From the NCBI RefSeq assembly GCF_007752345.1, contig NZ_CP036299.1, forward strand, positions 4,560,001 to 4,624,000: a stretch of 64,000 nt of DNA. The letters run 5' to 3'. This stretch comes from Planctopirus ephydatiae (GTDB lineage Bacteria; Planctomycetota; Planctomycetia; Planctomycetales; Planctomycetaceae). A model generated the notes under the pieces. The model searched no databases and had not been told where the DNA came from. It worked only from the letters and a program-made list of their open reading frames with translations. Shown here in pieces: positions 1 through 64,000 of this stretch (position 1 is its first letter; each line of letters starts with the position of its first letter). A program made the translations under genes and the position numbers.

Positions 1-226
1 GAATCCCGTCGTCTCCCTGTCGGCGAATGACGGTGCGGAAGAGGTTCTCGTCGCCTTTGAGAAGAGGAGCGGGATTTTCCTGCGAAGTGCAGAATTCGCA
101 GGGAGTGGCGAAGGCGATGAGAGCGATTGTCCAGGCGATGCAGGGCGTGACAGTGATCGTGCCTACCCTGGAACTGCGCAAAGCCGCGAGGGAGGTTTTC
201 AATGAGTTGTTCACAAGAGAGTTCAT
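1..226 (-). CDS. Exported protein of unknown function, N-terminal part only
   Basis: This minus-strand reading frame starts at an ATG at 226 and stays open to the window edge, giving 75 residues. It is not the plus-strand frame that overlaps it. Residues 1-20 form a charged and polar N-region. Residues 21-44 form a hydrophobic stretch (TITVTPCIAWTIALIAFATP) like a signal peptide, followed by a Cys-rich join (CEFC) and a hydrophilic mature start. An in-frame stop upstream limits the start, and no strong ribosome binding site is seen. The signal-peptide pattern is what persuades me. The function cannot be read because the C-terminal part lies outside the window. Confidence 0.55.
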   Translation of the reverse strand, partial: MNSLVNNSLKTSLAALRSSRVGTITVTPCIAWTIALIAFATPCEFCTSQENPAPLLKGDENLFRTVIRRQGDDGI

Positions 227-570
227 GGAAGAGGCTTTCGAAGTCTGGGGGTTGCCAGCAAGCAGTGTGAGACCGGCAATCAGATCAGGAGTATGTCCGA
301 TCTTTCGCCCGGTAACAAAAGTGAAAGCCTTCCAGTTCGGAGAGAAATGGAAAAAGCGGAGAGATCATGGTTGTCTTAAAAGTCAGGAAAATTTCGCAGG
401 CGAAGTTTTACGCGCAGGAGGAAATTGATATATTCAGTGACCAACCGGTGAAATTTTGATCCGTTCCGGCTTCTGCTCACGGCCTTGAATTGGTTCTGCC
501 CGCCGTTTGGATGTTTCGAGATAGACTCTCGATTTTGATCTCATTGACCTACCACTCCGAGGAAATCTCC
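227..570. other. Intergenic region between divergent genes
   Basis: This gap lies between the divergently transcribed exported-protein fragment and the oxidoreductase gene. It should hold both promoters. I see no convincing promoter boxes, hairpin or small gene in it. Confidence 0.5.
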
Positions 571-1914
571 ATGCGACAGCCCAATCGACATTCCTCCGCT
601 TCCAGCCGTCGAGAGTTTTTGAAGCAGACAGGTGCCCTGGGTGCCGCATTGTATGTGGGTAGCCAGAGTTTAAAGGCTCAGGAAACCGAGCGTTCGGCTA
701 ACAACGAAATTCGCTTTGCCTGTATTGGCGTCGAAGGTAAGGGTTCGAGTGATCGCGATGACGCCGGGCGTCATGGCAAGATTGTCGCCTTGTGCGATGT
801 CGATAGTGATCGCCTGGAAAAGGCCGCGGCCCGCTATCCTCAGGCCAAGAAGTACACCGACTTTCGCAAGATGTTCGACGAGATGTCGAAGGACATCGAT
901 GCTGTAACAGTCAGTACTCCTGACCATACACATGCAGTTTCGGCAGCTCGTGCTTTGCGGGAAGGTAAGCACGTCTTCTGCCAGAAACCACTGACCTACA
1001 CCGTTCAGGAAGCTCGTCTGTTGCATGATCTGGCCAGCGAAAAGAAGCTGTGCACCCAGATGGGCAATCAGGGAACAGCTTCTGGCGGGTTGCGTGAAGC
1101 AGTGCAGATTATCCGCAAGGGTGATCTGGGCGCAGTGAAAGAAGTGCATATCTGGACGAATCGCCCCATCTGGCCACAAGGCTTAGGGCGTCCGACAGCT
1201 GTTGAAACTCCGCCTAAGACGCTCGACTGGGATCTGTGGCTCGGCCCTGCACCAGAACGTCCCTACAACTCGGCTTACGCTCCTTTCAAATGGCGCGGCT
1301 GGCTCGACTTCGGTACGGGTGCACTGGGCGATATGGCTTGCCATACGATGAATATGTCGGTGATGGCACTCGACCTGTTTGACCCTGTTTCGGTCGTGGC
1401 TGAATCTTCGGGGATTATCGAGAACGAGTCGTATCCCAAGAACTCGAAGATTACCTACAAGTTCAAGGCTAACGACAAGCGTGGGCCAGTGACGCTTTAC
1501 TGGTATGATGGTGGCAACCGCCCTGATCCTGCACTGATGCCTGGTGTCAAGCAGGGGGCGAGTGGTTCGCTGGTGATTGGCGAGAAAGGCCTGATCTTCT
1601 CGGATAACGATTACCACGGCACTTACACGCTGCTGCCGACCGAGCAGTGGAAGGACTACACGAAGCCCGAGTACAAGGTTTCGCCGGGCCACTTCAAGGA
1701 GTTCGCCGACGCCATTAAGGAAAACAAGCCTGAACTGGCAGTGTCGAACTTCGATTACGCCTGCCGCCTGACGGAAACGGTGCTGCTGGGCAACGTGGCT
1801 CTGCGTGCCGGTAAGGAAATTGAATGGGATGGCGTGAACATGAAGGTCACGAACCTTCCTGAAGCCAACAAGTTCCTGACTCGCGAATATCGCAAAGGTT
1901 GGGAATTGTTCTAG
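571..1914 (+). CDS. Tat-exported Gfo/Idh/MocA family oxidoreductase
   Basis: The product is a 447-residue NAD(P)-dependent sugar or inositol dehydrogenase-like protein. Residues 1-36 are a twin-arginine signal (SRREFLK, RR at 13-14, then a hydrophobic stretch), so it is probably exported folded with its cofactor. The Rossmann part begins near residue 47. The usual EKP motif appears as CQKP at 137-140. [13 protein letters not shown] segment in the middle matches the conserved catalytic-domain Asp/His region. I chose the ATG at 571, preceded by GAGG, over an upstream in-frame start because the Tat signal then sits at the N-terminus. Paralogues of this Tat type are numerous in planctomycetes. 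The substrate cannot be predicted. A terminator follows the gene. Confidence 0.9.
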
Positions 1915-1965
1915 TTTGGCAAGAGCCTCGAGGGAGGCGATGATCTATCCCGCGAGTGGACTCTG

Positions 1966-2005
1966 GCCCCGGTATCTTTTCGAAGGTATCGGGGCTTTTC
2001 TTTAT
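1966..2005 (+). terminator. Rho-independent terminator after the oxidoreductase gene
   Basis: An 11-bp stem containing two G-U pairs (GCCCCGGTATC against GGTATCGGGGC) encloses a short loop and is followed by TTTTCTTTATT. It lies 51 bases after the stop codon. Confidence 0.8.
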
Positions 2006-2172
2006 TCTGGTCCTCGTAAGACGATCAAGTTCGAGGTGTTGACATTCTGATGTGGCAACTGCCTCTTGAGATTGCTGGCCTGAAGGCATAGGCTCTCGGT
2101 GCGATTCCAAAATGGAGTTGTGCGTCAACGTGGAAATGAAATGCACGTTGAATTGTGTGCCATTAAAACCAG

Positions 2173-3384
2173 ATGGATACTGATTCGTTGGGAGAACATC
2201 GGGAAGTGGGAATCTGGTTGTGGCGGCATATCGTACCGGGTGTTTCCGCGATTGGGCTGGCAGCACTGATGCTCCTGATGTCGGATCTGCCAAAGACTCG
2301 CGACTCACAGGCCAGCAAAAGCGAGCCACTGAGAGTGGTGCTCCTGCAGATGTCGTCTCAATCCATCCTTGATGAGGCGGCTCAGCAAGTGATCGTGGGT
2401 CTGGAAGAATCGGGTTTTGCCAGTGGCGAGGCGGTGAAAGAAAATTCGAACGCCGGGGCAACAACCGGGCCGGTGAGTGGGCAAAGAATTGTCCTCACGC
2501 GGCTCAATGCTGAAAACGATATGGCAACTGCCAACGCTATGGCAACGGAAGTTGTGAGCGGCCGTTATGATCTGGTGATTACGTTGTCGACACCATGCCT
2601 GCAGGCCGTGGCTAATGCCAACAAACGAGATCAGGTCAGGCATGTATTTGGATTGGTCTCTGATCCCACCGTGGCGGGAGTTGGAGTCGGCAGTGGGCCA
2701 ATGGATCATCCGCCTTATATGGTCGGGATCGGGACATTGCCTCCGGCTGAGAAATCCTTCGAGCTGGCCAAGCAGATCAATCCGGCACTCAAGAGGGTCG
2801 GCGTGGTCTGGAACCCTGCGGAGGTGAACTCGGAAATCGCGACGAAGGTGGCTCGAACGACCTGTCAGAAACTGGGAATTGAACTGCTCGAAGCCAATGC
2901 CGAGAACACGGCAAGTGTACGTGAAGCGGCTGTTTCACTCATCGCCCGGGAGATCGACGCGTTGTGGATTGGCGGTGATATTACAGCGCTGTCGGCGGCA
3001 GATGTGCTGATTCAACTGGCCAATCAGGCCCATATTCCCGTCTTTACGTGTATGCCCGGGAATGCAGCGAAAGGGGCATTGTTTGATGTGGGAGCCAACT
3101 ACAGTGTCGTAGGACATCAGGTGGGAAAGCTGGCGGCACGCGTACTGGATGGCGAGGAACCTGCCAAGATTCCCTGGGAGGTGGCCATTCCTCCCAAGCT
3201 GTTTTTGAATAAGGGAGTGATTGGCAATTTGAAGGGTGAGTGGAAGTTTCCAAAGCAACTCCTGGATCAAGCCGATGTGATTATTGATCCAGCGGCTAAA
3301 GAACCACTCAAAACAACATTGAACCGGCCTGGTTGTTCTCGGCCAGTTTGCAGGGGCTGTTCCATCGACCGTGTCTGTGGTTAA
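2173..3384 (+). CDS. ABC importer substrate-binding protein, TrpX-like (ABC_sub_bind family)
   Basis: This 403-residue protein belongs to the ABC_sub_bind family (COG2984). Some members bind tryptophan (TrpX), but the ligand is unknown for most. An N-terminal hydrophobic segment (about residues 18-37) acts as signal or anchor, and no lipobox Cys is seen. The first lobe begins at LRVVLLQM. Family-type segments follow, including the VVSGRYDLVITLSTPCLQAVANA and PVFTCMPGNAAKGALFDVGANY regions. It is the first gene of a four-gene operon with a STAS protein, permease and ATPase. A GTG at 2206 with GGGAGA upstream is a possible alternative start. The C-terminal tail overlaps the start region of the next gene without matching the family. 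Confidence 0.85.
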   Translation: MDTDSLGEHREVGIWLWRHIVPGVSAIGLAALMLLMSDLPKTRDSQASKSEPLRVVLLQMSSQSILDEAAQQVIVGLEESGFASGEAVKENSNAGATTGPVSGQRIVLTRLNAENDMATANAMATEVVSGRYDLVITLSTPCLQAVANANKRDQVRHVFGLVSDPTVAGVGVGSGPMDHPPYMVGIGTLPPAEKSFELAKQINPALKRVGVVWNPAEVNSEIATKVARTTCQKLGIELLEANAENTASVREAAVSLIAREIDALWIGGDITALSAADVLIQLANQAHIPVFTCMPGNAAKGALFDVGANYSVVGHQVGKLAARVLDGEEPAKIPWEVAIPPKLFLNKGVIGNLKGEWKFPKQLLDQADVIIDPAAKEPLKTTLNRPGCSRPVCRGCSIDRVCG

Positions 3385-3400
3385 GGGAGAGAACCGGATT

Positions 3401-4681
3401 ATGCAGATAACTCCACAACCACACGGCGATCTTCTGGAACTGAAGTTGAGCGGGCGGCTCGATGCCGAGTGGGCCGACCTGTTGAAAAGTGCGATTCAGG
3501 ATGCGTTGCGTCGTGGTTCGCATGCTTTGCTGCTCGATTTTACCGAAGTCCATTATGTGAGTTCGGCGGGACTTTCCGTGCTGGTGAATGCCCATCAGAA
3601 GTATCAGGAAATTCGAGGTTTCTTCGGTATTGGCGGTCTCACAGGCCCGGTCGAAGAAGTGGTACGACTCACAGGGCTGTCGAAGCTTTTGTTATGTGAT
3701 CCCGAAACTGTGCGAAAGTCGCATGCGGGGGCTATGGCGACAGTCCATCTTCCCGTGGGAATCAAGTCGACCTCTGCGGCTGATTACGAAGTGTACGACC
3801 TCGAGACATTGGGGCCAGTCGAATGGGAATGTCTCGGGAACCCTGATGATTTCAACAGCCGGCCCATCGTGCCGAACCCGGCGAATTCCTGGGAGATGTC
3901 GGCTCACGATTTTGCGATTGGTCTGGGGGCATTTTCGCAAGGTTCAACGACAGCAGGATCAAGCCCGCAAGCTGGTGAACTCCTGGCTGCGGCGGGTGTG
4001 GTGGCAATTCAGACGGCAGGTGGGGCTGCACGGCCTGATTACCAGATCCTGCAGGGCGGGTATTCGCCCAGGCCTCAATTGCTGTACGGACTTCGATGCT
4101 CTGGCGAGCCGCGGTGGCTCTTGCGATTTGATCAGGATGATCGAGAGGAGTTCCTGCCACTTTATCGGCTGGCTGAAAGTGCCTTGGAGACAGCCGGGAG
4201 TGAGGCGGCTTTGATATTGGTTCTGGCTGAAACCAGTGGCCTGGTGGGTGCCACATTACGGCAATCGCCAACGGCACCTGTTATGGGAAGTTCTCGCTTT
4301 GAACATCCGGGGGTTCGCGACTGGCTGGCATGGACACCACAGCGCGAGCATGGGGAATCGCTGGTGGTGGCGGTGGGTGTGGTGGCGAGCGTCAGTCGAT
4401 TGGCTAATGACTCGCCACTGAAGCCATTCCTTAGACCATTAGCAAATGAGAGCGATCTGTGGGGGCATTTTCATGCGGCCATTTTCCCATTCAGACCATT
4501 TAAGAAGCGATTACTGGATTGGGGGCAATTTATTCCGGGATTGTTTGAGAGTGGGACTTTGCAAGGGGTGATGCATCTGGTGAATGATGACCGTCCGATT
4601 ATCGGGGCTGGCGACAGCGAGTTTATTCGCGGTGCCTGCTGGGTAGGTCCTCTGGCTGCAGAGAGGGGGATCTCGCGATGA
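3401..4681 (+). CDS. STAS-domain fusion protein encoded within an ABC importer operon
   Basis: This 426-residue protein has an N-terminal STAS domain (about residues 1-105). The anti-sigma-antagonist signature reads LLLDFTEVHYVSSAGLSVLV, with the SSAG phosphoacceptor position at 54-57. The remaining 320 residues form a soluble region I do not recognise. It contains hydrophobic strand and helix patterns (GLRCSGEPRWLLRFDQDD, ESLVVAVGVVASV) but no membrane segment. The ATG at 3401 has GGGAGA upstream, and a GTG at 3371 is an alternative. The gene lies between the substrate-binding and permease genes and overlaps the permease by 4 bases, so translation is probably coupled. By analogy with MlaB, the STAS subunit of the Mla ABC transporter, it may regulate the ATPase. 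That role is inferred. Confidence 0.75.
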   Translation: MQITPQPHGDLLELKLSGRLDAEWADLLKSAIQDALRRGSHALLLDFTEVHYVSSAGLSVLVNAHQKYQEIRGFFGIGGLTGPVEEVVRLTGLSKLLLCDPETVRKSHAGAMATVHLPVGIKSTSAADYEVYDLETLGPVEWECLGNPDDFNSRPIVPNPANSWEMSAHDFAIGLGAFSQGSTTAGSSPQAGELLAAAGVVAIQTAGGAARPDYQILQGGYSPRPQLLYGLRCSGEPRWLLRFDQDDREEFLPLYRLAESALETAGSEAALILVLAETSGLVGATLRQSPTAPVMGSSRFEHPGVRDWLAWTPQREHGESLVVAVGVVASVSRLANDSPLKPFLRPLANESDLWGHFHAAIFPFRPFKKRLLDWGQFIPGLFESGTLQGVMHLVNDDRPIIGAGDSEFIRGACWVGPLAAERGISR

Positions 4682-5619
4682 GCCTGTTGATTGGTGCATT
4701 GACGATGGGGCTGATGCTTTCCCTTCTGGCGATGGGAGTGTTGATCAGTTTCCGTATTCTGGCGTTTCGGGATCTCACGGTCGATGGTTCGATCACACTG
4801 GGTGGGGCTGTGGCGGGGATGCTGATTGCTCAGGGGTATTCCCCGATCCTTTCGACATTCGCCGCAATGCTCTGCGGAGCGCTGGCAGGGAGTATCACGG
4901 GTATCCTGGCCACCCGGCTCAAGATCAATGGGTTGTTATCGGGAATTCTGGTGATGACCGCATTGTATTCGGTCAACCTGCGTGTGATGGGCAAAAGCAA
5001 CATTCCGCTCATGAATGAGACGACTCTCTTCTCGATGGTTCAAGGCTGGGCGAAGAGCGAAGATCGCTGGACGTTTCTGATCTGGCAGGCACCGCTGCAG
5101 GATGTCTTCGTGCTGCTCCAGTTATGCGTCATGATTCCACTTGTCGCCTTGATTGTGTGGGCCTACTTTCAGACAGAGCATGGCCTGAGCATGCGGGCCA
5201 CAGGCGATAACCCGGACATGATTCGTGCTCTGGGAGTGAATGTGGACTGGATGACGGTGGCGGGTCTGGGACTCTCGAATGGATTAGTCGCACTTTCGGG
5301 AGCACTGCTGGTGCAGTATCTGGGCTTTGCCGATGTGCAGATGGGGATTGGCATGGTCGTGCTGGGGTTTGCGAGTGTGATCATTGGCGAATCGCTGGTT
5401 CGTAGCAGAAGTCTGGGTTTACTGCTGATCGGAGCGATCATGGGGTCATTGCTGTTCCGACTGCTGGTAGCGATTGCTCTGAGATGGGGATTGAATCCCA
5501 ATGATCTTAAGCTGGTAACGGCTTTGTTTGTTCTGGCCGCTCTCGTGTTACCCATGGTGCTGGCCCGCATTTCCCGACCTGGCAAGACTCAAACTTTGGA
5601 GGTCGCTCCGGATGCTTAA
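4678..5619 (+). CDS. ABC transporter permease, TrpY-like (COG4120)
   Basis: This 313-residue permease has about nine hydrophobic segments. It carries the conserved FRDLTVDGSITLGGAVAG segment near residues 30-50 and a GLSMRATGDNPDMIRALGVN loop near residues 175-193, both typical of BPD_transp_2 permeases paired with ABC_sub_bind proteins. It starts inside the STAS gene (ATGA overlap) and overlaps the ATPase gene by 8 bases, which indicates a tightly coupled operon. It would form the membrane channel of the importer. The ligand is unknown. Confidence 0.9.
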   Translation: MSLLIGALTMGLMLSLLAMGVLISFRILAFRDLTVDGSITLGGAVAGMLIAQGYSPILSTFAAMLCGALAGSITGILATRLKINGLLSGILVMTALYSVNLRVMGKSNIPLMNETTLFSMVQGWAKSEDRWTFLIWQAPLQDVFVLLQLCVMIPLVALIVWAYFQTEHGLSMRATGDNPDMIRALGVNVDWMTVAGLGLSNGLVALSGALLVQYLGFADVQMGIGMVVLGFASVIIGESLVRSRSLGLLLIGAIMGSLLFRLLVAIALRWGLNPNDLKLVTALFVLAALVLPMVLARISRPGKTQTLEVAPDA

Positions 5620-6424
5620 GCTGGTCGATCTGAAGAAGACATTTCATCCGGGAACTCCGAATGAAGTCCGTGCTCTGCAGGGGGTGAGCCTCACGATTGA
5701 AGAAGGTTCATTCGTGGTGGTGATTGGCACGAATGGTTCGGGGAAATCGACATTACTCAACGCGGTCGCAGGGACGTTTCTTGTTGATCAGGGAAAGATT
5801 GAACTGGCGGGTCAGGATGTAACGGGCTGGCCGGAACATCGCCGGGCGAAGTTCATCGGCCGGGTGTTTCAGAATCCTTATATGGGGTCGGCACCGCATC
5901 TTTCGATTGCCGAAAACCTGGCTTTGTCGGCACGTCGTGGTGATTTTCGTGGCTTGAACTGGGCATTGAAGCGGCGGCAACTTGAGGAACTCCAGCAGCG
6001 AGTGCGGGAGATGGGCCTGGGAATGGAGAACCGCTTAACGAACCTGATTGGCAGTCTTTCGGGAGGGCAGAGACAATCGTTGACTTTGCTGATGGCGAGC
6101 TTGAAGCGTCCTGATCTGTTGCTGCTCGATGAACATACGGCTGCGCTGGATCCCAAGTCGGCTGATCAGGTGATTCAACTGACGGAGAATCTCGTCCGCA
6201 AACAGAAGCTGACCACTTTGATGGTGACACACTCCATGCAACAGGCGGCCACTCTGGGCGATCGGTTGATCATGATGGTGCGTGGGCAGATTCGCTACGA
6301 CTTTCAAGGGGCTGCCAAAAAGCGACTGACGCCCGAGGCGATCTTGAGCAAGTTTGAGGAAGTTCGCCGGATGGATCTGCTTGATGAATCGGCTGCCGAG
6401 CTTCTGAGCCAGAGATATGTGTAG
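5612..6424 (+). CDS. ABC transporter ATP-binding protein (COG1101 type)
   Basis: This 270-residue ATPase energises the importer encoded just upstream. It has Walker A GTNGSGKST (39-47), Q-loop VFQNP (85-89), signature LSGGQRQ (149-155), Walker B LLLLDEH (169-175) and switch His in VTHS (205-208). The ATG at 5612 has TTTGGAGG upstream and overlaps the permease stop. An in-frame start 84 bases upstream would lie inside the permease gene and is rejected. It is the last gene of the operon. No clear terminator follows, only the dispersed hairpin at 6547-6595. Confidence 0.93.
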   Translation: MLKLVDLKKTFHPGTPNEVRALQGVSLTIEEGSFVVVIGTNGSGKSTLLNAVAGTFLVDQGKIELAGQDVTGWPEHRRAKFIGRVFQNPYMGSAPHLSIAENLALSARRGDFRGLNWALKRRQLEELQQRVREMGLGMENRLTNLIGSLSGGQRQSLTLLMASLKRPDLLLLDEHTAALDPKSADQVIQLTENLVRKQKLTTLMVTHSMQQAATLGDRLIMMVRGQIRYDFQGAAKKRLTPEAILSKFEEVRRMDLLDESAAELLSQRYV

Positions 6425-6546
6425 GTCTGGTGCTGTGGCACCTTGAATGATGGAGTTGTCGGGTGTGCCGTATGATGTGCGAATCTAGGGTCAAGCGGAG
6501 ACATTTGAAGCTGAGTACGCGATGTTTTGACATGAGGCTCAATGAC

Positions 6547-6595
6547 CACGCCCTTTCGCACTGTTTTGATTTTTTTGGGGGGGCTTCAGGGCGTG
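6547..6595. repeat. Dispersed hairpin repeat, copy 1 (with T7G7 loop insertion)
   Basis: CACGCCCT (6547-6554) and AGGGCGTG (6588-6595) form a perfect 8-bp stem between two convergent genes. The same stem with near-identical flanks (TGGCACGCCCTGAAG and TGCGAAAGGGCGTG) occurs on the other strand at 35851-35885. In this copy the loop holds a homopolymer pair, T7 then G7 (6570-6583), absent from the other copy. It could act as a two-way terminator. Confidence 0.7.
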
Positions 6596-6623
6596 CCACC
6601 CAACGCCGGAAAGAGAGTAGGAA

Positions 6624-7889
6624 TCAGGTTGATGCAGCGACGATGGTTTTCAGTTTTTCAACCATCACTTGTTGTTTCGCGGCGACCAGTTTCCGGGCTT
6701 GAGCCGCTTTTTCCTGTGCAGCTTGTGGATCTTTGACCAGAGAGACGACGGTTTCGGAAAGCCGGGCGAGTTGAGCGGGTTGATCGAAGTCGAAGAGCCA
6801 GTCCTGCAGACCAATGGCATTCCACATCATCCCTTTACTGGTCTGTTCTTCAAACCGGCCCACGAGAGCGGGAATCCGATTGCCAATACACATAATCGGC
6901 GAGTGCATTTCGAGACCGAATAAGCCCAGCGATTGCCGATAGACACTCAGCGCTTCATCGGTGAGCCAGTAGTTCTCACGCCAGACGACACGTGGGCGGA
7001 CATCTTCGGGAAGTTTGTCGAAGATCAATTCTTTGCCGACCTTCATTTGTGAGCGATCTTCGGGGCAAAGGAGAACCTTTGCCCTCGTTTGACGCACAAC
7101 CTGAGTGATGGCGTCACGCAGCGGGGCGTGATCATGCTCGGCCATGCTTTCGTTGCGGGCATGTTTTTTCTCATCGAAGGGCTGATTCTTGATCAGCCAG
7201 TAAGGGGTATATCGAAGCCTGGGGATACAGCAGATGAACTCGCCGGGAGTGAGTTCTCGGGCGGTTAGAAATGCGTCGGCGGCTGGCTGGTTGGCCAGAT
7301 CGACGGCAAAGGCTCCATCGGGCCCGAAATCCATGATGGGACAAGTGGCACCATTCGCACGGGCTCGATCGAGAGAAACGGGATCGCGAAAATATGTGAA
7401 CCTGGCATTGTTCACCCGTTTGAGCGTAGCTTCGTCGAAGGTTCCTAAAGTGACGCCAAAGATGCCATAAGGCTTTTGAGTTTCGTTGACCCACCGGTCG
7501 ATTTCTTTCGCACCGACGATGGATGGCCCGGAGCCATGCAGCAGAAAATCGTAATCGGTGAGTGCGGCGGTGATTTCATCGCGTGACTGCACGATCTTGA
7601 GTTGGGGGAAGCGAGCCATGAGGAGCTCGTGGACACCATCTTTGACACTGCTGGGCCATAAGCCGACTTCGGCTTCGGGGTAATGCTGTTCAAGGAGATG
7701 CAGAACGCCGGGGGTGTGGGCAATGTCGCCGATGTTCACCGTCTGCCAGGAAGATCGCAACAGGATTTTCGGGCGAGACTTTTTTGCTGGTGCTGCCCAG
7801 GCTCCAGCCGCCAGGTTTCGATCGGGTCGAGCCAGAGTGCAGGCTGTGCCAAGAGCGGCAAGGTCTTTGAGAAAATCTCGTCGTTGCAT
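6624..7889 (-). CDS. Tat-exported polysaccharide pyruvyl transferase-like protein
   Basis: This 421-residue protein starts MQRRDFLKDLAALG, a twin-arginine signal, followed by a processed-looking AWA site near residue 32. The mature part resembles polysaccharide pyruvyl transferases (CsaB family). It has an N-terminal segment SSWQTVNIGDIAHTPGVLHL, a LLHGSGPSIVG loop, GIFGVTLG and FTYFRDPVSLDRA, followed by a C-terminal half with FGLEMHSPIMCIGNRIPAL. The ATG at 7889 has GGGAAG upstream, and an in-frame start further upstream would bury the Tat signal. Export is odd, because known members transfer pyruvate from cytoplasmic phosphoenolpyruvate. It may have another role. The gene stands alone and converges with the ABC operon. 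Confidence 0.75.
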   Translation of the reverse strand: MQRRDFLKDLAALGTACTLARPDRNLAAGAWAAPAKKSRPKILLRSSWQTVNIGDIAHTPGVLHLLEQHYPEAEVGLWPSSVKDGVHELLMARFPQLKIVQSRDEITAALTDYDFLLHGSGPSIVGAKEIDRWVNETQKPYGIFGVTLGTFDEATLKRVNNARFTYFRDPVSLDRARANGATCPIMDFGPDGAFAVDLANQPAADAFLTARELTPGEFICCIPRLRYTPYWLIKNQPFDEKKHARNESMAEHDHAPLRDAITQVVRQTRAKVLLCPEDRSQMKVGKELIFDKLPEDVRPRVVWRENYWLTDEALSVYRQSLGLFGLEMHSPIMCIGNRIPALVGRFEEQTSKGMMWNAIGLQDWLFDFDQPAQLARLSETVVSLVKDPQAAQEKAAQARKLVAAKQQVMVEKLKTIVAAST

Positions 7890-8052
7890 CGTATGGTCTT
7901 CCCGCCGTGTATGGTCGAAGTGGCGTCTGATGATGGCTTCCAGCGTGATTGTCAGCCGCTGATCATGGCTCATGCAGCATGTTTGAGGCTAGTCGAAAGG
8001 ATACCCGCTTGTGCAGTCATGCGGGCTGGAAATGAATGCATACAAAAGCAAT

Positions 8053-8691
8053 TCACGGGCGGTCGGCATCCATACGGATGGAGCTTGAAGCGGAATGTTC
8101 GACAGGTGGTGCGATGGAAGTTCGCACGCCATCCATGAACATCTGGACGGAGATGGCGACAAGAATCATCCCCATGAGTCGTTCGAGAGCTGTCAGTATG
8201 TTTTCACCGAGGAAACGGTAGAGCCAGGTCGAAGCACAAAGGATGGCTGCGGATGTGCCCCACGCGATCAGCAGTGCGATCAGCCACGTCCCCATTCGGT
8301 CGGGTTCGCGATTGACCAGAAGCAGCAAGGCAGCCAGCATCGACGGCCCGGCCACGCTCGGGATGGCCAATGGAACAATGAATGGTTCGCCAGAAATCGA
8401 AGAACCAAAAATGCCGTCGCGTGGCGGGAAGATCATTTTGATCCCGATGAGGAACAGCACAATGCCTCCCGCCATGCTGATGGACTCCTGTCGCAAATCG
8501 AGTGCAATCAGCAGATAGCGGCCAAAGAAGAGCATGAGGAGTAAGACTCCCAGTGCCAGGCAAAGTTCACGGATCACTATGGGCAAGCGTCGCTCGGGAG
8601 GAACATGCTTGAGGACCGAGAGAAATAAAGGGACATTCCCCATGGGATCCATAATGAGAAACAGGAGAATGGTTGCTGAAAGCAGGTTCAT
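8053..8691 (-). CDS. MarC family integral membrane protein
   Basis: This 212-residue protein is of typical MarC length (about 200-220) with six hydrophobic segments. It shows the family pattern: LFLIMDPMGNVPLFLSVLK near the N-terminus, GGIVLFLIGIKMIFP in the middle, and PLAIPSVAGPSMLAALLLL in the second half. MarC proteins are inner-membrane proteins of uncertain function and were wrongly linked to multiple antibiotic resistance. The C-terminal 25 residues are hydrophilic. The gene lies alone upstream of the pyruvyl transferase-like gene on the same strand, with 163 bases between. Confidence 0.92.
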   Translation of the reverse strand: MNLLSATILLFLIMDPMGNVPLFLSVLKHVPPERRLPIVIRELCLALGVLLLMLFFGRYLLIALDLRQESISMAGGIVLFLIGIKMIFPPRDGIFGSSISGEPFIVPLAIPSVAGPSMLAALLLLVNREPDRMGTWLIALLIAWGTSAAILCASTWLYRFLGENILTALERLMGMILVAISVQMFMDGVRTSIAPPVEHSASSSIRMDADRP

Positions 8692-8977
8692 TCTGGATCC
8701 AGTGGATGAAATGGGGTTCGCTGCGAAGTTCGGGAAGCGCGAGCCCAGTGTTCTTTTGAGCCGTGGGTCGTTTCAAGCGATTAACCATGGGGACTGGTCG
8801 CAGAGTTTAGAGTAGGTTTGAACATTCAGCAAATCCGCAGGTATTGGCCGGTCAGAAGTGACATGCTAATGGAACGCCTATATGGAAGAAGCGGGGAATG
8901 TTCGGCGATGATGTCGCATCATATGACTGGCTGAGGTGGACAAATCAGACCGTCACGCGGCTTTAGAGGAGTTAACC

Positions 8978-9865
8978 ATGCAGAGCATCACGTTGGGCCT
9001 CAGATGGTTGGTTGTCACTTTCTGCGTTCTGGGTTTGTTGCCAGCCCATATCGCGATCGCTGTAGAAGAATCGCCATTTCCGCTGACGCTTGCTCGCGAA
9101 AAAAACTGGCTGATCATTCAGTCTCCGCGGTTGCCTCGAGGAGAGATTCGCATCAACTACCTGGAGGCCTATTGTCGGCCGGGCTCAACCACAGCTGACT
9201 GGCATGAGACGACGATCGGGCACAAGACGGAGCTCGTCTCGCTGAGTGAAGATCGCCAGACGATGCGTCTGCGATGTACGGTGAACGATGGTGTTGTGGT
9301 TGACCATGAGATTGTGGCGAGTGATGGTGAAGTGGTGTTTCAAATCAAGGCGATGAATCCCACCAAAGTGGCTTCGGCGGCCACCTGGGCTCAGCCTTGC
9401 ATACGCCTGGGAGATTTTTCTGGTTTCGCAAATGAGGGAGGTGATCTCGATGATTATCTGCCACGATGCTTTATCTTTCTCGATGGAAAATTGACACGTC
9501 TTTCGGAGGTGCGGCCCTGGGCGAAGGAAGCACGTTACACGCCGGGGCAGGTGTGGTGTCCTCCGGGTGTCTCGCGAAAGGATGTCAATCCTCGGCCACT
9601 GAGTCCGCTGGTGCCCAGTCATGGGTTGATTGGCTGCTTCAGCCATGATGAAAAGCTGCTGTTTGCCGTCGCGTTTGAACCTTATCAGGAACTATTTCAG
9701 GGTGTGGCCCGTTGCCTGCACAGTGATTTTCGCATTGGTGGTCTTCAACCGGGTGAAAGCCAGTCAATTCGAGGAAAAATCTATCTCGGGTCGAACGACG
9801 TGCAGCGACTGCTGAAACGCTACGAACGTGACTTTCCTGAACACCTGAAAAATGCCACGAAATAA
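8978..9865 (+). CDS. Secreted protein of unknown function
   Basis: This 295-residue protein has an N-terminal signal peptide (hydrophobic about residues 8-26, then AIAVEESP). The ATG at 8978 has AGGAG seven bases upstream. The mature part looks mainly beta-stranded, with conserved-looking segments near the C-terminus (SHGLIGCFSHDEKLLFAVA, CLHSDFRIGGLQPGESQSIR, RYERDFPEH). Several Trp and Cys residues are spaced through the middle. I recall similar short secreted proteins in planctomycetes but cannot name a domain. It precedes an ABC importer operon with a 128-base gap, so a link to it is possible but not shown. Confidence 0.75.
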   Translation: MQSITLGLRWLVVTFCVLGLLPAHIAIAVEESPFPLTLAREKNWLIIQSPRLPRGEIRINYLEAYCRPGSTTADWHETTIGHKTELVSLSEDRQTMRLRCTVNDGVVVDHEIVASDGEVVFQIKAMNPTKVASAATWAQPCIRLGDFSGFANEGGDLDDYLPRCFIFLDGKLTRLSEVRPWAKEARYTPGQVWCPPGVSRKDVNPRPLSPLVPSHGLIGCFSHDEKLLFAVAFEPYQELFQGVARCLHSDFRIGGLQPGESQSIRGKIYLGSNDVQRLLKRYERDFPEHLKNATK

Positions 9866-9993
9866 GAGTTTCTCCCGGCAAGGACTGGCCATTTGCCCTG
9901 TGGAGGGTATTCTTCGTAATGAGAAGTACGCAATGGGTTTGGAATTGACGATGACTGCTTCGGTCTCTGGCAGGGAATCTTGACGGGAAATCG

Positions 9994-10893
9994 ATGGAGA
10001 TCACTCAAAGAAGTTCCAGCATCCCGATGTCGGCACTCACGCCAGATTCTGCAGCATCTGCCGACCATGAGACGCCACCGATCGATGTGGCGAAAGTTGC
10101 TGCGACGAAAGGTAATGCAGCTTCTCGGCCACTGATTGAAGTGCGGGACTTGAGTCTCCGATTCTCCACAGGGAGTGAGATTCTTGCTGCCGTGAATCTG
10201 GGGGTGAATGAGGACGAATTTGTCGCACTTCTGGGGCCTTCGGGCTGTGGGAAATCGACGCTCTTGCGTGTGATGGCGGGACTGATCCACAGCACGGGTG
10301 GAGAGGTGACGATCGATGGTCTGGATCCTGCCAGTGCCCGCAAAAACAGGCATCCCCTCGCCTTTGTGTTCCAAGATCCGACGCTCCTGCCCTGGAGAAC
10401 TGTGTGGGATAACATCCGGTTGCCACTGGAACTGCAAGGGGTGCCTTACGCCGAGCAGATGAAAGCCGTTGAGGCGAGTCTGCCGCTGATCGGTCTGACG
10501 ACAGCAGATGCAACCAAGCGGCCGCGCAGTTTATCGGGTGGTATGCGCATGCGGGTTTCGCTGGCCCGGGCATTGGTGACGAATCCGCACATTCTGTTTA
10601 TGGATGAGCCTTTTGCCGCTCTGGATGATGTGCTGCGGCAGCAACTGAATGAAGAAGTGCTGACTCTGAGTCGGCAGAAGCAGTGGACCTGTGTGTTTGT
10701 GACACATAATGTGGCCGAGGCAGCCTTTATGGCTGACCGAGTGCTGGTGATGCGGTCGAAGCCAGGTTCAATTGCTCGCGTGATCGATGTGCCATTTTCT
10801 CATCCACGAACTGCCGCATTGCGGGAATCGGCTGAGTTCGCGCAGTTCGCAGGTCAGGTGAGTCGGGAACTGCGGGAGGTCATGTCATGGTGA
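9994..10893 (+). CDS. ABC transporter ATP-binding protein, SsuB/TauB/ThiZ type
   Basis: This 299-residue ATPase belongs to the nitrate/sulfonate/taurine/thiamine-precursor importer group. Walker A GPSGCGKST is at 81-89, the Q-loop at VFQDP (125-129), signature LSGGM (180-184), Walker B ILFMDEP (200-206) and switch His in FVTHN. The PTLLPWRTVWDN segment is typical of the group. About 45 residues before the ABC domain are unusual and look disordered, so a later start is possible. The last 7 bases overlap the permease gene, and a lipoprotein substrate-binding gene follows. Confidence 0.9.
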   Translation: MEITQRSSSIPMSALTPDSAASADHETPPIDVAKVAATKGNAASRPLIEVRDLSLRFSTGSEILAAVNLGVNEDEFVALLGPSGCGKSTLLRVMAGLIHSTGGEVTIDGLDPASARKNRHPLAFVFQDPTLLPWRTVWDNIRLPLELQGVPYAEQMKAVEASLPLIGLTTADATKRPRSLSGGMRMRVSLARALVTNPHILFMDEPFAALDDVLRQQLNEEVLTLSRQKQWTCVFVTHNVAEAAFMADRVLVMRSKPGSIARVIDVPFSHPRTAALRESAEFAQFAGQVSRELREVMSW

Positions 10894-11720
10894 CTGGGCC
10901 GGCCACCGCTGTTTCCACAACGGCATCGCAATGGGGATCGTACTTTTTGCGGACGATCGTGCCTCCGCTTGTACTCTTTGTAATTGTGCTGATGGCGTGG
11001 GATGGGGCTGTCCGCTTCTGGGGAATCAAGCCTTACATTCTGCCGGGGCCCTGGCGCGTGCTGAGTGCGATCCTTTCGAGCCGGGAAGAGTTGACGAAAG
11101 CCTTCCTGCTGACCGGTGGGTCGGCTGTGGCGGGGTTTTCGCTGAGTGTGATGGTGGGGACGCTGGTGGGCTGCCTGTTCTCGCAATCGACGATTATTCG
11201 GAGCAGTGGCTACCCTTATGCGATCTTTCTACAGACAGTTCCCATTATTGCTGTCGCTCCACTGATCATTTTGTGGTTTGGACGAGGTTTTGGAGGAGTG
11301 GTAGCGGTGGCGTTTGTCATCAGCCTGTTTCCGATGATCGCCAATGCGACTGCGGGAATGGTGCAGATTGATCCTGATCTGTTTGATCTTTTCAAGCTGA
11401 ATGATGCCTCGAGATGGCAGATTTTGTTCAAGCTGCGGTTGCCGAACAGTGTGCCCTCGTTATGTACCGGAGCGCGGACTTCGAGTGGGCTGGCTGTAGT
11501 GGGAGCGATTGTCGGCGAATTTTACGCGGGGTATGGCTCGAAACATTTTGGTTTGGGGTACATTATCCGATTGACGACTGATCAGGCGAAGACCGATGCC
11601 TTGTTTGCGGCAGTCATGGTTTCGACACTATTGGGAATACTTATCTTCGGAGTAGTGAGTTTGATCAGTCTGACGGTTCTGGCTCGCTGGGCACCGCCCG
11701 AAGTGGGGGAAAGGGCCTGA
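10887..11720 (+). CDS. ABC transporter permease, SsuC/ThiX type
   Basis: This 277-residue permease has six predicted membrane segments. The cytoplasmic EAA loop is present but divergent near residues 165-190 (DLFDLFKLNDASRWQILFKLRLPNSVPSL). The QTVPIIAVAPLIILWFG segment is characteristic of the NrtB/SsuC/ThiX permeases. The start has GGGAGG upstream inside the ATPase gene and overlaps it by 7 bases, so the two are coupled. It pairs with the ATPase and the NMT1/THI5-like binding lipoprotein. Confidence 0.92.
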   Translation: MVTGPATAVSTTASQWGSYFLRTIVPPLVLFVIVLMAWDGAVRFWGIKPYILPGPWRVLSAILSSREELTKAFLLTGGSAVAGFSLSVMVGTLVGCLFSQSTIIRSSGYPYAIFLQTVPIIAVAPLIILWFGRGFGGVVAVAFVISLFPMIANATAGMVQIDPDLFDLFKLNDASRWQILFKLRLPNSVPSLCTGARTSSGLAVVGAIVGEFYAGYGSKHFGLGYIIRLTTDQAKTDALFAAVMVSTLLGILIFGVVSLISLTVLARWAPPEVGERA

Positions 11721-11826
11721 GCAGAAGCCAGGATTCCTGTGAGTTGGTTTTGACGAACAGGGCATGAGAATGAATTATCGGACGGGGAACTGATCGGCTG
11801 AGAATTGCTGGAGAGGGAGATTACAA

Positions 11827-12864
11827 ATGATGTCTTCGCGGCTGGTGCTGGGGTGGATGCTGTGTTGTGCTATGTTGCTGGCGGGTTGCCCAATGAATCC
11901 TGCGAATCAGGCAGGAGAAGGGGCTGTCAAAACAACTGACGGCAAGACGTTGACACCCGTAGAAATTACTTTGAACTGGTTTCCTGAAGCTGAGCATGGT
12001 GGTTTTTATGCGGCTTTAGTAAATGGCTATTTTGAAGAGGAAGGGCTCGCTGTCACGATCAAGCCGGGCGGGCCAGATATTCCAGTGGTGCAGTATGTGG
12101 CGGCTGGTCAGACGCAGTTTGGTGTGGATAATGCTGATAAGCTGCTGCTGGTAAGAGCTCAGGAAGCGGATGCTGTGGCGGTACTGGCTCCGCTGCAGGA
12201 TAGCCCGCGCTGCATCATGGTGCAGGCAGAATCGGGGATTAAGACGTTCGATGATCTGGCCGCTAAGCCGAAGTTCACGCTGGCGATGAATCCTGGTCAG
12301 CCGTTTGCGATGTATCTGCAGAAGAAGCTGGATCTTTCAAAGGTGACCGTTGTGCCTTATGGAGGCAGTCTGGTGCCATTTCTGACGGAGAAGGATTTTG
12401 GCACACAGGCGTATAACTTCAGTGAGCCCTTCAATGCCAGAAAGCAGAATGCCAATCCAGTGAATCTAATGGTGTCGGATCTAGGCTTTAATCCTTATAC
12501 CAGCCTGTTGATTACCAGCCGCGAGTTGATTGAGAAGAATCCGGAGCTGGTCCAAAAGGTAGTGCGGGCTTCACTCAAGGGATGGCGAAAGTATCTGGAT
12601 GATCCTCATGGGACGAATACGTACATCAATTCGCTGAATAAAGAAATGGGCATGGATATTCTCGACTTTGGTGTCGAGACTTTAAAGCCGCTGTGTGAGC
12701 CAGCCCGTTTGCCAGCCGGCCAGTTGGGAAAGATGGATCCTGCCGAATGGACGAAGCTCTCGCAGCAACTGGTGGAGATGGGAGCACTCGAAGCAAACCA
12801 GGCGGCTCCTGAGAAGGCGTATTCGACGCAGTTTTTTGAAGCGGCGACCAATCCTGAGAAATAG
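11827..12864 (+). CDS. NMT1/THI5-like ABC importer substrate-binding lipoprotein
   Basis: This 345-residue lipoprotein has lipobox LLAGC with Cys21, then an NMT1/THI5-like domain. ITLNWFPEAEHGGFYAALVNGYFEEEGL (about residues 47-75) and the GQTQFGVDNADKLLL segment match the family that includes ThiY-type pyrimidine-precursor binders as well as sulfonate and nitrate binders. The WFPEAEHGGFY version is closest to the thiamine-precursor (ThiY/THI5) side in my judgement. No thiamine riboswitch is visible, so the ligand stays open. GAGAGGGAGA lies upstream of the ATG. The gene follows the permease after 106 bases and probably belongs to the same operon. Confidence 0.85.
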   Translation: MMSSRLVLGWMLCCAMLLAGCPMNPANQAGEGAVKTTDGKTLTPVEITLNWFPEAEHGGFYAALVNGYFEEEGLAVTIKPGGPDIPVVQYVAAGQTQFGVDNADKLLLVRAQEADAVAVLAPLQDSPRCIMVQAESGIKTFDDLAAKPKFTLAMNPGQPFAMYLQKKLDLSKVTVVPYGGSLVPFLTEKDFGTQAYNFSEPFNARKQNANPVNLMVSDLGFNPYTSLLITSRELIEKNPELVQKVVRASLKGWRKYLDDPHGTNTYINSLNKEMGMDILDFGVETLKPLCEPARLPAGQLGKMDPAEWTKLSQQLVEMGALEANQAAPEKAYSTQFFEAATNPEK

Positions 12865-13033
12865 TTGAGCTGAAAAATCGTTCACTCGATTTTCGATGAT
12901 GGAGTGGCACAAAGCCGTGTATCATCATGCGAGATGATCTTCTGATGTGAACTGCCGGATCAACACGGCGAACTTCTGGAGTTGTGGGACTATGAGCTAT
13001 TTTTTCTCGTTTCCTATGATGAATAACTGCCTC

Positions 13034-13480
13034 ATGCGGTTCGACAAGGCAATGCCTGTTCGTGCCCTGATCTGTGGCGGTGTATTGAGTCTTTCCGCTT
13101 GCGGCCCTGGTTTCACAGAACCGATGCAGAAATCGCCAAACTCGATCATCGGGAAAACTACGCAGGATATTGGTGAGTTTAAGCCCGAAGAGAAGAAAGA
13201 AGTCAGCGATCAGAAGCTGAATGTCACCAATCCGGTGACTGGGCCGCTGGAGGCTTATCGGCCGATGGTGGAGCGAGTGGTGATTGCCCAGATCGATCAG
13301 GCACTCCGGCTTTATGAAGCGGAGAATGGGAAGTATCCTGCGACCTACGAAGAGTTCATGGAGCAGATCATCAAGAAAAACGGCATTCGATTGCCTGTGC
13401 TGCCGGGCGGCTGGAAGTACGAATACAACGTGGCCGAGCACAAGCTGGAAGTGGTCCAGGATAAGCCTGCTGCCCCCTGA
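13034..13480 (+). CDS. Small lipoprotein of unknown function
   Basis: This 148-residue protein starts MRFDKAMPVRALICGGVLSLSAC, a lipoprotein signal with lipobox LSAC (Cys23). The rest is hydrophilic. Its C-terminal half (VVIAQIDQALRLYEAENGKYPATYEEFM) recalls the helix and loop after the N-terminal helix of type II pseudopilins, but without the pilin N-terminus. ATGs at 12992 and 13049 are alternative starts, and no strong ribosome binding site decides between them. A long perfect hairpin follows the stop. Confidence 0.6.
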   Translation: MRFDKAMPVRALICGGVLSLSACGPGFTEPMQKSPNSIIGKTTQDIGEFKPEEKKEVSDQKLNVTNPVTGPLEAYRPMVERVVIAQIDQALRLYEAENGKYPATYEEFMEQIIKKNGIRLPVLPGGWKYEYNVAEHKLEVVQDKPAAP

Positions 13481-13510
13481 GCGATTGATGGCTAAATGAG
13501 TTCGGAGCGC

Positions 13511-13554
13511 CCTCTTCCTCCTTCTCCCGTCAGAACGGGAGAAGGAGGAAGAGG
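13511..13554. repeat. Perfect 20-bp hairpin, CTTCTCCC repeat family, copy 1
   Basis: A perfect 20-bp inverted repeat with loop CAGA lies between two convergent genes. Its core CCTTCTCCC...GGGAGAAGG recurs at 25718-25743. The position suggests a two-way terminator, although no T-tract follows on either strand. I regard it as a copy of a dispersed palindromic element. Confidence 0.8.
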
Positions 13555-13568
13555 TGAATGCTGCCCGC

Positions 13569-16151
13569 TTACTTATCGGTGGCGAGTTCTCGGACGAGTT
13601 TTTGCAGGCTTTCCTGGATCTCTCCGGGGGCCTGCTTGATCTGCTGTCTGTAGATGAGTTGAGTGGCCGTCAGGAGCTTCCGGGCCACAGTGCGATCATT
13701 GGCGGCAACAAGCAGTTGCACAGTATCGATGCGAAGTGCGAGAAACTCGGGAGAACCTTTTTCGAGCTTTGTTTCGGCTGCCTGCAATCCCTTGACGACT
13801 TGAGCTAACTGGGCTGGATCGAGCGTGGTGCCGATGGCTTGCAGCAGTTCCCGTCGTTCGGCTGGACGATCTGCCACTTGTGGAATTGTCAACAAAGCCC
13901 ACTGGCTGGATCGTTTGGAATCGCTGCAGATTTTCCAGGCCCGGGTTAACAGCAAACCGGCTCGATCAGATTCTTCGGGTGTCCAGTCTTTCGAGAAGGC
14001 TTCGAGTTGTTCGGCGGTCTTTTGAATGAGCACCTGCAATTGTCGCTGGCGGGTGAGATCGGGTGTAGAAATGAGTTGTAGAAGTCCCTCGAGAACTGCG
14101 GCAGCGATTGTTGATGAAGGGAGGTTGGCAGGAGTTAACAGTTTTTCGGCAGCGAGGATGTCCGGGCCACTAGCGATGAGGAGAATGCGGGCCTGTGTTT
14201 GCAGGGCCTGGAGTTTCTGGGTGGTGGGTTCGTGATTGAGCCGAGCCAATTCGTCATCGGCAAGATGCAGAAACTCTTCAGCATTCGAGATTGCGGGTGG
14301 TGATTGCCGCACAGCAAGCCAGGCAGCTCTGACAAGGAGTTCAATTTCTCCCTCGGGAAGGGGTAGATGAGCGGGACGATCTTTGACGAGTTGCTGCACC
14401 TCGTTCCAGACTTGTGCGGCCTGGTCAGGAACCTTTTGGGCCAGATCGAATTGGTGCTTCTCGAAGACATCGAGAAGCGTGAGCCTGGCTGTGGTTGAAA
14501 GAGGACTGGTGGGAGCGATCTGCCTGAGCCAGTTTTTCGCTGCTATCCAGTTGTGTTGTTCGATCGCGAGTAAACCTAAGGATTTGAGAGCTTCGTCGCC
14601 GGCGGGCTGACCAGCGAACTGTTTGGCATTCTGGAGGAGTGCTGCCTGAGCGGCAGCTTGATGTGCGGGTGTGGGTTCTGTGCGGGCGATTTGTCCTAAT
14701 GACCAGGCCCATAAGATGGCAGCCTGACCGGTGTACTTGTTCGACTTTTCCATGCCGACAACTTGTTCGAGCAGGGTCGCTGCCAGAGGATAGTCCTGGA
14801 GTTCGACAGCGATAGAACCGGCAATAAAGCCAAGTTCAGCGGCTGCATTGAGGCGTTTCTGAGAGAGCGAGGTTTTAAAGGCCTTTTGATATTGGGAAAG
14901 TGCTTCGGCTTTTCGTCCGTCGAGATAGGCTGACCGGGCCTGTTGTATGGCTTGAGCGAGTTCGGGGCCGAGTTCCTTGATGATGTCGGCCTGATGCAGC
15001 CAGCGGTCGGCACGATCCCACCAGACGGTTCCCAACTGCTCGCGGATTCGCGTCAAGGAAAGTCGAATCTCGGCTTGAAGTTCATCAGCCAGCATGGTCT
15101 GACCTTGTGATGCAGCGAGATCGCGGGCACCAACCAGCGCTTCGATCTGCAGTTGCCAGACTGGGCCAGACGGTTTGTTGTTGGAAGCCTTGAGTTGACG
15201 AAAGAGTTCCAGCGCCTGGTCGTAATTCTTTTGAAGTAAGGCCAACTCCATCAGACCCGAGGTACGCTGCTGCTCGTGAAAGGGAGATGGGGCGGGCTTT
15301 AACGCGGTAAGCATAGCCATGGCCCGTGTGGCTTCACCGCGAAGTAGTACGGCTTTGGCAAGTATCAGTCGCCCTTCCCACTGGAGGACTTCAGAGATGT
15401 TTTGCGTCGAAAGTTGCCGCGTCAGACTCTCGGCTTCGAGCAAGTCATCGATCCGTTCAGATCGATTTGGATCCACCAGAGAAGAGGCTGCCAGATACAT
15501 CTGCGCCTGGCGAATCGTCAACAGGCTGTCGATGTGTCGAAGCTCGGCCAGTGAGGGGGCGGCGTTTCGATCACCGGTCTGTTCAGGGATCGGTTGTCGT
15601 GATTTGAAGAGTGGTTGCAGACGTTCGCGAGCCTCGCGCAAGGCGCCAGCCGCAGTATGCAATTGCTCGCGAGTCTGGGCGGAACTGCTGTCATCTCGGG
15701 AAGCGGCCCGTGCATCGGCATCAGTTAACTCGGCTTTGGTCGCGACAATGAAGGCCTGCTCGGCATTGAGCAACGATTGCATGGCGGGTGTGGGCTGTTT
15801 GCGGATCTGATCATCCAGCAGGCGGCGGGCACGCTCGAGCAGTTCGTCACGTTCGGGATTCAAGACCCATTGGGCGTGCGCCACGAATGTCTGAGCCAGC
15901 TCGATGGTCGTGCGGCTTTCGGATTCGACTCCTTCGCGCTTCTGCTCGAGGCGTCTGAGTAAGACTTCTTCGGCCGTCGAGAAGAGACGACGTTCTCTCA
16001 ATCCTGCGAAATAGCGAGCGTCGGCATCGTCGGCATCAAGGGGCAGAGCACTGAGCCATACGGAAGATAGAACAAGGCCAGTGATCAAAGCGATTCGCGA
16101 ATGTAATACGAATCGAAGCTGAAAAAGTCGCGTTGAAGAGCATGAAAACAT
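13569..16151 (-). CDS. Exported TPR-like helical repeat protein of unknown function
   Basis: This large protein has 860 residues from the ATG at 16151. Residues 10-35 are a signal peptide (LRFVLHSRIALITGLVLSSVWLSALP). The remainder is almost all helical, with TPR-like pairs such as ARYFAGLRERRLFSTAEEVLLRRL near the start, AKAVLLRGEATRAMAMLTALKP, and MELALLQKNYDQALELFRQLKA. It is probably periplasmic and used for protein contacts. A start 183 bases further upstream is in frame, but it would translate the dispersed palindrome at 16149-16180, so the internal ATG with a signal peptide is preferred. It converges with the small lipoprotein gene. Confidence 0.75.
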   Translation of the reverse strand: MFSCSSTRLFQLRFVLHSRIALITGLVLSSVWLSALPLDADDADARYFAGLRERRLFSTAEEVLLRRLEQKREGVESESRTTIELAQTFVAHAQWVLNPERDELLERARRLLDDQIRKQPTPAMQSLLNAEQAFIVATKAELTDADARAASRDDSSSAQTREQLHTAAGALREARERLQPLFKSRQPIPEQTGDRNAAPSLAELRHIDSLLTIRQAQMYLAASSLVDPNRSERIDDLLEAESLTRQLSTQNISEVLQWEGRLILAKAVLLRGEATRAMAMLTALKPAPSPFHEQQRTSGLMELALLQKNYDQALELFRQLKASNNKPSGPVWQLQIEALVGARDLAASQGQTMLADELQAEIRLSLTRIREQLGTVWWDRADRWLHQADIIKELGPELAQAIQQARSAYLDGRKAEALSQYQKAFKTSLSQKRLNAAAELGFIAGSIAVELQDYPLAATLLEQVVGMEKSNKYTGQAAILWAWSLGQIARTEPTPAHQAAAQAALLQNAKQFAGQPAGDEALKSLGLLAIEQHNWIAAKNWLRQIAPTSPLSTTARLTLLDVFEKHQFDLAQKVPDQAAQVWNEVQQLVKDRPAHLPLPEGEIELLVRAAWLAVRQSPPAISNAEEFLHLADDELARLNHEPTTQKLQALQTQARILLIASGPDILAAEKLLTPANLPSSTIAAAVLEGLLQLISTPDLTRQRQLQVLIQKTAEQLEAFSKDWTPEESDRAGLLLTRAWKICSDSKRSSQWALLTIPQVADRPAERRELLQAIGTTLDPAQLAQVVKGLQAAETKLEKGSPEFLALRIDTVQLLVAANDRTVARKLLTATQLIYRQQIKQAPGEIQESLQKLVRELATDK

Positions 16152-16180
16152 GCTTGCCCAGAGCTGCAAGCATGGCACAC
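16149..16180. repeat. Dispersed 32-bp palindromic repeat, copy 1
   Basis: CATGCTTGC (16149-16157), an 8-base spacer and GCAAGCATG (16166-16174) form a 9-bp stem, followed by GCACAC. The reverse complement matches 46766-46797 at all but one of the 32 positions, 30 kb away in another gap. It lies directly upstream of a gene, and part of it overlaps the predicted ATG. Confidence 0.8.
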
Positions 16181-16363
16181 TGCCAACGACTTTGGGCACA
16201 TGGTGAATCTTGTCGAGCGATGATGACTCAAAGACCTGGTGAAGTCTGGTTTGGGCCATCGGGCGATCCTTCAGGTGAGCAGAACAAGCCGGTTCAAGTT
16301 CGTTATTTGGGGACGTTTTATGGCCTCCTGCCATGGTTGTCCCACGTCAATCTCGACGAGTGA

Positions 16364-17458
16364 TTAAGGAGTTGTGGCGGGCTGTGGTTTATCGAGTTCT
16401 TTGAGTTCGAGTTTGCGAATGGCGGCTGTGGATGTAAATGAGCAGATGCCGAGGGGTTTGGAAGGTGCGACCTCGATGCGAATGGAAAGTTTGACATCTT
16501 TGAGAGGCTGCTCAATGACCTGTTCGCCATCGATCCAGACGACGATGTTGTCATCGGTGACACGCAGCTTGATCGCGTACCATTTATTGTTCTCGAACGA
16601 GCGGTGAGTGCCGGTCTGGTTCTCGGAAGCATCCATGCCGTCGATGCTGGAGAGGCCGACGAGGCCGCCGCCCCAGCCACCGATGATCAGGCTGCAGGGA
16701 TCTTCTTTGACGGGGAACGTAAGGCCGCAGAAGAAGTCGCTGCCGTCGACTCGCATGGCTTCGATCTGAATTTCGTAGTTTGAGGTGGGGAGTTTGGGGC
16801 CATGCCAGGTGACGCCAGTGAGTGGTGAGCCGACACCCAGCATCAGTTTTCCATCAGCGACGGAGACTTCTCCTTCGCCACCGAACTCTGTGGACTTCCA
16901 GTTTTTGAGAGTTTTTCCATCGAAGAGAGCGGTTAACTGAGGAGCCTTTACGTTGACTGGCGGTGCGGGCTTTTCATCGCAATTGGTTTCGTTGAGCAGA
17001 GCCTCTTCGGGAACTGGTTCCTGCTTGGAAGTGGCATCGTCACCTACGAGATCGGGGACCGCGGGAGGTGTGGTCGGTTCTGCGGGAGTCGTCGAAGAAG
17101 CTGCGGGAGCGGGAGAAGTTGCGGATGCGCCCAGTGATGGCGACTGGTCGTTGGCCGGAGTTGTGGGTGAAGGCTTCATCTCGCTGGCCGGTGCGGATTG
17201 GTCTGTTAATCCGACATCAGGAGCTGTGGAGGACGGATTGGATGCTGTCGAAGTGGAGACGGCATCCGCTGTCGTCGTTGCTTCCACGTTGGTCGCCTTC
17301 CCTGAGGGCAAGGGGGCCATGGGCTGGCAGCCTGGCGATGTGAGAGTGGCGATAAACACCCAGGCTGCCATGTGGTGCGGGAGAAAATTTAACAAAGGGA
17401 AATGCGGGAATATCGGATTCGAACTGTTGGTTGTTGAACCGATCCACTGGTTACGCAT
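16364..17458 (-). CDS. DUF1080 (3-keto-disaccharide hydrolase-like) exported protein
   Basis: This 364-residue protein has a hydrophobic N-terminal segment (HHMAAWVFIATLTSPGC, near residues 28-44) whose Cys suggests a lipoprotein, although the lipobox is imperfect. Next comes about 110 residues of low-complexity Ala/Ser/Thr/Pro linker. The C-terminal 190 residues form a concanavalin-like DUF1080 domain: LTALFDGKTLKNWKS at its start, then FFCGLTFPV and WYAIKLRVTDDNIVVWIDGEQVIEQ. DUF1080 proteins are abundant in planctomycetes, and some act on 3-keto sugars. The linker may tether the domain to the membrane. The gene lies alone between two other minus-strand genes. Confidence 0.85.
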   Translation of the reverse strand: MRNQWIGSTTNSSNPIFPHFPLLNFLPHHMAAWVFIATLTSPGCQPMAPLPSGKATNVEATTTADAVSTSTASNPSSTAPDVGLTDQSAPASEMKPSPTTPANDQSPSLGASATSPAPAASSTTPAEPTTPPAVPDLVGDDATSKQEPVPEEALLNETNCDEKPAPPVNVKAPQLTALFDGKTLKNWKSTEFGGEGEVSVADGKLMLGVGSPLTGVTWHGPKLPTSNYEIQIEAMRVDGSDFFCGLTFPVKEDPCSLIIGGWGGGLVGLSSIDGMDASENQTGTHRSFENNKWYAIKLRVTDDNIVVWIDGEQVIEQPLKDVKLSIRIEVAPSKPLGICSFTSTAAIRKLELKELDKPQPATTP

Positions 17459-17672
17459 GGCGACTGATCCGAATAATGGCTGGTTCTTTTGAAAGCTCTA
17501 CAGATCATAGCAGATGTGAGGGTCAGTATGCTGCTCAAAAGTGTGGCGGTCGCTGGGCGATGATTGAAGGTGGGTCGCGCGAAGGCGCGAAGAGGGGGTT
17601 GGAAGTGTTGGTGGGCTGGGAGCCAGTAACGTGGTTTGACGCTGGGGACTCGTGGGAGGAGCACTGCTGGCA

Positions 17673-17756
17673 AGCCAGCAGTGGCACCCAATAAACCGGC
17701 AGTGCCACCCAATCAGCCAGCAGTGGCACACGACGAGATCGCAGTGGTATAGGGCG
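17673..17756. repeat. Four tandem 21-bp repeats
   Basis: Four units of exactly 21 bp start at 17673, 17694, 17715 and 17736. They share the core GCAGTGGCACC with drift, and the last unit is the most changed. The block ends four bases before the stop codon of the HDOD-GGDEF gene, in a 302-base gap. Bases 17661-17687 also match 26128-26154 at 24 of 27 positions, so the array looks grown from a dispersed palindrome (CTGCTGGC...GCCAGCAG). The rest of the gap (17459-17660) shows no gene. Confidence 0.8.
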
Positions 17757-17760
17757 AGAT

Positions 17761-19713
17761 TCAGGCGAAGGCCATCACTCGGTGTTTGGCGGGTGGGGCG
17801 ATCATGCGTGTGTAGTCTTCCAGAGCACCAGACGCGGCGTCCGGTGACAGGAGGCCTGTGCGAACCAGGGCACCCATGACAGTTCGTGGATCTTCCTGCT
17901 GCGTCGCCAGTACGAAGACGGTTTCTGTCGCGGTCATCAAGCCGAGTCTTACGGCGACAGCACAGAACCGATCGCCCGTAACTTCCTGATGTTTGAGAAT
18001 ACTGTGCAGTTCGGCAATGTCGAGATAGCCCATCCGCACGGCGAGTTCGCCGCACTGGACGTGTGGAGTCTGGCAATCGAGCAGGACACGAGAGATCGAC
18101 GGGACATCGAGCAATCTCTGCTGGACAAGCCAGCGGCTGAAACGCGTCTGCGTGATGAGTTGCTGGAGCTGGCGGTCGCGTTCATCCATGACGTGACGAA
18201 GAATCGTGCGATTGCGTCCATTGCGTTTGGCTTCGTAGAGACATTCATCGGCAACGGCAATCAGGCGGTCACCAATACCGGTTTCGCCTCGACGAGGAAT
18301 GGCAATGGCAGCACCCACACTGACTGTGATTTTGACAGGTGTGGAGCCGAAGCGGAACGCCTCTTTTTCGACGTTCTCGCGAATACGCTCGGCCAGTCGT
18401 TCGACACCTTTCTCGGAAGGCTGGCTGACCAGCACGACAAACTCTTCACCGCCAAAGCGGGCGAGTGTGTCGGCTACGCGAACGGTCTCTGAAAAGATCT
18501 GGGCCACGCGTTTGAGAACCTGGTCGCCAAACTGGTGACCGAAATTATCGTTTACGTTTTTGAAATGATCGACATCAATAAAGATGACAGCCAGCGGCTG
18601 GGCAGCTCGCACACAGCGATGGACTTCTCTGAGGAGAACTTCATCAAAGAATTTTCGGTTATGGACGCCTGTCAGTGGATCGTGCAGCGCCTGCTGCTGC
18701 AATTCGCGATTGCGGGTTTCGAGTTCCCGCTTTTCCTGCTCGGCGACATGTTGCCGGATGGAAGCCTGAGTGCTGGCTACATGTTCCCGCAAAGCGAGTT
18801 GAACGAGTTGTTCGTTGGCCTGAATCATCAGGTCGGAAGAACTCTGCAGGTGAGAAATACTGACATTAAACAATTCTGCAGCCTGGTGACAGCGTTCTTC
18901 AATGCTGCTGAGGAAAATCACCAGATCGTCTTCCGTCATGCCCAGGCAATGGGTCGAGATTTCCCGCAGGCTGTGAAGTGCGAGACCTTTGTTGGCTGAG
19001 CAAAAGTAATCGGCGGCGGCAGCACTGAAGGCCATGGCTCCCAGCAGGCGAGTGTTGGGGTCGGTGCGTAGTTCGAGCACTTTATCCAGTGGAGCGTGAT
19101 GAAAAGCTGCCGCATGGATGATTCCTTCGGGCAACTTCCAGAGAGTCATCATCTGCTGGGCGATCTGGACGTGGGTGAAACCCAGCTTTGCTTCTTCCAG
19201 CTCTGGCAATGAAGTGCCAGGGAGTTTGGCTTCTTCGAGAACAGGGATGTATTCGTTGGGAATGGTTTTGAGCATGGCGAGCCGGCCGAGTTCGAGCAGC
19301 AGGCCTGTGAGGAAGTATTCCCCTCGCTGTGCGGGTTCAAGCTTTTGGCCAATCAGTTCGGCGGTGGCTGCCTGAACGACGGAGTGAACCCAGAAGTTGC
19401 GGTAATACTCGGCTTTGGGGCCGGTCTGGAGAGATTCATCTGTGAGTGAGAAGCTGAGTGCTAAAGAGGTGGCGACGGTTGTTCCCAGGATGGAAACCGC
19501 GCGATCCATGGCTTTGACTTCGCTGCGCACACCGAAATAGCTGGCGTTGGCAGCTTTCACCAGTTTGGCACTGATGGCGGGATCGAGTTTGATGGTTTCC
19601 ACGACATCTCGAATTTCCGACTCGGGATCACGCACGATTTCAAGCAATCGAACAGCGACAGCGGGGAGTGTCGGGAGTTGAGCAGAATTCCAGATACGTT
19701 CAACGGGAATCAT
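17761..19713 (-). CDS. HDOD-GGDEF diguanylate cyclase
   Basis: This 650-residue protein joins three parts. Residues 1-215 form an HDOD domain (start LPTLPAVAVRLLEIV; FLTGLLLELGRLAM in place of a catalytic HD pair). Residues 285-345 are a predicted coiled coil. Residues 345-500 form a GGDEF domain with FIDVDHFKNVND (378-389), active-site GGEEF (421-425) and an inhibitory RxxD site RVAD (412-415) exactly five residues before it. An active, product-inhibited cyclase making c-di-GMP is expected. The last 130 residues have two short helical repeats with LAVRMGYLDIAELHSIL and VRLGLMTATETVFVL, similar in style to MshEN-type c-di-GMP-binding regions. It is third in a run with cheY-like and cheX-like genes. 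Confidence 0.92.
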   Translation of the reverse strand: MIPVERIWNSAQLPTLPAVAVRLLEIVRDPESEIRDVVETIKLDPAISAKLVKAANASYFGVRSEVKAMDRAVSILGTTVATSLALSFSLTDESLQTGPKAEYYRNFWVHSVVQAATAELIGQKLEPAQRGEYFLTGLLLELGRLAMLKTIPNEYIPVLEEAKLPGTSLPELEEAKLGFTHVQIAQQMMTLWKLPEGIIHAAAFHHAPLDKVLELRTDPNTRLLGAMAFSAAAADYFCSANKGLALHSLREISTHCLGMTEDDLVIFLSSIEERCHQAAELFNVSISHLQSSSDLMIQANEQLVQLALREHVASTQASIRQHVAEQEKRELETRNRELQQQALHDPLTGVHNRKFFDEVLLREVHRCVRAAQPLAVIFIDVDHFKNVNDNFGHQFGDQVLKRVAQIFSETVRVADTLARFGGEEFVVLVSQPSEKGVERLAERIRENVEKEAFRFGSTPVKITVSVGAAIAIPRRGETGIGDRLIAVADECLYEAKRNGRNRTILRHVMDERDRQLQQLITQTRFSRWLVQQRLLDVPSISRVLLDCQTPHVQCGELAVRMGYLDIAELHSILKHQEVTGDRFCAVAVRLGLMTATETVFVLATQQEDPRTVMGALVRTGLLSPDAASGALEDYTRMIAPPAKHRVMAFA

Positions 19714-19873
19714 AGTTAGACCTGTAGCAAATCGAGAACCGGGACGAAGTGAAAGCCCGCCAGTGGCAAATCCTGATCGTCGATCAGGAAACGAATCTGG
19801 CAGATCGCAAAGATCTTTTGTATGGAGCTAACCTGCGGCGGGAAGGACCCTGCGCATGCTGATAACTGTCGAA

Positions 19874-20239
19874 CTAAACGTGGCAGCCCACCCAGCGTTC
19901 CAGCTTTTCGCGAAGTCCATCGGGAGTGAATGGTTTCACGAGGTAATCTGAGACACCGGCTTGAATGGCGAGCACGACCCGTGCCCGTTCGGCTTCGGTC
20001 GTGATCATGATGACCGGGATGGTTGTGTTTCTTTGACGGATTTCTTTGAGCAATGTTAGCCCATCCATGTTGGGCATGTTCCAGTCACTGAGCACGATAT
20101 CGAAGGAATGTAGCTGGAAAGCTGCCAGGGCCTGCACGCCATCTTCGGCCTCAATAATGTCATTCACATTGAGTTTATTGAGGCATCGCTTCTGGATGGT
20201 GCGCATAGTCCCGGAGTCGTCAACGAGCAAAACTTTCAT
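19874..20239 (-). CDS. CheY-like single-domain response regulator
   Basis: This 121-residue receiver domain has no output domain. The acidic pair is D7-D8, the phosphoacceptor D52 (VLSDWNMPNMDG), the switch threonine T80, and the conserved lysine K102 (YLVKPF). The length is typical of CheY. It lies between a CheX-like gene (148 bases upstream) and the HDOD-GGDEF gene (160 bases downstream), all on the minus strand. It probably passes phosphate-dependent signals within that cluster. No histidine kinase gene is present in the window to feed it. Confidence 0.93.
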   Translation of the reverse strand: MKVLLVDDSGTMRTIQKRCLNKLNVNDIIEAEDGVQALAAFQLHSFDIVLSDWNMPNMDGLTLLKEIRQRNTTIPVIMITTEAERARVVLAIQAGVSDYLVKPFTPDGLREKLERWVGCHV

Positions 20240-20386
20240 CAGATGGTCCTTACGGGAGTCTGGTATTTCAAAGAGACAGGCTGTTGGTTGAATGAGGTTG
20301 ATATTTTGAGTCGAGTCATCGTCGCAAAACGGTCATATCGTTAATCAAGGGGCTGATAAGCCGGTGGAGTCTGGTGGAAAACGGGT

Positions 20387-20902
20387 TTATCGCACTGGAA
20401 GATTTGAGAAACCGACCTCGATCGTGAAGGGGCCGAGATCCGAGTCGAATGACAAAACCATGGGGATGACGTTGGACGGAAAATGAACGACATGGTCTTC
20501 GCCGGAGACGACATTCGGGATGCTGATCATTAATGAATACTTGGCTAATTGGGCTTTGGCGTGTCCGGCAATCATGTTGGTGATCTCGCCCACGGCATCG
20601 CAGACTTCGGCGTTGATCTGAGTGACTTCTGTTCCCACGAGTCGATGAAGGATCTCGATGGCGGTGGAACTGGTGAGATTGAGTACCAGAGTGCCGGCTG
20701 CCTGGCCAGAAAGACCAATGACAGCACTGACACCGCTGGAGGGTGGGCTGGATATCGTCGGGTCTGTTCGGAGTGACAGGCCAGTGCGAGTGGCTGTGGC
20801 ATTGAGCATGGTCGAAAAGACAGTGCGTGTCGCGGCAATCACAGGATTGACGTATTCGGCAGTCATACGGGATGTGGCGGAAGCAGTGACGACTGCAGAC
20901 AT
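20387..20902 (-). CDS. CheX-like chemotaxis phosphatase
   Basis: This 171-residue protein is a CheX/CheC-type CheY-P phosphatase. The signature is DAVGEITNMIAGHAKAQL (102-119), with the Glu and Asn (E106, N109) needed for dephosphorylation. The N-terminal 25 residues lead into a helix and sheet fold of CheX length, about 150-160 residues. The ATG at 20902 has AGGAG seven bases upstream, and a longer in-frame start lacks support. It opens a run with cheY-like and HDOD-GGDEF genes. The adjacent receiver is the natural substrate, although this is inferred. Confidence 0.85.
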   Translation of the reverse strand: MSAVVTASATSRMTAEYVNPVIAATRTVFSTMLNATATRTGLSLRTDPTISSPPSSGVSAVIGLSGQAAGTLVLNLTSSTAIEILHRLVGTEVTQINAEVCDAVGEITNMIAGHAKAQLAKYSLMISIPNVVSGEDHVVHFPSNVIPMVLSFDSDLGPFTIEVGFSNLPVR

Positions 20903-21685
20903 GCAAAGTCTCCTCGTAGATGGGGCGTGGCCCCGATAGATACGACGATGCAAACTTAGTTCAGGAATTTGGAGACGCTGCAAAAATGCAACGATGGATC
21001 GTTTTTTTGCGAGAGAACGAGGAGTTTTCCTGAAGCTGACCAGAGAGGTATCGAGGTTTATCACCGAAGGGAGAAGGGTTTTGCCTCGTCGAGAGGGGAT
21101 TTCAAACCACTCGAGCGGCATGGCGCAGCCAGAGGCTGGCGGGCTAGCGCGTAATTTTCAGTTCCACCCTGTTTGACTAGAGAAGTGCTCGAAAGCCACC
21201 TGTTGGAGAGGAAGAAACAGTGACATCTGGAACGCCGCACATGTGATGCAAATATGATGAGTGTTCATCAATCTTTCCAAGACATGAGGTGTTAGCCTCA
21301 TTTCTCTAAGCGAGCGAAAATATCGACTGGAACTTATGCAGAAGTTGGTAGATTAACGGCGATGTTGCTTTGGCCATGAACTGAATTCTTGTGAATAAGC
21401 CTCCGTTCTTAAGTGTTTCTACCTAGTAGTGAACACAATTCCTTAAAAAGTCTGGAAACGATCATTACTCAATTGCTTCTGATGGATTGAGTCGAGGGTG
21501 TGGGATGGTTTGCCGAAAGTGGGCAATGCTGATTGTTCACTTCCACTTCAAGAGGAGTTTTGTCCGCCGCATGCTCAATGCGGTCGTGCAGATGTTTGAA
21601 ACTGTTTCCCGGGCGGAGCTAACTCTCTTGCAGCCCGCTGGGGAATCATGACGGGCCACATGTCTAACTTTCGCGAGCCTTAACT
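20903..21685. other. 783-base intergenic region between divergent regulators
   Basis: This gap separates the CheX-like gene (minus) from the NarL-type regulator (plus). It has a short hairpin ATGAGG...CCTCAT at 21284-21301 and a small hairpin with T-tract near 20990-21008. I see no gene, and the ORFs in it are short and without recognisable features. It should hold the promoters of both operons. Confidence 0.5.
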
Positions 21686-22540
21686 ATGGTGATGTTGCCT
21701 CACACACCGCTGTCTTTCCCGGGAATGTCACTTCGTCCGACATGTCATTCTGCTTCCGCAACCGTCACTGGCGTCCAAGCGGTGACGGATCATGTTGAAT
21801 CCCGAGGGACGATCACAGAGACCGCCTGGAAAGATGCCACAGAGAAGCAGGAAACCCGAACTTCCGTCAGGCCCTATGGCGTTGGGAATCGCCTGGTGCG
21901 TGTCTATCTGGTTGATGATCATCAGATGATTCTTGATTGTCTTTCCGCCTATTTGACGGCTGACAGTCAGTTTGAAGTCGTCGGGAAAGCCACCAACACT
22001 GAACAGGCGCTCGTGGAGATTGCACAAATACAGCCTGATGTGGTGGTCATGGATGTGGAGCTACCAGGTCGAAGCGTCTTCGATGTCGCTGAAACCTTGC
22101 GCACAAAAGCTCATGGCGTGCGCGTGATTTACCTTTCGGGTTATGCGAGTGATGTGTTTCTTTCGAAAGCCCTTAAGGCGGGATGCTACGGGTACCTGCT
22201 CAAGGGAGAGCCAGTGAGTGCCATCCGCCAGGCGATTCTTCGGGCAATTGATGGTGAGATGAGCTTTTCTCCGGAGATCCGGCAAAGGCTGGCACAGGAT
22301 CCGGTTTCCCGCCGGTTTTCACTCCCGTCAGATACGCCGCTAACAGGCTTGACGGGGCGTCAATTGGAAGTTCTGCGGCATCTGGCGAATGGTTCCAGTG
22401 TGAAAGAGATTGCGTGCCTGATGCATCTTTCACAAAAGTCAGTCGATAGCCACAAGTACCGAATTATGCACAAGTTGGGAATTCACGACCGCGTGGAACT
22501 GGCCCGGTTTGCCATTCGCGAAGGATTGACGAAGCCTTAA
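21686..22540 (+). CDS. NarL/LuxR-type response regulator
   Basis: This 284-residue regulator has a receiver domain starting near residue 70 (VYLVDDHQMI, acidic pair 77-78). The phosphoacceptor is D123 (VVVMDVELPG), with a conserved S151 in YLSGYA and K173. A GerE/LuxR helix-turn-helix (about 220-280) includes LTGRQLEVLRHLANGSSVKEIA and the recognition helix SQKSVDSHKYRIMHKL. About 70 residues before the receiver look unstructured. A GTG at 21895 would give a normal-length protein, so the start is uncertain. It is divergent from the CheX/CheY/GGDEF genes, and no sensor kinase is adjacent. Confidence 0.88.
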   Translation: MVMLPHTPLSFPGMSLRPTCHSASATVTGVQAVTDHVESRGTITETAWKDATEKQETRTSVRPYGVGNRLVRVYLVDDHQMILDCLSAYLTADSQFEVVGKATNTEQALVEIAQIQPDVVVMDVELPGRSVFDVAETLRTKAHGVRVIYLSGYASDVFLSKALKAGCYGYLLKGEPVSAIRQAILRAIDGEMSFSPEIRQRLAQDPVSRRFSLPSDTPLTGLTGRQLEVLRHLANGSSVKEIACLMHLSQKSVDSHKYRIMHKLGIHDRVELARFAIREGLTKP

Positions 22541-22542
22541 GA

Positions 22543-22749
22543 TCACGTTTGAGCATCTTTCCGCTCGACGGAATTCTGGCCTGCATCCCGACTGACTGTG
22601 GCATTGAGTTTCATTGCTCGATCAGAGACTCCCACAATTTCGTGAAAACGAAATCGATCGGGAGTATCAATCTTTTCCAGCGGCTGAGAACGGTGTGGAA
22701 GCAGTGGGGTAATCAGTGATCCGGGAGCGAAAAACTTCTCGGGCGTCAT
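22543..22749 (-). CDS. Possible small protein of unknown function
   Basis: This 68-residue frame begins with ATG after GCGGGAAGAA, a plausible but very close ribosome binding site. Its codon use resembles the neighbours, and it ends three bases from the stop codon of the convergent NarL-type gene. Its sequence (MTPEKFFAPGSLITPLL, then a charged tail) has no motif I know. A chance ORF is equally possible. Confidence 0.3.
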   Translation of the reverse strand: MTPEKFFAPGSLITPLLPHRSQPLEKIDTPDRFRFHEIVGVSDRAMKLNATVSRDAGQNSVERKDAQT

Positions 22750-22900
22750 TTCTTCCCGCTCAGTTGATGAATCTCATTGCCGTCGTTACCTTATAGAGTT
22801 CCGCGAAGAAGCCACGGAAGAACCGACTCCCTTACTGGGTGTATTAAGTTTATTGTGGTATTCGATATTATTTGCGTAAATGCAGTTGAGGATAAGAGTT

Positions 22901-23419
22901 GTGACGACGGCTATCAAGTCTGCTCCCGACCGGACATCATTTGTCAAGCCCGCTGACGTGGCCCCTAAGTGGTTTGTCGTGGATGCGGAAGGTCAAATTG
23001 TCGGGCGTCTGGCAACCCAGATTGCCACAGTATTGATGGGCAAGCACAAGCCTGAGTACACACCGCATGTGGATACCGGCGATTATGTGATTGTCCTGAA
23101 TGCTGGTAAGGTGCAGTTCACTGGTGGTGGGATGGTGCATCCCGAACACCCTGCCTTCACCACCAAGATGGCCAAGAAGAAATACTGGTGGGTCACAGGT
23201 TGGCCTTCGGGTTTGCGAAACATTCCAGCCATTAATCTCTGGGAAAAGAAACCCGAAGAGATTCTGCGACTGGCTGTTAAGCGCATGCTTCCCAAGACGG
23301 CGCTGGGACGCCACATGCTCGACAAGCTCAAGCTTGTTGAGGGGGATGTCCATCCTCATCAGGCTCAGAAGCCAGAGGCTTTCCCAGCTCACCTGATGCC
23401 TGCCAAGGTTGTCTCGTAG
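22901..23419 (+). CDS. rplM: 50S ribosomal protein L13
   Basis: This is large-subunit protein L13, 172 residues from the GTG at 22901. Family segments are clear: WFVVDAEGQIVGRLATQIATVLMGKHKPEYTPHVDTGDYVIVLNAGKV (about residues 24-71), KPEEILRLAVKRMLPK and LGRHMLDKLKLVEGDVHPH. An insert before the KPEEIL helix and a longer C-terminus make it longer than the usual 140-150 residues. The GTG start is preferred because GAGG lies about 9 bases upstream. An ATG 21 bases earlier (22880) has no ribosome binding site. It forms the conserved pair with rpsI, 101 bases downstream. Confidence 0.95.
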   Translation: MTTAIKSAPDRTSFVKPADVAPKWFVVDAEGQIVGRLATQIATVLMGKHKPEYTPHVDTGDYVIVLNAGKVQFTGGGMVHPEHPAFTTKMAKKKYWWVTGWPSGLRNIPAINLWEKKPEEILRLAVKRMLPKTALGRHMLDKLKLVEGDVHPHQAQKPEAFPAHLMPAKVVS

Positions 23420-23520
23420 ATCTCATCGCCAGGTGATCAGGCGGTTCATTCTGCTGATCGCCTTGACGAATTCCACAAGTTACCATTTCTGATCTCGAAA
23501 TTTTTGAGAACGTTTCTGAT

Positions 23521-24063
23521 ATGTCAGACGAAATCACACTTGCCGATCCCACTGCTCCCGCTTCACTTGCCGGTGTCACCACTGGTTCTGAATTGACACT
23601 CGGAAGCGAAGTTGTTGCTCCTGTTGCGGAAGTTCAGGAAGAAAAGGTCGTTCACCGCCGTGGTCGTATCGACCGGTTTGGCGTGGCGATGGGGACTGGT
23701 CGTCGCAAGACCTCGGTTGCCCGTGTGCGACTGAAGCCAGGTTCGGGTTCGATTACCATCAACGACAGAACCTTTGAAAATTACTTCCCTATTGAACGTG
23801 ACCGCCTGAAGATTGAAGCTCCTCTTCGTGCCTGCGAAAAGTACGGCCAGGTCGATATCTGGGTGCGTGCTGAAGGTGGTGGTTCGACTGGACAGACTGG
23901 TGCTGTGATCCTGGGTATTGCCCGTGCTCTGGACGTAATGTTCCCAAACCTACACCAGACACTCGCTGATGGTGGCTACCTGACACGAGACAGCCGCATG
24001 GTTGAGCGTAAGAAGTACGGCTTCAAGAAGGCTCGTCGCAGCTTCCAGTTCTCGAAGCGTTAA
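23521..24063 (+). CDS. rpsI: 30S ribosomal protein S9
   Basis: This is small-subunit protein S9, 180 residues. The conserved core starts near residue 57 (GTGRRKTSVARVRLKPGSGSI) and ends with the invariant RRSFQFSKR tail that reaches the ribosomal P site. The first 50 residues, acidic and rich in Ala, Val and Glu, are an N-terminal extension absent from the roughly 130-residue bacterial norm. It is co-transcribed with rplM, and a strong terminator follows 51 bases after the stop. Confidence 0.95.
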   Translation: MSDEITLADPTAPASLAGVTTGSELTLGSEVVAPVAEVQEEKVVHRRGRIDRFGVAMGTGRRKTSVARVRLKPGSGSITINDRTFENYFPIERDRLKIEAPLRACEKYGQVDIWVRAEGGGSTGQTGAVILGIARALDVMFPNLHQTLADGGYLTRDSRMVERKKYGFKKARRSFQFSKR

Positions 24064-24113
24064 TCGGGGAATTTCGAAGTCTGGCTTTGCCGCTTTGTAG
24101 AGAGAAATTTGCA

Positions 24114-24150
24114 GCCCTGGAGGATCTTTGATCGCCAGGGCTTTTTTCTT
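24114..24150 (+). terminator. Rho-independent terminator of the rplM-rpsI operon
   Basis: A 7-bp stem GCCCTGG...CCAGGGC with a 14-base interior is followed by TTTTTTCTTTC, directly after the S9 gene. Confidence 0.85.
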
Positions 24151-24335
24151 TCGATTGGTCGCAGTTCTGGATCATAGACTGACATGATAAGGTGATTTGC
24201 AGGCATCGAGTCAGATTTTCACCTTCAATTCCAGTGGCTGCTCCCGCTCAGGTCTGGGATCTGAATGTTCTGACGATCCATGTTGTGTGGTGCTGAAGAA
24301 GGCCAGGTCACGTCGAGCAGAAGAGGAGGTCGATC

Positions 24336-25691
24336 ATGTTCAGCGAACTCCTGCAACCTGATCTGCGACTGATGCTTTTGGAAGATGATCAATACGGGCT
24401 TCATGAGTTTTGCCTGGCACTCTATCCGGCGGTGGCAGCCGAGGTGTTGCATGGGCTGGAACCTGCTGACGTGTGGCGGGTGCTCAAGGCCTGTGATGTC
24501 GAGCGGCAAGCCGAGATTTTTGCGTTCATCGATCCACCACAGCAATTGGAACTCGTCGATAATGTCGAGCGTGAGCATCTTTCCAAGCTGATTGAAGTAA
24601 TGTCGGCCGATGACCGTGTCGATCTGCTGGGGCGTATGGATGAAGACCATGTGGAGAGTCTTCTGCCACTGGTCGCCAAGGCGGAACGCGAAGAAATTCG
24701 CAAGATGCTCAGCTATCCGGAGGATTGTGCCGGTGCGATCATGACGACGGAGTATGCGTCGTTACCTGAGGATATCACTGTCCGGGAAGCGCTGGATCGT
24801 CTGCGGCAACAGGCACCGGATAGCGAGACGATTTACTATATATACATCACCGATTCCAATCGCGCTTTGCATGGTGTGATAACGTTACGGCAGCTGATTC
24901 TGGCGAGGCCGGGCCTGCGACTGGCCGATCTGATGCGTCGGGATGTGGTAGCTGTCAAGGTGAGTGACGACGCGGAAGAGGTGGCTCGCCAACTGGCTCT
25001 GTTTGACCTGATTGCCATTCCGGTCGTCGATGAAGAGAACCGTCTGGTGGGCATTATTACCCACGATGATGTGCTCGATCTGGTGCAGGAAGAAGCCAAT
25101 GAAGATGCCTATCTTCAGTCGGCTATCGAACCACTGGAGAATGATTATCTCGATACACCGGTCGTTACGATGGCGAAGAAGCGCGGCGTCTGGCTGTTGT
25201 TGTTGGCTGCTGTGGGGTTTATCACAGCCAAAGTGAATGAAGGTTTTGAAGGGGTGAGCAGTCGGCATGACTGGCTGAGCTGGTTTTTGCCCCTGGTGCT
25301 GGCCAGTGGTGGCAATACGGGTTCGCAATCGGCCACTCTCGTGATTCGCGCGATTACGGTCGATCGATCAGCAACCCGACAGAAGGTGCGAATTGCCAGT
25401 CATGAGTTAATGACCGGTTTTCTGCTGGCCAGTGCGATGTCGGCCTTCAGTTTTCTGGCAGTGATGTTTCTGTTTGGCCGCAATCTGCAGGAAGCGATGG
25501 TCGTTGCCGGTACGATCGGCCTGGTTGTGACGATGGGAACGTTGCTCGGTTCGGCGCTCCCACTGATTTTTGATCGCCTGGGGATGGATCCGGCGTTGAT
25601 GTCCAACCCGCTGATCTCTTCGTTGAGTGATATTCTGGGTGTCGTCATCTACTTCAGCACTGCGATCCTTATTCTGGAAATGCTGTTGTAA
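24336..25691 (+). CDS. mgtE: Magnesium transporter MgtE
   Basis: This 451-residue protein is a full-length MgtE channel. It has an N-terminal superhelical Mg2+ sensor domain (about 1-125), a CBS pair (about 130-255, EDCAGAIMTTEYASLPEDITVREAL and HGVITLRQLI, then VDEENRLVGIITHDDVLDLVQEE), a plug-like helix, and five transmembrane segments (about 285-451). The pore region signature LASGGNTGSQSATLVIRAIT is clear. The ATG has GGAGG upstream. Regulation is normally by Mg2+ binding to the cytosolic domains, and I see no Mg riboswitch ahead of it. It imports Mg2+ across the inner membrane. Confidence 0.95.
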   Translation: MFSELLQPDLRLMLLEDDQYGLHEFCLALYPAVAAEVLHGLEPADVWRVLKACDVERQAEIFAFIDPPQQLELVDNVEREHLSKLIEVMSADDRVDLLGRMDEDHVESLLPLVAKAEREEIRKMLSYPEDCAGAIMTTEYASLPEDITVREALDRLRQQAPDSETIYYIYITDSNRALHGVITLRQLILARPGLRLADLMRRDVVAVKVSDDAEEVARQLALFDLIAIPVVDEENRLVGIITHDDVLDLVQEEANEDAYLQSAIEPLENDYLDTPVVTMAKKRGVWLLLLAAVGFITAKVNEGFEGVSSRHDWLSWFLPLVLASGGNTGSQSATLVIRAITVDRSATRQKVRIASHELMTGFLLASAMSAFSFLAVMFLFGRNLQEAMVVAGTIGLVVTMGTLLGSALPLIFDRLGMDPALMSNPLISSLSDILGVVIYFSTAILILEMLL

Positions 25692-25717
25692 GCACCGGGG
25701 AGCGAGGGTCTTTTACT

Positions 25718-25743
25718 CCTTCTCCCGTTCTGAAGGGAGAAGG
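25718..25743. repeat. CTTCTCCC hairpin repeat, copy 2
   Basis: CCTTCTCCC (25718-25726) pairs with GGGAGAAGG (25735-25743) over a short loop. It is the same core as 13518-13547. It lies 26 bases after the mgtE stop and may act as a terminator-like element. Confidence 0.75.
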
Positions 25744-26006
25744 TTGGGATGAGGGCGAGCCCGAACGTATTGGGTGGGTGATTCACGAATCACCTCACCG
25801 TAGTTTGCTTAGGGGCGACGGCCAATCCGGACAATTGGCGTTCTGGCGGTGGCCTTTGCGGCTGTTGAAAGTCTATTGGGAAGACCCTCACCCTGCCCTC
25901 TCTCACGAAGAATCGCGAGGGTTGTAGAGGAGGGTATTTCATTCAGCAGGAAACGTGAATTCGCCACGAAGAGCGCGAAGGTTGGAGGAGAGTGAGGAAG
26001 GCCGGT

Positions 26007-26021
26007 GGGAGCCTGCCCTAC
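26007..26021. repeat. GGGAGCCTGCCCTAC repeat, copy 1
   Basis: This 15-base word occurs again at 30262-30276. There it forms the right half of a perfect GGCAGGC/GCCTGCC hairpin. Here the left half is degraded. Confidence 0.6.
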
Positions 26022-26127
26022 TCGGGCTGACGACTTGTGAGAGTCGTTGGTGGTTGTTTTTTGGTGTTTGGGGGTTGGGAGTTGGGGTCAGCGATGAGGT
26101 TTGATGTCGAGGACATGGTGGGAGAAG

Positions 26128-26154
26128 CATTGCTGGCGAGCCAGGAGTGGCACA
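26128..26154. repeat. CTGCTGGC-type repeat, second locus
   Basis: 24 of 27 bases match 17661-17687 (TGCTGGC, spacer, GCCAG, AGTGGCAC). It links this gap with the tandem array near the HDOD-GGDEF gene. It has a single unit here. Confidence 0.65.
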
Positions 26155-26520
26155 CGGAAGATGCTGGTCGTCGTGGTGGTGCCGACGACATGTTCAGGAG
26201 GGTGATGGACGAAAAGTTGCGGGAACGTGGATTCACCGAGCTTTCGTTCACTCGATCATTCACGAGGTGGTTCACTTCATTTTCTCGATCTGGATTACAG
26301 ATCGGAAATTCGCGCTGTGTGATGGGCTGTTTTTCGGCAGGAGTTGCCAGAAGGCCCTCCGGAGAGTCTGTTTTTTCGGAAAAGTCATCCTCATCAGGAG
26401 AATTGGTAAGAACCCTCATCATTCGTCAGCTTGGCACACGCCGATAAAGAGGATGGTCAATAGTCATGAAAATTGTTCCGCGCAGTCGCGTGGAGAGCGA
26501 TCGGCCGCAAGGAATTGGCA

Positions 26521-28821
26521 ATGAAGCGCATAGCACGAAAACTGGCGCTGGGAATCACCGGGCTGGCGCTCACCATCTCCGGGGTGGGTTGTGCTCATCA
26601 GGGGATACAATCTCCTCTGGCGAGATGGCGGGCGGATTCGTCGCCGAAGACTCAGGCGGTTTCCGCTGCGAAAGCTTCACAAGGCACAAGCGCTTCCTCA
26701 TCGAAGTCAAACGCAGGCCTCTTGTCGCGATTTACGAAGCGTCCCTCATCGAAGGCCACACCCACTGCCAAGCCCGTCAACGATTCGGCACTCTGGCTGG
26801 AGCAGGCGGCACAGGCTGAAATTGGTGGCCGACTCAAAGAGGCACAAAACCTGTATGCCAAGGTTTGTCAGGCAGAACCCGGTCATGTCCTTGCCCGGCA
26901 TCGTCTCGCAGTCGTCACCACTCAACTTGATGATTTTCCGACCGCCTGGGGTCACTATCAGGAAGCACTCAAGCTGGCTCCTGATCAAGCGGATATCTGG
27001 AGTGATGCCGGCTATTGCCTGTTCCGGCAGGGGAATTATGAGCAGGCCGAACAGCATGTGCGCGAAGCGATGAAGCAACATCCGGATGAATCTCGCTATA
27101 TCAATAACCTCGCTCTGATTCGCGGGGTGCAAGGCCATGCCGATGAAGCACTTGGTTTGTTCAAAAAATGCCACGACGAAGCGACCTCTCTGGAGTTCAT
27201 GGCCCAGATTCATGAGTTGAGGAAAGATCCAGCGGCTGCGAAATCGGCTCGTGATCAGGCACAGGTGGCTCGTGCGAAAAAGACTTCTCAAACATTGGCT
27301 GGGACGACAGGCGGGATTCCAGAAGCCGTCTCCCCAGAGCCTTCCGTCAGTAAGAAACCCCTCGACTTCCCGACTGAACCCAAAGCGACAGCCGCTGTGG
27401 CAGCTCCTGCTCAAGTGAGCTCAATAGAATCACCAATGGCTGATCCCGCAGTAAAAGCTGCTGCTTATCTTGTGGATGAACTGCCACCTTCGCCATCGAT
27501 TGCCAAACCAATTGCAACCGCAGAGAGTGCTCCCTCCTCCAGCCCATCTTCGAGTCTACCTGTCGCAGTCATTCCAACCGTGGCCCCACTGGGGCATCGA
27601 ATGGCAATTGGTAACCAGCCGCGAGCGATGGAAGTTGTGCCCCCTGCTCAAGTGAGTCAGATCGCTACGAGACCTGCTGTTCCCGCAGTGGCTGAGGGAA
27701 CGATTTCGATTGTGAAGTCACGCCCGCTGTCGACTCCAGTCGAGAGTCTGCTGCCGATTATTCAACCTGCGGTGATGCCCGCTTCAGGCGCCCTGCAGAG
27801 TTCAACTGCACCAATTGTTCAGCCACCGACACAGCAAATTCCGGCACCGCAGCTTCTGGCAGATCGTATGCCGGCAACAGATTCCAAGTCGGTCGTGGCA
27901 CCTGTGAGTGAAACTCCGGCACCATTGCCAGCGGCAGTCATCACGAGAGCCGCACATACCCAGACTGGAGATGAAGAGCGCTTCTCTGCTCGTACAGAAC
28001 AGCGAATCGTCTCGGAATCCTCGCTGATGACAACGATCGTGTCGCGAGTCAGTCCACAGGATGTGACGATCAATCAGATTCATGCTCCGCGAACCTTCCC
28101 CATGGATGCGGTCGAGGTCGAGACGGAAGATCCTGGGGATGCACCCATTTTTGTCATTCGCGGGCAAAGCCAGGATGCGGCAGCACCTTCGAATCTTCCC
28201 GTGCCAACGCCAGCAGAAGGATCGCCAGCAGGGCTCGAGACATTGCCAGAATCGACCCAGACTTCAGCTGTCAAGTTGCCCGAGAGCGCGGAAAAGAGTC
28301 CTGCCGCTGTGAGTGATGTCCCCGCGGATCTGGCTGCAGGGCCAGCCCCTTTCCCGGAGTCATCCGAGTCTCAGCCACAAGTGAAACAGCAGATTCGTGC
28401 TGCGGATGTCGAGTGGTTTGATTCACGTCGTCAGCAGATTTTGGGGCGTGAGCAGCAGGATCTGTTCTGTGGCTACTGCCCGGTGGCCTTGCGGGAGGCA
28501 CGCGAGCTGGTGAATGGCCGACCGGAGTTTGTCTGCGAAAGCGATGGGCAGCGAATTCTGTGCAGCAGTGCCGAGGCGTTAAAGCTCTTCCAGAGCGATC
28601 CTTCGAGATATCTGCCGGTCAAAGCAGGGCAGGATCTGGTACTCGCGAAGGAAAGTTCTTCAGCCAACAAAACCGATGAATTGCCAACCCCAACGAGCCC
28701 GCCGGCAAGCCGCGGGAACCTGGCTTATGCCAGTTGGTACGAGGGAAAGCTCTATTTCTTTCAGTCAGCCGCCGCGCTGAAAGAGTTTCACGAGCATCCT
28801 GAAAGCGTCGTTCTCCCGTAA
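26521..28821 (+). CDS. TPR lipoprotein with two degenerate YHS-like segments
   Basis: This 766-residue lipoprotein has lipobox ISGVGC with Cys24 after a clear signal peptide. AAGGA precedes the ATG at 26521. TPR motifs lie at about 100-220 (EAQNLYAKVCQAEPGHVLARHRLAVV, PTAWGHYQEALKLAPDQADIWSDAGYCLFRQGNYEQAEQHV). Next comes a roughly 400-residue Pro/Ala/Ser-rich region. The end holds two segments like YHS domains: FCGYCPVALREARELV with DGQRILCSSAEALKLFQSDPSRYLP, and YEGKLYFFQSAAALKEFHEHPESVV. The second has lost the usual metal-binding Cys residues. It is membrane-anchored in the cell envelope. Function unknown. Confidence 0.8.
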   Translation: MKRIARKLALGITGLALTISGVGCAHQGIQSPLARWRADSSPKTQAVSAAKASQGTSASSSKSNAGLLSRFTKRPSSKATPTAKPVNDSALWLEQAAQAEIGGRLKEAQNLYAKVCQAEPGHVLARHRLAVVTTQLDDFPTAWGHYQEALKLAPDQADIWSDAGYCLFRQGNYEQAEQHVREAMKQHPDESRYINNLALIRGVQGHADEALGLFKKCHDEATSLEFMAQIHELRKDPAAAKSARDQAQVARAKKTSQTLAGTTGGIPEAVSPEPSVSKKPLDFPTEPKATAAVAAPAQVSSIESPMADPAVKAAAYLVDELPPSPSIAKPIATAESAPSSSPSSSLPVAVIPTVAPLGHRMAIGNQPRAMEVVPPAQVSQIATRPAVPAVAEGTISIVKSRPLSTPVESLLPIIQPAVMPASGALQSSTAPIVQPPTQQIPAPQLLADRMPATDSKSVVAPVSETPAPLPAAVITRAAHTQTGDEERFSARTEQRIVSESSLMTTIVSRVSPQDVTINQIHAPRTFPMDAVEVETEDPGDAPIFVIRGQSQDAAAPSNLPVPTPAEGSPAGLETLPESTQTSAVKLPESAEKSPAAVSDVPADLAAGPAPFPESSESQPQVKQQIRAADVEWFDSRRQQILGREQQDLFCGYCPVALREARELVNGRPEFVCESDGQRILCSSAEALKLFQSDPSRYLPVKAGQDLVLAKESSSANKTDELPTPTSPPASRGNLAYASWYEGKLYFFQSAAALKEFHEHPESVVLP

Positions 28822-28939
28822 GCCATTGAGTGGGAAGAATCTCACTTGGGGAGTGTGGATACCTTCTCGCACACGTCGCAGTTAAACTGTCAGGTCTGTA
28901 GACAGTGATTTCCTGCTCAATGTGTTGCGAAAGCCCCGG

Positions 28940-30142
28940 ATGTCGAAAGTTCCTGATTCGCTGAAACCTTTTCTCAAAGAAGTTTCCGCCAGCCTGCGGG
29001 AAAAAACGTATCAGAAGCTGATCCTGAGCAGGCCGCTTTCGAACAATGAGCAGGTTCCTACCAAGGTGACTGTTCGGCCCGTGCTGATTCAGGAGGAGAT
29101 TCACTATCAATGGGTCGAACGTGTGGGCCCGCGTGAACTGCACCAGAATCTTTCGGCCGATCAACTGATTCAACGAGTCCCTTCGATTCTGGGAACAATT
29201 CTGGGTGATGCCCGGCTGTTTACCAGCGAAGCAGAAATCTGTGCCCGCTATAAAGGTCGTGGCCATTTTCAGATGCATCGGGCCAAGAGCCAGTCGGCGA
29301 GTAGTGAGCCTGAGGCTCATAACCGCGAAAAGAACTATATCATACCGCCCAATGAGCCCTGCCCGTTTCTGGCTAAAGCGGGAATCATGTCGGTGGATGG
29401 CCGCGTGAAGGCGCCGATGTATCATAAGTTTCGGCAGATCAACCGCTATCTGGAATTGATCCGCGATCTGAAAGGAACTTTGCAGAAACCCGGTTCATTG
29501 CGAGTGGTCGATTATGGTTGCGGCAAAAGCTATCTCACCTTCGCTTTACACCACTATCTGACGGTCGTTGAGAAGAAAACCGTCGAGATGACTGGGCTGG
29601 ATCAGCGGCCCGATGTCATCTCCACCTGCACGGCCATCGCCGACGAGTTGCAACTGGCGGGGCTTGATTTTCGTGTGGGTCAGATTGTCGACCTGCCGAT
29701 CGAAGGGAAGATTGATCTGGCGGTTTCGCTCCATGCCTGCGATACCGCAACCGATGAAGCATTGGCGGCAGCAGTGTTGAGAGAGGCTCAGGTGATTGTC
29801 GCTGTGCCGTGCTGCCAGCATGAGCTCAGACCGCAAATCAATGGGGAATCACTTTCGGGCCTGTGGAAGCATGGCATTTTAGCAGAGCGGTTTGCGGCGG
29901 ATGTGACGGATGCCCTGCGGGCGTTATGGCTTGAACAGCAAGGCTACCAGGTGCAGGTGATCGAGTTTATTGAGCTGGAGCATACACCGAAGAACCTGGC
30001 GATTCGAGCGGTGCGCGTGGCGAAACCAAGCCGGGAATCGATCCGGCTGGCGAAAGAGAAATCTCAGGCACTTAAAGAGCTTTGTGGAATTACGACGACC
30101 TGGCTTGATCGCTGGGATGGCCAAAAGGTAGACGTCAGGTAG
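28940..30142 (+). CDS. SAM-dependent methyltransferase, Methyltransf_32 type
   Basis: This 400-residue cytoplasmic protein ends in a Rossmann methyltransferase. The family pattern is clear: YHKFRQINRYLELI, then motif I LRVVDYGCGKSYLTFALHHYL near residues 190-210, TGLDQRPDVI, DLAVSLHACDTATDEAL and VPCCQHEL. This is the PF13679 group, whose members are thought to modify RNA. The first 150 residues are a basic N-terminal region with LRPVLIQEEIHYQWVER-type strands. A GTG at 28922 is an alternative start. It may be an rRNA or tRNA modifier, but the target is unknown. Confidence 0.8.
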   Translation: MSKVPDSLKPFLKEVSASLREKTYQKLILSRPLSNNEQVPTKVTVRPVLIQEEIHYQWVERVGPRELHQNLSADQLIQRVPSILGTILGDARLFTSEAEICARYKGRGHFQMHRAKSQSASSEPEAHNREKNYIIPPNEPCPFLAKAGIMSVDGRVKAPMYHKFRQINRYLELIRDLKGTLQKPGSLRVVDYGCGKSYLTFALHHYLTVVEKKTVEMTGLDQRPDVISTCTAIADELQLAGLDFRVGQIVDLPIEGKIDLAVSLHACDTATDEALAAAVLREAQVIVAVPCCQHELRPQINGESLSGLWKHGILAERFAADVTDALRALWLEQQGYQVQVIEFIELEHTPKNLAIRAVRVAKPSRESIRLAKEKSQALKELCGITTTWLDRWDGQKVDVR

Positions 30143-30276
30143 GGTGCATGCCAATACACCAATTGAGAGTAAATATGTATATACATAAATACTGGTGCAT
30201 TCCGAGGACTCCATGCACCCTACGTTAAATGTCGACATGAAGCGGTGATTTATCGGCAGGCGGGAGCCTGCCCTAC
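30143..30276. repeat. Inverted-repeat unit plus GGCAGGC hairpin
   Basis: GTAGGGTGCATG near 30140 and CATGCACCCTAC near 30214-30225 are perfect 12-bp inverted ends of an 86-base, AT-rich unit (centre TATGTATATACATA). No ORF is inside. The layout resembles a miniature inverted-repeat element. A second hairpin GGCAGGC-GGGA-GCCTGCC follows at 30255-30272, and its right part shares GGGAGCCTGCCCTAC with 26007-26021. Confidence 0.6.
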
Positions 30277-30303
30277 AAAATGCTACATGTACCTTGCAAT
30301 TCG

Positions 30304-30912
30304 CTAGAAGCCGGTGATCTGGCGGTCGTGGAGATGCTCCTTGAGGACGGCGGTCTGGGTGAAGATTTCTGCGTCGAGGCCGAATTCGCGGCCTTTTTCA
30401 ACGTAGGCAGCAATGTCGTCCGTGTAGAAGCATTCCTCGGGGTCGCATTGAATGGCCTCAAGGGCCGCTTCATAGATCCTGGCTTCGGGTTTGATGGCAC
30501 CCACTTCGCAGGAAAGGACGCGCTCGTCAAACTCATTGAGGACATCAAAGTGTTTTTCGACGTAACGGACGTGCGAGACACTGGTATTGGAGAGGAGAAC
30601 CAGCCGATGGCCATTCGCTTTGAGGCGTGCAAGGATCGGCAGCATGCTGGTGTTCTCGATAAAGATATCAGCCGTCGCGCGATCGAGTGCAGCCAATGAA
30701 ATGTTGCGGCCCGAAAGTTCGCTTAGGGCGTCGCGCATCTCTTCGCAGGTGAGGAGGCCGCGTTCATAGTTCCATTGGAGGCCGGAATCCATGAGCTGCT
30801 TGCGGCATTCGTCCCTCGTCCAGCCGCAGAGGGCACCGATCTGCCGGCACATCCGTTCGTGGGAGAAAAAGACGAGGACGTTCCCCATGTCGAACAGGCA
30901 GGTCTTGATCAA
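30304..30912 (-). CDS. HAD-superfamily hydrolase, YihX-like
   Basis: This 202-residue HAD phosphatase has motif I FDMGNVLV with nucleophile D8, and the second Asp of the usual DxD is replaced by Gly, as in YihX (FDLGNV). Motif II LVLLSNTS (about residues 103-110), motif III lysine in GAIKPEARIYEAAL, and motif IV CFYTDDIAAYVEKGREFGL follow. YihX in E. coli dephosphorylates alpha-D-glucose 1-phosphate. Substrate here is unproven. It converges with the methyltransferase gene and ends close to the GGCAGGC hairpin. Confidence 0.87.
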   Translation of the reverse strand: MIKTCLFDMGNVLVFFSHERMCRQIGALCGWTRDECRKQLMDSGLQWNYERGLLTCEEMRDALSELSGRNISLAALDRATADIFIENTSMLPILARLKANGHRLVLLSNTSVSHVRYVEKHFDVLNEFDERVLSCEVGAIKPEARIYEAALEAIQCDPEECFYTDDIAAYVEKGREFGLDAEIFTQTAVLKEHLHDRQITGF

Positions 30913-31048
30913 AAGAGGCTCCTTCCTCTGAAGTGTGTCTGGTGTGGATACTCCACGCGTTTGTGGCAGTATCGGGAAAACGTTGAGTCATGAACAGGCC
31001 AGGACTGGCGATTGAGGGGGCAGCCGACATGCTGTGGAGAATCGAGAG

Positions 31049-32230
31049 CTAAACCAGGCCATCGACCGGTGCGCTGGAACCCCAGGGGAGAGTTTGTTCG
31101 GTTGTGGGTTGAGACTTCCAGGAATTTTTGAGCAGCAGGAAAGGTCTTTCAATCAGCCAGTGGCAGGCAACGGCTGCCAGTGTGAGACAAGCCAGATTGA
31201 CGGGGAAATGCAACCAGCTTTGACTTGTCTCTGCGCGAAGAAACAGGCGATGCCACAGATAAAGGCTGTAACTTAAAATGCCAATCGTTACGAGGAAACG
31301 GCTTTGCAGCACACGAATCCACAAGCCTTTAATTTCCAGCGACTGATGTCTCGAATATCCGCCTGGCAGGGATGATGACCGCTGAAGTGCCAGGAGAATC
31401 AGGGCGGCCCAGGCAATGGCCGTCAGGCTGTAACCAATTGTCAGCCCGAGTTTGTTGGACAGATTCAATCCGAGTGAGACAATCAGTACGGTGATTGTCG
31501 CCGGTAAGGCCCATGGGGATACGGCAAAGTTCATGAGCCGAGTGCGTGTTGCCTCATGCCGCAGGCCAAGTGCCAGCCAGCAGCCGGCGGCAATCGTATC
31601 CCAGCGGAAAATCGTCCAGACTTCCAGAATGGATGCCTCTTGCGGTTGGGTGGCCAGAACGACTCCGCGCAGCAGAAGTGTTCCTACGATCAAAGCCACA
31701 AGAAGCTTGCGAAGTTGCGATTCGGAGAGGAGCACGACCATGAGTGGCCAGAGGAGATAAAAATGTTCTTCAATCGAAAGCGACCACAAATGCCCGGCAT
31801 CCCAACTGCTTTCGGGGATGAAATTGACTGTGTAGGTAGCCGCTGATAGCCAGTCGATATGTCGCATTTCCACGTCACTGTGACCATCGAGTAGCCAGAG
31901 AGCTGTCAACAGTGCGAGGAAAGCGGGAATAATTCGCAGTGCACGCCGCCAGTAGAATGCCCCTAGAGAAATTTGGCGGGTGCGATCTTTTTCCGCCAGC
32001 AGCAACATCGTAATGAGATAGCCACTGACGACAAAGAAGAGATCAACAGAGGCCGATCCCACGATATGTCCCCAGCGAAGGTGAAATTCGCTGGGGAAGC
32101 CAGGTGTCAACTGGGCTTTCGAGAAGAGCACGCCCAATATCGCCACGCCGCGCAGTCCATCGAGTGCGGGAAGTCGTGCAGCGGATGTTTCTAATGGTGT
32201 GGGCATACTCGATAGGGTTGCAATCTCCAT
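31049..32230 (-). CDS. Acyltransferase 3 family membrane protein (OafA-like)
   Basis: This protein of about 393 residues has ten predicted membrane segments. Family marks are LPALDGLRGVAILGVL at the start, VDLFFVVSGYLITMLLL, FYWRRALRIIPAFLALL, and HLWSLSIEEHFYLLWPLM. The histidine normally ending the first helix is missing: the segment reads LGVLFSKAQLTPGF where LFHAG is typical. The start is uncertain (ATG at 32230 or 32206), neither with a good ribosome binding site. It would O-acylate a sugar-containing envelope polymer if active. Its neighbours do not indicate the substrate. Confidence 0.85.
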   Translation of the reverse strand: MEIATLSSMPTPLETSAARLPALDGLRGVAILGVLFSKAQLTPGFPSEFHLRWGHIVGSASVDLFFVVSGYLITMLLLAEKDRTRQISLGAFYWRRALRIIPAFLALLTALWLLDGHSDVEMRHIDWLSAATYTVNFIPESSWDAGHLWSLSIEEHFYLLWPLMVVLLSESQLRKLLVALIVGTLLLRGVVLATQPQEASILEVWTIFRWDTIAAGCWLALGLRHEATRTRLMNFAVSPWALPATITVLIVSLGLNLSNKLGLTIGYSLTAIAWAALILLALQRSSSLPGGYSRHQSLEIKGLWIRVLQSRFLVTIGILSYSLYLWHRLFLRAETSQSWLHFPVNLACLTLAAVACHWLIERPFLLLKNSWKSQPTTEQTLPWGSSAPVDGLV

Positions 32231-32571
32231 ACCAAAGTGCAATTTGACGATTTTCTGGCATGAGGCTGAAGATCGGTCACAAGTGAGGATCGATCGTGTG
32301 ATGACAAAATTGTGGATCGACAGCACCAAGTTTTCTCAAAGCTCGATATGATCTCTACGGCGGTAAAGTCTCCTGTCTTTACACTGCATACCAGTCCATC
32401 TGAAATCCGTTGAACTCGGGGATAGTGACTGCCGTGTTGTGTTTGGGCAACGTGGGGATTTCGAGATGTCGGGTGTGTTGCCAGAAGGCAACATCCAAGG
32501 CATGCGCTCATTGAGATTGCCTGGGAGGACAACGGTCGATCCCGGGCGGACGTCAGTTACAGGAGTCGAAC
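32231..32571. other. Divergent intergenic region
   Basis: This gap separates the acyltransferase gene from the RND pump gene. It should contain promoters for both. I see the AGGAG ribosome binding site of the pump gene at 32561-32565 and no other clear feature. Confidence 0.5.
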
Positions 32572-35500
32572 TTGCTCTCCCGATTTTTTATTGATCGTCC
32601 CATTTTCGCCAACGTCATTGCCATTGTCACGATGATCCTGGGCGGCGTGGCTTTGTTTCGACTTCCTGTTGAGCAGTATCCCTCCATCACGCCACCCACG
32701 GTGCAGGTGACGGCGACCTATCCCGGTGCCAATGCTCAGGTGCTGTCAGACACCGTCGCTGCGCCCATCGAACAGCAGGTGAATGGTGTCGAAGGCATGC
32801 TCTACATGTCCTCCACATGTGCCAGTGATGGGACATACACTTTGACCGTCACGTTTGAAGTGGGGGCCAATCTCGATATGGCGCAGGTGCTGGTACAGAA
32901 CCGCGTCTCTCAAGCCGAGCCGAGACTGCCTGAAGATGTTCGCCGCCAGGGGATCAACGTCAAGAAACAGTCTACGGCCATTATTCAGGTAGTGACGCTG
33001 ACCAGCGATGAGGGAAAGTTTGACAGTCTCTATCTGTCGAACTATGCCACCTTGTCGATTCGCGATGAGTTGGCCCGTATTTATGGTGTCGGCGAAATTC
33101 AGGTCTTCGGCTCCAGCGATTACGGGATGCGTGTCTGGCTAGACCCCAACAAGTTAAAGGCACGCAATCTTTCGGCCTCTGATGTCGTCGCTGCCATTCA
33201 AGAACAGAACGTCCAGGTGGCAGCCGGTCAATTGGGTGCTGCACCAGCGCCAGTGGGACAGGATTTCGAATACACAATTACCACACTGGGTCGATTGAGC
33301 GATGTCGAGGCCTTTAACGACATCATCGTTAAGACTGCTCCAGGAAATGGTGGCCGCCTGACGCGTGTGCGAGATGTGGCCCGTGTGGAACTGGGCGGGC
33401 AGCTCTATAACCTGTATTGCGAAAAGAGCGGGATTCCCGCTGCCGGCCTGGCGATCTTCCAGCTTCCCGGGGCGAACTCCCTCAATGTGGCCCATGACGT
33501 GAAGAAAGTCATGGCGAAACTGGAGAAGGACTTCCCCAAGGGGCTCAACTACGACATTCCGTTCGATACGACCAAGTTCGTCGAAGAGGCCATTGCCGAA
33601 GTCTACAAAACGCTGTTTGAAGCAGGCGTTCTGGTGTTGATCGTGATTCTGGTCTTTCTGCAGGATTGGCGGGCCGTGCTGGTCCCGGCGACCACTGTTC
33701 CCGTGACAATCATTGGTGCCTTTGCCCTGATGTGGGCGATGGGCTTTTCAGTCAACATGCTGACTCTCTTCGGTCTGGTGCTGGCGATTGGGATCGTTGT
33801 CGATGACGCCATTGTGATCGTCGAAAACGCGGCCCATCACATTGAGCACGACCATCTGGCACCGCGCGAAGCGACGATTGTGGCGATGGGGGAAATTCTG
33901 GGGCCGATTATTGGCATTACGCTTGTGCTGATGGCGGTCTTCCTCCCCACAGCCGGTATGCAGGGGATTACCGGCCAGCTTTATCGTCAGTTCGCGTTAA
34001 CGATCGCTGCGACCGCACTGATCAGTGCGGTGAATGCACTCACGTTAAAGCCGGCTCAATGTGCGGTTTATCTGAGACCGGTGGCGCCCAAGAAGAATAT
34101 CTTCTATCGCGGGTTTAATGCTGTTTATGATTTCTTCGAAGGAATTTATGTCAGTATTGTCAAGCTGCTGGTGAGAGCACCGTTTTTTTCGATGATCGCC
34201 TACATAGCGATTGTGACCAGCACGGTTTTGCTGTTCCGCAGTTTGCCGACAGGCTTTCTGCCGACGGAAGACCAGGGCTATCTGGTTGTGGGTTGCCAAT
34301 TGCCCGATGGGGCTTCTCAAGAGCGAACTAAAGCCGTTCTCCAGAAGATGAATAAGATTCTGGGGAGTACTCCTGGTATTGAAAACTGGGTGACCATTGG
34401 TGGGCAGTCGCTGCTCGATCAGGCCGCCTCGTCCAATGCCGCCACGATCTATGTCACTTTGAAAGAGTGGAGCCATCGTCAGTCGCCAGAGGAAAGTTTG
34501 TTTGGCGTTCTGGGTTCATTATATGGCCAGTTCGCCACGATTGATGATGCGATTACCTTTGCCTTTCCACCACCTGCCATTCTGGGCTTAGGTACGGCTG
34601 GCGGATTCGAAATGCAGTTGCAGGATCGTGGTGGAGCCGGATTGGTTCAACTGCAGAATATGGCGCAGATCATCTCGGCTGATGCCAATCAGCAGACAGC
34701 GCTGACACAGGTGAACAGCACCTTCCGCGCACAGATTCCGCAGATCTATTTAGATATTGACCGCGTGAAGGCCAAATCGCTCGATGTCCCGCTGGCTGAA
34801 ATTTTTGGAACATTGCAGGCGGAACTCGGTTCAGCTTATGTGAACGATTTCAATCTGTTTGGCCGAACCTATCAGGTCCGTATCCAGGCCGATGCTCAAT
34901 TCCGCGTGGAAAAAACAGATATTACTCGACTGCAGGTTCGCAATCGAGCCGGGCAGATGGTTCCTTTAGGCTCGCTGGTCGAAGTGCGTGATGCGTTGGG
35001 GCCGCAGATTATCCGCCGATATAACCTCTATCCGGCGGCAGCGATTAACGGTCAGGCGGCTCCCGGTTTCAGCTCAGGTCAGGCACTCGATATCATGGAG
35101 CAGATGGCAGAGCGACTGCTCCCTAAAACGATGGGCTTTGAATGGACCGGAATTTCCTATCAGGAGCGTAAAGTCGGGAATGAATCAGTTTACGTTCTGG
35201 GGCTCGCCGTGCTGCTGGTGTACCTGGTGCTGGCCGCTCAGTACGAAAGCTGGACGAGTCCAGCGGCTGTGATTCTCGTGGTCCCTTTGGGCCTGGTTGG
35301 TTCAGGATTGGCACTTCTGGCACGCGGAATGGACAATAACGTCTACACTCAAATTGGGCTGGTGCTCATCATCGCTCTGGCGAGTAAAAACGCGATTTTG
35401 ATTGTCGAGTTTGCCCGTGATTTGAGGCATAAAGGGGCTAGTATTCTCGATGCGGCGGTTGATGCTTCGAGACTGCGCTTCCGCCCGATTCTGATGACTT

Positions 35501-35769
35501 CGTTTGCGTTTATTCTCGGGGTCTACCCACTGGTCGTGGCTCAGGGGGCTGGTGCAGCCAGTCGGCAGGCTTTAGGGACGGCCGTCTTTGGCGGGATGAT
35601 CACCTCAACCATACTTGCGGTCTTCTTTACGCCAGTCTTTTATGTGGTAATGCAGAGTTTGAGTGAAGGCTATGCCGGTTTGCGAGGCAAACCCGTCCGC
35701 ACAGGGCCACCTTCAACGGAAGCTGCCCAGTCTGCCGCGACTCACCCCCAGCAGCCGGCGAGCCACTGA
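32572..35769 (+). CDS. RND multidrug efflux pump, HAE1 family
   Basis: This 1065-residue inner-membrane pump begins with a TTG codon preceded by AGGAG (7-base spacing). The N-terminus MLSRFFIDRPIFANVIAIV is typical of AcrB homologues. Two periplasmic loops and twelve membrane segments fit the family. The proton-relay aspartates are D411-D412 (GIVVDDAIVIVENA), and the paired lysine lies in ALASKNAILIVEF. The C-terminal tail is short and Ala/Pro-rich. AcrB pumps need a membrane fusion protein and an outer-membrane channel. Neither is adjacent, and none is visible in the window, so partners must be elsewhere. Confidence 0.93.
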   Translation: MLSRFFIDRPIFANVIAIVTMILGGVALFRLPVEQYPSITPPTVQVTATYPGANAQVLSDTVAAPIEQQVNGVEGMLYMSSTCASDGTYTLTVTFEVGANLDMAQVLVQNRVSQAEPRLPEDVRRQGINVKKQSTAIIQVVTLTSDEGKFDSLYLSNYATLSIRDELARIYGVGEIQVFGSSDYGMRVWLDPNKLKARNLSASDVVAAIQEQNVQVAAGQLGAAPAPVGQDFEYTITTLGRLSDVEAFNDIIVKTAPGNGGRLTRVRDVARVELGGQLYNLYCEKSGIPAAGLAIFQLPGANSLNVAHDVKKVMAKLEKDFPKGLNYDIPFDTTKFVEEAIAEVYKTLFEAGVLVLIVILVFLQDWRAVLVPATTVPVTIIGAFALMWAMGFSVNMLTLFGLVLAIGIVVDDAIVIVENAAHHIEHDHLAPREATIVAMGEILGPIIGITLVLMAVFLPTAGMQGITGQLYRQFALTIAATALISAVNALTLKPAQCAVYLRPVAPKKNIFYRGFNAVYDFFEGIYVSIVKLLVRAPFFSMIAYIAIVTSTVLLFRSLPTGFLPTEDQGYLVVGCQLPDGASQERTKAVLQKMNKILGSTPGIENWVTIGGQSLLDQAASSNAATIYVTLKEWSHRQSPEESLFGVLGSLYGQFATIDDAITFAFPPPAILGLGTAGGFEMQLQDRGGAGLVQLQNMAQIISADANQQTALTQVNSTFRAQIPQIYLDIDRVKAKSLDVPLAEIFGTLQAELGSAYVNDFNLFGRTYQVRIQADAQFRVEKTDITRLQVRNRAGQMVPLGSLVEVRDALGPQIIRRYNLYPAAAINGQAAPGFSSGQALDIMEQMAERLLPKTMGFEWTGISYQERKVGNESVYVLGLAVLLVYLVLAAQYESWTSPAAVILVVPLGLVGSGLALLARGMDNNVYTQIGLVLIIALASKNAILIVEFARDLRHKGASILDAAVDASRLRFRPILMTSFAFILGVYPLVVAQGAGAASRQALGTAVFGGMITSTILAVFFTPVFYVVMQSLSEGYAGLRGKPVRTGPPSTEAAQSAATHPQQPASH

Positions 35770-35855
35770 TTGAGCGAGCGATGTTTGTGACGAGCTCATA
35801 GCATTTGGTACTTCTTCGTACACAACTCTGCTGGTGAACATGGATTACCGTGTGG

Positions 35856-35885
35856 CACGCCCTGAAGGCTTTGCGAAAGGGCGTG
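35856..35885. repeat. Dispersed hairpin repeat, copy 2
   Basis: CACGCCCT (35856-35863) and AGGGCGTG (35878-35885) make an 8-bp stem with a 14-base loop, between the convergent pump and HEAT-repeat genes. The flanks TGGCACGCCCTGAAG and TGCGAAAGGGCGTG match copy 1 (6547-6595, opposite strand), which has a longer loop. Confidence 0.75.
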
Positions 35886-35938
35886 ATTGACAGAGCCTAT
35901 ATCAATACAACTCATAGAGTCAGCGTTGATTGCAGCAA

Positions 35939-38900
35939 TTACCGGCCAGCCTGGACACTAAGAATGGAAGCCACTTCCAAAGAGGGTAAATTCACAACGA
36001 TAACATCGGCGGAATCGCTATCCATCAATGCCAGATGCTCTCCAGTCGGGCTGATTGCCATACCGCCAATGGCTCCTGTGAGACCAAAATCTGAAACCGC
36101 TTTGACTTCATTGCTGGAGATTTTCCAGGTCGTCAGCCCACTGCTTCCAGTCAGCAGTACCAGATCATCATTACCTCCCACAAAGCTCGCACTGGCAAAG
36201 ATCGGTGCTGTTTTGCCTTCGAATGGCAGATCATTCAGTCGCTTACGGGTCTTGATATCATAAATACCGACTCCACCGCGGAGATTGGCGACCACGAGCT
36301 TGTCTCCGGCAGGATTAAATCCGATCCCTGCTGGGACAATCGTCCCCAGTTTCAACTCAGACACCACCTTACCCGATTGTGTCTCCCAGATTGTGACGCT
36401 GCCGTCTTTACGTCCACCGACAATTTCACCACCACCGTTGGCGAGGCCGAGGCAGGTCAACGTTTTCGTGTTGAGCTGAATCGCCTGCAGTGGCTTCGCC
36501 TTCTCGAGATCGACAATGGTGATCGACCCGTCCGACCCAATAGCTGCGGCATGCTTACCATTCGGCGACACGATAGCCTGGATGGATGCCGAAGGCAGGC
36601 CAGCCACAGGAGTCGCCTTGCCACCAGAAAGTGTCGAGACCTGTTTATCGGCCAGACTCAACAACGTACCGTTAGTCCCTGTCGCAAACAGGCTCGACGC
36701 GAAATTGCCATAAACTGATTTCGATGAAGGTGACCCACCAGTCACTGGCCAGACTTCGACCACTCCTTTATTGAAGCCGACAATGACTGATTTCCCATCG
36801 AGGGTAAAGTTCACCGTTGCCGGGCGGCCACGAACCACCACGCTGGCTTTCCCACCGCTGAAAATTCCCAGACTCATGGCGGCAAAGCCAATCAGCAGCA
36901 GTGCCGGAACTGCAATCACACCAATCGCCACTGCCGGTGGTGCCGCTTTAATCGCTTCGATGAACGCCGTGGGCTCCAGTGAAGAGAAATTGAATTTGGG
37001 CCCGGAGCGTTTCTTCTTGAAGCTGGCGAGTTTCTTTTCATCGAGTAACGATTCTCCTCGAGGATCTCCCAGCTTCACCAGTGCCTTGGCAGCCCCGCGA
37101 CGAACCATGGGGTGTTCGTCGGAAAGCAGTTCTTCGAGGGGTTTGAGAGCATTCGCATTCCCAAGATCGGCTAAAGCCTGTGTCGTGTGATAGCGCACTT
37201 CTGGCACAGAATCTTTGAGCATCGCCAGTAAGGCGGGCAACGAAGCCGATGCGCCAATCTGACCTAAAGAGGTAATGGCCCGACAGCGAACCGGGAACTC
37301 ATCTTCCAGGGCTTGTTCGAGAGGTTCAATTCCATCGGCAGAGCCAATCGCCCCCAACGCCTTGGCGGCCATCTGCCGGACTTCCATCGTGCCATCATTG
37401 TGCAGAGTATGGATCAGGTTATCGACGGCCGATTCGTCGGCAATTTCCCCTAATGTGTCCACAGCGCGCAGGCGGATCTGAGAATTCGGATCCATCAGCA
37501 AGTTCAGCAGAGGAGTCACCGCGATGCTCGCCTTAAACTTGCGAAAAGCAGCAATCGCCTTAAGACGGACAGCTTCATCCGTATCGTGCAGCAGACGTGT
37601 CAAAGGCGAAGCTGATTCGGAGGCACCAATTTTGCCGAGCGCTTCAGCGGCAGCTCCACGAATTTCCGCTTGAAGATGATCAATCAGTGGCAATAGATGA
37701 GAAGCCGCCTGGGCATCACCGATCTCTCCCAGGGCGGTAATCACCCGTTCCAGAACATCGGCATCATCCTGTGATAATCCCTTGAGCAGGCTGGGGACTG
37801 AACGCGGATCAGACAGCCTTGCCAAGGCACCGGCTGCTGCGACTCGTACACCCTGTTCAGGATCTTCCAGAAGTTTGCAAAGTGGCCCGGTGGCTTTCTT
37901 GTCGCCAATCTGTCCAAGGCTTTCCGCAGCTTGACCACGAACAATCGCAAACGAATTTCCGAGCAGTTTCAGTAATGGTTCAATCAGCTTCGTATCGCGT
38001 GTCCGCCCAGCCACAACGGCGGCTTCAAGAGCATAGCCCGGGTCTTTCTCCTGCAGAATCTGCTGCAACGACCCAGTGGCTGCCGTCCCCATTTTGGTGA
38101 TGGCGTCGAGTGAAGCAAAGCGGAAGTGAGGCTCCTGCAATGCCATCACAATCATCGCTCGACAGGCTCTGGCATCGCGCAGTTTTCCGATTGAGGCAAT
38201 CGCATTGCGTCGCACCTCCGGAACTTCATCATCGAACATTTCGATCAGAGCGGGCGTAGCCTCTGGTTGACCCAGATCACCTAATGCCGTGGCGACAGCC
38301 TCACGAACAACAATCCAGCTATCGTTTTTGAGTTTCTCCAGCTCAGCCCACAGCCCTTCATTCTGGGCCATGCCCAGTTCCAGAACGGCCTGTCGGCGTT
38401 TTTCGGCATCTTCCGAACTGGCACTCTCTTTGGGTTCAATGGCTTTCAACAACTTCGCCAGGCGTGATTTTGATAACTTTTTCCTTTTGGTCGTGCTGCC
38501 CGATGAAGTTTGTCCGGGCTTGGAACCACTTTCAATTTTGGTTCCCGATTCGACAGCGGGCATTTCTGCGGAGTTTTTCACGCTGGTCGAGGGATCATTT
38601 TCGGTTGCTAACAGAGGTGGCAAACTGGCAATTTCTTTGGCCAGTTCAGCAAATTTTCGTTTTTCAACGAGCGCAGGCCCGGTCGTTTCCGACTGGCCAC
38701 CGGGTACGACCACGGCTGAACCACACTTGGGGCATTTGACCTTTCTGCCAGCCGTTTCGCTCTTGGTACGGAACTTGGCTCCGCATTCGCAGGAAACTCG
38801 AATGGCATCATTACCAAAGGCTTCCATCCGACCGCTTGAGCTACTGGGCCGAGCCAATCGCATACTGCCCGATTGGGAACTGGAACTCGTGGGAGGCAGT

Positions 38901-39466
38901 GGCAGCTTACTGGAGGCGGCCGATGCGACCTTGGCGGTGTCTGTCGATCCTGGGGTCGAGGAAGTCGAAGAGGGCGTAGAAGTCTTTGTGGCGGTTGCCG
39001 GGGTTGTGGCTGCCGCAGGTGAGGTTTGAGTCGGGGAATTACTAGCCGGTTTCTTCAGACGCAGGCTGGAACCCGAAGAACCAGCCGGACGAACATTGAC
39101 CGCACGGGCTTGTTCGGAGACCCCCGGTGCCAAAGGAGATGCCCCTGTTGCAACAGGGCCAGTTGATCCAGCAGGGCCAGTTGATCCAACAGGTACTGCC
39201 CCAGTCTTGAGTAAGCTGTTTAAGTTGAGAACTGTCCCTGTCTTCGGGCCAGCAGCCGATGATGGTCGAGCTGTCGATTCCGAATTCAAAGCTTGGTTGG
39301 CCACGGGTGTGTTTGTGGCACCGCCGACAGAACTCCCCATTCCAGCTGCAGCCGCGACTGGTTGCCTTGTCGCAGGGTTAAGCCTTTCGCCACAGGCACG
39401 GCAACGCAGCATCCCGGGCTGAAGAGGTTCGTTGCATTTCGGGCAGCTGGGTGCAGCTTCGGACAT
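35939..39466 (-). CDS. Zinc-ribbon, HEAT-repeat, TM and beta-propeller protein
   Basis: This 1175-residue protein has a modular order. The first 26 residues form a zinc ribbon (C8, C11, C22, C25). A roughly 190-residue Ser/Thr/Pro/Ala-rich linker contains GSTGPAGSTGP. A second ribbon (CECGAKFRTKSETAGRKVKCPKCG) follows. Residues about 345-830 are HEAT/PBS-lyase-type repeats, such as AVATALGDLGQPEATPALIEMFDDEVPEVRRNAIASIG. A membrane helix AVAIGVIAVPALLLIGFAAMSLGIF lies near 850-875. The final 300 residues contain WD40-like blades (DGSITIVDLEKAKPLQAIQL, DGSVTIWETQSGKVVSEL). It is probably anchored in the cytoplasmic membrane with the propeller on the other side. Function unknown. Confidence 0.85.
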   Translation of the reverse strand: MSEAAPSCPKCNEPLQPGMLRCRACGERLNPATRQPVAAAAGMGSSVGGATNTPVANQALNSESTARPSSAAGPKTGTVLNLNSLLKTGAVPVGSTGPAGSTGPVATGASPLAPGVSEQARAVNVRPAGSSGSSLRLKKPASNSPTQTSPAAATTPATATKTSTPSSTSSTPGSTDTAKVASAASSKLPLPPTSSSSQSGSMRLARPSSSSGRMEAFGNDAIRVSCECGAKFRTKSETAGRKVKCPKCGSAVVVPGGQSETTGPALVEKRKFAELAKEIASLPPLLATENDPSTSVKNSAEMPAVESGTKIESGSKPGQTSSGSTTKRKKLSKSRLAKLLKAIEPKESASSEDAEKRRQAVLELGMAQNEGLWAELEKLKNDSWIVVREAVATALGDLGQPEATPALIEMFDDEVPEVRRNAIASIGKLRDARACRAMIVMALQEPHFRFASLDAITKMGTAATGSLQQILQEKDPGYALEAAVVAGRTRDTKLIEPLLKLLGNSFAIVRGQAAESLGQIGDKKATGPLCKLLEDPEQGVRVAAAGALARLSDPRSVPSLLKGLSQDDADVLERVITALGEIGDAQAASHLLPLIDHLQAEIRGAAAEALGKIGASESASPLTRLLHDTDEAVRLKAIAAFRKFKASIAVTPLLNLLMDPNSQIRLRAVDTLGEIADESAVDNLIHTLHNDGTMEVRQMAAKALGAIGSADGIEPLEQALEDEFPVRCRAITSLGQIGASASLPALLAMLKDSVPEVRYHTTQALADLGNANALKPLEELLSDEHPMVRRGAAKALVKLGDPRGESLLDEKKLASFKKKRSGPKFNFSSLEPTAFIEAIKAAPPAVAIGVIAVPALLLIGFAAMSLGIFSGGKASVVVRGRPATVNFTLDGKSVIVGFNKGVVEVWPVTGGSPSSKSVYGNFASSLFATGTNGTLLSLADKQVSTLSGGKATPVAGLPSASIQAIVSPNGKHAAAIGSDGSITIVDLEKAKPLQAIQLNTKTLTCLGLANGGGEIVGGRKDGSVTIWETQSGKVVSELKLGTIVPAGIGFNPAGDKLVVANLRGGVGIYDIKTRKRLNDLPFEGKTAPIFASASFVGGNDDLVLLTGSSGLTTWKISSNEVKAVSDFGLTGAIGGMAISPTGEHLALMDSDSADVIVVNLPSLEVASILSVQAGR

Positions 39467-39585
39467 GGCTTAATTCTCTCCATCAGGAATGCGCACCGAT
39501 TGAGGGGATCATCCAGATGACCGGGTAGTTCCTGTGGAAATCTCAGAAAATTCATCGATTCACAGGGCGATCCATCAAGAAAGGT

Positions 39586-39618
39586 AGCCTGCGGCAATCG
39601 CATGGATCGCCGCAGGCT
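39586..39618 (-). terminator. Terminator-like hairpin after a DUF1559 gene
   Basis: A perfect 10-bp stem AGCCTGCGGC (39586-39595) with GCCGCAGGCT (39609-39618) lies 60 bases past the stop of the DUF1559 gene on the minus strand, followed there by ACCTTTCTT, a weak T-tract. Confidence 0.65.
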
Positions 39619-39677
39619 CCTCGAGACTGTTCAAATCGTCAACTCCCGAGGAGTTGCCCAATCAAACATAATTCCCA

Positions 39678-40997
39678 TTACTCTTCGAAACGACCCTTGG
39701 TCACAACGCGGATAGCGAGTGTTGGACCGCAGAAGACTTCGAAGCTGTTGATTTCGGTGACGTTGCTGGTGTAACCCTGCGATTCAGCCGAAGGCGGTGT
39801 GGTCATGTCGTAATTGAAACCTGGGTTGAGGAACTTGTCCCCGTTCAGGTCGATGATTTCACGAACCGAACCGTCAGCCATCAGAATGTTGGCTGAAGCC
39901 TGGTGAACGGCATACCAATCGCGAGTATCCTGCAGCATCCAGACCTGTGTGGTCACGGCTGGGGAATAATTGGCGACAACTGCTGTGGTCACAGCGGTAC
40001 CAGCGGTTGGGTAACCGGTGTAAGCAAGTGCAGCTGTTGGAACGTCGTTGGTCACGAGAGTGGTCAAACGATTGGTTGCTGCAGTGATACGAGCAGGACC
40101 GTCGTTAGCAGTTTCGCCGAGACGAGCACCGGCAGTCAAAGCAGGATCAACGAGCTTGCCTTCGCTGTCGGTGATGTTGTCAGAGAGCACAGCTTCGTTG
40201 ATATCGCCAGGAGCGGCATCGCCGAGCATTGGCACGTTGTTCGAAGGAACGTCAGCACCTTCGAGGAAACGACGGGTGATGGGGCCAACGGTGTTCTGGA
40301 ATTCCTTCAGACCCTGACGATAAATCTGGTTTGATGGAACTGGCGTGAGGCAAGTTGTGCCACCAACCACAGCGGCTGGAGCAGCACCAGCAGTTGTGAA
40401 GTTGGCGAGGACGAATGGATCGTTACCACTGTTGGTGGTCTTGAAGTTCGAACGAGCCATGAACCAGCTGGAAGAGTAGTTGCTGTTGTGACCGTCCTTA
40501 AGGAGCTGGGCAACAAACGGAGCAACAGCTGAACCAGAACCACCTGATGAATTGATGGCAAAGCAAACGCTGTCGCGGTTGCAAGCATCGGAGCGATCAA
40601 CCAGTGGTGCAGAGCTGTTCGAGCTGACGTTACCACGGAGGAGGTCATTCAGCTTTTCCGAACCGCGGAGTGGGTTGGCTGGGCAACGCATTTCGTTGGC
40701 CTTACCAGCGTTCACGCGGACGAGGTCGGCTGTCCAGCCGTAGGTATCAACGCAGCCATCGCGGAAACGGTCGAACTGACCGGTGCAGAGGCGATCGCCT
40801 GGATCGGTATCAGCAAAGGCGTTGAGACCAATGCCAATCTGACGCAGGTTGTTTTTGCACTGTGTCTTACGGGCAGCTTCGCGAGCTGACTGCAGAGCAG
40901 GCAACAGGAGAGCGATGAGGATCGCGATGATCGAGATCACCACGAGGAGCTCGATCAGGGTGAAACCCTTGCGAGCGTTCAGAGAAAACTTCTTCAT
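39678..40997 (-). CDS. DUF1559 protein with type IV pilin-like N-terminus
   Basis: This 439-residue protein starts [24 protein letters not shown], a prepilin peptidase site (KG|FTLIE) followed by a helix. The DUF1559 signature is clear: [30 protein letters not shown] after the helix, and near the C-terminus [24 protein letters not shown], a variant of the H-X9-DG motif. Such proteins are greatly expanded in planctomycetes and may form pseudopilin-like surface structures. The middle is long and low in Cys. The promoter should lie in 40998-41622. Confidence 0.92.
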
Positions 40998-41622
40998 TCG
41001 AGTCTTTCTTCAGTGAAAAGGGACGTGAAACCAACGGGAAAAGACACAAAGCACTACTAACAAACGGACACTTCTTGACTCAGCACCTGACAGGTTCTAA
41101 AGATCGTTCGACACCGCGCGACTTATCGAGATCCAAACCCATCATCTCTCAACTACTAGAGCCACCTTCCCTGCTGAACAAAGGCAGAGAATTAGCCTGG
41201 CAGTGATTGACCGTCCAAGTCAATCCATCCGGTCAGCACCTTCGCCACGCAAAGGCAAGGTCAGCATCCGTGCGTCTGACCTTTGCGACTGTTGTAGAGT
41301 AGTGGCGAAACAACAGGACTTGATGAACAAGACTGGAAATCTTTTTCACATTTCAAACCTGCTGTTTCACTGGAAACCCAGGAACTGCTTAAGGAGCACG
41401 TCTTGGTGTTTCCCCTATCACGACGGCAAGACTGTAGAGGCCAATTGTGACGATCTTGTGAACGTTCTTTGAAAAAACGTTAGGAACTTCGCTTCATCCT
41501 TGACTTGCAAGGAGCATGCGCGTAGCCACAGTCAACGAATGCGACACTGAGTCAAAACACCCCTCTGGAATGTTAAGAATCTGCGAAGCACCTGATAGTG
41601 GCGAGTTATCATTTGCAAGGAA
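40998..41622. other. 625-base intergenic region
   Basis: No convincing gene or hairpin is seen. It lies upstream of a DUF1559 gene (minus) and downstream of another minus-strand gene. Short plus-strand frames in it lack ribosome binding sites or motifs. Confidence 0.45.
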
Positions 41623-42048
41623 TCAGTCGGTGATGCGGAGGCGGTGGCCATCAGCGGAGTCAAAGCGAGCATCGGCTTGGGGGATGACCGTGTTCTCGAT
41701 CACGGTCTTGTCACTTCTGGAGTAGACAATCACCTGCCGCGGAAAAAACGCGCGGTAGAACATCATTCCCATGGCCATCAGCGAGATGATAACCAGAAAC
41801 ATCGCTGTTAATGAGAGAACAGCGATAAATAACCATACATAGATAGGTACAGAGTGTTTTCCTTGTCTCTCATGTGATATTGAGTTCTGCAGAACAACAC
41901 TTGTGACCAATAACACAGCGATAAACAGACTGAAAGAATACGACATCATTTGAAATGGCGTCAGCGTGCGGATGGTACGAATCAGCCGTGTAATGCTGAG
42001 ATCCATGCCAGTGCTGGCTCCAGACGGAAATGATGGTTTCATCACCAT
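41623..42048 (-). CDS. Small two-TM membrane protein of unknown function
   Basis: This protein of about 141 residues has two hydrophobic segments (SYSFSLFIAVLLVTSVVLQN and WLFIAVLSLTAMFLVIISLMAMGMMFY). A short soluble C-terminal part with RQVIVYSRSDKTVIENTVIP follows. The start is uncertain: ATGs at 42048, 42042 or 42006 are possible. It begins about 40 bases after the coiled-coil gene on the same strand, so the two may form an operon. No known domain. Confidence 0.55.
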   Translation of the reverse strand: MVMKPSFPSGASTGMDLSITRLIRTIRTLTPFQMMSYSFSLFIAVLLVTSVVLQNSISHERQGKHSVPIYVWLFIAVLSLTAMFLVIISLMAMGMMFYRAFFPRQVIVYSRSDKTVIENTVIPQADARFDSADGHRLRITD

Positions 42049-42086
42049 CAATATCAAAATCTCTCGTACATAAAATATATAGTCTG

Positions 42087-42908
42087 CTATTTACGATTCT
42101 TATCCTTGCGATCCTGGGCCACTTTCTGAGCGAGTTGCTTCTCCGCACGGTCCACACCGGCTTGAGCCTGGGCCACATCCCGTGACGCTTTGCTCACCGC
42201 CTGTTCCGCAGCATCTTCAGCTTTGCGGCTCGCTGCAAACTTCTGCTCGGCCGCTTTGAGCTGGCTATCTCGCTCGATGATTCGATCCAGCTTCTGATTG
42301 GCCGTTTGCACCTGCTGCTCCTGCAGCGTGACTTTCCGAGACAACTCTTTCGCTCGAGGATCGGCTTCAATAGCAGCCGCTTCGAGCTGTCGAAACTGTG
42401 CCTGATACTCAGCGATCTGCTTCGCCGCTCCCTTTCGCTCATCCAACGTCGTCGCTCGGGAAAGTTTTTCTTCAGCCTGCTTCAACCCGGCACTCAATCC
42501 TGTTTCTCGCTGACGAATCGACTGCACAATCGGCCCGAGGATTCGATCTCTCTCCGTTGTCAGCTGCTTCAGATTTTGCCGGGCTGCTAATAAACCCGTT
42601 TCCTGTTCGTATTTCTCTTCGACTTGCTCGCGAAGTTTCTGGAGCGCGCTGGCCGCCTGCTTCCGTTCCTGCTCGGCCTTTTGAAAATCAGCCCTGGCAG
42701 CCCGCAACTGCTTCTCTTCGTCTTTCAAGCGGTCTTTGGCTTTATCGAGATCCTGCCGGGCTTCTTTCACCGCCTCGTTTTCGCGTTTCTCGTCGCGAGA
42801 GTTCGCGCGACTTTTCTGATCGGCACTGGCCATCTCCGGCTGCACGCCCTCACACAGAATCCAAACGATCCCCATCCATATGACAAATGAAAGCTTCCCG
42901 TTCGACAT
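42087..42908 (-). CDS. Secreted coiled-coil protein
   Basis: This 273-residue protein has an N-terminal signal (GKLSFVIWMGIVWILCEGVQPEMASA) and then continuous helix. Residues about 35-260 are rich in Glu, Lys, Arg, Gln and Ala in heptad-like spacing (AVKEARQDLDKAKDRLKDEEKQLRAARADF, KQAEEKLSRATTLDERKGAAKQIAEYQAQF). A long rod in the envelope or periplasm is expected. The ATG at 42908 is chosen because the signal then starts properly, and an in-frame start 30 bases upstream is possible. It lies just upstream of a small two-TM protein gene. Function unknown. Confidence 0.7.
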   Translation of the reverse strand: MSNGKLSFVIWMGIVWILCEGVQPEMASADQKSRANSRDEKRENEAVKEARQDLDKAKDRLKDEEKQLRAARADFQKAEQERKQAASALQKLREQVEEKYEQETGLLAARQNLKQLTTERDRILGPIVQSIRQRETGLSAGLKQAEEKLSRATTLDERKGAAKQIAEYQAQFRQLEAAAIEADPRAKELSRKVTLQEQQVQTANQKLDRIIERDSQLKAAEQKFAASRKAEDAAEQAVSKASRDVAQAQAGVDRAEKQLAQKVAQDRKDKNRK

Positions 42909-43318
42909 CTTGATCTGCCATCTGAAGGTGAACATCATGCATCCTGATTGCCCGATATCATCTAGCCTAAAACTCCAGCCAGTCGAACGCGAGAGCGCAA
43001 TTGATCATCTGGAAACAGGCTTCTTTTTTGTCGAGATCAGCTTCTCAGGGTGACTTGCCGGAATGCCGCTTGATGTGGATTCGCGGAAGGGCCAGAAAAC
43101 TGAGCTAGGCCCGTTCAGCAGTTTTCGCTAGTTTTTGCAGCGCGTGTGCTGGAACAGTGGCGTTTTCTGCCGCCCGTGGGCGGAAATCGTTGCTCAAACT
43201 CCCACAAAATTGGCTGACAGAAGGCTTGCTGGACAGGTTCAGGCATCGGATCGATGGCCCGATCCAGCAGCGAGCAGGCAGATTTTCTAGCGATTGCTTC
43301 CTGAAAGGATTCCGAAGC
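42909..43318. other. Divergent intergenic region
   Basis: This gap separates the coiled-coil protein gene (minus) and an exported protein gene (plus). A short CCGCCC-GT-GGGCGG hairpin lies at 43170-43183. The remaining sequence shows no clear promoter or gene. Confidence 0.45.
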
Positions 43319-44998
43319 ATGGGTAACTACAACCGGAATGACTCTTATTTCGAGGTACCTGTAGTACGAACATCGTACTTTGGAAAGACAGTGACTGCCG
43401 GACAGAAATGGCTCTTCGCGGCAGCCGTCATGAGCGCAGGTCTCGTGGCCGAAATGGGCGAAGCACTGGCCCAGGCGCGCACCATTCCCGCTTCGATCAG
43501 TCGTGAAGAGCGCGATCGCCTGATGAACGATCTTAGTGCTCCTATGATGGAGTTCGATCAGTACAACAACTCCCGTTTGCGGCCACCTGCCAATAGCGAT
43601 CTCTCGAATCCCACCACTGAACTCGAAAGAGTGCGTCCGCTCGTTCGCGATGCTCAGGATGAACTTTCGGATCTGATTCTCGATCTCGGTGATGAATCCG
43701 CCCGCCGACCCGCTTTGAGATCTTTGCTCGTCGATGCGATGAATCTGCAGGCTCGGCTGACATCCATCGTGCAGCAGGCCCAGCGAACGAACGATCATCG
43801 CTACCTCACGGAAGATTTTCGTGAACTCGATGCGCAGTGGCGAGAACTCTCCTATCGGATGAGCCTCGCGACCGATCTGAGCAAACGCACTCAACAGCGT
43901 GCTGCCAATCTCGACGGCATTTCACAGTCGATTGGGAAAGTGCTGTTGATTCAGCCACAAGTCAATTCCCGGGCTCTCATGGAGAAATTCATCCAGATGA
44001 GCACTGACATGCGAAACCTCACCGACGATGTCGCTTATGAAGTCAACGACCGCCGCATTCGTGATGAACTGACACTCGCCCTGAACCGCGTCAACCAGCA
44101 GGTTCGCACGATGTCGCTGGCCGTACAGGACCAGGCAGACCGTAACATTGTGGTCGATCAGTACAAGCGTTTTCAGGAACTCTGGTATCCGGAAGCCGCC
44201 AAGCTGCAGGCCTACACTGGCTCGGCCATGGATCGTGATCTGCGTCGCATCGCCCAGACCGACAGCGAAATCCGCCAGTTGCTGATGATGCCCCAACAAC
44301 TCGACAAGCAGCAGCTGGTTTATCTCACCAACTCGCTCAAGAAAGATATCGATGAGTTCTTCCAGCGCACTCCACTGCTGCTGCTGGTGCATTTGCCCAA
44401 GTCGAACACTGTTCTCGCCACGGCTGATGAGTTTTACGGCGTCTGCGAATACTTCGTTGATATTGTGAACCGCTCGAACACCGCCAGCATGACCGATGTC
44501 GTTGAAGCCTTCCGCTACATCGAAGCCGCTGAGCGAAATTTTGCTGCCACGTTCCGCCCTATCCAGAGCGAATCGGCCCAGTCGATTCTCCGCAAGATCG
44601 AGCAGACGATTGGCACCCTTCGATCAACACTCATGGTTCAGCGGGATGACCTGAGCCGGCAGGCCGCCATTGATTTAGCTGCTGAGATTGATGGTCTCAC
44701 TTACAACCTGCAGCTGGTCAGCCAGCGCTGGCTCCAGACGGAACGCCCAGTGTATGCCGCCGAAGCTCAGCGGGAAATCGCTGCGTTTTCTGAACGGGCC
44801 ATGCGTCTGCACGATAGTCTGGTACGGGGATCAACTGCCGCACAGGCTCGCCAGCAGACCGAACAACTCTATGAGAGCTGGAGAAGAGTTTATAGCTACC
44901 TGGTGCAGTGCCGCACAGAAGACCGCACACAACTCGGTCGCCTTGCCTCCCGCATGACCCCAGCCCTGGTCGAACTGAGAACCATGCTTTCGCAGTAA
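43319..44998 (+). CDS. Exported helical protein of unknown function
   Basis: This 559-residue protein starts at the ATG at 43319, with AAGGA about 8 bases upstream. A hydrophobic segment near residues 27-49 (QKWLFAAAVMSAGLVAEMGEALA) acts as a signal, although the preceding 26 residues (NYNRNDSYFEVPVV) make a long N-region. The mature part is nearly all helix with many charged residues (RVRPLVRDAQDELSDLILDLGDESARR, LRKIEQTIGTLRSTLMVQRDDLSRQAAIDL). No known domain is seen. A strong terminator and a T8G10 run follow the stop. Confidence 0.75.
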   Translation: MGNYNRNDSYFEVPVVRTSYFGKTVTAGQKWLFAAAVMSAGLVAEMGEALAQARTIPASISREERDRLMNDLSAPMMEFDQYNNSRLRPPANSDLSNPTTELERVRPLVRDAQDELSDLILDLGDESARRPALRSLLVDAMNLQARLTSIVQQAQRTNDHRYLTEDFRELDAQWRELSYRMSLATDLSKRTQQRAANLDGISQSIGKVLLIQPQVNSRALMEKFIQMSTDMRNLTDDVAYEVNDRRIRDELTLALNRVNQQVRTMSLAVQDQADRNIVVDQYKRFQELWYPEAAKLQAYTGSAMDRDLRRIAQTDSEIRQLLMMPQQLDKQQLVYLTNSLKKDIDEFFQRTPLLLLVHLPKSNTVLATADEFYGVCEYFVDIVNRSNTASMTDVVEAFRYIEAAERNFAATFRPIQSESAQSILRKIEQTIGTLRSTLMVQRDDLSRQAAIDLAAEIDGLTYNLQLVSQRWLQTERPVYAAEAQREIAAFSERAMRLHDSLVRGSTAAQARQQTEQLYESWRRVYSYLVQCRTEDRTQLGRLASRMTPALVELRTMLSQ

Positions 44999-45079
44999 TT
45001 CAGCCGCCGATTCCGCCCCGCTCTGAGTAAGTCGTGAACTTTCAGAGCAGCGCAGATTCAGCCACATGACAACTTCATG

Positions 45080-45119
45080 AACCCCCGGTCTGATTTCAGG
45101 CCGGGGGTTTGTTTTTTTT
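45080..45119 (+). terminator. Rho-independent terminator followed by a G10 run
   Basis: AACCCCCGG pairs with CCGGGGGTT, then comes TTTG and T8 (45112-45119), followed directly by ten Gs (45120-45129). It ends the exported protein gene. The remaining gap to 45502 has a partial palindrome copy (about 45165-45185, GCCATGCTTGCC) but no gene. Confidence 0.9.
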
Positions 45120-45502
45120 GGGGGGGGGGCAAGAGACTCAATCGGTGACTGAGCCGCCGGGGTTTGCCATGCTTGCCGCCTTGAGTACACCTCAGCTCAT
45201 TGTGAAATCTGTCGAATTCCCAATCCCAGGGTCTTGACTCAGTCCTTCCACACGAACAGACATGTTCATTAGAACACACCAGCGAATGCGTGTTCGCAGC
45301 TTTTGCCGATAGAACATGCAAACTTCGCCAGACCAAAAAAGTCGTCGCATTCCCGAAACTCGATCCCGCCGATAGAATCTTATGCAGCGGTATTTTCCGT
45401 TCCGGGGTAGGAAGGCGCGATTCAAGAGAACCTCGCCGCTGATTTCTGTGTCAGCCGCACACCCCGAGCTTTTCATAACTGTATCATCAGGCCCAGTTTG
45501 CC

Positions 45503-46738
45503 ATGCGTAACGAATCCGAAGTTCCACTGTCTGACTCCGCTTTCTCGATCCCCGTGGCTGATCGTTTGAAGCGTCTGCCGCCCTACCTCTTCGGGAAGAT
45601 CAACAAGCTCAAGTATCAGAAGCGGCAGGCAGGGATCGATGTCATCGATCTGGGCATGGGAAATCCCACCGATCCGCCCGACCCGCTCATCACCGACAAG
45701 ATGAAGGAGTCGCTTGCCGATCCCCGCAATCACCGGTACTCGGTCGCCAACGGTATCGGTAACCTCCGCAAAGAAGTCGCTGCCCGTTACCACCGCATCT
45801 ACGGTGCCCGCCTCAACCCGGACGACGAAGTCATCGCCTGCCTCGGTTCGAAGGAAGGCTTCAGCCACATGTGCCTGGCGCTGATGGGCCCTGGCGACAC
45901 GGCGATTGTCCCCGCACCCACCTTTCCCATCCACGCTTATTCGGTGATGCTCGCCGGCGGCAACGTGATTCAGCTTGATGTTCGCGAGCCGCACAAGTTC
46001 CTCGAAAACGTCGCCTATACCTGCGAACATCTCTTCCCGAAGCCAAAGCTGGTGATCGTCAACTTCCCGCACAACCCATCAGGCACCTGCATCGAGCAGA
46101 GCTTCTTTGATGAACTGGTCGCGCTGGCCAAGAAGTACAAATTCCTCGTCATCAGCGATTTTGCCTACGCCGACATCTGCTATGACGGCTACAAGGCTCC
46201 CAGCTTCCTCTCGACACCTGGCGCGATCGATGTGGGTGTCGAACTGACGACCATGTCCAAGGGCTTCAGCATGGCGGGCTGGCGCATCGGCTTCTGCTGC
46301 GGGAACCGCGAAATGGTCCGTGCTCTCGCCACCATCAAGGGCTATTACGACTACGGCATCTTCCAGTCGATCCAGATCGCAGCCATCGTCGCCATGCGTC
46401 ACTGCGAATCAGCCGTCGAAAGCATCGCCAAAGAATACGAACACCGCCGCGATGCCCTTGTCGATGGCCTGACTCGCCTCGGCTGGGAAATCGAACGACC
46501 AAAAGCGGGCATGTTCGTGTGGGCCAAGATCCCCGAGCCATGGGCCCAGATGGGTTCGATCGACTTCTCGATGAAGCTCTTGGATGAAGCCGGCGTGGCT
46601 GTCTCACCGGGCCGTGGCTTCGGCGAAGAAGGCGAAGGCTATCTGCGTCTGGCCCTCGTCGAGAACTCCCAGCGCCTAAGGCAAGCCGTCCGCGCGATCG
46701 GCAAGTGCCTCAAGCCCGAAACCGCCGCCACGGTGTAA
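45503..46738 (+). CDS. alaC: Class I aminotransferase, AlaC-like
   Basis: This 411-residue PLP enzyme is similar to AlaC-type glutamate-pyruvate aminotransferases, which make alanine. The [13 protein letters not shown] segment (48-60), NPSG (191-194), D219 and Y222 for PLP binding, and the Schiff-base lysine K253 ([16 protein letters not shown]) are all present. It is full length and soluble. It probably acts in amino acid biosynthesis. The start follows no strong ribosome binding site, and no operon partner is on the same strand. Confidence 0.88.
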
Positions 46739-46765
46739 TACGCTTTCGATGAAAAATAGTGCTCT

Positions 46766-46797
46766 GTGTGCCATGCTTGCGGCTCTGGGCAAGCATG
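46766..46797. repeat. Dispersed 32-bp palindromic repeat, copy 2
   Basis: GTGTGC, CATGCTTGC (46772-46780), spacer, GCAAGCATG (46789-46797). It matches the reverse complement of 16149-16180 at all but one position, and lies 28 bases after the aminotransferase stop. Confidence 0.8.
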
Positions 46798-46868
46798 TCT
46801 TCGCGACCAACGGCACGCAGTTGTTTCCTGGCAACGATGTAAGTTTTCTTGTTCTAAACAACACAACG

Positions 46869-46906
46869 AAAAGGCCCGGTCTTCTTTCGAGGAGCCGGGC
46901 CTTTTC
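46869..46906. terminator. Bidirectional Rho-independent terminator
   Basis: An 11-bp stem AAAAGGCCCGG (46869-46879) with CCGGGCCTTTT (46895-46905) lies between the convergent aminotransferase and GspG genes. A-tract and T-tract ends serve both strands. Confidence 0.88.
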
Positions 46907-46992
46907 TTGAATTGATGAGGTTGATCTGGTGTATCGAGTAGCGATCACACCCGAAACACTCTCGTTGACACACCGTCGCAATTCCCGATTGC

Positions 46993-47475
46993 TTACAGAG
47001 CCAGATTCGCCCAGTTGTTGATGTCGTCACCGCTGCCGTCTTCGTTCTGCTTGTTGGCTCCCGTTGACCAGATCGCGGGCTTGGTCGCGTTGGGAACCTT
47101 CGAATTGGGGTTCTCGTAATAAAAGCCCTGGCCCCAGGCATCCAGCGGCACCTTATCCAGATAAGGTGCAATCGGTCGACCCTCGGCATCGTTGCCTGGC
47201 TTGATCAGCAGCGAGAAAGCCTCTTCGCGAGATCCCTGTGGATACTCACCATCGTGGCTGAGAGCATACTGCTGCAGAGCATCTTCCAACCCTTTGATAC
47301 TCGCCTTGGTCGCTTTGACCATTGCTTCCTTCTGGCGCCCAAGCAACTGGGGGACAACCATCGCAGCAATCACACCCAGAATGGCCAGCACCAGCAGAAC
47401 TTCAATCAGCGTAAAGCCTTTTCGCACCAGGCGACCGGCTGATCGTCTCACAGTGGACAGCGGATGGGAAATCAT
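46993..47475 (-). CDS. gspG: Type II secretion major pseudopilin GspG
   Basis: This 160-residue pseudopilin has a leader ending RLVRKG, a cleavage site G20|F21 and E25, then a helix (TLIEVLLVLAILGVIAAMVVPQLLG). The soluble part has GspG features: KASIKGLEDALQQYALSHDGEYPQGSREE, YLDKVPLDAWGQGFYYENP and the Ca2+-site region WSTGANKQNEDGSGDDINNW. No other Gsp gene is near, which is common in planctomycetes. It would form the piston pseudopilus in the envelope. Confidence 0.93.
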   Translation of the reverse strand: MISHPLSTVRRSAGRLVRKGFTLIEVLLVLAILGVIAAMVVPQLLGRQKEAMVKATKASIKGLEDALQQYALSHDGEYPQGSREEAFSLLIKPGNDAEGRPIAPYLDKVPLDAWGQGFYYENPNSKVPNATKPAIWSTGANKQNEDGSGDDINNWANLAL

Positions 47476-47715
47476 AGGGCAGGCCTTTCAATGTCGAACA
47501 GTCGCAGCAGAAATATGGCGTGGGCAGAAACAATCACCTGGCCATGGCGGGTCATCAATTCAAAATCAGAACGTTGTCTATCTTGTCGTAAACACCCGGC
47601 AGATGCAAAAGATTCGGTACTCCCCACTCCTCGCGGGAAGTTTTTTCTGCTCGCCAGCAATCCTCCCCGCACCCGAAACCCCCGTAATCTCACGAGCTAA
47701 TCTCACGACCTGATT

Positions 47716-48489
47716 TCACTGCAAAGAAACAGCCTCTCGCAGCAATTTCTCAGGCAGTCCAATCGACGCCACAAATGTCTCCCCCAGATATTCTCGCGCC
47801 ACGGAATGCAACATTCCTATTTTCGGCGTCACAAACGTGATGGTCACATCCGCACGCACACACAGCCCTGCAAGATCATGCGGCTCATCAGTCAACGGAT
47901 TTTCCAAACCTGGGCCTGCATCTGCCGAAAAACCTGTGGGAAGATCGACCGCCAGCCTTCGCGACGCGCTGGCATTCATCACCTGCACCAGTTCGGCCAA
48001 CTCTCCACTCAAAGGACGGCTTTGCCCCGTCCCCAGAAGTGCATCCACAATCCAGTCCTCAGCCTGGGCGCTCGCAGCAGCCTCGCCAAACTCACGCAGC
48101 TCCCGCCAGGGAATTCCCAGTTTCCTCGCGAGAGCCGCATTCACACGGGCATCCGGTGAAAGCTCAGCCTCCGGATGCGTCGCAAAAATCTCCACAGCAT
48201 AGCCCATGGTCCATAAGAGTCTCGCGATCGCGAATCCATCTCCACCATTATTTCCGCGCCCGCAGACCACACGCACGACGAACGATGTCTCTTCGCCTGA
48301 CGAAGTCTGAACGTGCTGGCTGAACCAATCACAGACGGATCGAGCCGCATTTTCCATCAACACCAGGCTGCTGATGCCCAATTCTTCAATGGCAAAACGA
48401 TCTACCTCCCGGCTCTGCCCGGCAGTCAGGCAGTCAGCCGCCTTCAATGTTCTCCAGTCCAAAAGGCGAACAAATGGGCAGATTTCCAT
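47716..48489 (-). CDS. nnrE: NAD(P)H-hydrate epimerase (YjeF_N domain)
   Basis: This 257-residue protein is the epimerase domain alone, without the ADP-dependent dehydratase half of E. coli NnrD/NnrE fusions. [25 protein letters not shown] at the start, [19 protein letters not shown] with the conserved NNGGDG loop, [15 protein letters not shown] and [13 protein letters not shown] are the family marks. It repairs R/S-NADHX and NADPHX. The ATG at 48489 has GGGAAA upstream. It is divergent from parB, and the two promoters share 212 bases. Confidence 0.9.
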
Positions 48490-48562
48490 AGACGTTTCCC
48501 TGCACTGCAACTTCTGCCGAAGAATTAGCTCAAGTGTAAACTGCAACGATTGTGAAGCGCAG

Positions 48563-48591
48563 CGTGAAACGGTTGCGAGGTTGTTTTCACG
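48563..48591. promoter_or_regulatory. Inverted repeat upstream of parB, possible ParB-like site
   Basis: CGTGAAAC (48563-48570) and GTTTTCACG (48583-48591) are inverted, with one extra T and 12 bases between. Each is close to half of the parS consensus (GTTTCACGTGAAAC), but the halves face outward and are separated. It may be a control element for parB or nnrE. It is not a standard parS. Confidence 0.3.
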
Positions 48592-48701
48592 GAATACGAA
48601 GTGTTATCAATCTCTCCCTCACGGTCTGCCGAATAACGGTGTGCGGAGCGATTAATCCGGCTATGCCGGAGTTCACAATTTGATCGGATGGAACAAAGAT
48701 C

Positions 48702-49646
48702 ATGGATGATCAACTGACCCCCGAACCTTCACGTCGTCGTCTTGGCCGTGGACTCAATGCACTGCTCGGGAGTGGGCATCATCACGAGAATGAGCCTGTC
48801 TCGACCGTCGGAGATCACTCAGAAGTTCATATCGATCTTCTCGAGCGGAACCCGTTCCAGGCACGAAAAGACTTCGATTCACAGGCCATTAACGAACTGG
48901 CCGACAGTATTCGTCAGCACGGCGTTCTGCAGCCAATCATTGTTCGCCAGATTGGCGACATGTATCAGGTGATTGCCGGTGAGCGTCGCCTGATTGCGGC
49001 TCGCAAAGCCGGTTGCGAAACAGTTCCCTGCCGGGTCCTGGAACTTTCCGATCAGCAGGTCTTCGAAGTTTCCCTCGAAGAAAACCTCAAACGGCAAGAT
49101 CTCAATGTGCTCGAAAAGGCACAATCATTCCAGGATTATCTCAATCAGTTCCAGTGCTCCATCGAAGAGCTTTCGCGACGATTGAGCATGGATCGCTCGA
49201 CAGTCAGCAACTTTATCCGCTTGCTCGAACTGGCAGTCCCGGTTCAGGATATGGTCAGGCAAAGCCAGCTTACTGGTGGCCACGCCCGCGCCATGCTCAG
49301 CCTCTCTCAGGATCAGCAGGTCACACTTGCTCAGCGCATCGTGAGCGAAGGGCTTTCTGTCCGCAAGACAGAAGAAGCCGTACGCGGACTGCAGGCCGAA
49401 GGTACCGTCGAAGATGGCGCCACTGTTCCCTTCCAGCAGTCTGGTAACGAGGCCGGTTCGGGAAGTCAGCAAGGTCTTTCAAATCATGTGCTGATGCTGC
49501 AGGAACAGCTTCAGGGCATGCTGGGTGCCAAGGTCGCCATTAAGCTTAAAGGCAAAGCCAAAGACAAAGGGAGCATTGTCATCGAGTTCACCTCGAACGA
49601 TGACTTCGAGCGCATTCTGGGCTCACTCCAGAGAATTGCCGCTTAA
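48702..49646 (+). CDS. parB: ParB/Spo0J family CTPase and DNA-binding protein
   Basis: This 314-residue protein is of typical ParB length. A basic N-terminus (RRRLGRGLNALLG) is the usual ParA-contact region. CTP-binding motif GERRLIAARKAG (93-104) and ENLKRQDLNVLEKA (127-140) follow, then a helix-turn-helix at about 150-180 (STVSNFIRLLELAVPVQDMVRQ) for parS binding. A C-terminal dimerisation part follows a Gln-rich linker. The parA gene usually sits upstream, but here the neighbour is nnrE, divergent. Chromosome partition or SMC loading is the expected job. Confidence 0.92.
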   Translation: MDDQLTPEPSRRRLGRGLNALLGSGHHHENEPVSTVGDHSEVHIDLLERNPFQARKDFDSQAINELADSIRQHGVLQPIIVRQIGDMYQVIAGERRLIAARKAGCETVPCRVLELSDQQVFEVSLEENLKRQDLNVLEKAQSFQDYLNQFQCSIEELSRRLSMDRSTVSNFIRLLELAVPVQDMVRQSQLTGGHARAMLSLSQDQQVTLAQRIVSEGLSVRKTEEAVRGLQAEGTVEDGATVPFQQSGNEAGSGSQQGLSNHVLMLQEQLQGMLGAKVAIKLKGKAKDKGSIVIEFTSNDDFERILGSLQRIAA

Positions 49647-49677
49647 ATCCCAAGTTCTCGATCCATCGAAGATGTCG

Positions 49678-50883
49678 TCAGTCGTCTTTATTGGCCACTG
49701 GCGACATCTTCTTTTTTAGAACAGCTTGATCGCCAGCTAAACGTCGCGGCAGCAAAAAACATCCCAGGTGTGCTGTCCGTAATCGCTGAAGAAGTTCTTG
49801 AGCAGAAACCTGATAGAGGGCTGGTTCCAGCAGCGCTGCCTGCCGGGCATGCTCGGCGGCCTTTAACGCTTGCTGAGATTCCTCCAGAAACTGGGCAAAC
49901 ACATAATGGATCCTGGCTTTGTCAGATCCTCGCCCAGCCTCTAGAGCTTTCAGATAGTAGTTTTCAGCATGGTCATAGGCGCCCCGCTTTCGGGCGGCAT
50001 ACGCTGCTCCTGACCATAACCGGGCATCGTTTGCGACCCTCTGATTGCCTGACTCTCCTCGGACGTCTCGTTGTCGCACAAGTTCCAGGGCTCGTAGAAA
50101 ACTTGTCTCACTCAGCGACCAACGTTCCTTGAACTGATACATGAGACCTGCCAGTTCATAGGCCTCGAAAGATTCCGGAAGGTCACGAAAGATCTTCGCC
50201 AGCACTTCTTCAGCCAGCTCGAACTCATCCAGTCCGAGCAGTAACCTGACTTTCTGAAGCTGACCTTCAACCTTCGTGATCTCGATACGACCAACAGACT
50301 GGATCATCTGGCGAATCTGGGTTTCCAGTTGCCGTCTCGACATTTCTGGCAAGACTGTAGCCGCTGTCTTCGGGCCGGAGAGCTGATCGATACGATCGAG
50401 CAGATCGTAGACCGCGACAAAACGGCCCTCATGCATGCGGGTGACTGCCAGATCGGCCCAAGTGCGTACTCGCTGCGTCGTTATCTGCCATGGCAATACG
50501 ACAGAAAGCACCACCGCCATGAGAATGCTCAATCGCTCTGAAAAAGCGCTAGGAAAGACCGACACCTTTGTCTTCGATACCGACAGTCTCGACTCGCTGG
50601 GCATCGATCGCACAAACCTCGAGTTCAACCAAAGAATGGCGACAGCCAGTAAACACCCCGCCGCAGGCCCGAGGATGATCAAGAACCAACTTTGCGGCAG
50701 GCCCAGCCATTCGATGAGTATCAGCGCAAGCAGACCGCAGCATCCCACGTACCACAGACTTTTCAAACGGAATTGACTTTCTGGCCTGCTGGGAACTGCC
50801 AAGACGAGTGCATAAGCCAAAGGTAGACCCGCGAGGAGACTCCATAGATACAAACTGAGTTCATCAATCCCGGTTGCTGTCAC
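49678..50883 (-). CDS. Membrane-anchored TPR protein
   Basis: This 401-residue protein starts with GTG. Residues 10-90 hold three hydrophobic segments and another lies near 120-135 (LSILMAVVLSVVLPWQI). The rest is soluble TPR, including LLGLDEFELAEEVLAKIFRDLPESFEAYELAGLMY, YDHAENYYLKALEAG and KAAEHARQAALLEPALYQVSAQELL. It follows the polytopic membrane protein gene by 23 bases on the same strand, so they form an operon. No catalytic domain is seen. It converges with parB. Confidence 0.75.
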   Translation of the reverse strand: MTATGIDELSLYLWSLLAGLPLAYALVLAVPSRPESQFRLKSLWYVGCCGLLALILIEWLGLPQSWFLIILGPAAGCLLAVAILWLNSRFVRSMPSESRLSVSKTKVSVFPSAFSERLSILMAVVLSVVLPWQITTQRVRTWADLAVTRMHEGRFVAVYDLLDRIDQLSGPKTAATVLPEMSRRQLETQIRQMIQSVGRIEITKVEGQLQKVRLLLGLDEFELAEEVLAKIFRDLPESFEAYELAGLMYQFKERWSLSETSFLRALELVRQRDVRGESGNQRVANDARLWSGAAYAARKRGAYDHAENYYLKALEAGRGSDKARIHYVFAQFLEESQQALKAAEHARQAALLEPALYQVSAQELLQRLRTAHLGCFLLPRRLAGDQAVLKKKMSPVANKDD

Positions 50884-50906
50884 AACGTTTCACTTACTAG
50901 AGATGA

Positions 50907-51932
50907 TTAAACCGCAGCATGCCCGACAGCCACCTCGCCACGTGACTTGGAAGTACCACGCCTCCAGATCATGCCGTCATAGGCATAATGCAGAAAAGCT
51001 GCCACCAGATTGAGCGCCAGCCAGATCTCCGCGATGCGCTGACTTAAAAACCAACCTCCCAGCCCCACCACCAGAAGATAAGTCAGAATGGTGGCTGACC
51101 ACACCGGAGCCAACTGACCAAGCAATCCTCGGGACGATCCTGCTTCTGGCGGTTTCACACCATCAGCTTGAGTGGTTGATTTTGCCGCCTGATTCCTCAC
51201 AGACCAGCTACAAACTGCAATATACTCCGAGGCATGCACCCAGGCCGAAGCAATGGCCAGTGGTAAAATCCAGTCGCGAAATCCACAGATTTCAGCCAGC
51301 AGCCATGCCAGGTATAACATCGATATGCTGGCCAAATAGATACTCCCGGACATCGCTACGCGGTATCGGTACATCGCGACAACAAGGATTATCGAGAGGC
51401 TGGCGACAGCAATCACATCGGCTACAAACATCCCCGGAGACGACGGGAACGTCACCCAGCCCGAAGCCCTCAAGGCGACATAAACAATACTGCCGCGAAT
51501 GCCGATTCGCAGCATGCGCTCGATCCATCGCCCGGAGGGATATGCTGCAGAACTATAGATCCGATAAATCCCGTGATGCTGAGCGGCAAAATGCCAGATA
51601 TTCCAGAGAAAATCGGCTGCCACCAGACAGGTCAATGCCCCCGTCCCGGCCTGCACGAGTCCACAGACGAGCACAACCGCCAGCAGCACACCCAGATACG
51701 AAATCCAGTGGGATTCACGACGTTTCGCATCACCCCATACCAAAAACAATGTCAACCAGCGGTGCGGCGTCGTGAGAAAGTAGACCTGAAGAAATTGCCA
51801 GTCGGCCTGAGCTGGCCCCGAACCCAGCCAGGCCACCAGCACCAGCAGTGGCCATCCGATATTCGCAATCAGCAGCAAATCCAATGAGGGCGATAGCAAC
51901 CATTTGCTCGATGTTCGCGAACCTGATGCCAT
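50907..51932 (-). CDS. Polytopic membrane protein with conserved histidines, unknown function
   Basis: This 341-residue protein has about eight membrane segments and no signal peptide. Histidines and aromatic residues cluster in segments likely to face the membrane: TTPHRWLTLFLVWGDAKRR, FLWNIWHFAAQHHGIYRIYSS and, near the C-terminus, FLHYAYDGMIWRR. This pattern looks like a metal or substrate site in the membrane, as in some carotenoid and lipid enzymes, but I cannot assign a family. The ATG at 51932 is preferred over an upstream TTG. It is first in an operon with the TPR membrane protein. Confidence 0.7.
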   Translation of the reverse strand: MASGSRTSSKWLLSPSLDLLLIANIGWPLLVLVAWLGSGPAQADWQFLQVYFLTTPHRWLTLFLVWGDAKRRESHWISYLGVLLAVVLVCGLVQAGTGALTCLVAADFLWNIWHFAAQHHGIYRIYSSAAYPSGRWIERMLRIGIRGSIVYVALRASGWVTFPSSPGMFVADVIAVASLSIILVVAMYRYRVAMSGSIYLASISMLYLAWLLAEICGFRDWILPLAIASAWVHASEYIAVCSWSVRNQAAKSTTQADGVKPPEAGSSRGLLGQLAPVWSATILTYLLVVGLGGWFLSQRIAEIWLALNLVAAFLHYAYDGMIWRRGTSKSRGEVAVGHAAV

Positions 51933-51976
51933 GAAGAATCTCAATCAGTGATCGAATGATACACGCACGACCAGTT

Positions 51977-52102
51977 TCAAGGATTGGTGTATTCCGGGGT
52001 GGGAGTCTGATCACCGATATTGGTCGCACCATCAGGAGCTTTGGCACTACAGCCTGCACAGAGCACTAGCATCAGTAGTAATGAACAGACTAATTGACGC
52101 AT
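51977..52102 (-). CDS. Very small lipoprotein downstream of a DUF1559 gene
   Basis: This 41-residue protein MRQLVCSLLLMLVLCAGC... has a full lipoprotein signal (lipobox LCAGC, Cys18), then 23 residues of mature chain (SAKAPDGATNIGDQTPTPEY). It sits 146 bases downstream of the DUF1559 gene on the same strand, with a hairpin between. Small lipoproteins in that place are common in planctomycetes. An in-frame upstream start would remove the signal, so the ATG at 52102 is chosen. Confidence 0.65.
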   Translation of the reverse strand: MRQLVCSLLLMLVLCAGCSAKAPDGATNIGDQTPTPEYTNP

Positions 52103-52178
52103 GATTTGCTTGACTTTCTGCAATTGAAGATGAAATCTTACTGCCGGTTCGTACGAAGACCTGGCAGCGAGAAGAGCC

Positions 52179-52218
52179 GAAGTGTGAGCAGCGAAGATCA
52201 TTCGGCTGCTCACACTTC
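52179..52218. other. Perfect 14-bp hairpin between DUF1559 and small lipoprotein genes
   Basis: GAAGTGTGAGCAGC (52179-52192) pairs with GCTGCTCACACTTC (52205-52218) over a 12-base loop. No T-tract follows on the minus strand. It may be a mRNA 3' stabiliser or processing site that makes the DUF1559 transcript more abundant than the lipoprotein part. Confidence 0.7.
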
Positions 52219-52247
52219 ATGCTAGTTAACCTGCGGAATACGAGAAA

Positions 52248-53249
52248 TTAAAACTCACCGATGATTTCACCGCCGGCGATGGTCCCCAGATTCGAGAACA
52301 CCGTGCGATCGATGTTTTCCGAGATAAAGCGGATCGCGCCATCAGCCATCCCCACATGCACGCCACCGGTGTGATAGCTGCGCGGAGCGGCTATGGTCGG
52401 GCCGTGGTCATTAGTGGGCGACACAGCCGTACAGGGCTCATTGGTCGTATTCGTGCAACTGGCCAGAATGTCGGCATTACGGTCATTCGGGCCGCGGCCT
52501 GTGCTGAAGGCTGAAGCACCCATCCCCGGATAGACCCAGGCACCGCGGGCATCTGCTGTGTTACCAACAATGTAGACGACTTCGCCCAAGGCAATGCTGT
52601 TTGACATCCCATCGGTAAAGTCTCTGGCCGAGATGCGTGAGTTGATGGTGAAGGCGCCCCTGTTGGCATTCACCGTCATCGACTGCAACAAAGTGCCATT
52701 CCCGTAACTCGCCGCATAATTTCCGCGAGACATGTTCTCGAGTGCACGAAACGCGACATTCGCCCGGTTGTCCCACGGATGACTGGGGCAACGGAACATT
52801 GATGGGCTGTAATGCCCGAACACGTTGTTCATGGCATCGAGCGGATCCCCATTAGCATCCACGATTCGCTTGACCTCACCCCAGAGTGGGCCTTGATCAA
52901 CCATGGGCAGGATCTGCAGAGCCCAGTTAATTCCTACGCTTCGGCTGGGACTTGTCGCGCATTCCTGGATTCCCGAAAGATTGACTGGTGGATTGCCAGC
53001 ACAAGCCGGACCAATGCCACCTGGTGGAAAGACCGAATGCTGATCGTGGTAGTTGTGCAGACCGAGCAGCATCTGCTTGAGGTTATTCTTGCACTCACTG
53101 CGACGGGCTGCTTCACGGGCCTGCTGAACAGCGGGAAGCAACAGGGCAATCAAGATCGCAATAATGGCAATCACCACCAGCAACTCAATCAGCGTAAAAC
53201 CTGGCCTACGCGGCTGGTTGGTGTTCCGGTTCTGTTTCACGATCATCAT
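52248..53249 (-). CDS. DUF1559 protein with type IV pilin-like N-terminus
   Basis: This 333-residue protein has a prepilin site RRPG|FTLIE and helix, then LPAVQQAREAARRSECKNNLKQMLLGLHNYHDQHSVFPPGG, a hallmark of DUF1559. The C-terminal region contains the full H-X9-DG motif (HTGGVHVGMADGAIRFISENID). The ATG at 53249 has AAGGA upstream, with an adjacent second ATG. It precedes a hairpin and a very small lipoprotein. It is one of two unlinked members in this window. Confidence 0.93.
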   Translation of the reverse strand: MMIVKQNRNTNQPRRPGFTLIELLVVIAIIAILIALLLPAVQQAREAARRSECKNNLKQMLLGLHNYHDQHSVFPPGGIGPACAGNPPVNLSGIQECATSPSRSVGINWALQILPMVDQGPLWGEVKRIVDANGDPLDAMNNVFGHYSPSMFRCPSHPWDNRANVAFRALENMSRGNYAASYGNGTLLQSMTVNANRGAFTINSRISARDFTDGMSNSIALGEVVYIVGNTADARGAWVYPGMGASAFSTGRGPNDRNADILASCTNTTNEPCTAVSPTNDHGPTIAAPRSYHTGGVHVGMADGAIRFISENIDRTVFSNLGTIAGGEIIGEF

Positions 53250-53841
53250 TTGTCATCCTTTTCCTGAAAAGAACATCGCCCGCAAAACGAATCGCAGACT
53301 GAAAATCACACATCAATCAGCGCTGACTTTTAGTCAACACCAACGATTGCTTCCCCCGGCTAATCAAGCGTGATATTCAACCTTAGGTCGATTAAGTTTC
53401 CATTAAAGCGATGTTATTTTCCCCTGAAAGAATAATTGTTAACTAAAAGTCACTAGTGAACAGCCTCTTCCGCCACTTGATCACCCCAGATCTTGTGACA
53501 ACCCGATCAGTGTTTCTCTACAGTCAACACAGCCCAAGCCACAACCTCACCGGAAATTCTGCTGAAATTGGCACTGATCGCCGTAAAGCTGGCGACGAAG
53601 AGATCTGCCGTCTCCATTGACCATTCCAGGCTCTCTGAAGTGTGGAACTGGAACGCAGCGACCTGTTCTTGATCCATGCGGAATGAGTCTGGTTTTCGTT
53701 CTCAGACTGATCGCAATGAGGCGCCACAAATTGGGTGACTCAATCCACCAGACACCGGAACATCATCGATGAAGATGAGTCGGCAGTGATGCCGCCTGCG
53801 CGAGAAAAGGACTCAAAGAGAAGTCTGCCGTCAAAGGCAAC
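53250..53841. other. 592-base intergenic region with an inverted 15-base pair
   Basis: TGACTTTTAGTCAAC (53324-53338) and GTTAACTAAAAGTCA (53438-53452) are inverted copies of one 15-base word (14 matches). TGACT-TTT-AGTCA is itself palindromic. They lie 75-200 bases upstream of the DUF1559 gene and could be operator sites. No gene is seen. Confidence 0.5.
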
Positions 53842-54411
53842 TCACTCTGAGGCCTGGCGTCCGCTGTAAAAAACGCACAGCACCCGCGTATCGGTCGAAA
53901 AGGGATTGACCAGCCGATGGGGCGTGGTGGCATCGAAGTAAAGGCTGTCGCCTTCTTCCAGTTCCAGCATCTCATTGTTGTATTCGAGCTGCACTTTACC
54001 GGAGAGCACCAGCAGAAACTCTTCCCCCTCATGGCCCAAGGCATCTTTCCGCTGGCCACCGGCAGGCACGGTCAGCAGAAAAGGATCCATGGCTCGATCG
54101 GGGCGCACATGTGCCAGAGACTCGTAAAGAATATCTGACGTCTCGGGGTTCCGCTCCACGACTTTACGTTCAGATTTCCGGATGACCGCCATCTGTGGCT
54201 TGCGATCCAGCCCTTCGACCAGATCGGAGACACTCACTCCGAGTGCTGCCGCAATCTGGCCCAGCGACTGCAAAGACGGTGTAATCCGAAAGTTCTCCAC
54301 CTTCGACCACCAGCTGCGCGTTAACCCTGTGCGTGACGCAACCTGATCCAGCGTCAGACGCTGGTCAATCCGATGATTTTTGATTCGCTGTGCAAGTTCA
54401 ACAAGATTCAT
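53842..54411 (-). CDS. XRE-cupin transcriptional regulator
   Basis: This 189-residue protein has an N-terminal XRE helix-turn-helix (about 1-66, IDQRLTLDQVASRTGLTRSWWSKVENFRITPSLQSLGQIAAALGVS) and a C-terminal cupin (about 110-180). Cupin metal-type residues are present in GHEGEEFLLVLSGKVQLEY and YFDATTPHRLVNP. Such regulators sense small ligands through the cupin and control amine, polyamine or antibiotic-related genes. It lies downstream of cbiX and pyrF on the same strand, separated by 105 bases. Confidence 0.9.
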   Translation of the reverse strand: MNLVELAQRIKNHRIDQRLTLDQVASRTGLTRSWWSKVENFRITPSLQSLGQIAAALGVSVSDLVEGLDRKPQMAVIRKSERKVVERNPETSDILYESLAHVRPDRAMDPFLLTVPAGGQRKDALGHEGEEFLLVLSGKVQLEYNNEMLELEEGDSLYFDATTPHRLVNPFSTDTRVLCVFYSGRQASE

Positions 54412-54516
54412 GACTTGGATATTAGCACAAGTCGGGCGGCAACAAAATCCCCTGCCAATTATGAATTCTTTGTGTGGGTTTTCATGGCAGCAATCAAAGC
54501 CTCCGGAAGCTGAGCT

Positions 54517-54915
54517 TCAGACGCGTGCCAGACCTTCCGAAAGGCGATCCTGCACAATTTGAATCATCAACGGATGCAACCCCAGATGCGGGCACAGCAC
54601 AAACTCGACCTGGGGAAATTCTTCGCTTAACTGCTGGCGAAACTCTTCCAGATCAGCACTCACATGCACTCCCGCCGAGAGAAAGTAAGGCAGCATCAGT
54701 AGCCTATTAATGCCAGGCACAAGGCAGCTTCTCGCCGCTGTGGGAATATCGGGCTCCGCCAATTCCAGATAACCACAGGCAATCGGCCCTGCATGACCAG
54801 CCACCCGCAATCCTTCGGCAATCTGCAATAAGTCGGCATTGGCCTCAGGCCGGCGACTGCCATGCGCAATCAGCAGTACGGCTGTGGATTCACCCCCAGT
54901 TGGTAACGATTGCAT
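54517..54915 (-). CDS. cbiX: CbiX/SirB-type sirohydrochlorin chelatase
   Basis: This 132-residue short CbiX protein has LLIAHGSRRPEAN with the metal-site His18, FLSAGVHVSADLEEFRQQL, and a C-terminal PHLGLHPLMIQIVQDRL. It is a single-domain chelatase that inserts Co or Fe into sirohydrochlorin for cobalamin or siroheme. It starts one base after the pyrF stop, so the two genes are translationally coupled, although their pathways are unrelated. Confidence 0.9.
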   Translation of the reverse strand: MQSLPTGGESTAVLLIAHGSRRPEANADLLQIAEGLRVAGHAGPIACGYLELAEPDIPTAARSCLVPGINRLLMLPYFLSAGVHVSADLEEFRQQLSEEFPQVEFVLCPHLGLHPLMIQIVQDRLSEGLARV

Positions 54916-54916
54916 C

Positions 54917-55879
54917 CTAAGCCTCTTTCGAATCGAGCATTAACTGACCAGCAGGAGTATTGGCCGCCAGATCACAAATCATAGCCCGGGTGGCCGCTTC
55001 GGCAGCTGCTTCCCATTGTTTCTCGCCAAAACTTTCTGCATAAGCGGGACTGCGAAAGGCAAAATTAATCGCCCGCGAGCTGTTCACAATCGCCCCCAAC
55101 CCTGCCGAATCAAAGGCCGCTGCCACATCCGCAGCATTCCCACCCTGTGCCCCGTACCCGGGAATCAAAAGTGGGACATGAGGCATTTTCTCTCGCAAAT
55201 CCTTTAGTTCACGGGGATAAGTCGCCCCCACCACAGCGCCAATCGAACCATAATTGCCATCAAACCCCGCCTGTAGAGCCAGTTTCTCGACTGTCTCAGA
55301 GACTTGTTCGTAAAGCGTTTGACCTTCACTGTTTTGATGGTTCTGAAACGTGGCTGCCCCGGGATTACTGGTTCTCACCAGAACATAGATCCCAGCCTCT
55401 CGCTTCTGGCACAGTTCGACAAAGGGCTGGAGTGTGTCTTCCCCCAGATAAGGATTCACCGTGAGTGCATCAGCCGCATAGGGCGCTGCCTGTGGGTCTT
55501 CGCCAGCCAGATAAGCCCGGGCATAAGCCTCGGCTGTCGAGCCGATATCCCCTCGCTTGGCATCGCAGATCACAATCAAGCCCTGGGCTCGCCCATATCG
55601 AATCACGCGGGCCAGTGCCACCGAACCATCGGGCCCCAGTTCTTCAAAAAAAGCCGCCTGTGGCTTAATGGCTGGCACCAGTGGGGCCACAACATCAATC
55701 AGCCGCACACAGAACTCTTCAAAAGCTGCCGCTTTAGCCGCTGCCGGGTCATCATACATTTCCTCCGCAGCACGACGGATTCGGACTGGCAACTGCTCCC
55801 AGCGCGGGTCAAGCCCTACCAGTGCTGCGGTTTTTTTCGTGCGGATCGCCTGATGCAGACGTGAGACAAACGAGGCCAT
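54917..55879 (-). CDS. pyrF: Orotidine 5'-phosphate decarboxylase, type 2
   Basis: This 320-residue long-form OMP decarboxylase is typical of the PyrF subfamily 2. [11 protein letters not shown] (21-31), [12 protein letters not shown] and the catalytic [16 protein letters not shown] with K108 are clear. [12 protein letters not shown] and [10 protein letters not shown] follow. It makes UMP in pyrimidine synthesis. The gene is followed by cbiX with only one base between and preceded by an esterase gene by 60 bases. Confidence 0.95.
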
Positions 55880-55939
55880 TCAATAACCTGACATTACAGA
55901 AAACTCAATGATCACCACAGCACCCTGAACTGCAGGATG

Positions 55940-56941
55940 TTACTTCTTCGGGTTAGGTGCCAGGGGCTTCTCGGGAATCAAACCCGAAGCTCGTAACCAG
56001 TCTTCGCAGCGAGCAGGCCAGGTAGCGGCAGCACCAGCATCCGGGAACATCCCGAATCCATGCCCACCTTTAGAATAGATATGCAGGTCAAAAGGAACAT
56101 TCGCCTTCTTAAGCGCTGTCGCATAGAACAGGCTGCTTTCACACGTCACGGGATCATTAAAAGCATGAGCCATAAAGGCCGTTGGCGTCTTCGAAGTGAC
56201 CGGCAGCAGTTCCGAAAGTTCTTTTCCTTTGGTCATATAAGCAGGATAGACCAGAATTGTAAAATCGGGCCGAATGTTCGCCTTCTCTGTCGTGGCCTTG
56301 GCGTCCGCAAACTCCGGTGTTTCAAAGCGAGTGCTGGCCAGTGCTGCCAGATGCCCCCCTGCTGAAAAACCGAGGATGCCGATCCGTTCCGGATTCAATC
56401 CCCACTCTTTGGCATTCGCCCGCACCAGTTCAATCGCTCTCTGCCCATCTTCGAGGGGAGCTTTCCAGTTCGGCTGATCCTTACGGGCCGGGACTCGATA
56501 TTTGAGAAGAATGGCAGTCACACCCAGTGTATTCAGCCACTCACAAACGGCCGTCCCTTCGTGCTCAATCGCGAGAATGCTGTACCCACCACCCGGACAG
56601 ACAATGACCGCTGTCCCATTTTTGATATCGACTGGCGGCTCATAAACGGCAAGAGTCGGGTTAGCCACATTTTGCAGCCTCGGGACTTGTCGACCGGCAG
56701 TCAGAGGTGCCGCCAGCCCTTCAGGCTGTGGTAAAGGGGCTACTTGAGCCGAACCTTCGGGCCACAGCGGAAGTACAATTTTCGGTTCAGCAGCAAAGGC
56801 ACTCCCCAGATTCACCAGCGCCAGCAGACTCCCCGCAATCACAGTGGTGACTCTCAAAATGCCAAAGCGGGCGACCTGTCGAGCCACAGAGCGTCGAGCC
56901 ACAGGGCTTCGAGTCACAGAGCAGAAGAAGTTGTTTGTCAT
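55940..56941 (-). CDS. Exported alpha/beta hydrolase (esterase/lipase type)
   Basis: This 333-residue protein has an N-terminal signal (about residues 26-50, ending GSAFA|AEP). The hydrolase has an oxyanion CPGGGYSILAIEHEG, nucleophile elbow GFSAGG with S193, and a His in GGHGFG (H294). D263 in AHAFNDPVT probably completes the triad. The layout resembles BD-FAE/acetylxylan-esterase-like enzymes common in planctomycetes. The start at 56941 has GGAAG upstream and keeps the signal. The first 25 residues contain a short repeat (VARRS/VARQV) made by a 15-bp DNA repeat. Confidence 0.88.
   Translation of the reverse strand: MTNNFFCSVTRSPVARRSVARQVARFGILRVTTVIAGSLLALVNLGSAFAAEPKIVLPLWPEGSAQVAPLPQPEGLAAPLTAGRQVPRLQNVANPTLAVYEPPVDIKNGTAVIVCPGGGYSILAIEHEGTAVCEWLNTLGVTAILLKYRVPARKDQPNWKAPLEDGQRAIELVRANAKEWGLNPERIGILGFSAGGHLAALASTRFETPEFADAKATTEKANIRPDFTILVYPAYMTKGKELSELLPVTSKTPTAFMAHAFNDPVTCESSLFYATALKKANVPFDLHIYSKGGHGFGMFPDAGAAATWPARCEDWLRASGLIPEKPLAPNPKK
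56879..56923. repeat. Three tandem 15-bp repeats inside a signal-peptide region
   Basis: Units TCGAGCCACAGAGCG, TCGAGCCACAGGGCT and TCGAGTCACAGAGCA lie at 56879, 56894 and 56909. They keep the reading frame and encode the positive N-region of the esterase signal. The length would vary by five residues per unit. Confidence 0.8.
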
Positions 56942-56986
56942 CAGCAGGTACTTCCACGAAAAGTCATGAGACGGAGGATTCACAGC

Positions 56987-57493
56987 CTACGGCATCAGGT
57001 GCCCTGTCTGCAGCAGTCGAACCTCGTCACCAAGTCGAATTTTTCCACCAGTGCGGACTTTGGCCGTCAAACCGCCATGTCCTCTCATGGCGTTATAGCC
57101 TCCCGGGCCCAGGTTTTCTTCCATACGTGAACAAGGATCGCATGAGCCAGTCCCTTCGAAAATGGCTTCTCCCACTTGAAAGGTTTGTCCTTTCAGAGCC
57201 AGCAGATTGATCCCCGAGACCACAAGATTGCGGCGAACAAGTGCCGGATCAAGCCTTTCCATCTGCATCAGACCAGCTACAGCAACAAGATGCTCGGCCT
57301 GAATCAGCGTGACTTGCCGTTTGGTGTCGGGACGCCGCTTGGCATGATGATCGCCTTCCAGGCCATAACCCGCGATCGCCAGAACTTCTTCGACAGCCAC
57401 AATGTTCGACCGCCGTGCGGAACTGAGTCCCATCCAGCGAATCGTCCCTGTTTGTGGAACAATCTGCATGAGCTCGGCAATTGTGCGCATCAA
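56987..57493 (-). CDS. MOSC-domain protein
   Basis: This 168-residue single-domain MOSC protein has IRWMGLSSARRSNIVAVEEVLAIAGYGLEGDHHA near the start and the metal-cofactor Cys region GSCDPCSRMEENLGPGGYNAMRGHGGLTAKV. MOSC domains bind sulfur or molybdenum cofactor forms in detoxifying or sulfur-transfer enzymes. There is no partner gene for molybdenum metabolism nearby. It is the first of four co-oriented genes with the esterase, pyrF and cbiX. Confidence 0.92.
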   Translation of the reverse strand: MMRTIAELMQIVPQTGTIRWMGLSSARRSNIVAVEEVLAIAGYGLEGDHHAKRRPDTKRQVTLIQAEHLVAVAGLMQMERLDPALVRRNLVVSGINLLALKGQTFQVGEAIFEGTGSCDPCSRMEENLGPGGYNAMRGHGGLTAKVRTGGKIRLGDEVRLLQTGHLMP

Positions 57494-57821
57494 AAGTTTC
57501 CGTCGCTCTTTTCAGGCTGGTCACACTTTACTGGTTTCAATTTCAAAACATTTCTGGTGAAGATTCCATCGCAGTGATCCTAATGGACGTAGAATATGGA
57601 ATACGATCTTTGACCGTCCGATATCTATTCCCATGGCGAATCGAACGGCCTGTGCCAGGCTGATCAGCCCTTAACAACCATTTCTGGTCACTGGCAACAG
57701 ACGCTTTCAGATGTCGTTTGATCAGACAGATCAGGGAACAGTTCACGTTGATTGATCGCTCGACCAGATTCATTCTTCTGCAGTTTCAATTGCCAATTCG
57801 GCTGTAACGGATTTTTCTGCC
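57494..57821. other. Divergent intergenic region
   Basis: This gap separates the MOSC gene and a methyltransferase gene. I see no convincing gene or hairpin. Promoters for both should be here. Confidence 0.45.
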
Positions 57822-58544
57822 ATGTTGACCAGAGTTCTTGAACCCGAAGTCATGGATACGCCCGAAGAGGCCCGCGCCTACGACGAGATGGATTTCTCCG
57901 CTGTCAACGCGGCTTTTGTCGCTGACCTGGTGGCAGCATTGACTCCTGCCGATCTTCAGTTACCCCGGGACGCCACCACGCCTGAGTTCACGCCCGCTTT
58001 GCCAACGAGCCTTCCACCGACAGTCCTCGACGTGGGCACCGGCACTGCCAGAATCCCTCTCGAGTTCTGCCTGCAGGTGGACTGGGGCCATGTTCTGGCT
58101 GTTGATCTTTCACCCGCCATGCTCGAAATCGCTCAGGAAAATATCCACGCTTCCAGCTATCGGGATCGCATCACGTTAAGGCAAACCACCACCACACCAC
58201 TTGTGGCAGAAGGTGCCAGGTTTCAGATTGTGATGTCCAACAGCCTCGTTCATCATGTGGCAGACGCCTCTCAGCTGCTCCACGAATTAGCCATGCTCGT
58301 GACCCCGGGTGGCGTGCTGTTTGTCCGTGATCTCCTGAGGCCAGAGACCTCAGCAGCGATTGAAGAACTCGTGAATACTCATGCGGGCCAGGATACCCCG
58401 CGCCAGCAGCAGTTGTTCCGGCAGTCTCTGGCGGCCTCACTCAGCCTGAAAGAAGTCGAGGCGATTGCCAGAGAGCTTCCGATCGAAACAACTGTCACAA
58501 AAAACAGCGATCGCCACTGGACACTGGTCGGCAAAGCCCGTTGA
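57822..58544 (+). CDS. SAM-dependent methyltransferase
   Basis: This 240-residue soluble protein has motif I TVLDVGTGTARIPLEFC near residues 67-83, VLAVDLSPAMLEIAQENI for SAM ribose binding, and SNSLVHHVADASQLLHELAMLVTPGGVLFVRDLLRP as motifs III-IV. It belongs to the class I, small-molecule-like methyltransferases. The substrate is not evident. It converges with the RidA-like gene, with 15 bases between the stops. Confidence 0.88.
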   Translation: MLTRVLEPEVMDTPEEARAYDEMDFSAVNAAFVADLVAALTPADLQLPRDATTPEFTPALPTSLPPTVLDVGTGTARIPLEFCLQVDWGHVLAVDLSPAMLEIAQENIHASSYRDRITLRQTTTTPLVAEGARFQIVMSNSLVHHVADASQLLHELAMLVTPGGVLFVRDLLRPETSAAIEELVNTHAGQDTPRQQQLFRQSLAASLSLKEVEAIARELPIETTVTKNSDRHWTLVGKAR

Positions 58545-58559
58545 TAATCACGATCCAAT

Positions 58560-59036
58560 CTACGGCTTCAATAGAAACACCGCTTCGACTTCCACCGGAA
58601 TATTGCTGGGAAGTGAACCCATACCCACCGCACTGCGTGCCCCTTTGCCTGCCACTTCGCCAAAAATCTCGACCATCAGGTTACTGAAGCCATTGATCAC
58701 CTGGGGATGATTGGTAAATTCCGAGACGCAGTTAACCATCCCGAGAGTTTTCACCAGTCGCTCAATCCGATTGAGAGACCCCAGTTCGTGCCTCAAAGTG
58801 GAAAGCATCGTCAGACCGACAGCACGAGCCGCAGAGTAGGCTTCTGTCTCGAACAGATCGACACCCACCTTCCCAACAATCAGCGAACCATCAGCCAGCC
58901 TGGGCCCCTGCCCCGAGACATACAGCCAGCGATCCACAATCACGACGGGCGCATAAACTCCGCCCGGCTGTGGTGGAGGCGGCAAGACCAGCCCCAACTC
59001 ATGCAGACGCTGATCTATCCCGGTAAATTGAGTCAT
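58560..59036 (-). CDS. RidA/YjgF-like protein
   Basis: This 158-residue protein resembles the YjgF-related chorismate mutase-like subfamily. The hallmark GARSAVGMGSLPSNIPVEVEAVFLLKP is near the C-terminus, with VVIVDRWLYVSGQGP earlier. Imine-hydrolysing members have an arginine near this loop (RSAVGMGSLP). It probably deaminates reactive enamines or is a structural relative. It is monocistronic. Confidence 0.9.
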   Translation of the reverse strand: MTQFTGIDQRLHELGLVLPPPPQPGGVYAPVVIVDRWLYVSGQGPRLADGSLIVGKVGVDLFETEAYSAARAVGLTMLSTLRHELGSLNRIERLVKTLGMVNCVSEFTNHPQVINGFSNLMVEIFGEVAGKGARSAVGMGSLPSNIPVEVEAVFLLKP

Positions 59037-59542
59037 TGCACACTACATTCGAGTAACTAGGGTTTCAAGTTTCATCACACATCGTACGGGAGGTCCAAAA
59101 TGTAGCAAGAGAAGGAGTCAGCAGCGAAGAGAAAAGCCCACCAAACAGCGACAGCCACTGGTACTGTAGACCCTGCCGAAGTTTGAAAGGAAAAAAATCA
59201 TCAATTGAGTCCAACGATGGAAATACTCCGTGAATTTTCGTTAAAGGGTGAAGAATTCCAGTTTCGTCCTGTCCGCGCTGAACCATATTCAAGCACTCGG
59301 AGTCCTTGCAAATGGAGTTAAAATTTAGATTCTCAGCAATCAAAATTTGATCCCATGGCGTGCAGTTCGATCAATGTGGATCAATTCGGAATGGTTGCCC
59401 GGTCGGATCTGTTTCAGGATTGCTGACTGTAGGCGACGATTATCGAGCGTGCAGCGAGTACCATCATCCCGGTCTTCACGAACCAAACACACCTGAACCC
59501 CTCTAGAAATGTCCAAAGTTGAACTCCAGAGGATAACGGCTC
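59037..59542. other. 506-base intergenic region
   Basis: This region lies between the start of the RidA-like gene and that of the TPR membrane gene. Two minus-strand frames without ribosome binding sites or motifs are present and treated as chance. No hairpin stands out. Confidence 0.45.
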
Positions 59543-61555
59543 TTGGCGGCTTTCTCCGACTCACAATTGAAATCGGCTTCTCCTGATCCTTCGCCTGTTG
59601 GCGGATTTCGAGCAGGTCTCCTGTTGCTGTGTATGGCAACGGGAATCGCGACCATCATCGCGGTAGTCATTGCCTATGAGCCAGCACTTCAAGGCGAATT
59701 TCTCTTTGACGATCAGGGATCAATTACTTCCAACCCTTCGATTCGTGATCTATGGCGAATGGATCAGATTCTGGCTCCACCTCCCCGCGGCGGCACAACT
59801 GTCGATGGCCGCCCTGTTCTTAACCTGACTTTCGCCCTCAATTACGCGATCGGAGCCGAATCAACCTTCAGTTACCATCTTCTGAATATTGTCATCCATC
59901 TCGTGAATACTCTGCTGATCATCTGCCTGATGACCTGTGCATTGAGTTGGATCCAACCCGATCTCTCACGCGAATATCGGTGGCTCATCGGTTGGATTGC
60001 CGGTCTTCTGTGGGCCATTCATCCCTTGCCAGTCGCGGCCGTGGCCTACATTTCACAACGGGCTGAGTCACTCTCCGCGATGTTTCTGCTTCTGGCGATG
60101 GTACTCTTTTCAATTTCCATTCTAAGATCTCAGCTGATACAAATTCTGCAGGTCGCCCCAATTCTGTTCCTCGGTAGTCTCACAAAAGAAACCATGGTGG
60201 GTGCACCACTCATTCTGATGCTTTATGACCGGGCCTTTTACGCGACCTCTTGGCAGGAACTCCGGAAACGACGCTCGCTCGTGCATCTGGCGAACTGGCT
60301 CGTTGTCGGTATTGGTATTGCGATTGGTCAGGTATTGGGAGGACGTGGATCGTCCGCAGGATTCGATGGCAAACTCAGTTCCTTGGATTACTTCGGTTTA
60401 CAGTCCATAAATGTTCCAAACTACTTTTGGAAGACCATCTGGCCAACAGGCCTCGCCGTTGACTACGGCATCCAGCAGCCCTACGACCCGCTGGTCTCTA
60501 CGGGACTGTCAATCGCCGCGCTGATTGTCTTCCTCGCCTCCTGCTTCTGGTATTGGCAAAACCCAAAATCTGGTTTTCTCCCTCTCGCAATCCTCGTCTG
60601 GATGGCTCCAAGTTCCAGCTTTATTCCCATCCAGACCCAAACCGGTGGCGAGCATCGCTTTTACCTTCCTGCCGCAGGCGTTATTTGCAGCATCATTTTG
60701 CTGTTAATCGAATGGGCCACGCGTCAATCGAAGTCAACTGATCACAAGATCTCTTCCACACGCTGGCTCATTATTATTGGGATAGTCTCCATCCTCTTGA
60801 TGATCCCCATAACACGGCAATATTCGAGTCAGTTCGCAACTTCTGGCCAGTTACTGGCATCACTGGCGGAGAATCGACCTTCAAATTGGCGCGCTGTCAC
60901 CACTCGTAGCCGGCAACTTGCCGCCGCAGGTCAATGCCCGGAAGCAATCGCTCTTTGCGAACGTGCCGAACATCTCAGCGGAAACCGATATGAAGCTGCA
61001 TTGGCAAAAGGAGCCTGCTTTGAGTTGTGCCAGAAAGGAAGTGAAGCCGTCGCCCAGTACCGACAGGCAGTCCAGCTTCGACCACTCGAAATGGCTGGAT
61101 ACTACGGTTTGGGACGATCACTCAAGATCTTGGAAGATCGAGTCGGTGCAGTCTCCCAATTGACCCGGGCTCTGGAGATACAACCATTGGCCATCGTATT
61201 CTGCGAAAGAGGCGACATTTTTCTCGAAGCAGGACGTATGGCCGAGGCCAAAGCCGACTTTCTCTCGGCGGTCTCTCTGGATCCTTTCTGTCATCGAGCC
61301 CTGTCGAATCTTGCAGGTCTCACTCTGGAAGCAGGCGACATGCAAACAGCCCGTGCCCTGTTTGAAAGAGCAATTGCTTGCGACCCGAAAGATGTGCAGT
61401 CTCATTACTGGCTGGCCGCCATCCTGGCGACAAATGGTGAGCGCGCACGGGCTCTTTATCACGCAAAAGTCGCAGCCTCACTTTCTTCAAATCCACTTTG
61501 CCACGAGCTTTTGCAACGACTCACCAATGAGGAAGTTCGTCCTCAGGCCGATTGA
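59543..61555 (+). CDS. TMTC-like membrane protein with TPR repeats
   Basis: This 670-residue protein starts with TTG (GAGG about 10 bases upstream). The first 440 residues have about ten membrane segments and motifs like O-mannosyltransferase TMTC proteins: FLFDDQGSITSNPSIRDLW with D56-D57, GRPVLNLTFALNYAIG, HPLPVAAVAYISQRAESLSAMF and EHRFYLPAAGV. The last 230 residues are TPR repeats (AGQCPEAIALCERAEHL, EAVAQYRQAVQLRPLEMAGYYGLGRSLK). It is probably a glycosyltransferase that uses polyprenyl-linked sugar outside the membrane. The acceptor is unknown. The DD motif supports activity. Confidence 0.8.
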   Translation: MAAFSDSQLKSASPDPSPVGGFRAGLLLLCMATGIATIIAVVIAYEPALQGEFLFDDQGSITSNPSIRDLWRMDQILAPPPRGGTTVDGRPVLNLTFALNYAIGAESTFSYHLLNIVIHLVNTLLIICLMTCALSWIQPDLSREYRWLIGWIAGLLWAIHPLPVAAVAYISQRAESLSAMFLLLAMVLFSISILRSQLIQILQVAPILFLGSLTKETMVGAPLILMLYDRAFYATSWQELRKRRSLVHLANWLVVGIGIAIGQVLGGRGSSAGFDGKLSSLDYFGLQSINVPNYFWKTIWPTGLAVDYGIQQPYDPLVSTGLSIAALIVFLASCFWYWQNPKSGFLPLAILVWMAPSSSFIPIQTQTGGEHRFYLPAAGVICSIILLLIEWATRQSKSTDHKISSTRWLIIIGIVSILLMIPITRQYSSQFATSGQLLASLAENRPSNWRAVTTRSRQLAAAGQCPEAIALCERAEHLSGNRYEAALAKGACFELCQKGSEAVAQYRQAVQLRPLEMAGYYGLGRSLKILEDRVGAVSQLTRALEIQPLAIVFCERGDIFLEAGRMAEAKADFLSAVSLDPFCHRALSNLAGLTLEAGDMQTARALFERAIACDPKDVQSHYWLAAILATNGERARALYHAKVAASLSSNPLCHELLQRLTNEEVRPQAD

Positions 61556-61960
61556 TCGCAGAGTCTCACAGCAAATCCAACAGGTCTTCTCTCAACTCCT
61601 GTAGTCCTCCGGAATTTCGACCTTTTGCCGCAGTTCACGGTGATTTCCCGCTGTCGAGACCCAAGGATGAATCCTCCGAAGCACCCAGAAACCTTTTGAG
61701 CAGGATTTCGACTGACAGTCCGTCGAACGACGTCGTGGTCATGGTGGGCAGAGTTGGATATAATCGTTTGGTACAGCATATCTGGAAATATTTCGTGACA
61801 AACTTTTCACTGAACTGAATCAATGAGACTGCTGACGCTTTGAGGAACCCAAAAACTTCTGGTGATTTATAGGTTCGATTTCGTCTCTTAACTGTTGGAA
61901 GGACATCTTTTCCAGTTGAGACTTTTCAGTTGATCAATTTCGTAAGCAGGGAGCTTGAAG
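61556..61960. other. Intergenic region
   Basis: No gene or hairpin is seen. It carries the promoter region of the glutathione peroxidase gene and ends with GGGAG seven bases before its ATG. Confidence 0.5.
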
Positions 61961-62557
61961 ATGAGAAGTCTGGTTCGCGGTCTAATGATTTTAGCACTCG
62001 TAAGTGCAGCAGTTGTAACTAGTCTGATGACAAAAGGAGACAAAATGACAACCGTCGCGGCTGATGCAACTGGCTCGATCTACCGGCACAAACTCACAAC
62101 TCTCAGCGGTGAACCCGTCGAACTCTCCAAGTACAAAGGCAAAGTGATTCTCGTCGTCAACGTCGCCAGTGCCTGCGGCTACACAGGCCAGTACAAGCCT
62201 CTGCAAGCCATCTCGGAAAAATACAAAGAACAGGGTCTGGAAGTGGTGGGCGTTCCCTGCAATCAGTTCGGCGGACAGGAACCCGGATCGGCCGATGAAA
62301 TTCAGACCTTCTGCTCGAACAAGTATGGTGTCACATTCGATCTCCTGGCCAAAACCGATGTGAATGGTCCCAAGGCATCTCCTCTATACGTCGATTTGAA
62401 GGCACAAAGCCCCAATGGCAATGGCGACATCGGCTGGAACTTCGAAAAGTTTCTCATCTCCCGCGATGGCAAAGTCGTGGGTCGCTACAAGTCGGGCGTC
62501 AAGCCAGATTCCAAGGAATTGGTCTCCGCTATCGAAGCCGAATTGGCCAAGAAATAA
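61961..62557 (+). CDS. Exported glutathione peroxidase family protein
   Basis: This 198-residue protein has an N-terminal hydrophobic segment (residues 6-23) that is a signal or anchor. The peroxidase part shows LSGEPVELSKYKGKVILVVNVASACGYTGQY with catalytic C72, CNQFGGQEPG with the family Gln, and WNFEKFLI with the catalytic Trp and Asn. It uses Cys in place of selenocysteine. Bacterial members often use thioredoxin. It should reduce peroxides outside the cytoplasmic membrane. GGGAG precedes the ATG at 61961. Confidence 0.92.
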   Translation: MRSLVRGLMILALVSAAVVTSLMTKGDKMTTVAADATGSIYRHKLTTLSGEPVELSKYKGKVILVVNVASACGYTGQYKPLQAISEKYKEQGLEVVGVPCNQFGGQEPGSADEIQTFCSNKYGVTFDLLAKTDVNGPKASPLYVDLKAQSPNGNGDIGWNFEKFLISRDGKVVGRYKSGVKPDSKELVSAIEAELAKK

Positions 62558-62646
62558 CGGTTGAATTTGAAGTAAGTCAGCCTCAAACGTGTGAGGAACT
62601 CTTGTTCTGAGCGATTCGTTTGAAGCGAGAATCGATGGTTGATTGA

Positions 62647-62680
62647 GGCCCACCCTCACAAGGGTGGGCCATTGCTTTCT
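62647..62680 (+). terminator. Terminator-like hairpin after the peroxidase gene
   Basis: A perfect 10-bp stem GGCCCACCCT-CACA-AGGGTGGGCC lies 90 bases after the stop codon. It is followed by only a broken T-tract (ATTGCTTTCT), so termination may be weak. The rest of 62558-62879 shows no gene. Confidence 0.65.
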
Positions 62681-62879
62681 CCCACACCTTCTCGGCTGAC
62701 AGATCTGAATTGCCGACCACCTCTCAGGCTCTAACAAGGTTCACTATTAACTCATCTGACAAATTGGCCAAATTCCAGCTTGCAAGTCGTAGAGAATCGG
62801 CAAATGCTGAAGTGAACATTGTTGATTCTCGGACATCACGAGCGAACGGATTCCCAGGCGATTCTTGATCGGGCGAAGT

Positions 62880-64000
62880 ATGCAGATTCTGTTGCTCGCT
62901 GGCTGGATCATAGCCACATTCGGGTGGCTCAGACCCATCGTGGCAGCCATCAACTACCTGTCGGCCAAGCCTTATTCCAGGCAAACACTCCAGTGGATTC
63001 ATGGTGTTCTGTTTGTTTGTGCCGGAGTTGTGGGCATTGTTGGCACAGCGGTGTTCTCGATCCGCTTACTCAGTATTGAGCCACTCGCTCCGTCGATCCT
63101 GGAAACTGGATATCTGATCTGTGGCGTTGGTCTTGTGGGTTGGTGGGTCGCAGATGTGATCGAATGGCAGCGGGCTTGTCGGAGATCTGTCGACGAAGAA
63201 TGTCATCTCCAGCGCCTTTCCTGGAAGAATGCACTCCAGCACCATCCCGGTGCTTCACGACTTTTGGGCTTGCCTGGTAACGAAGTGCTGATGCTCGAGG
63301 TGGCCCAGCGAATCATTCGTTGCGAAGGACTGCCCGAGGTCGCGAGTGGACTATCGATTGCTCACCTCTCGGACGTTCATTTTCGAGAAGGCATGCCGCT
63401 GGAATACTTCCGTGCGGTGTTTGAAGAACTGGGGCGGCTTCGTCCGGATCTCTACATTTTCACTGGCGATCTGCACGATGACCCCGACTGTCTGCGCTGG
63501 GTTCCCGAACTCTTCGGCTCGTTGCACGCGCCGCTGGGGTGCTATTTCGTACTTGGCAATCATGACTGGCATGCCGATCATGTCAACGCCCGCATCGCTC
63601 TTGAAGATGCGGGCTGGATTGATCTGGCTGGCCGCGTGTTACCGCTGAGAGACCCCAGTGGTGAAATTGTCATCGCGGGAACAGAATTCCCCTGGATGGG
63701 CGACCTCCCGCCCTTCGCCTCGATGCCAGACAATCGCTTCCGGATTCTGGCCTCGCATACGCCCGACCTGTGGCGCTGGGCTGTCGATCAACATGTCCAC
63801 CTTATGCTTGCCGGGCATACGCATGGGGGGCAATGCCGCCTACCGATCCTGGGGCCGGTCTTTGCTCCCAGTGTCGATGGTGTCAGATATGCAGGTGGAC
63901 TCTACAAAAAGAACTCGATGTATCTGCACGTTTCCCGGGGGATTTCCGGAAAGGATCGATTGCGATTTGGCTGTCTGCCAGAAATCACCCGCTTTGTCCT
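62880..64000 (+). CDS. Membrane-anchored metallophosphoesterase, C-terminus outside the window
   Basis: The frame is open from the ATG at 62880 to the window edge (373 residues so far). Residues 1-110 hold about four hydrophobic segments. The calcineurin-like phosphoesterase core follows: LSDVHF with D165 and H167, TGDLHDDPD, LGNHDWHAD, LASHTPD and AGHTHGGQ near H313-G316. The histidines and aspartates needed for two metals are all present. Similar YkuE-type enzymes act on lipid or nucleotide phosphates. The start has only a weak ribosome binding site. No stop codon is reached. Confidence 0.88.
   Translation, partial: MQILLLAGWIIATFGWLRPIVAAINYLSAKPYSRQTLQWIHGVLFVCAGVVGIVGTAVFSIRLLSIEPLAPSILETGYLICGVGLVGWWVADVIEWQRACRRSVDEECHLQRLSWKNALQHHPGASRLLGLPGNEVLMLEVAQRIIRCEGLPEVASGLSIAHLSDVHFREGMPLEYFRAVFEELGRLRPDLYIFTGDLHDDPDCLRWVPELFGSLHAPLGCYFVLGNHDWHADHVNARIALEDAGWIDLAGRVLPLRDPSGEIVIAGTEFPWMGDLPPFASMPDNRFRILASHTPDLWRWAVDQHVHLMLAGHTHGGQCRLPILGPVFAPSVDGVRYAGGLYKKNSMYLHVSRGISGKDRLRFGCLPEITRFV

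Follow-up and report, generated by a model that had tools for sequence, protein, structure and literature searches.

Organization of the locus

The window, i.e. the whole stretch of 64,000 nucleotides of Planctopirus ephydatiae DNA that was analysed, contains a four-gene operon on the forward strand. The genes are arranged in the order substrate-binding protein (SBP), fusion of a STAS domain with a C-terminal domain (STAS-CTD), permease and ABC ATPase (Table 1). Gene order, strand and coordinates agree with the preliminary description, as does the 4-base overlap of the STAS-CTD and permease genes; a further overlap, of 8 bases (5612-5619), links the permease gene to the ATPase gene. The open reading frame listed for the fusion opens at a GTG codon at 3371, and homologues align from the ATG at 3401, mostly with an ATG of their own. 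The SBP has an N-terminal hydrophobic segment and one SBP domain, whereas many relatives of the operon encode two tandem SBP domains per reading frame.

With a PF04392 SBP, a PF02653 permease and a PF00005 ATPase, the operon resembles those of TrpXYZ-like importers. Unlike these three-gene operons, the clade of the window adds STAS-CTD, a putative cytoplasmic subunit. The SBP was scored against the TrpX equivalog (NF041285) and obtained 142.2 bits, under the cut-off of 390. It is thus related to TrpX, yet outside TrpX proper, and because of this score tryptophan is not established as the substrate. A riboswitch hinting at the substrate was sought in the window, and no Rfam match reached the gathering score.

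Table 1 Features of the importer operon (positions in the window)
Feature	Position	Strand	Remarks
SBP	2173..3384	+	PF04392 (ABC_sub_bind/TrpX-like), E 1.1e-36
STAS-CTD fusion protein	3401..4681	+	426 aa; ATG start agrees with homologues
STAS domain, residues 1-103	3401..3709	+	Nearest: SpoIIAA-type anti-sigma factor antagonists
Ser54-Ser55 codons	3560..3565	+	Both invariant, 48/48 copies
CTD, residues 122-426	3764..4678	+	Outside known families
Glu193 codon	3977..3979	+	Invariant, 48/48
Asp213 codon	4037..4039	+	Invariant, 48/48
His356-x-His358 (HxH)	4466..4474	+	Both His invariant, 48/48
His392 codon	4574..4576	+	Invariant, 48/48
ATGA overlap, 4 bases	4678..4681	+	STAS-CTD stop (TGA 4679-4681) over permease ATG (4678)
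Permease	4678..5619	+	PF02653 (BPD_transp_2), E 1.3e-30
ABC ATPase	5612..6424	+	PF00005, E 2.6e-29; 270 aa
ATPase C-terminal tail LLDESAAELLSQRYV	6377..6421	+	Type seen in STAS-operon ATPases

The STAS domain

The STAS signature recognized in the preliminary description was confirmed by matches to PF01740 (E 7.5e-14) and PF13466 (E 1.3e-10). Among PDB chains, the domain matched SpoIIAA (1th8_B) with an E-value of 1.8e-18. It was far more distant from 7ch8_K (E 2.5e-6), 6z5u_C (E 0.3) and 6ic4_K (Ttg2E, E 0.32), which we take to be MlaB chains. The fusion passed the cut-off of the anti-anti-sigma superfamily TIGR00377 (54.2 bits for 53.45). It stayed under those of the spore_II_AA equivalog (33.1 bits for 114.75) and of the MlaB equivalog NF033618, mlaB_1 (18.8 bits for 90). 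Ser55 aligns with SpoIIAA Ser58 and, by this alignment, is the putative phospho-acceptor position. The residue preceding it is a serine in all 48 aligned copies, where SpoIIAA has an aspartate.

The C-terminal domain

The preliminary description had found no recognizable domain in the C-terminal part, and profile and PDB searches led to the same result for these approximately 305 residues. Residues ~122-426 of the window protein had no Pfam, NCBIfam or PHROG match, and the single match against PDB profiles had an E-value of 0.79. When 28 aligned members were searched, stray Pfam matches appeared in one or two members (best E 0.066), the best NCBIfam match (E 0.012) came from one of the 28 and the best PHROG match had an E-value of 0.2. 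An internal duplication was not supported by half-versus-half profile comparison (probability 0.3%), nor was a second, degenerate STAS domain supported (probability 0.1%; domain match of 3.7 bits). AlphaFold2 monomers computed with three alignment rows each had a pLDDT of 38.3 for the full STAS-CTD and 36.6 for the CTD, values too low for the models to be informative.

In the alignment of 48 copies, pairwise identity is 37% on average and 19% at minimum, and E193, D213, H356, H358 and H392 are all kept. An HxH motif, a third histidine and acidic residues are a usual composition of a metal site. From its sequence, the CTD is read as conserved, outside the known families and probably bearing a metal or active site.

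Distribution in Planctomycetota

The whole-genome search for CTD relatives covered Planctomycetota. It gave 50 copies of the fusion in 49 genomes, one copy being a remnant. The arrangement of STAS protein and importer is beyond chance, since 49 genomes have it and some protein pairs share as little as 19% identity. The permease is the next gene in 48 of the 49 non-remnant copies, the lone exception lying at a contig edge; the preliminary description had proposed checking whether the gene stays in the operon. The ATPase is visible in 45 of these 49 copies and the others stop at contig ends; the sole copy without STAS and permease is the remnant. The SBP gene is found upstream, downstream, fused in tandem or fused to the permease, while the STAS-CTD/permease/ATPase block is constant. 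A close permease (E <= 1e-41) was present in 29 of 170 genomes of the same family, all of them among the 30 that carry the STAS fusion; in the remaining one of the 30, the copy lies at a contig edge. Divergence is correlated among the four parts of 29 operons (r 0.82-0.93). This was discarded as discriminating evidence because the operon is inherited as a single piece.

Other collections were also searched. Three matches to the fusion in the plasmid collection covered the STAS domain alone, and the genome_contigs collection gave two loci with a close-relative query. In viral contigs, 22 stretches matched a pattern and none coded for a relative (one of eight scans). Among the matches listed from the open-licence part of the literature, no paper dealt with STAS proteins of TrpXYZ-like importers or of ABC operons in planctomycetes.

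STAS-less relatives and the ATPase tail

Permeases of plasmid-borne TrpXYZ-like relatives are 39-49% identical to that of the window (40 of 74 records listed). Twelve TrpXYZ-like operons from other phyla were sampled from these 74 plasmid records, and none had a STAS or CTD match. STAS-CTD is thus a lineage-specific component within the wider TrpXYZ-like family: the gene is kept ahead of the permease in the Planctomycetota clade (48/49) but absent in 12 of 12 wider relatives sampled; retention in related operons holds for the clade and not for these relatives. As the STAS gene is present in the related operons of the clade, the idea of a regulatory subunit survives the refutation point set beforehand, namely absence from most related operons.

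The ATPases of the 12 sampled relatives end differently from those of the STAS operons. The same type of C-terminal tail is common to 45 of 45 distinct STAS-operon ATPases and was found in none of 15 STAS-less ATPases, a difference that is confounded with the common descent of the clade.

With all 46 rows in the permease tree, the STAS label needs three changes and the starred branches force at least two. When four rows were omitted (the long STAS-less L081, L077 and L120 and the STAS-less orphan L076), it needs one change and the STAS-operon permeases lie on one side of a branch (99/97); omitting L076 takes out a row that contradicts a strict STAS/permease rule. The distant genome G432, besides its STAS operon, has the STAS-less operon L077 and a permease-SBP paralogue (L079) for which no STAS or ATPase gene lies within 8.5 kb.

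Comparison with MlaFEDB and anti-anti-sigma factors

According to the MlaFB paper (PMC7367683), MlaB consists of a single, minimal STAS domain, the position of SpoIIAA Ser58 corresponds to Thr52 of MlaB, in the middle of its interface with MlaF, and MlaF has a C-terminal extension of ~25 aa touching MlaB. The operon is like the MCE system MlaFEDB in associating a STAS protein with an ABC transporter and in having a Ser/Thr at the regulatory position. It is also like MlaF in the distinctive C-terminal tail of its ATPase, which in the importer is a putative STAS contact. Unlike MlaB, the STAS domain here is fused to the CTD, and unlike MlaFEDB, the permease is BPD_transp_2 and the SBP is PF04392. 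At E <= 1, the families listed for the four proteins of the operon (in the case of the ATPase, 25 of 29) included no MCE or MlaE family.

The anti-anti-sigma factors SpoIIAA and RsbV are the nearest STAS sequences, and the regulatory serine is conserved. Unlike them, the STAS domain is fused to the CTD and bound to an importer operon, with a linked kinase in one genome only.

Possible functions of STAS-CTD

Judging from sequence and gene order, the fusion probably serves the importer as a built-in regulator. It may be a cytoplasmic accessory subunit that gates the TrpXYZ-like importers of Planctomycetota via the ATPase, under phospho- or ligand control; we give this proposal slightly less than an even chance. 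The STAS domain would dock on the ATPase by analogy with MlaB on MlaF, and the clade-specific tail would be part of the contact. The CTD would set STAS binding in response to a metal, or to the compound taken up or one of its derivatives. An RsbW-type kinase would release or inactivate STAS-CTD by phosphorylating Ser55, and the importer would be gated from inside. The proposal draws on the constant STAS-CTD/permease/ATPase block, the joint occurrence of fusion and close permease, the permease branch of the reduced tree, the shared ATPase tail, the correspondence of Ser55, through SpoIIAA Ser58, to MlaB Thr52 and the kinase cassette that follows the operon in G432. Against the gate count the greater proximity of the STAS domain to SpoIIAA than to MlaB, the serine in place of aspartate before Ser55, the confounding of the tail with descent, the rarity of a linked kinase, the STAS-less permeases of G432 and the label changes in the full permease tree. 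The regulatory reading of the preliminary description is upheld for a STAS protein that stays in a TrpXYZ-like operon and for a C-terminal part outside known families, and is qualified by the restriction to one lineage and by the lesser likeness to MlaB. A more tentative idea, put distinctly below even, is that the clade represents a new class of regulation among ABC importers, in which a serine-switchable STAS gate with its own metal or ligand sensor evolved in Planctomycetota with a matching ATPase tail.

The same SpoIIAA likeness, TIGR00377 score and invariant serine favour a signalling output, in which STAS-CTD, as an anti-anti-sigma-type antagonist, would inform an RsbW-type kinase about internal substrate or the activity of the importer and so alter transcription by partner switching. 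HATPase_c_2 and SpoIIE proteins were found in 34 of 34 genomes checked, and in G432 the operon continues into a STAS/HATPase_c_2 kinase/Cache-sensor cassette. A rough screen found a kinase beside the operon in this one of 38 loci, however, and a phosphatase in none of the 38. The window genome has four HATPase_c_2 and six SpoIIE matches above cut-off, none beside the operon; these are a weak point in favour of the gate, because PF13581 was over its cut-off in 10 of 14 control genomes and PF07228 in 5 of 14. No other gene family recurred in more than 3 of 23 stretches compared, and a reporter would not require a constant position ahead of the permease while the SBP shifts, so we regard this output as unlikely.

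Equally unlikely in our view is an enzymatic CTD: probably dependent on a metal, it would act on the compound just imported, at the transporter's inner face, with the STAS domain as a dock only. The five invariant residues, kept despite the low identity, resemble a metal site and fit an enzyme equally well, but they could hold a regulatory ligand instead. Moreover, no enzyme family or solved structure was matched in the profile and PDB searches and the 23 stretches have no recurrent metabolic gene next to the operons. Finally, as the tie between STAS-CTD and importer rests on gene order and sequence, the fusion could be a passenger, co-transcribed yet functionally independent. This is very improbable: the position ahead of the permease is retained over several families of the phylum, the permease follows in 48 of 48 copies with a 3' neighbour on the contig and the one copy lacking STAS and permease is a remnant.

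Significance

The MlaFB paper raised a possible wider occurrence of such regulation among ABC transporters (PMC7367683). The operons described here provide an importer clade outside MCE with a STAS protein as a constant part and with invariant residues to mutate. If STAS-CTD does not bind the ATPase, the CTD is still conserved, unassigned to a family and likely to contain a metal or active site. If the gate proposal is true, STAS control of an ABC transporter would extend beyond the MCE/Mla family, and binding of STAS-CTD to the ATPase would make STAS docking a wider mode of gating ABC transporters.

Organization of the operon

The genome carrying the window is a single contig of 5.21 Mb. The gene order SBP, STAS fusion, permease, ATPase, proposed in the preliminary description, was recovered with all four genes on the + strand, and the stop of the STAS fusion gene does overlap the permease start by 4 bases. 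In the fusion protein (STAS-CTD), the STAS domain occupies residues 1-103; a linker joins it to the C-terminal domain (CTD), which is about 305 residues long. No domain had been recognized in this part, and the CTD is indeed a domain of no known family.

Coordinates of the importer operon, its neighbours and particular loci (L) of other genomes (G)
Feature	Location	Strand	Description
SBP	window 2173-3384	+	PF04392
STAS fusion	window, start ATG 3401	+	426 aa; STAS PF01740/PF13466; start agrees with homologues
Permease	window 4678-5619	+	PF02653
ATPase	window 5612-6424	+	PF00005
Polysaccharide pyruvyl transferase family protein	window 6624-7973	-	PF04230; convergent with the importer operon
Nearby importer	window 9994-12864		ABC ATPase, BPD_transp_1 permease, NMT1/THI5-like SBP; differing importer type
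STAS/HATPase_c_2/Cache_3-Cache_2 cassette	L078:1-1719 (G432)		directly after the ATPase
Permease-SBP fusion	L078:2603-5476 (G432)		957-aa protein made up of a permease and two SBP domains; unusual importer architecture
Second permease-SBP fusion	L079:2062-3960 (G432)		integrase-like reading frame close by, as assessed by eye
Triple SBP	L093:1701-4571		three tandem PF04392-type domains
SBP-CTD reading frame	L157:3824-5044 (G650)		most of the SBP joined in one frame to a CTD fragment, without STAS
STAS-CTD to permease gap	L169, between 4398 and 5293 (G002)		~0.9 kb, far above other copies

Distribution and constancy

Query matches were found in 70 of the 170 genomes of the window's family, many being a STAS domain alone; copies with both domains numbered 31, in 30 genomes. 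In two wider searches, five candidates were scored per genome, so that the counts are lower bounds: the CTD was found in at least 6 of 392 genomes of an evenly drawn phylum set (four of them outside the family) and, with a wider CTD profile, in at least 39 of 397 genomes of the class (15 new). Two further classes gave 1/29 and 1/23 genomes, both copies being already known. STAS-CTD was counted at 50 places in 49 genomes, including one remnant (G650); its reading frame may instead reflect a rearrangement or an assembly fault.

STAS-CTD is a constant component of the importer, and its gene keeps a fixed order relative to those of the permease and ATPase. With the remnant excluded, the permease was the next gene 3' in 48 of 49 copies (in the exception, G132, the contig ends), which bears out within the clade the idea that the STAS gene is kept in related operons. 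The ATPase was present in 45 of the 49, contigs ending in G132, G147, G122 and G783. The G084 copy, split across two contigs, was counted once. Of the 170 family genomes, 29 contained a close permease (E <= 1e-41), and each of these belongs to the 30 that carry STAS-CTD. A comparison of 23 stretches (the window's first 16 kb, L031, L032 and 20 fetched regions) gave no gene family outside the operon that recurred in more than three of them. The long gap in G002 contains no N's (checked in L008). Contig G122:C477 (L029, L067) starts with the permease end and the ATPase and ends with STAS-CTD and the permease start, a layout given either by tandem copies or by a circular assembly fault.

The SBP varies in place and form: it lies upstream in some copies and downstream of the ATPase in others, some reading frames hold two or three SBP domains, and in G432 the SBP is fused to the permease. 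Two tandem PF04392-type domains share one frame in L032, L082, L084, L085, L090, L096, L154, L155 and L169. Only one such domain is present in the window and its two closest relatives; a second was probably lost, since their congener G093 has two. The window SBP scored 142.2 bits against a TrpX cut-off of 390 and is only distantly TrpX-like. Its best solved relatives were 6hni, labelled a sugar-family solute-binding protein, and 3lkv and 3lft, labelled uncharacterised proteins.

STAS-less relatives

Among public plasmids (74 records), the nearest permeases shared at most 49% identity. SBP, permease and ATPase occurred together in all 12 plasmid operons fetched (from Pseudomonadota, Bacillota, Fusobacteriota and Actinomycetota), none with a STAS or CTD match within ~9.7 kb. 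Two planctomycete operons of the wider importer type, L077 (G432) and L081 (G138), also lack STAS. In a careful permease tree, from which L076 and three long STAS-less rows were left out, a branch (99/97) parted 31 STAS-type rows from 11 STAS-less rows; a quick tree of all 46 rows needed three changes. No STAS or ATPase was found within 8.5 kb of the L076/L079 permease-SBP fusion of G432, and the STAS rule is therefore not absolute for paralogues. As far as searched, STAS-CTD is specific to one clade.

Invariant residues and the ATPase tail

Residues were aligned in 48 full-length copies (pairwise identity: mean 37%, minimum 19%); the remnant and the copy of G084, which is truncated, were excluded. 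S54, S55, E193, D213, H356, H358 and H392 were identical in all 48, as were G18, G73, G146, G174, G192 and F243; E277 was E in 45 and D in three. Of the CTD histidines, two make up an HxH, which a low-confidence model places in a strand, and a third stands apart; the invariant CTD residues may form a metal site or an active site. S55 aligns to Ser58 of SpoIIAA (1th8_B numbering), the first Ser in its DSSG motif. The MlaFB paper matches this position to MlaB Thr52, close to the middle of the MlaF interface; binding was weaker with Thr52Glu, and Thr52Ala was reported to be non-functional (PMC7367683).

A QLDExAAxMLxxQYV-type tail was found, with variation, in all 45 distinct STAS-type ATPases seen to their end (QLTEEMLESLRREYA in L078; three additional residues in L166), and in none of 15 STAS-less ATPases (12 plasmid relatives and three planctomycete outgroups). 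It extends 3 to 10 alignment columns beyond the plasmid ATPases. L050, L059 and L067 were marked tail-less solely because their loci were cut; in G122, the L067 ATPase and the STAS gene lie at opposite ends of the contig and are presumably paired. MlaF, according to the same paper, likewise has a distinctive C-terminal extension, of ~25 residues, touching MlaB (PMC7367683). The likeness is suggestive and confounded with common descent.

A possible phospho-switch

In the G432 operon, STAS-CTD is followed by a permease carrying two fused SBP domains, the ATPase, a lone STAS protein (PF01740, E 3.4e-18), an HATPase_c_2 protein (PF13581, E 3.8e-24) and, last, a Cache_3-Cache_2 sensor that is truncated where the contig stops. 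A kinase profile, together with six phosphatase-locus reading frames, was made in this analysis and used for a rough screen of 38 loci, some STAS-less; the G432 kinase was the only kinase and no phosphatase was found. HATPase_c_2 and SpoIIE proteins both occurred somewhere in all 34 genomes tested. These proteins are also common in unrelated control genomes (over the cut-off in 10/14 and 5/14, respectively). A phospho-switch is possible.

Proposed role

Constant operon membership, the fixed order with the permease and ATPase, the invariant serine and a new domain with invariant polar residues were observed. Judged from sequence, regulation of the ATPase by STAS-CTD is the leading candidate mechanism: the STAS domain would dock on the ATPase, the CTD would sense a cytoplasmic cue, and whether STAS is bound would set import. 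The same observations do not strongly separate this regulation from a STAS-CTD that acts as a transcriptional reporter, or from a CTD that is an enzyme docked on the importer; a further rival makes STAS-CTD a passenger.

The preliminary description had suggested a regulatory subunit like MlaB; its observation is confirmed, and that reading stands in part. Regulation of the ATPase would be the mechanism; what is supported is a variant TrpXYZ-like importer that includes STAS, carries a CTD of no known family and is constant in a clade of Planctomycetota.
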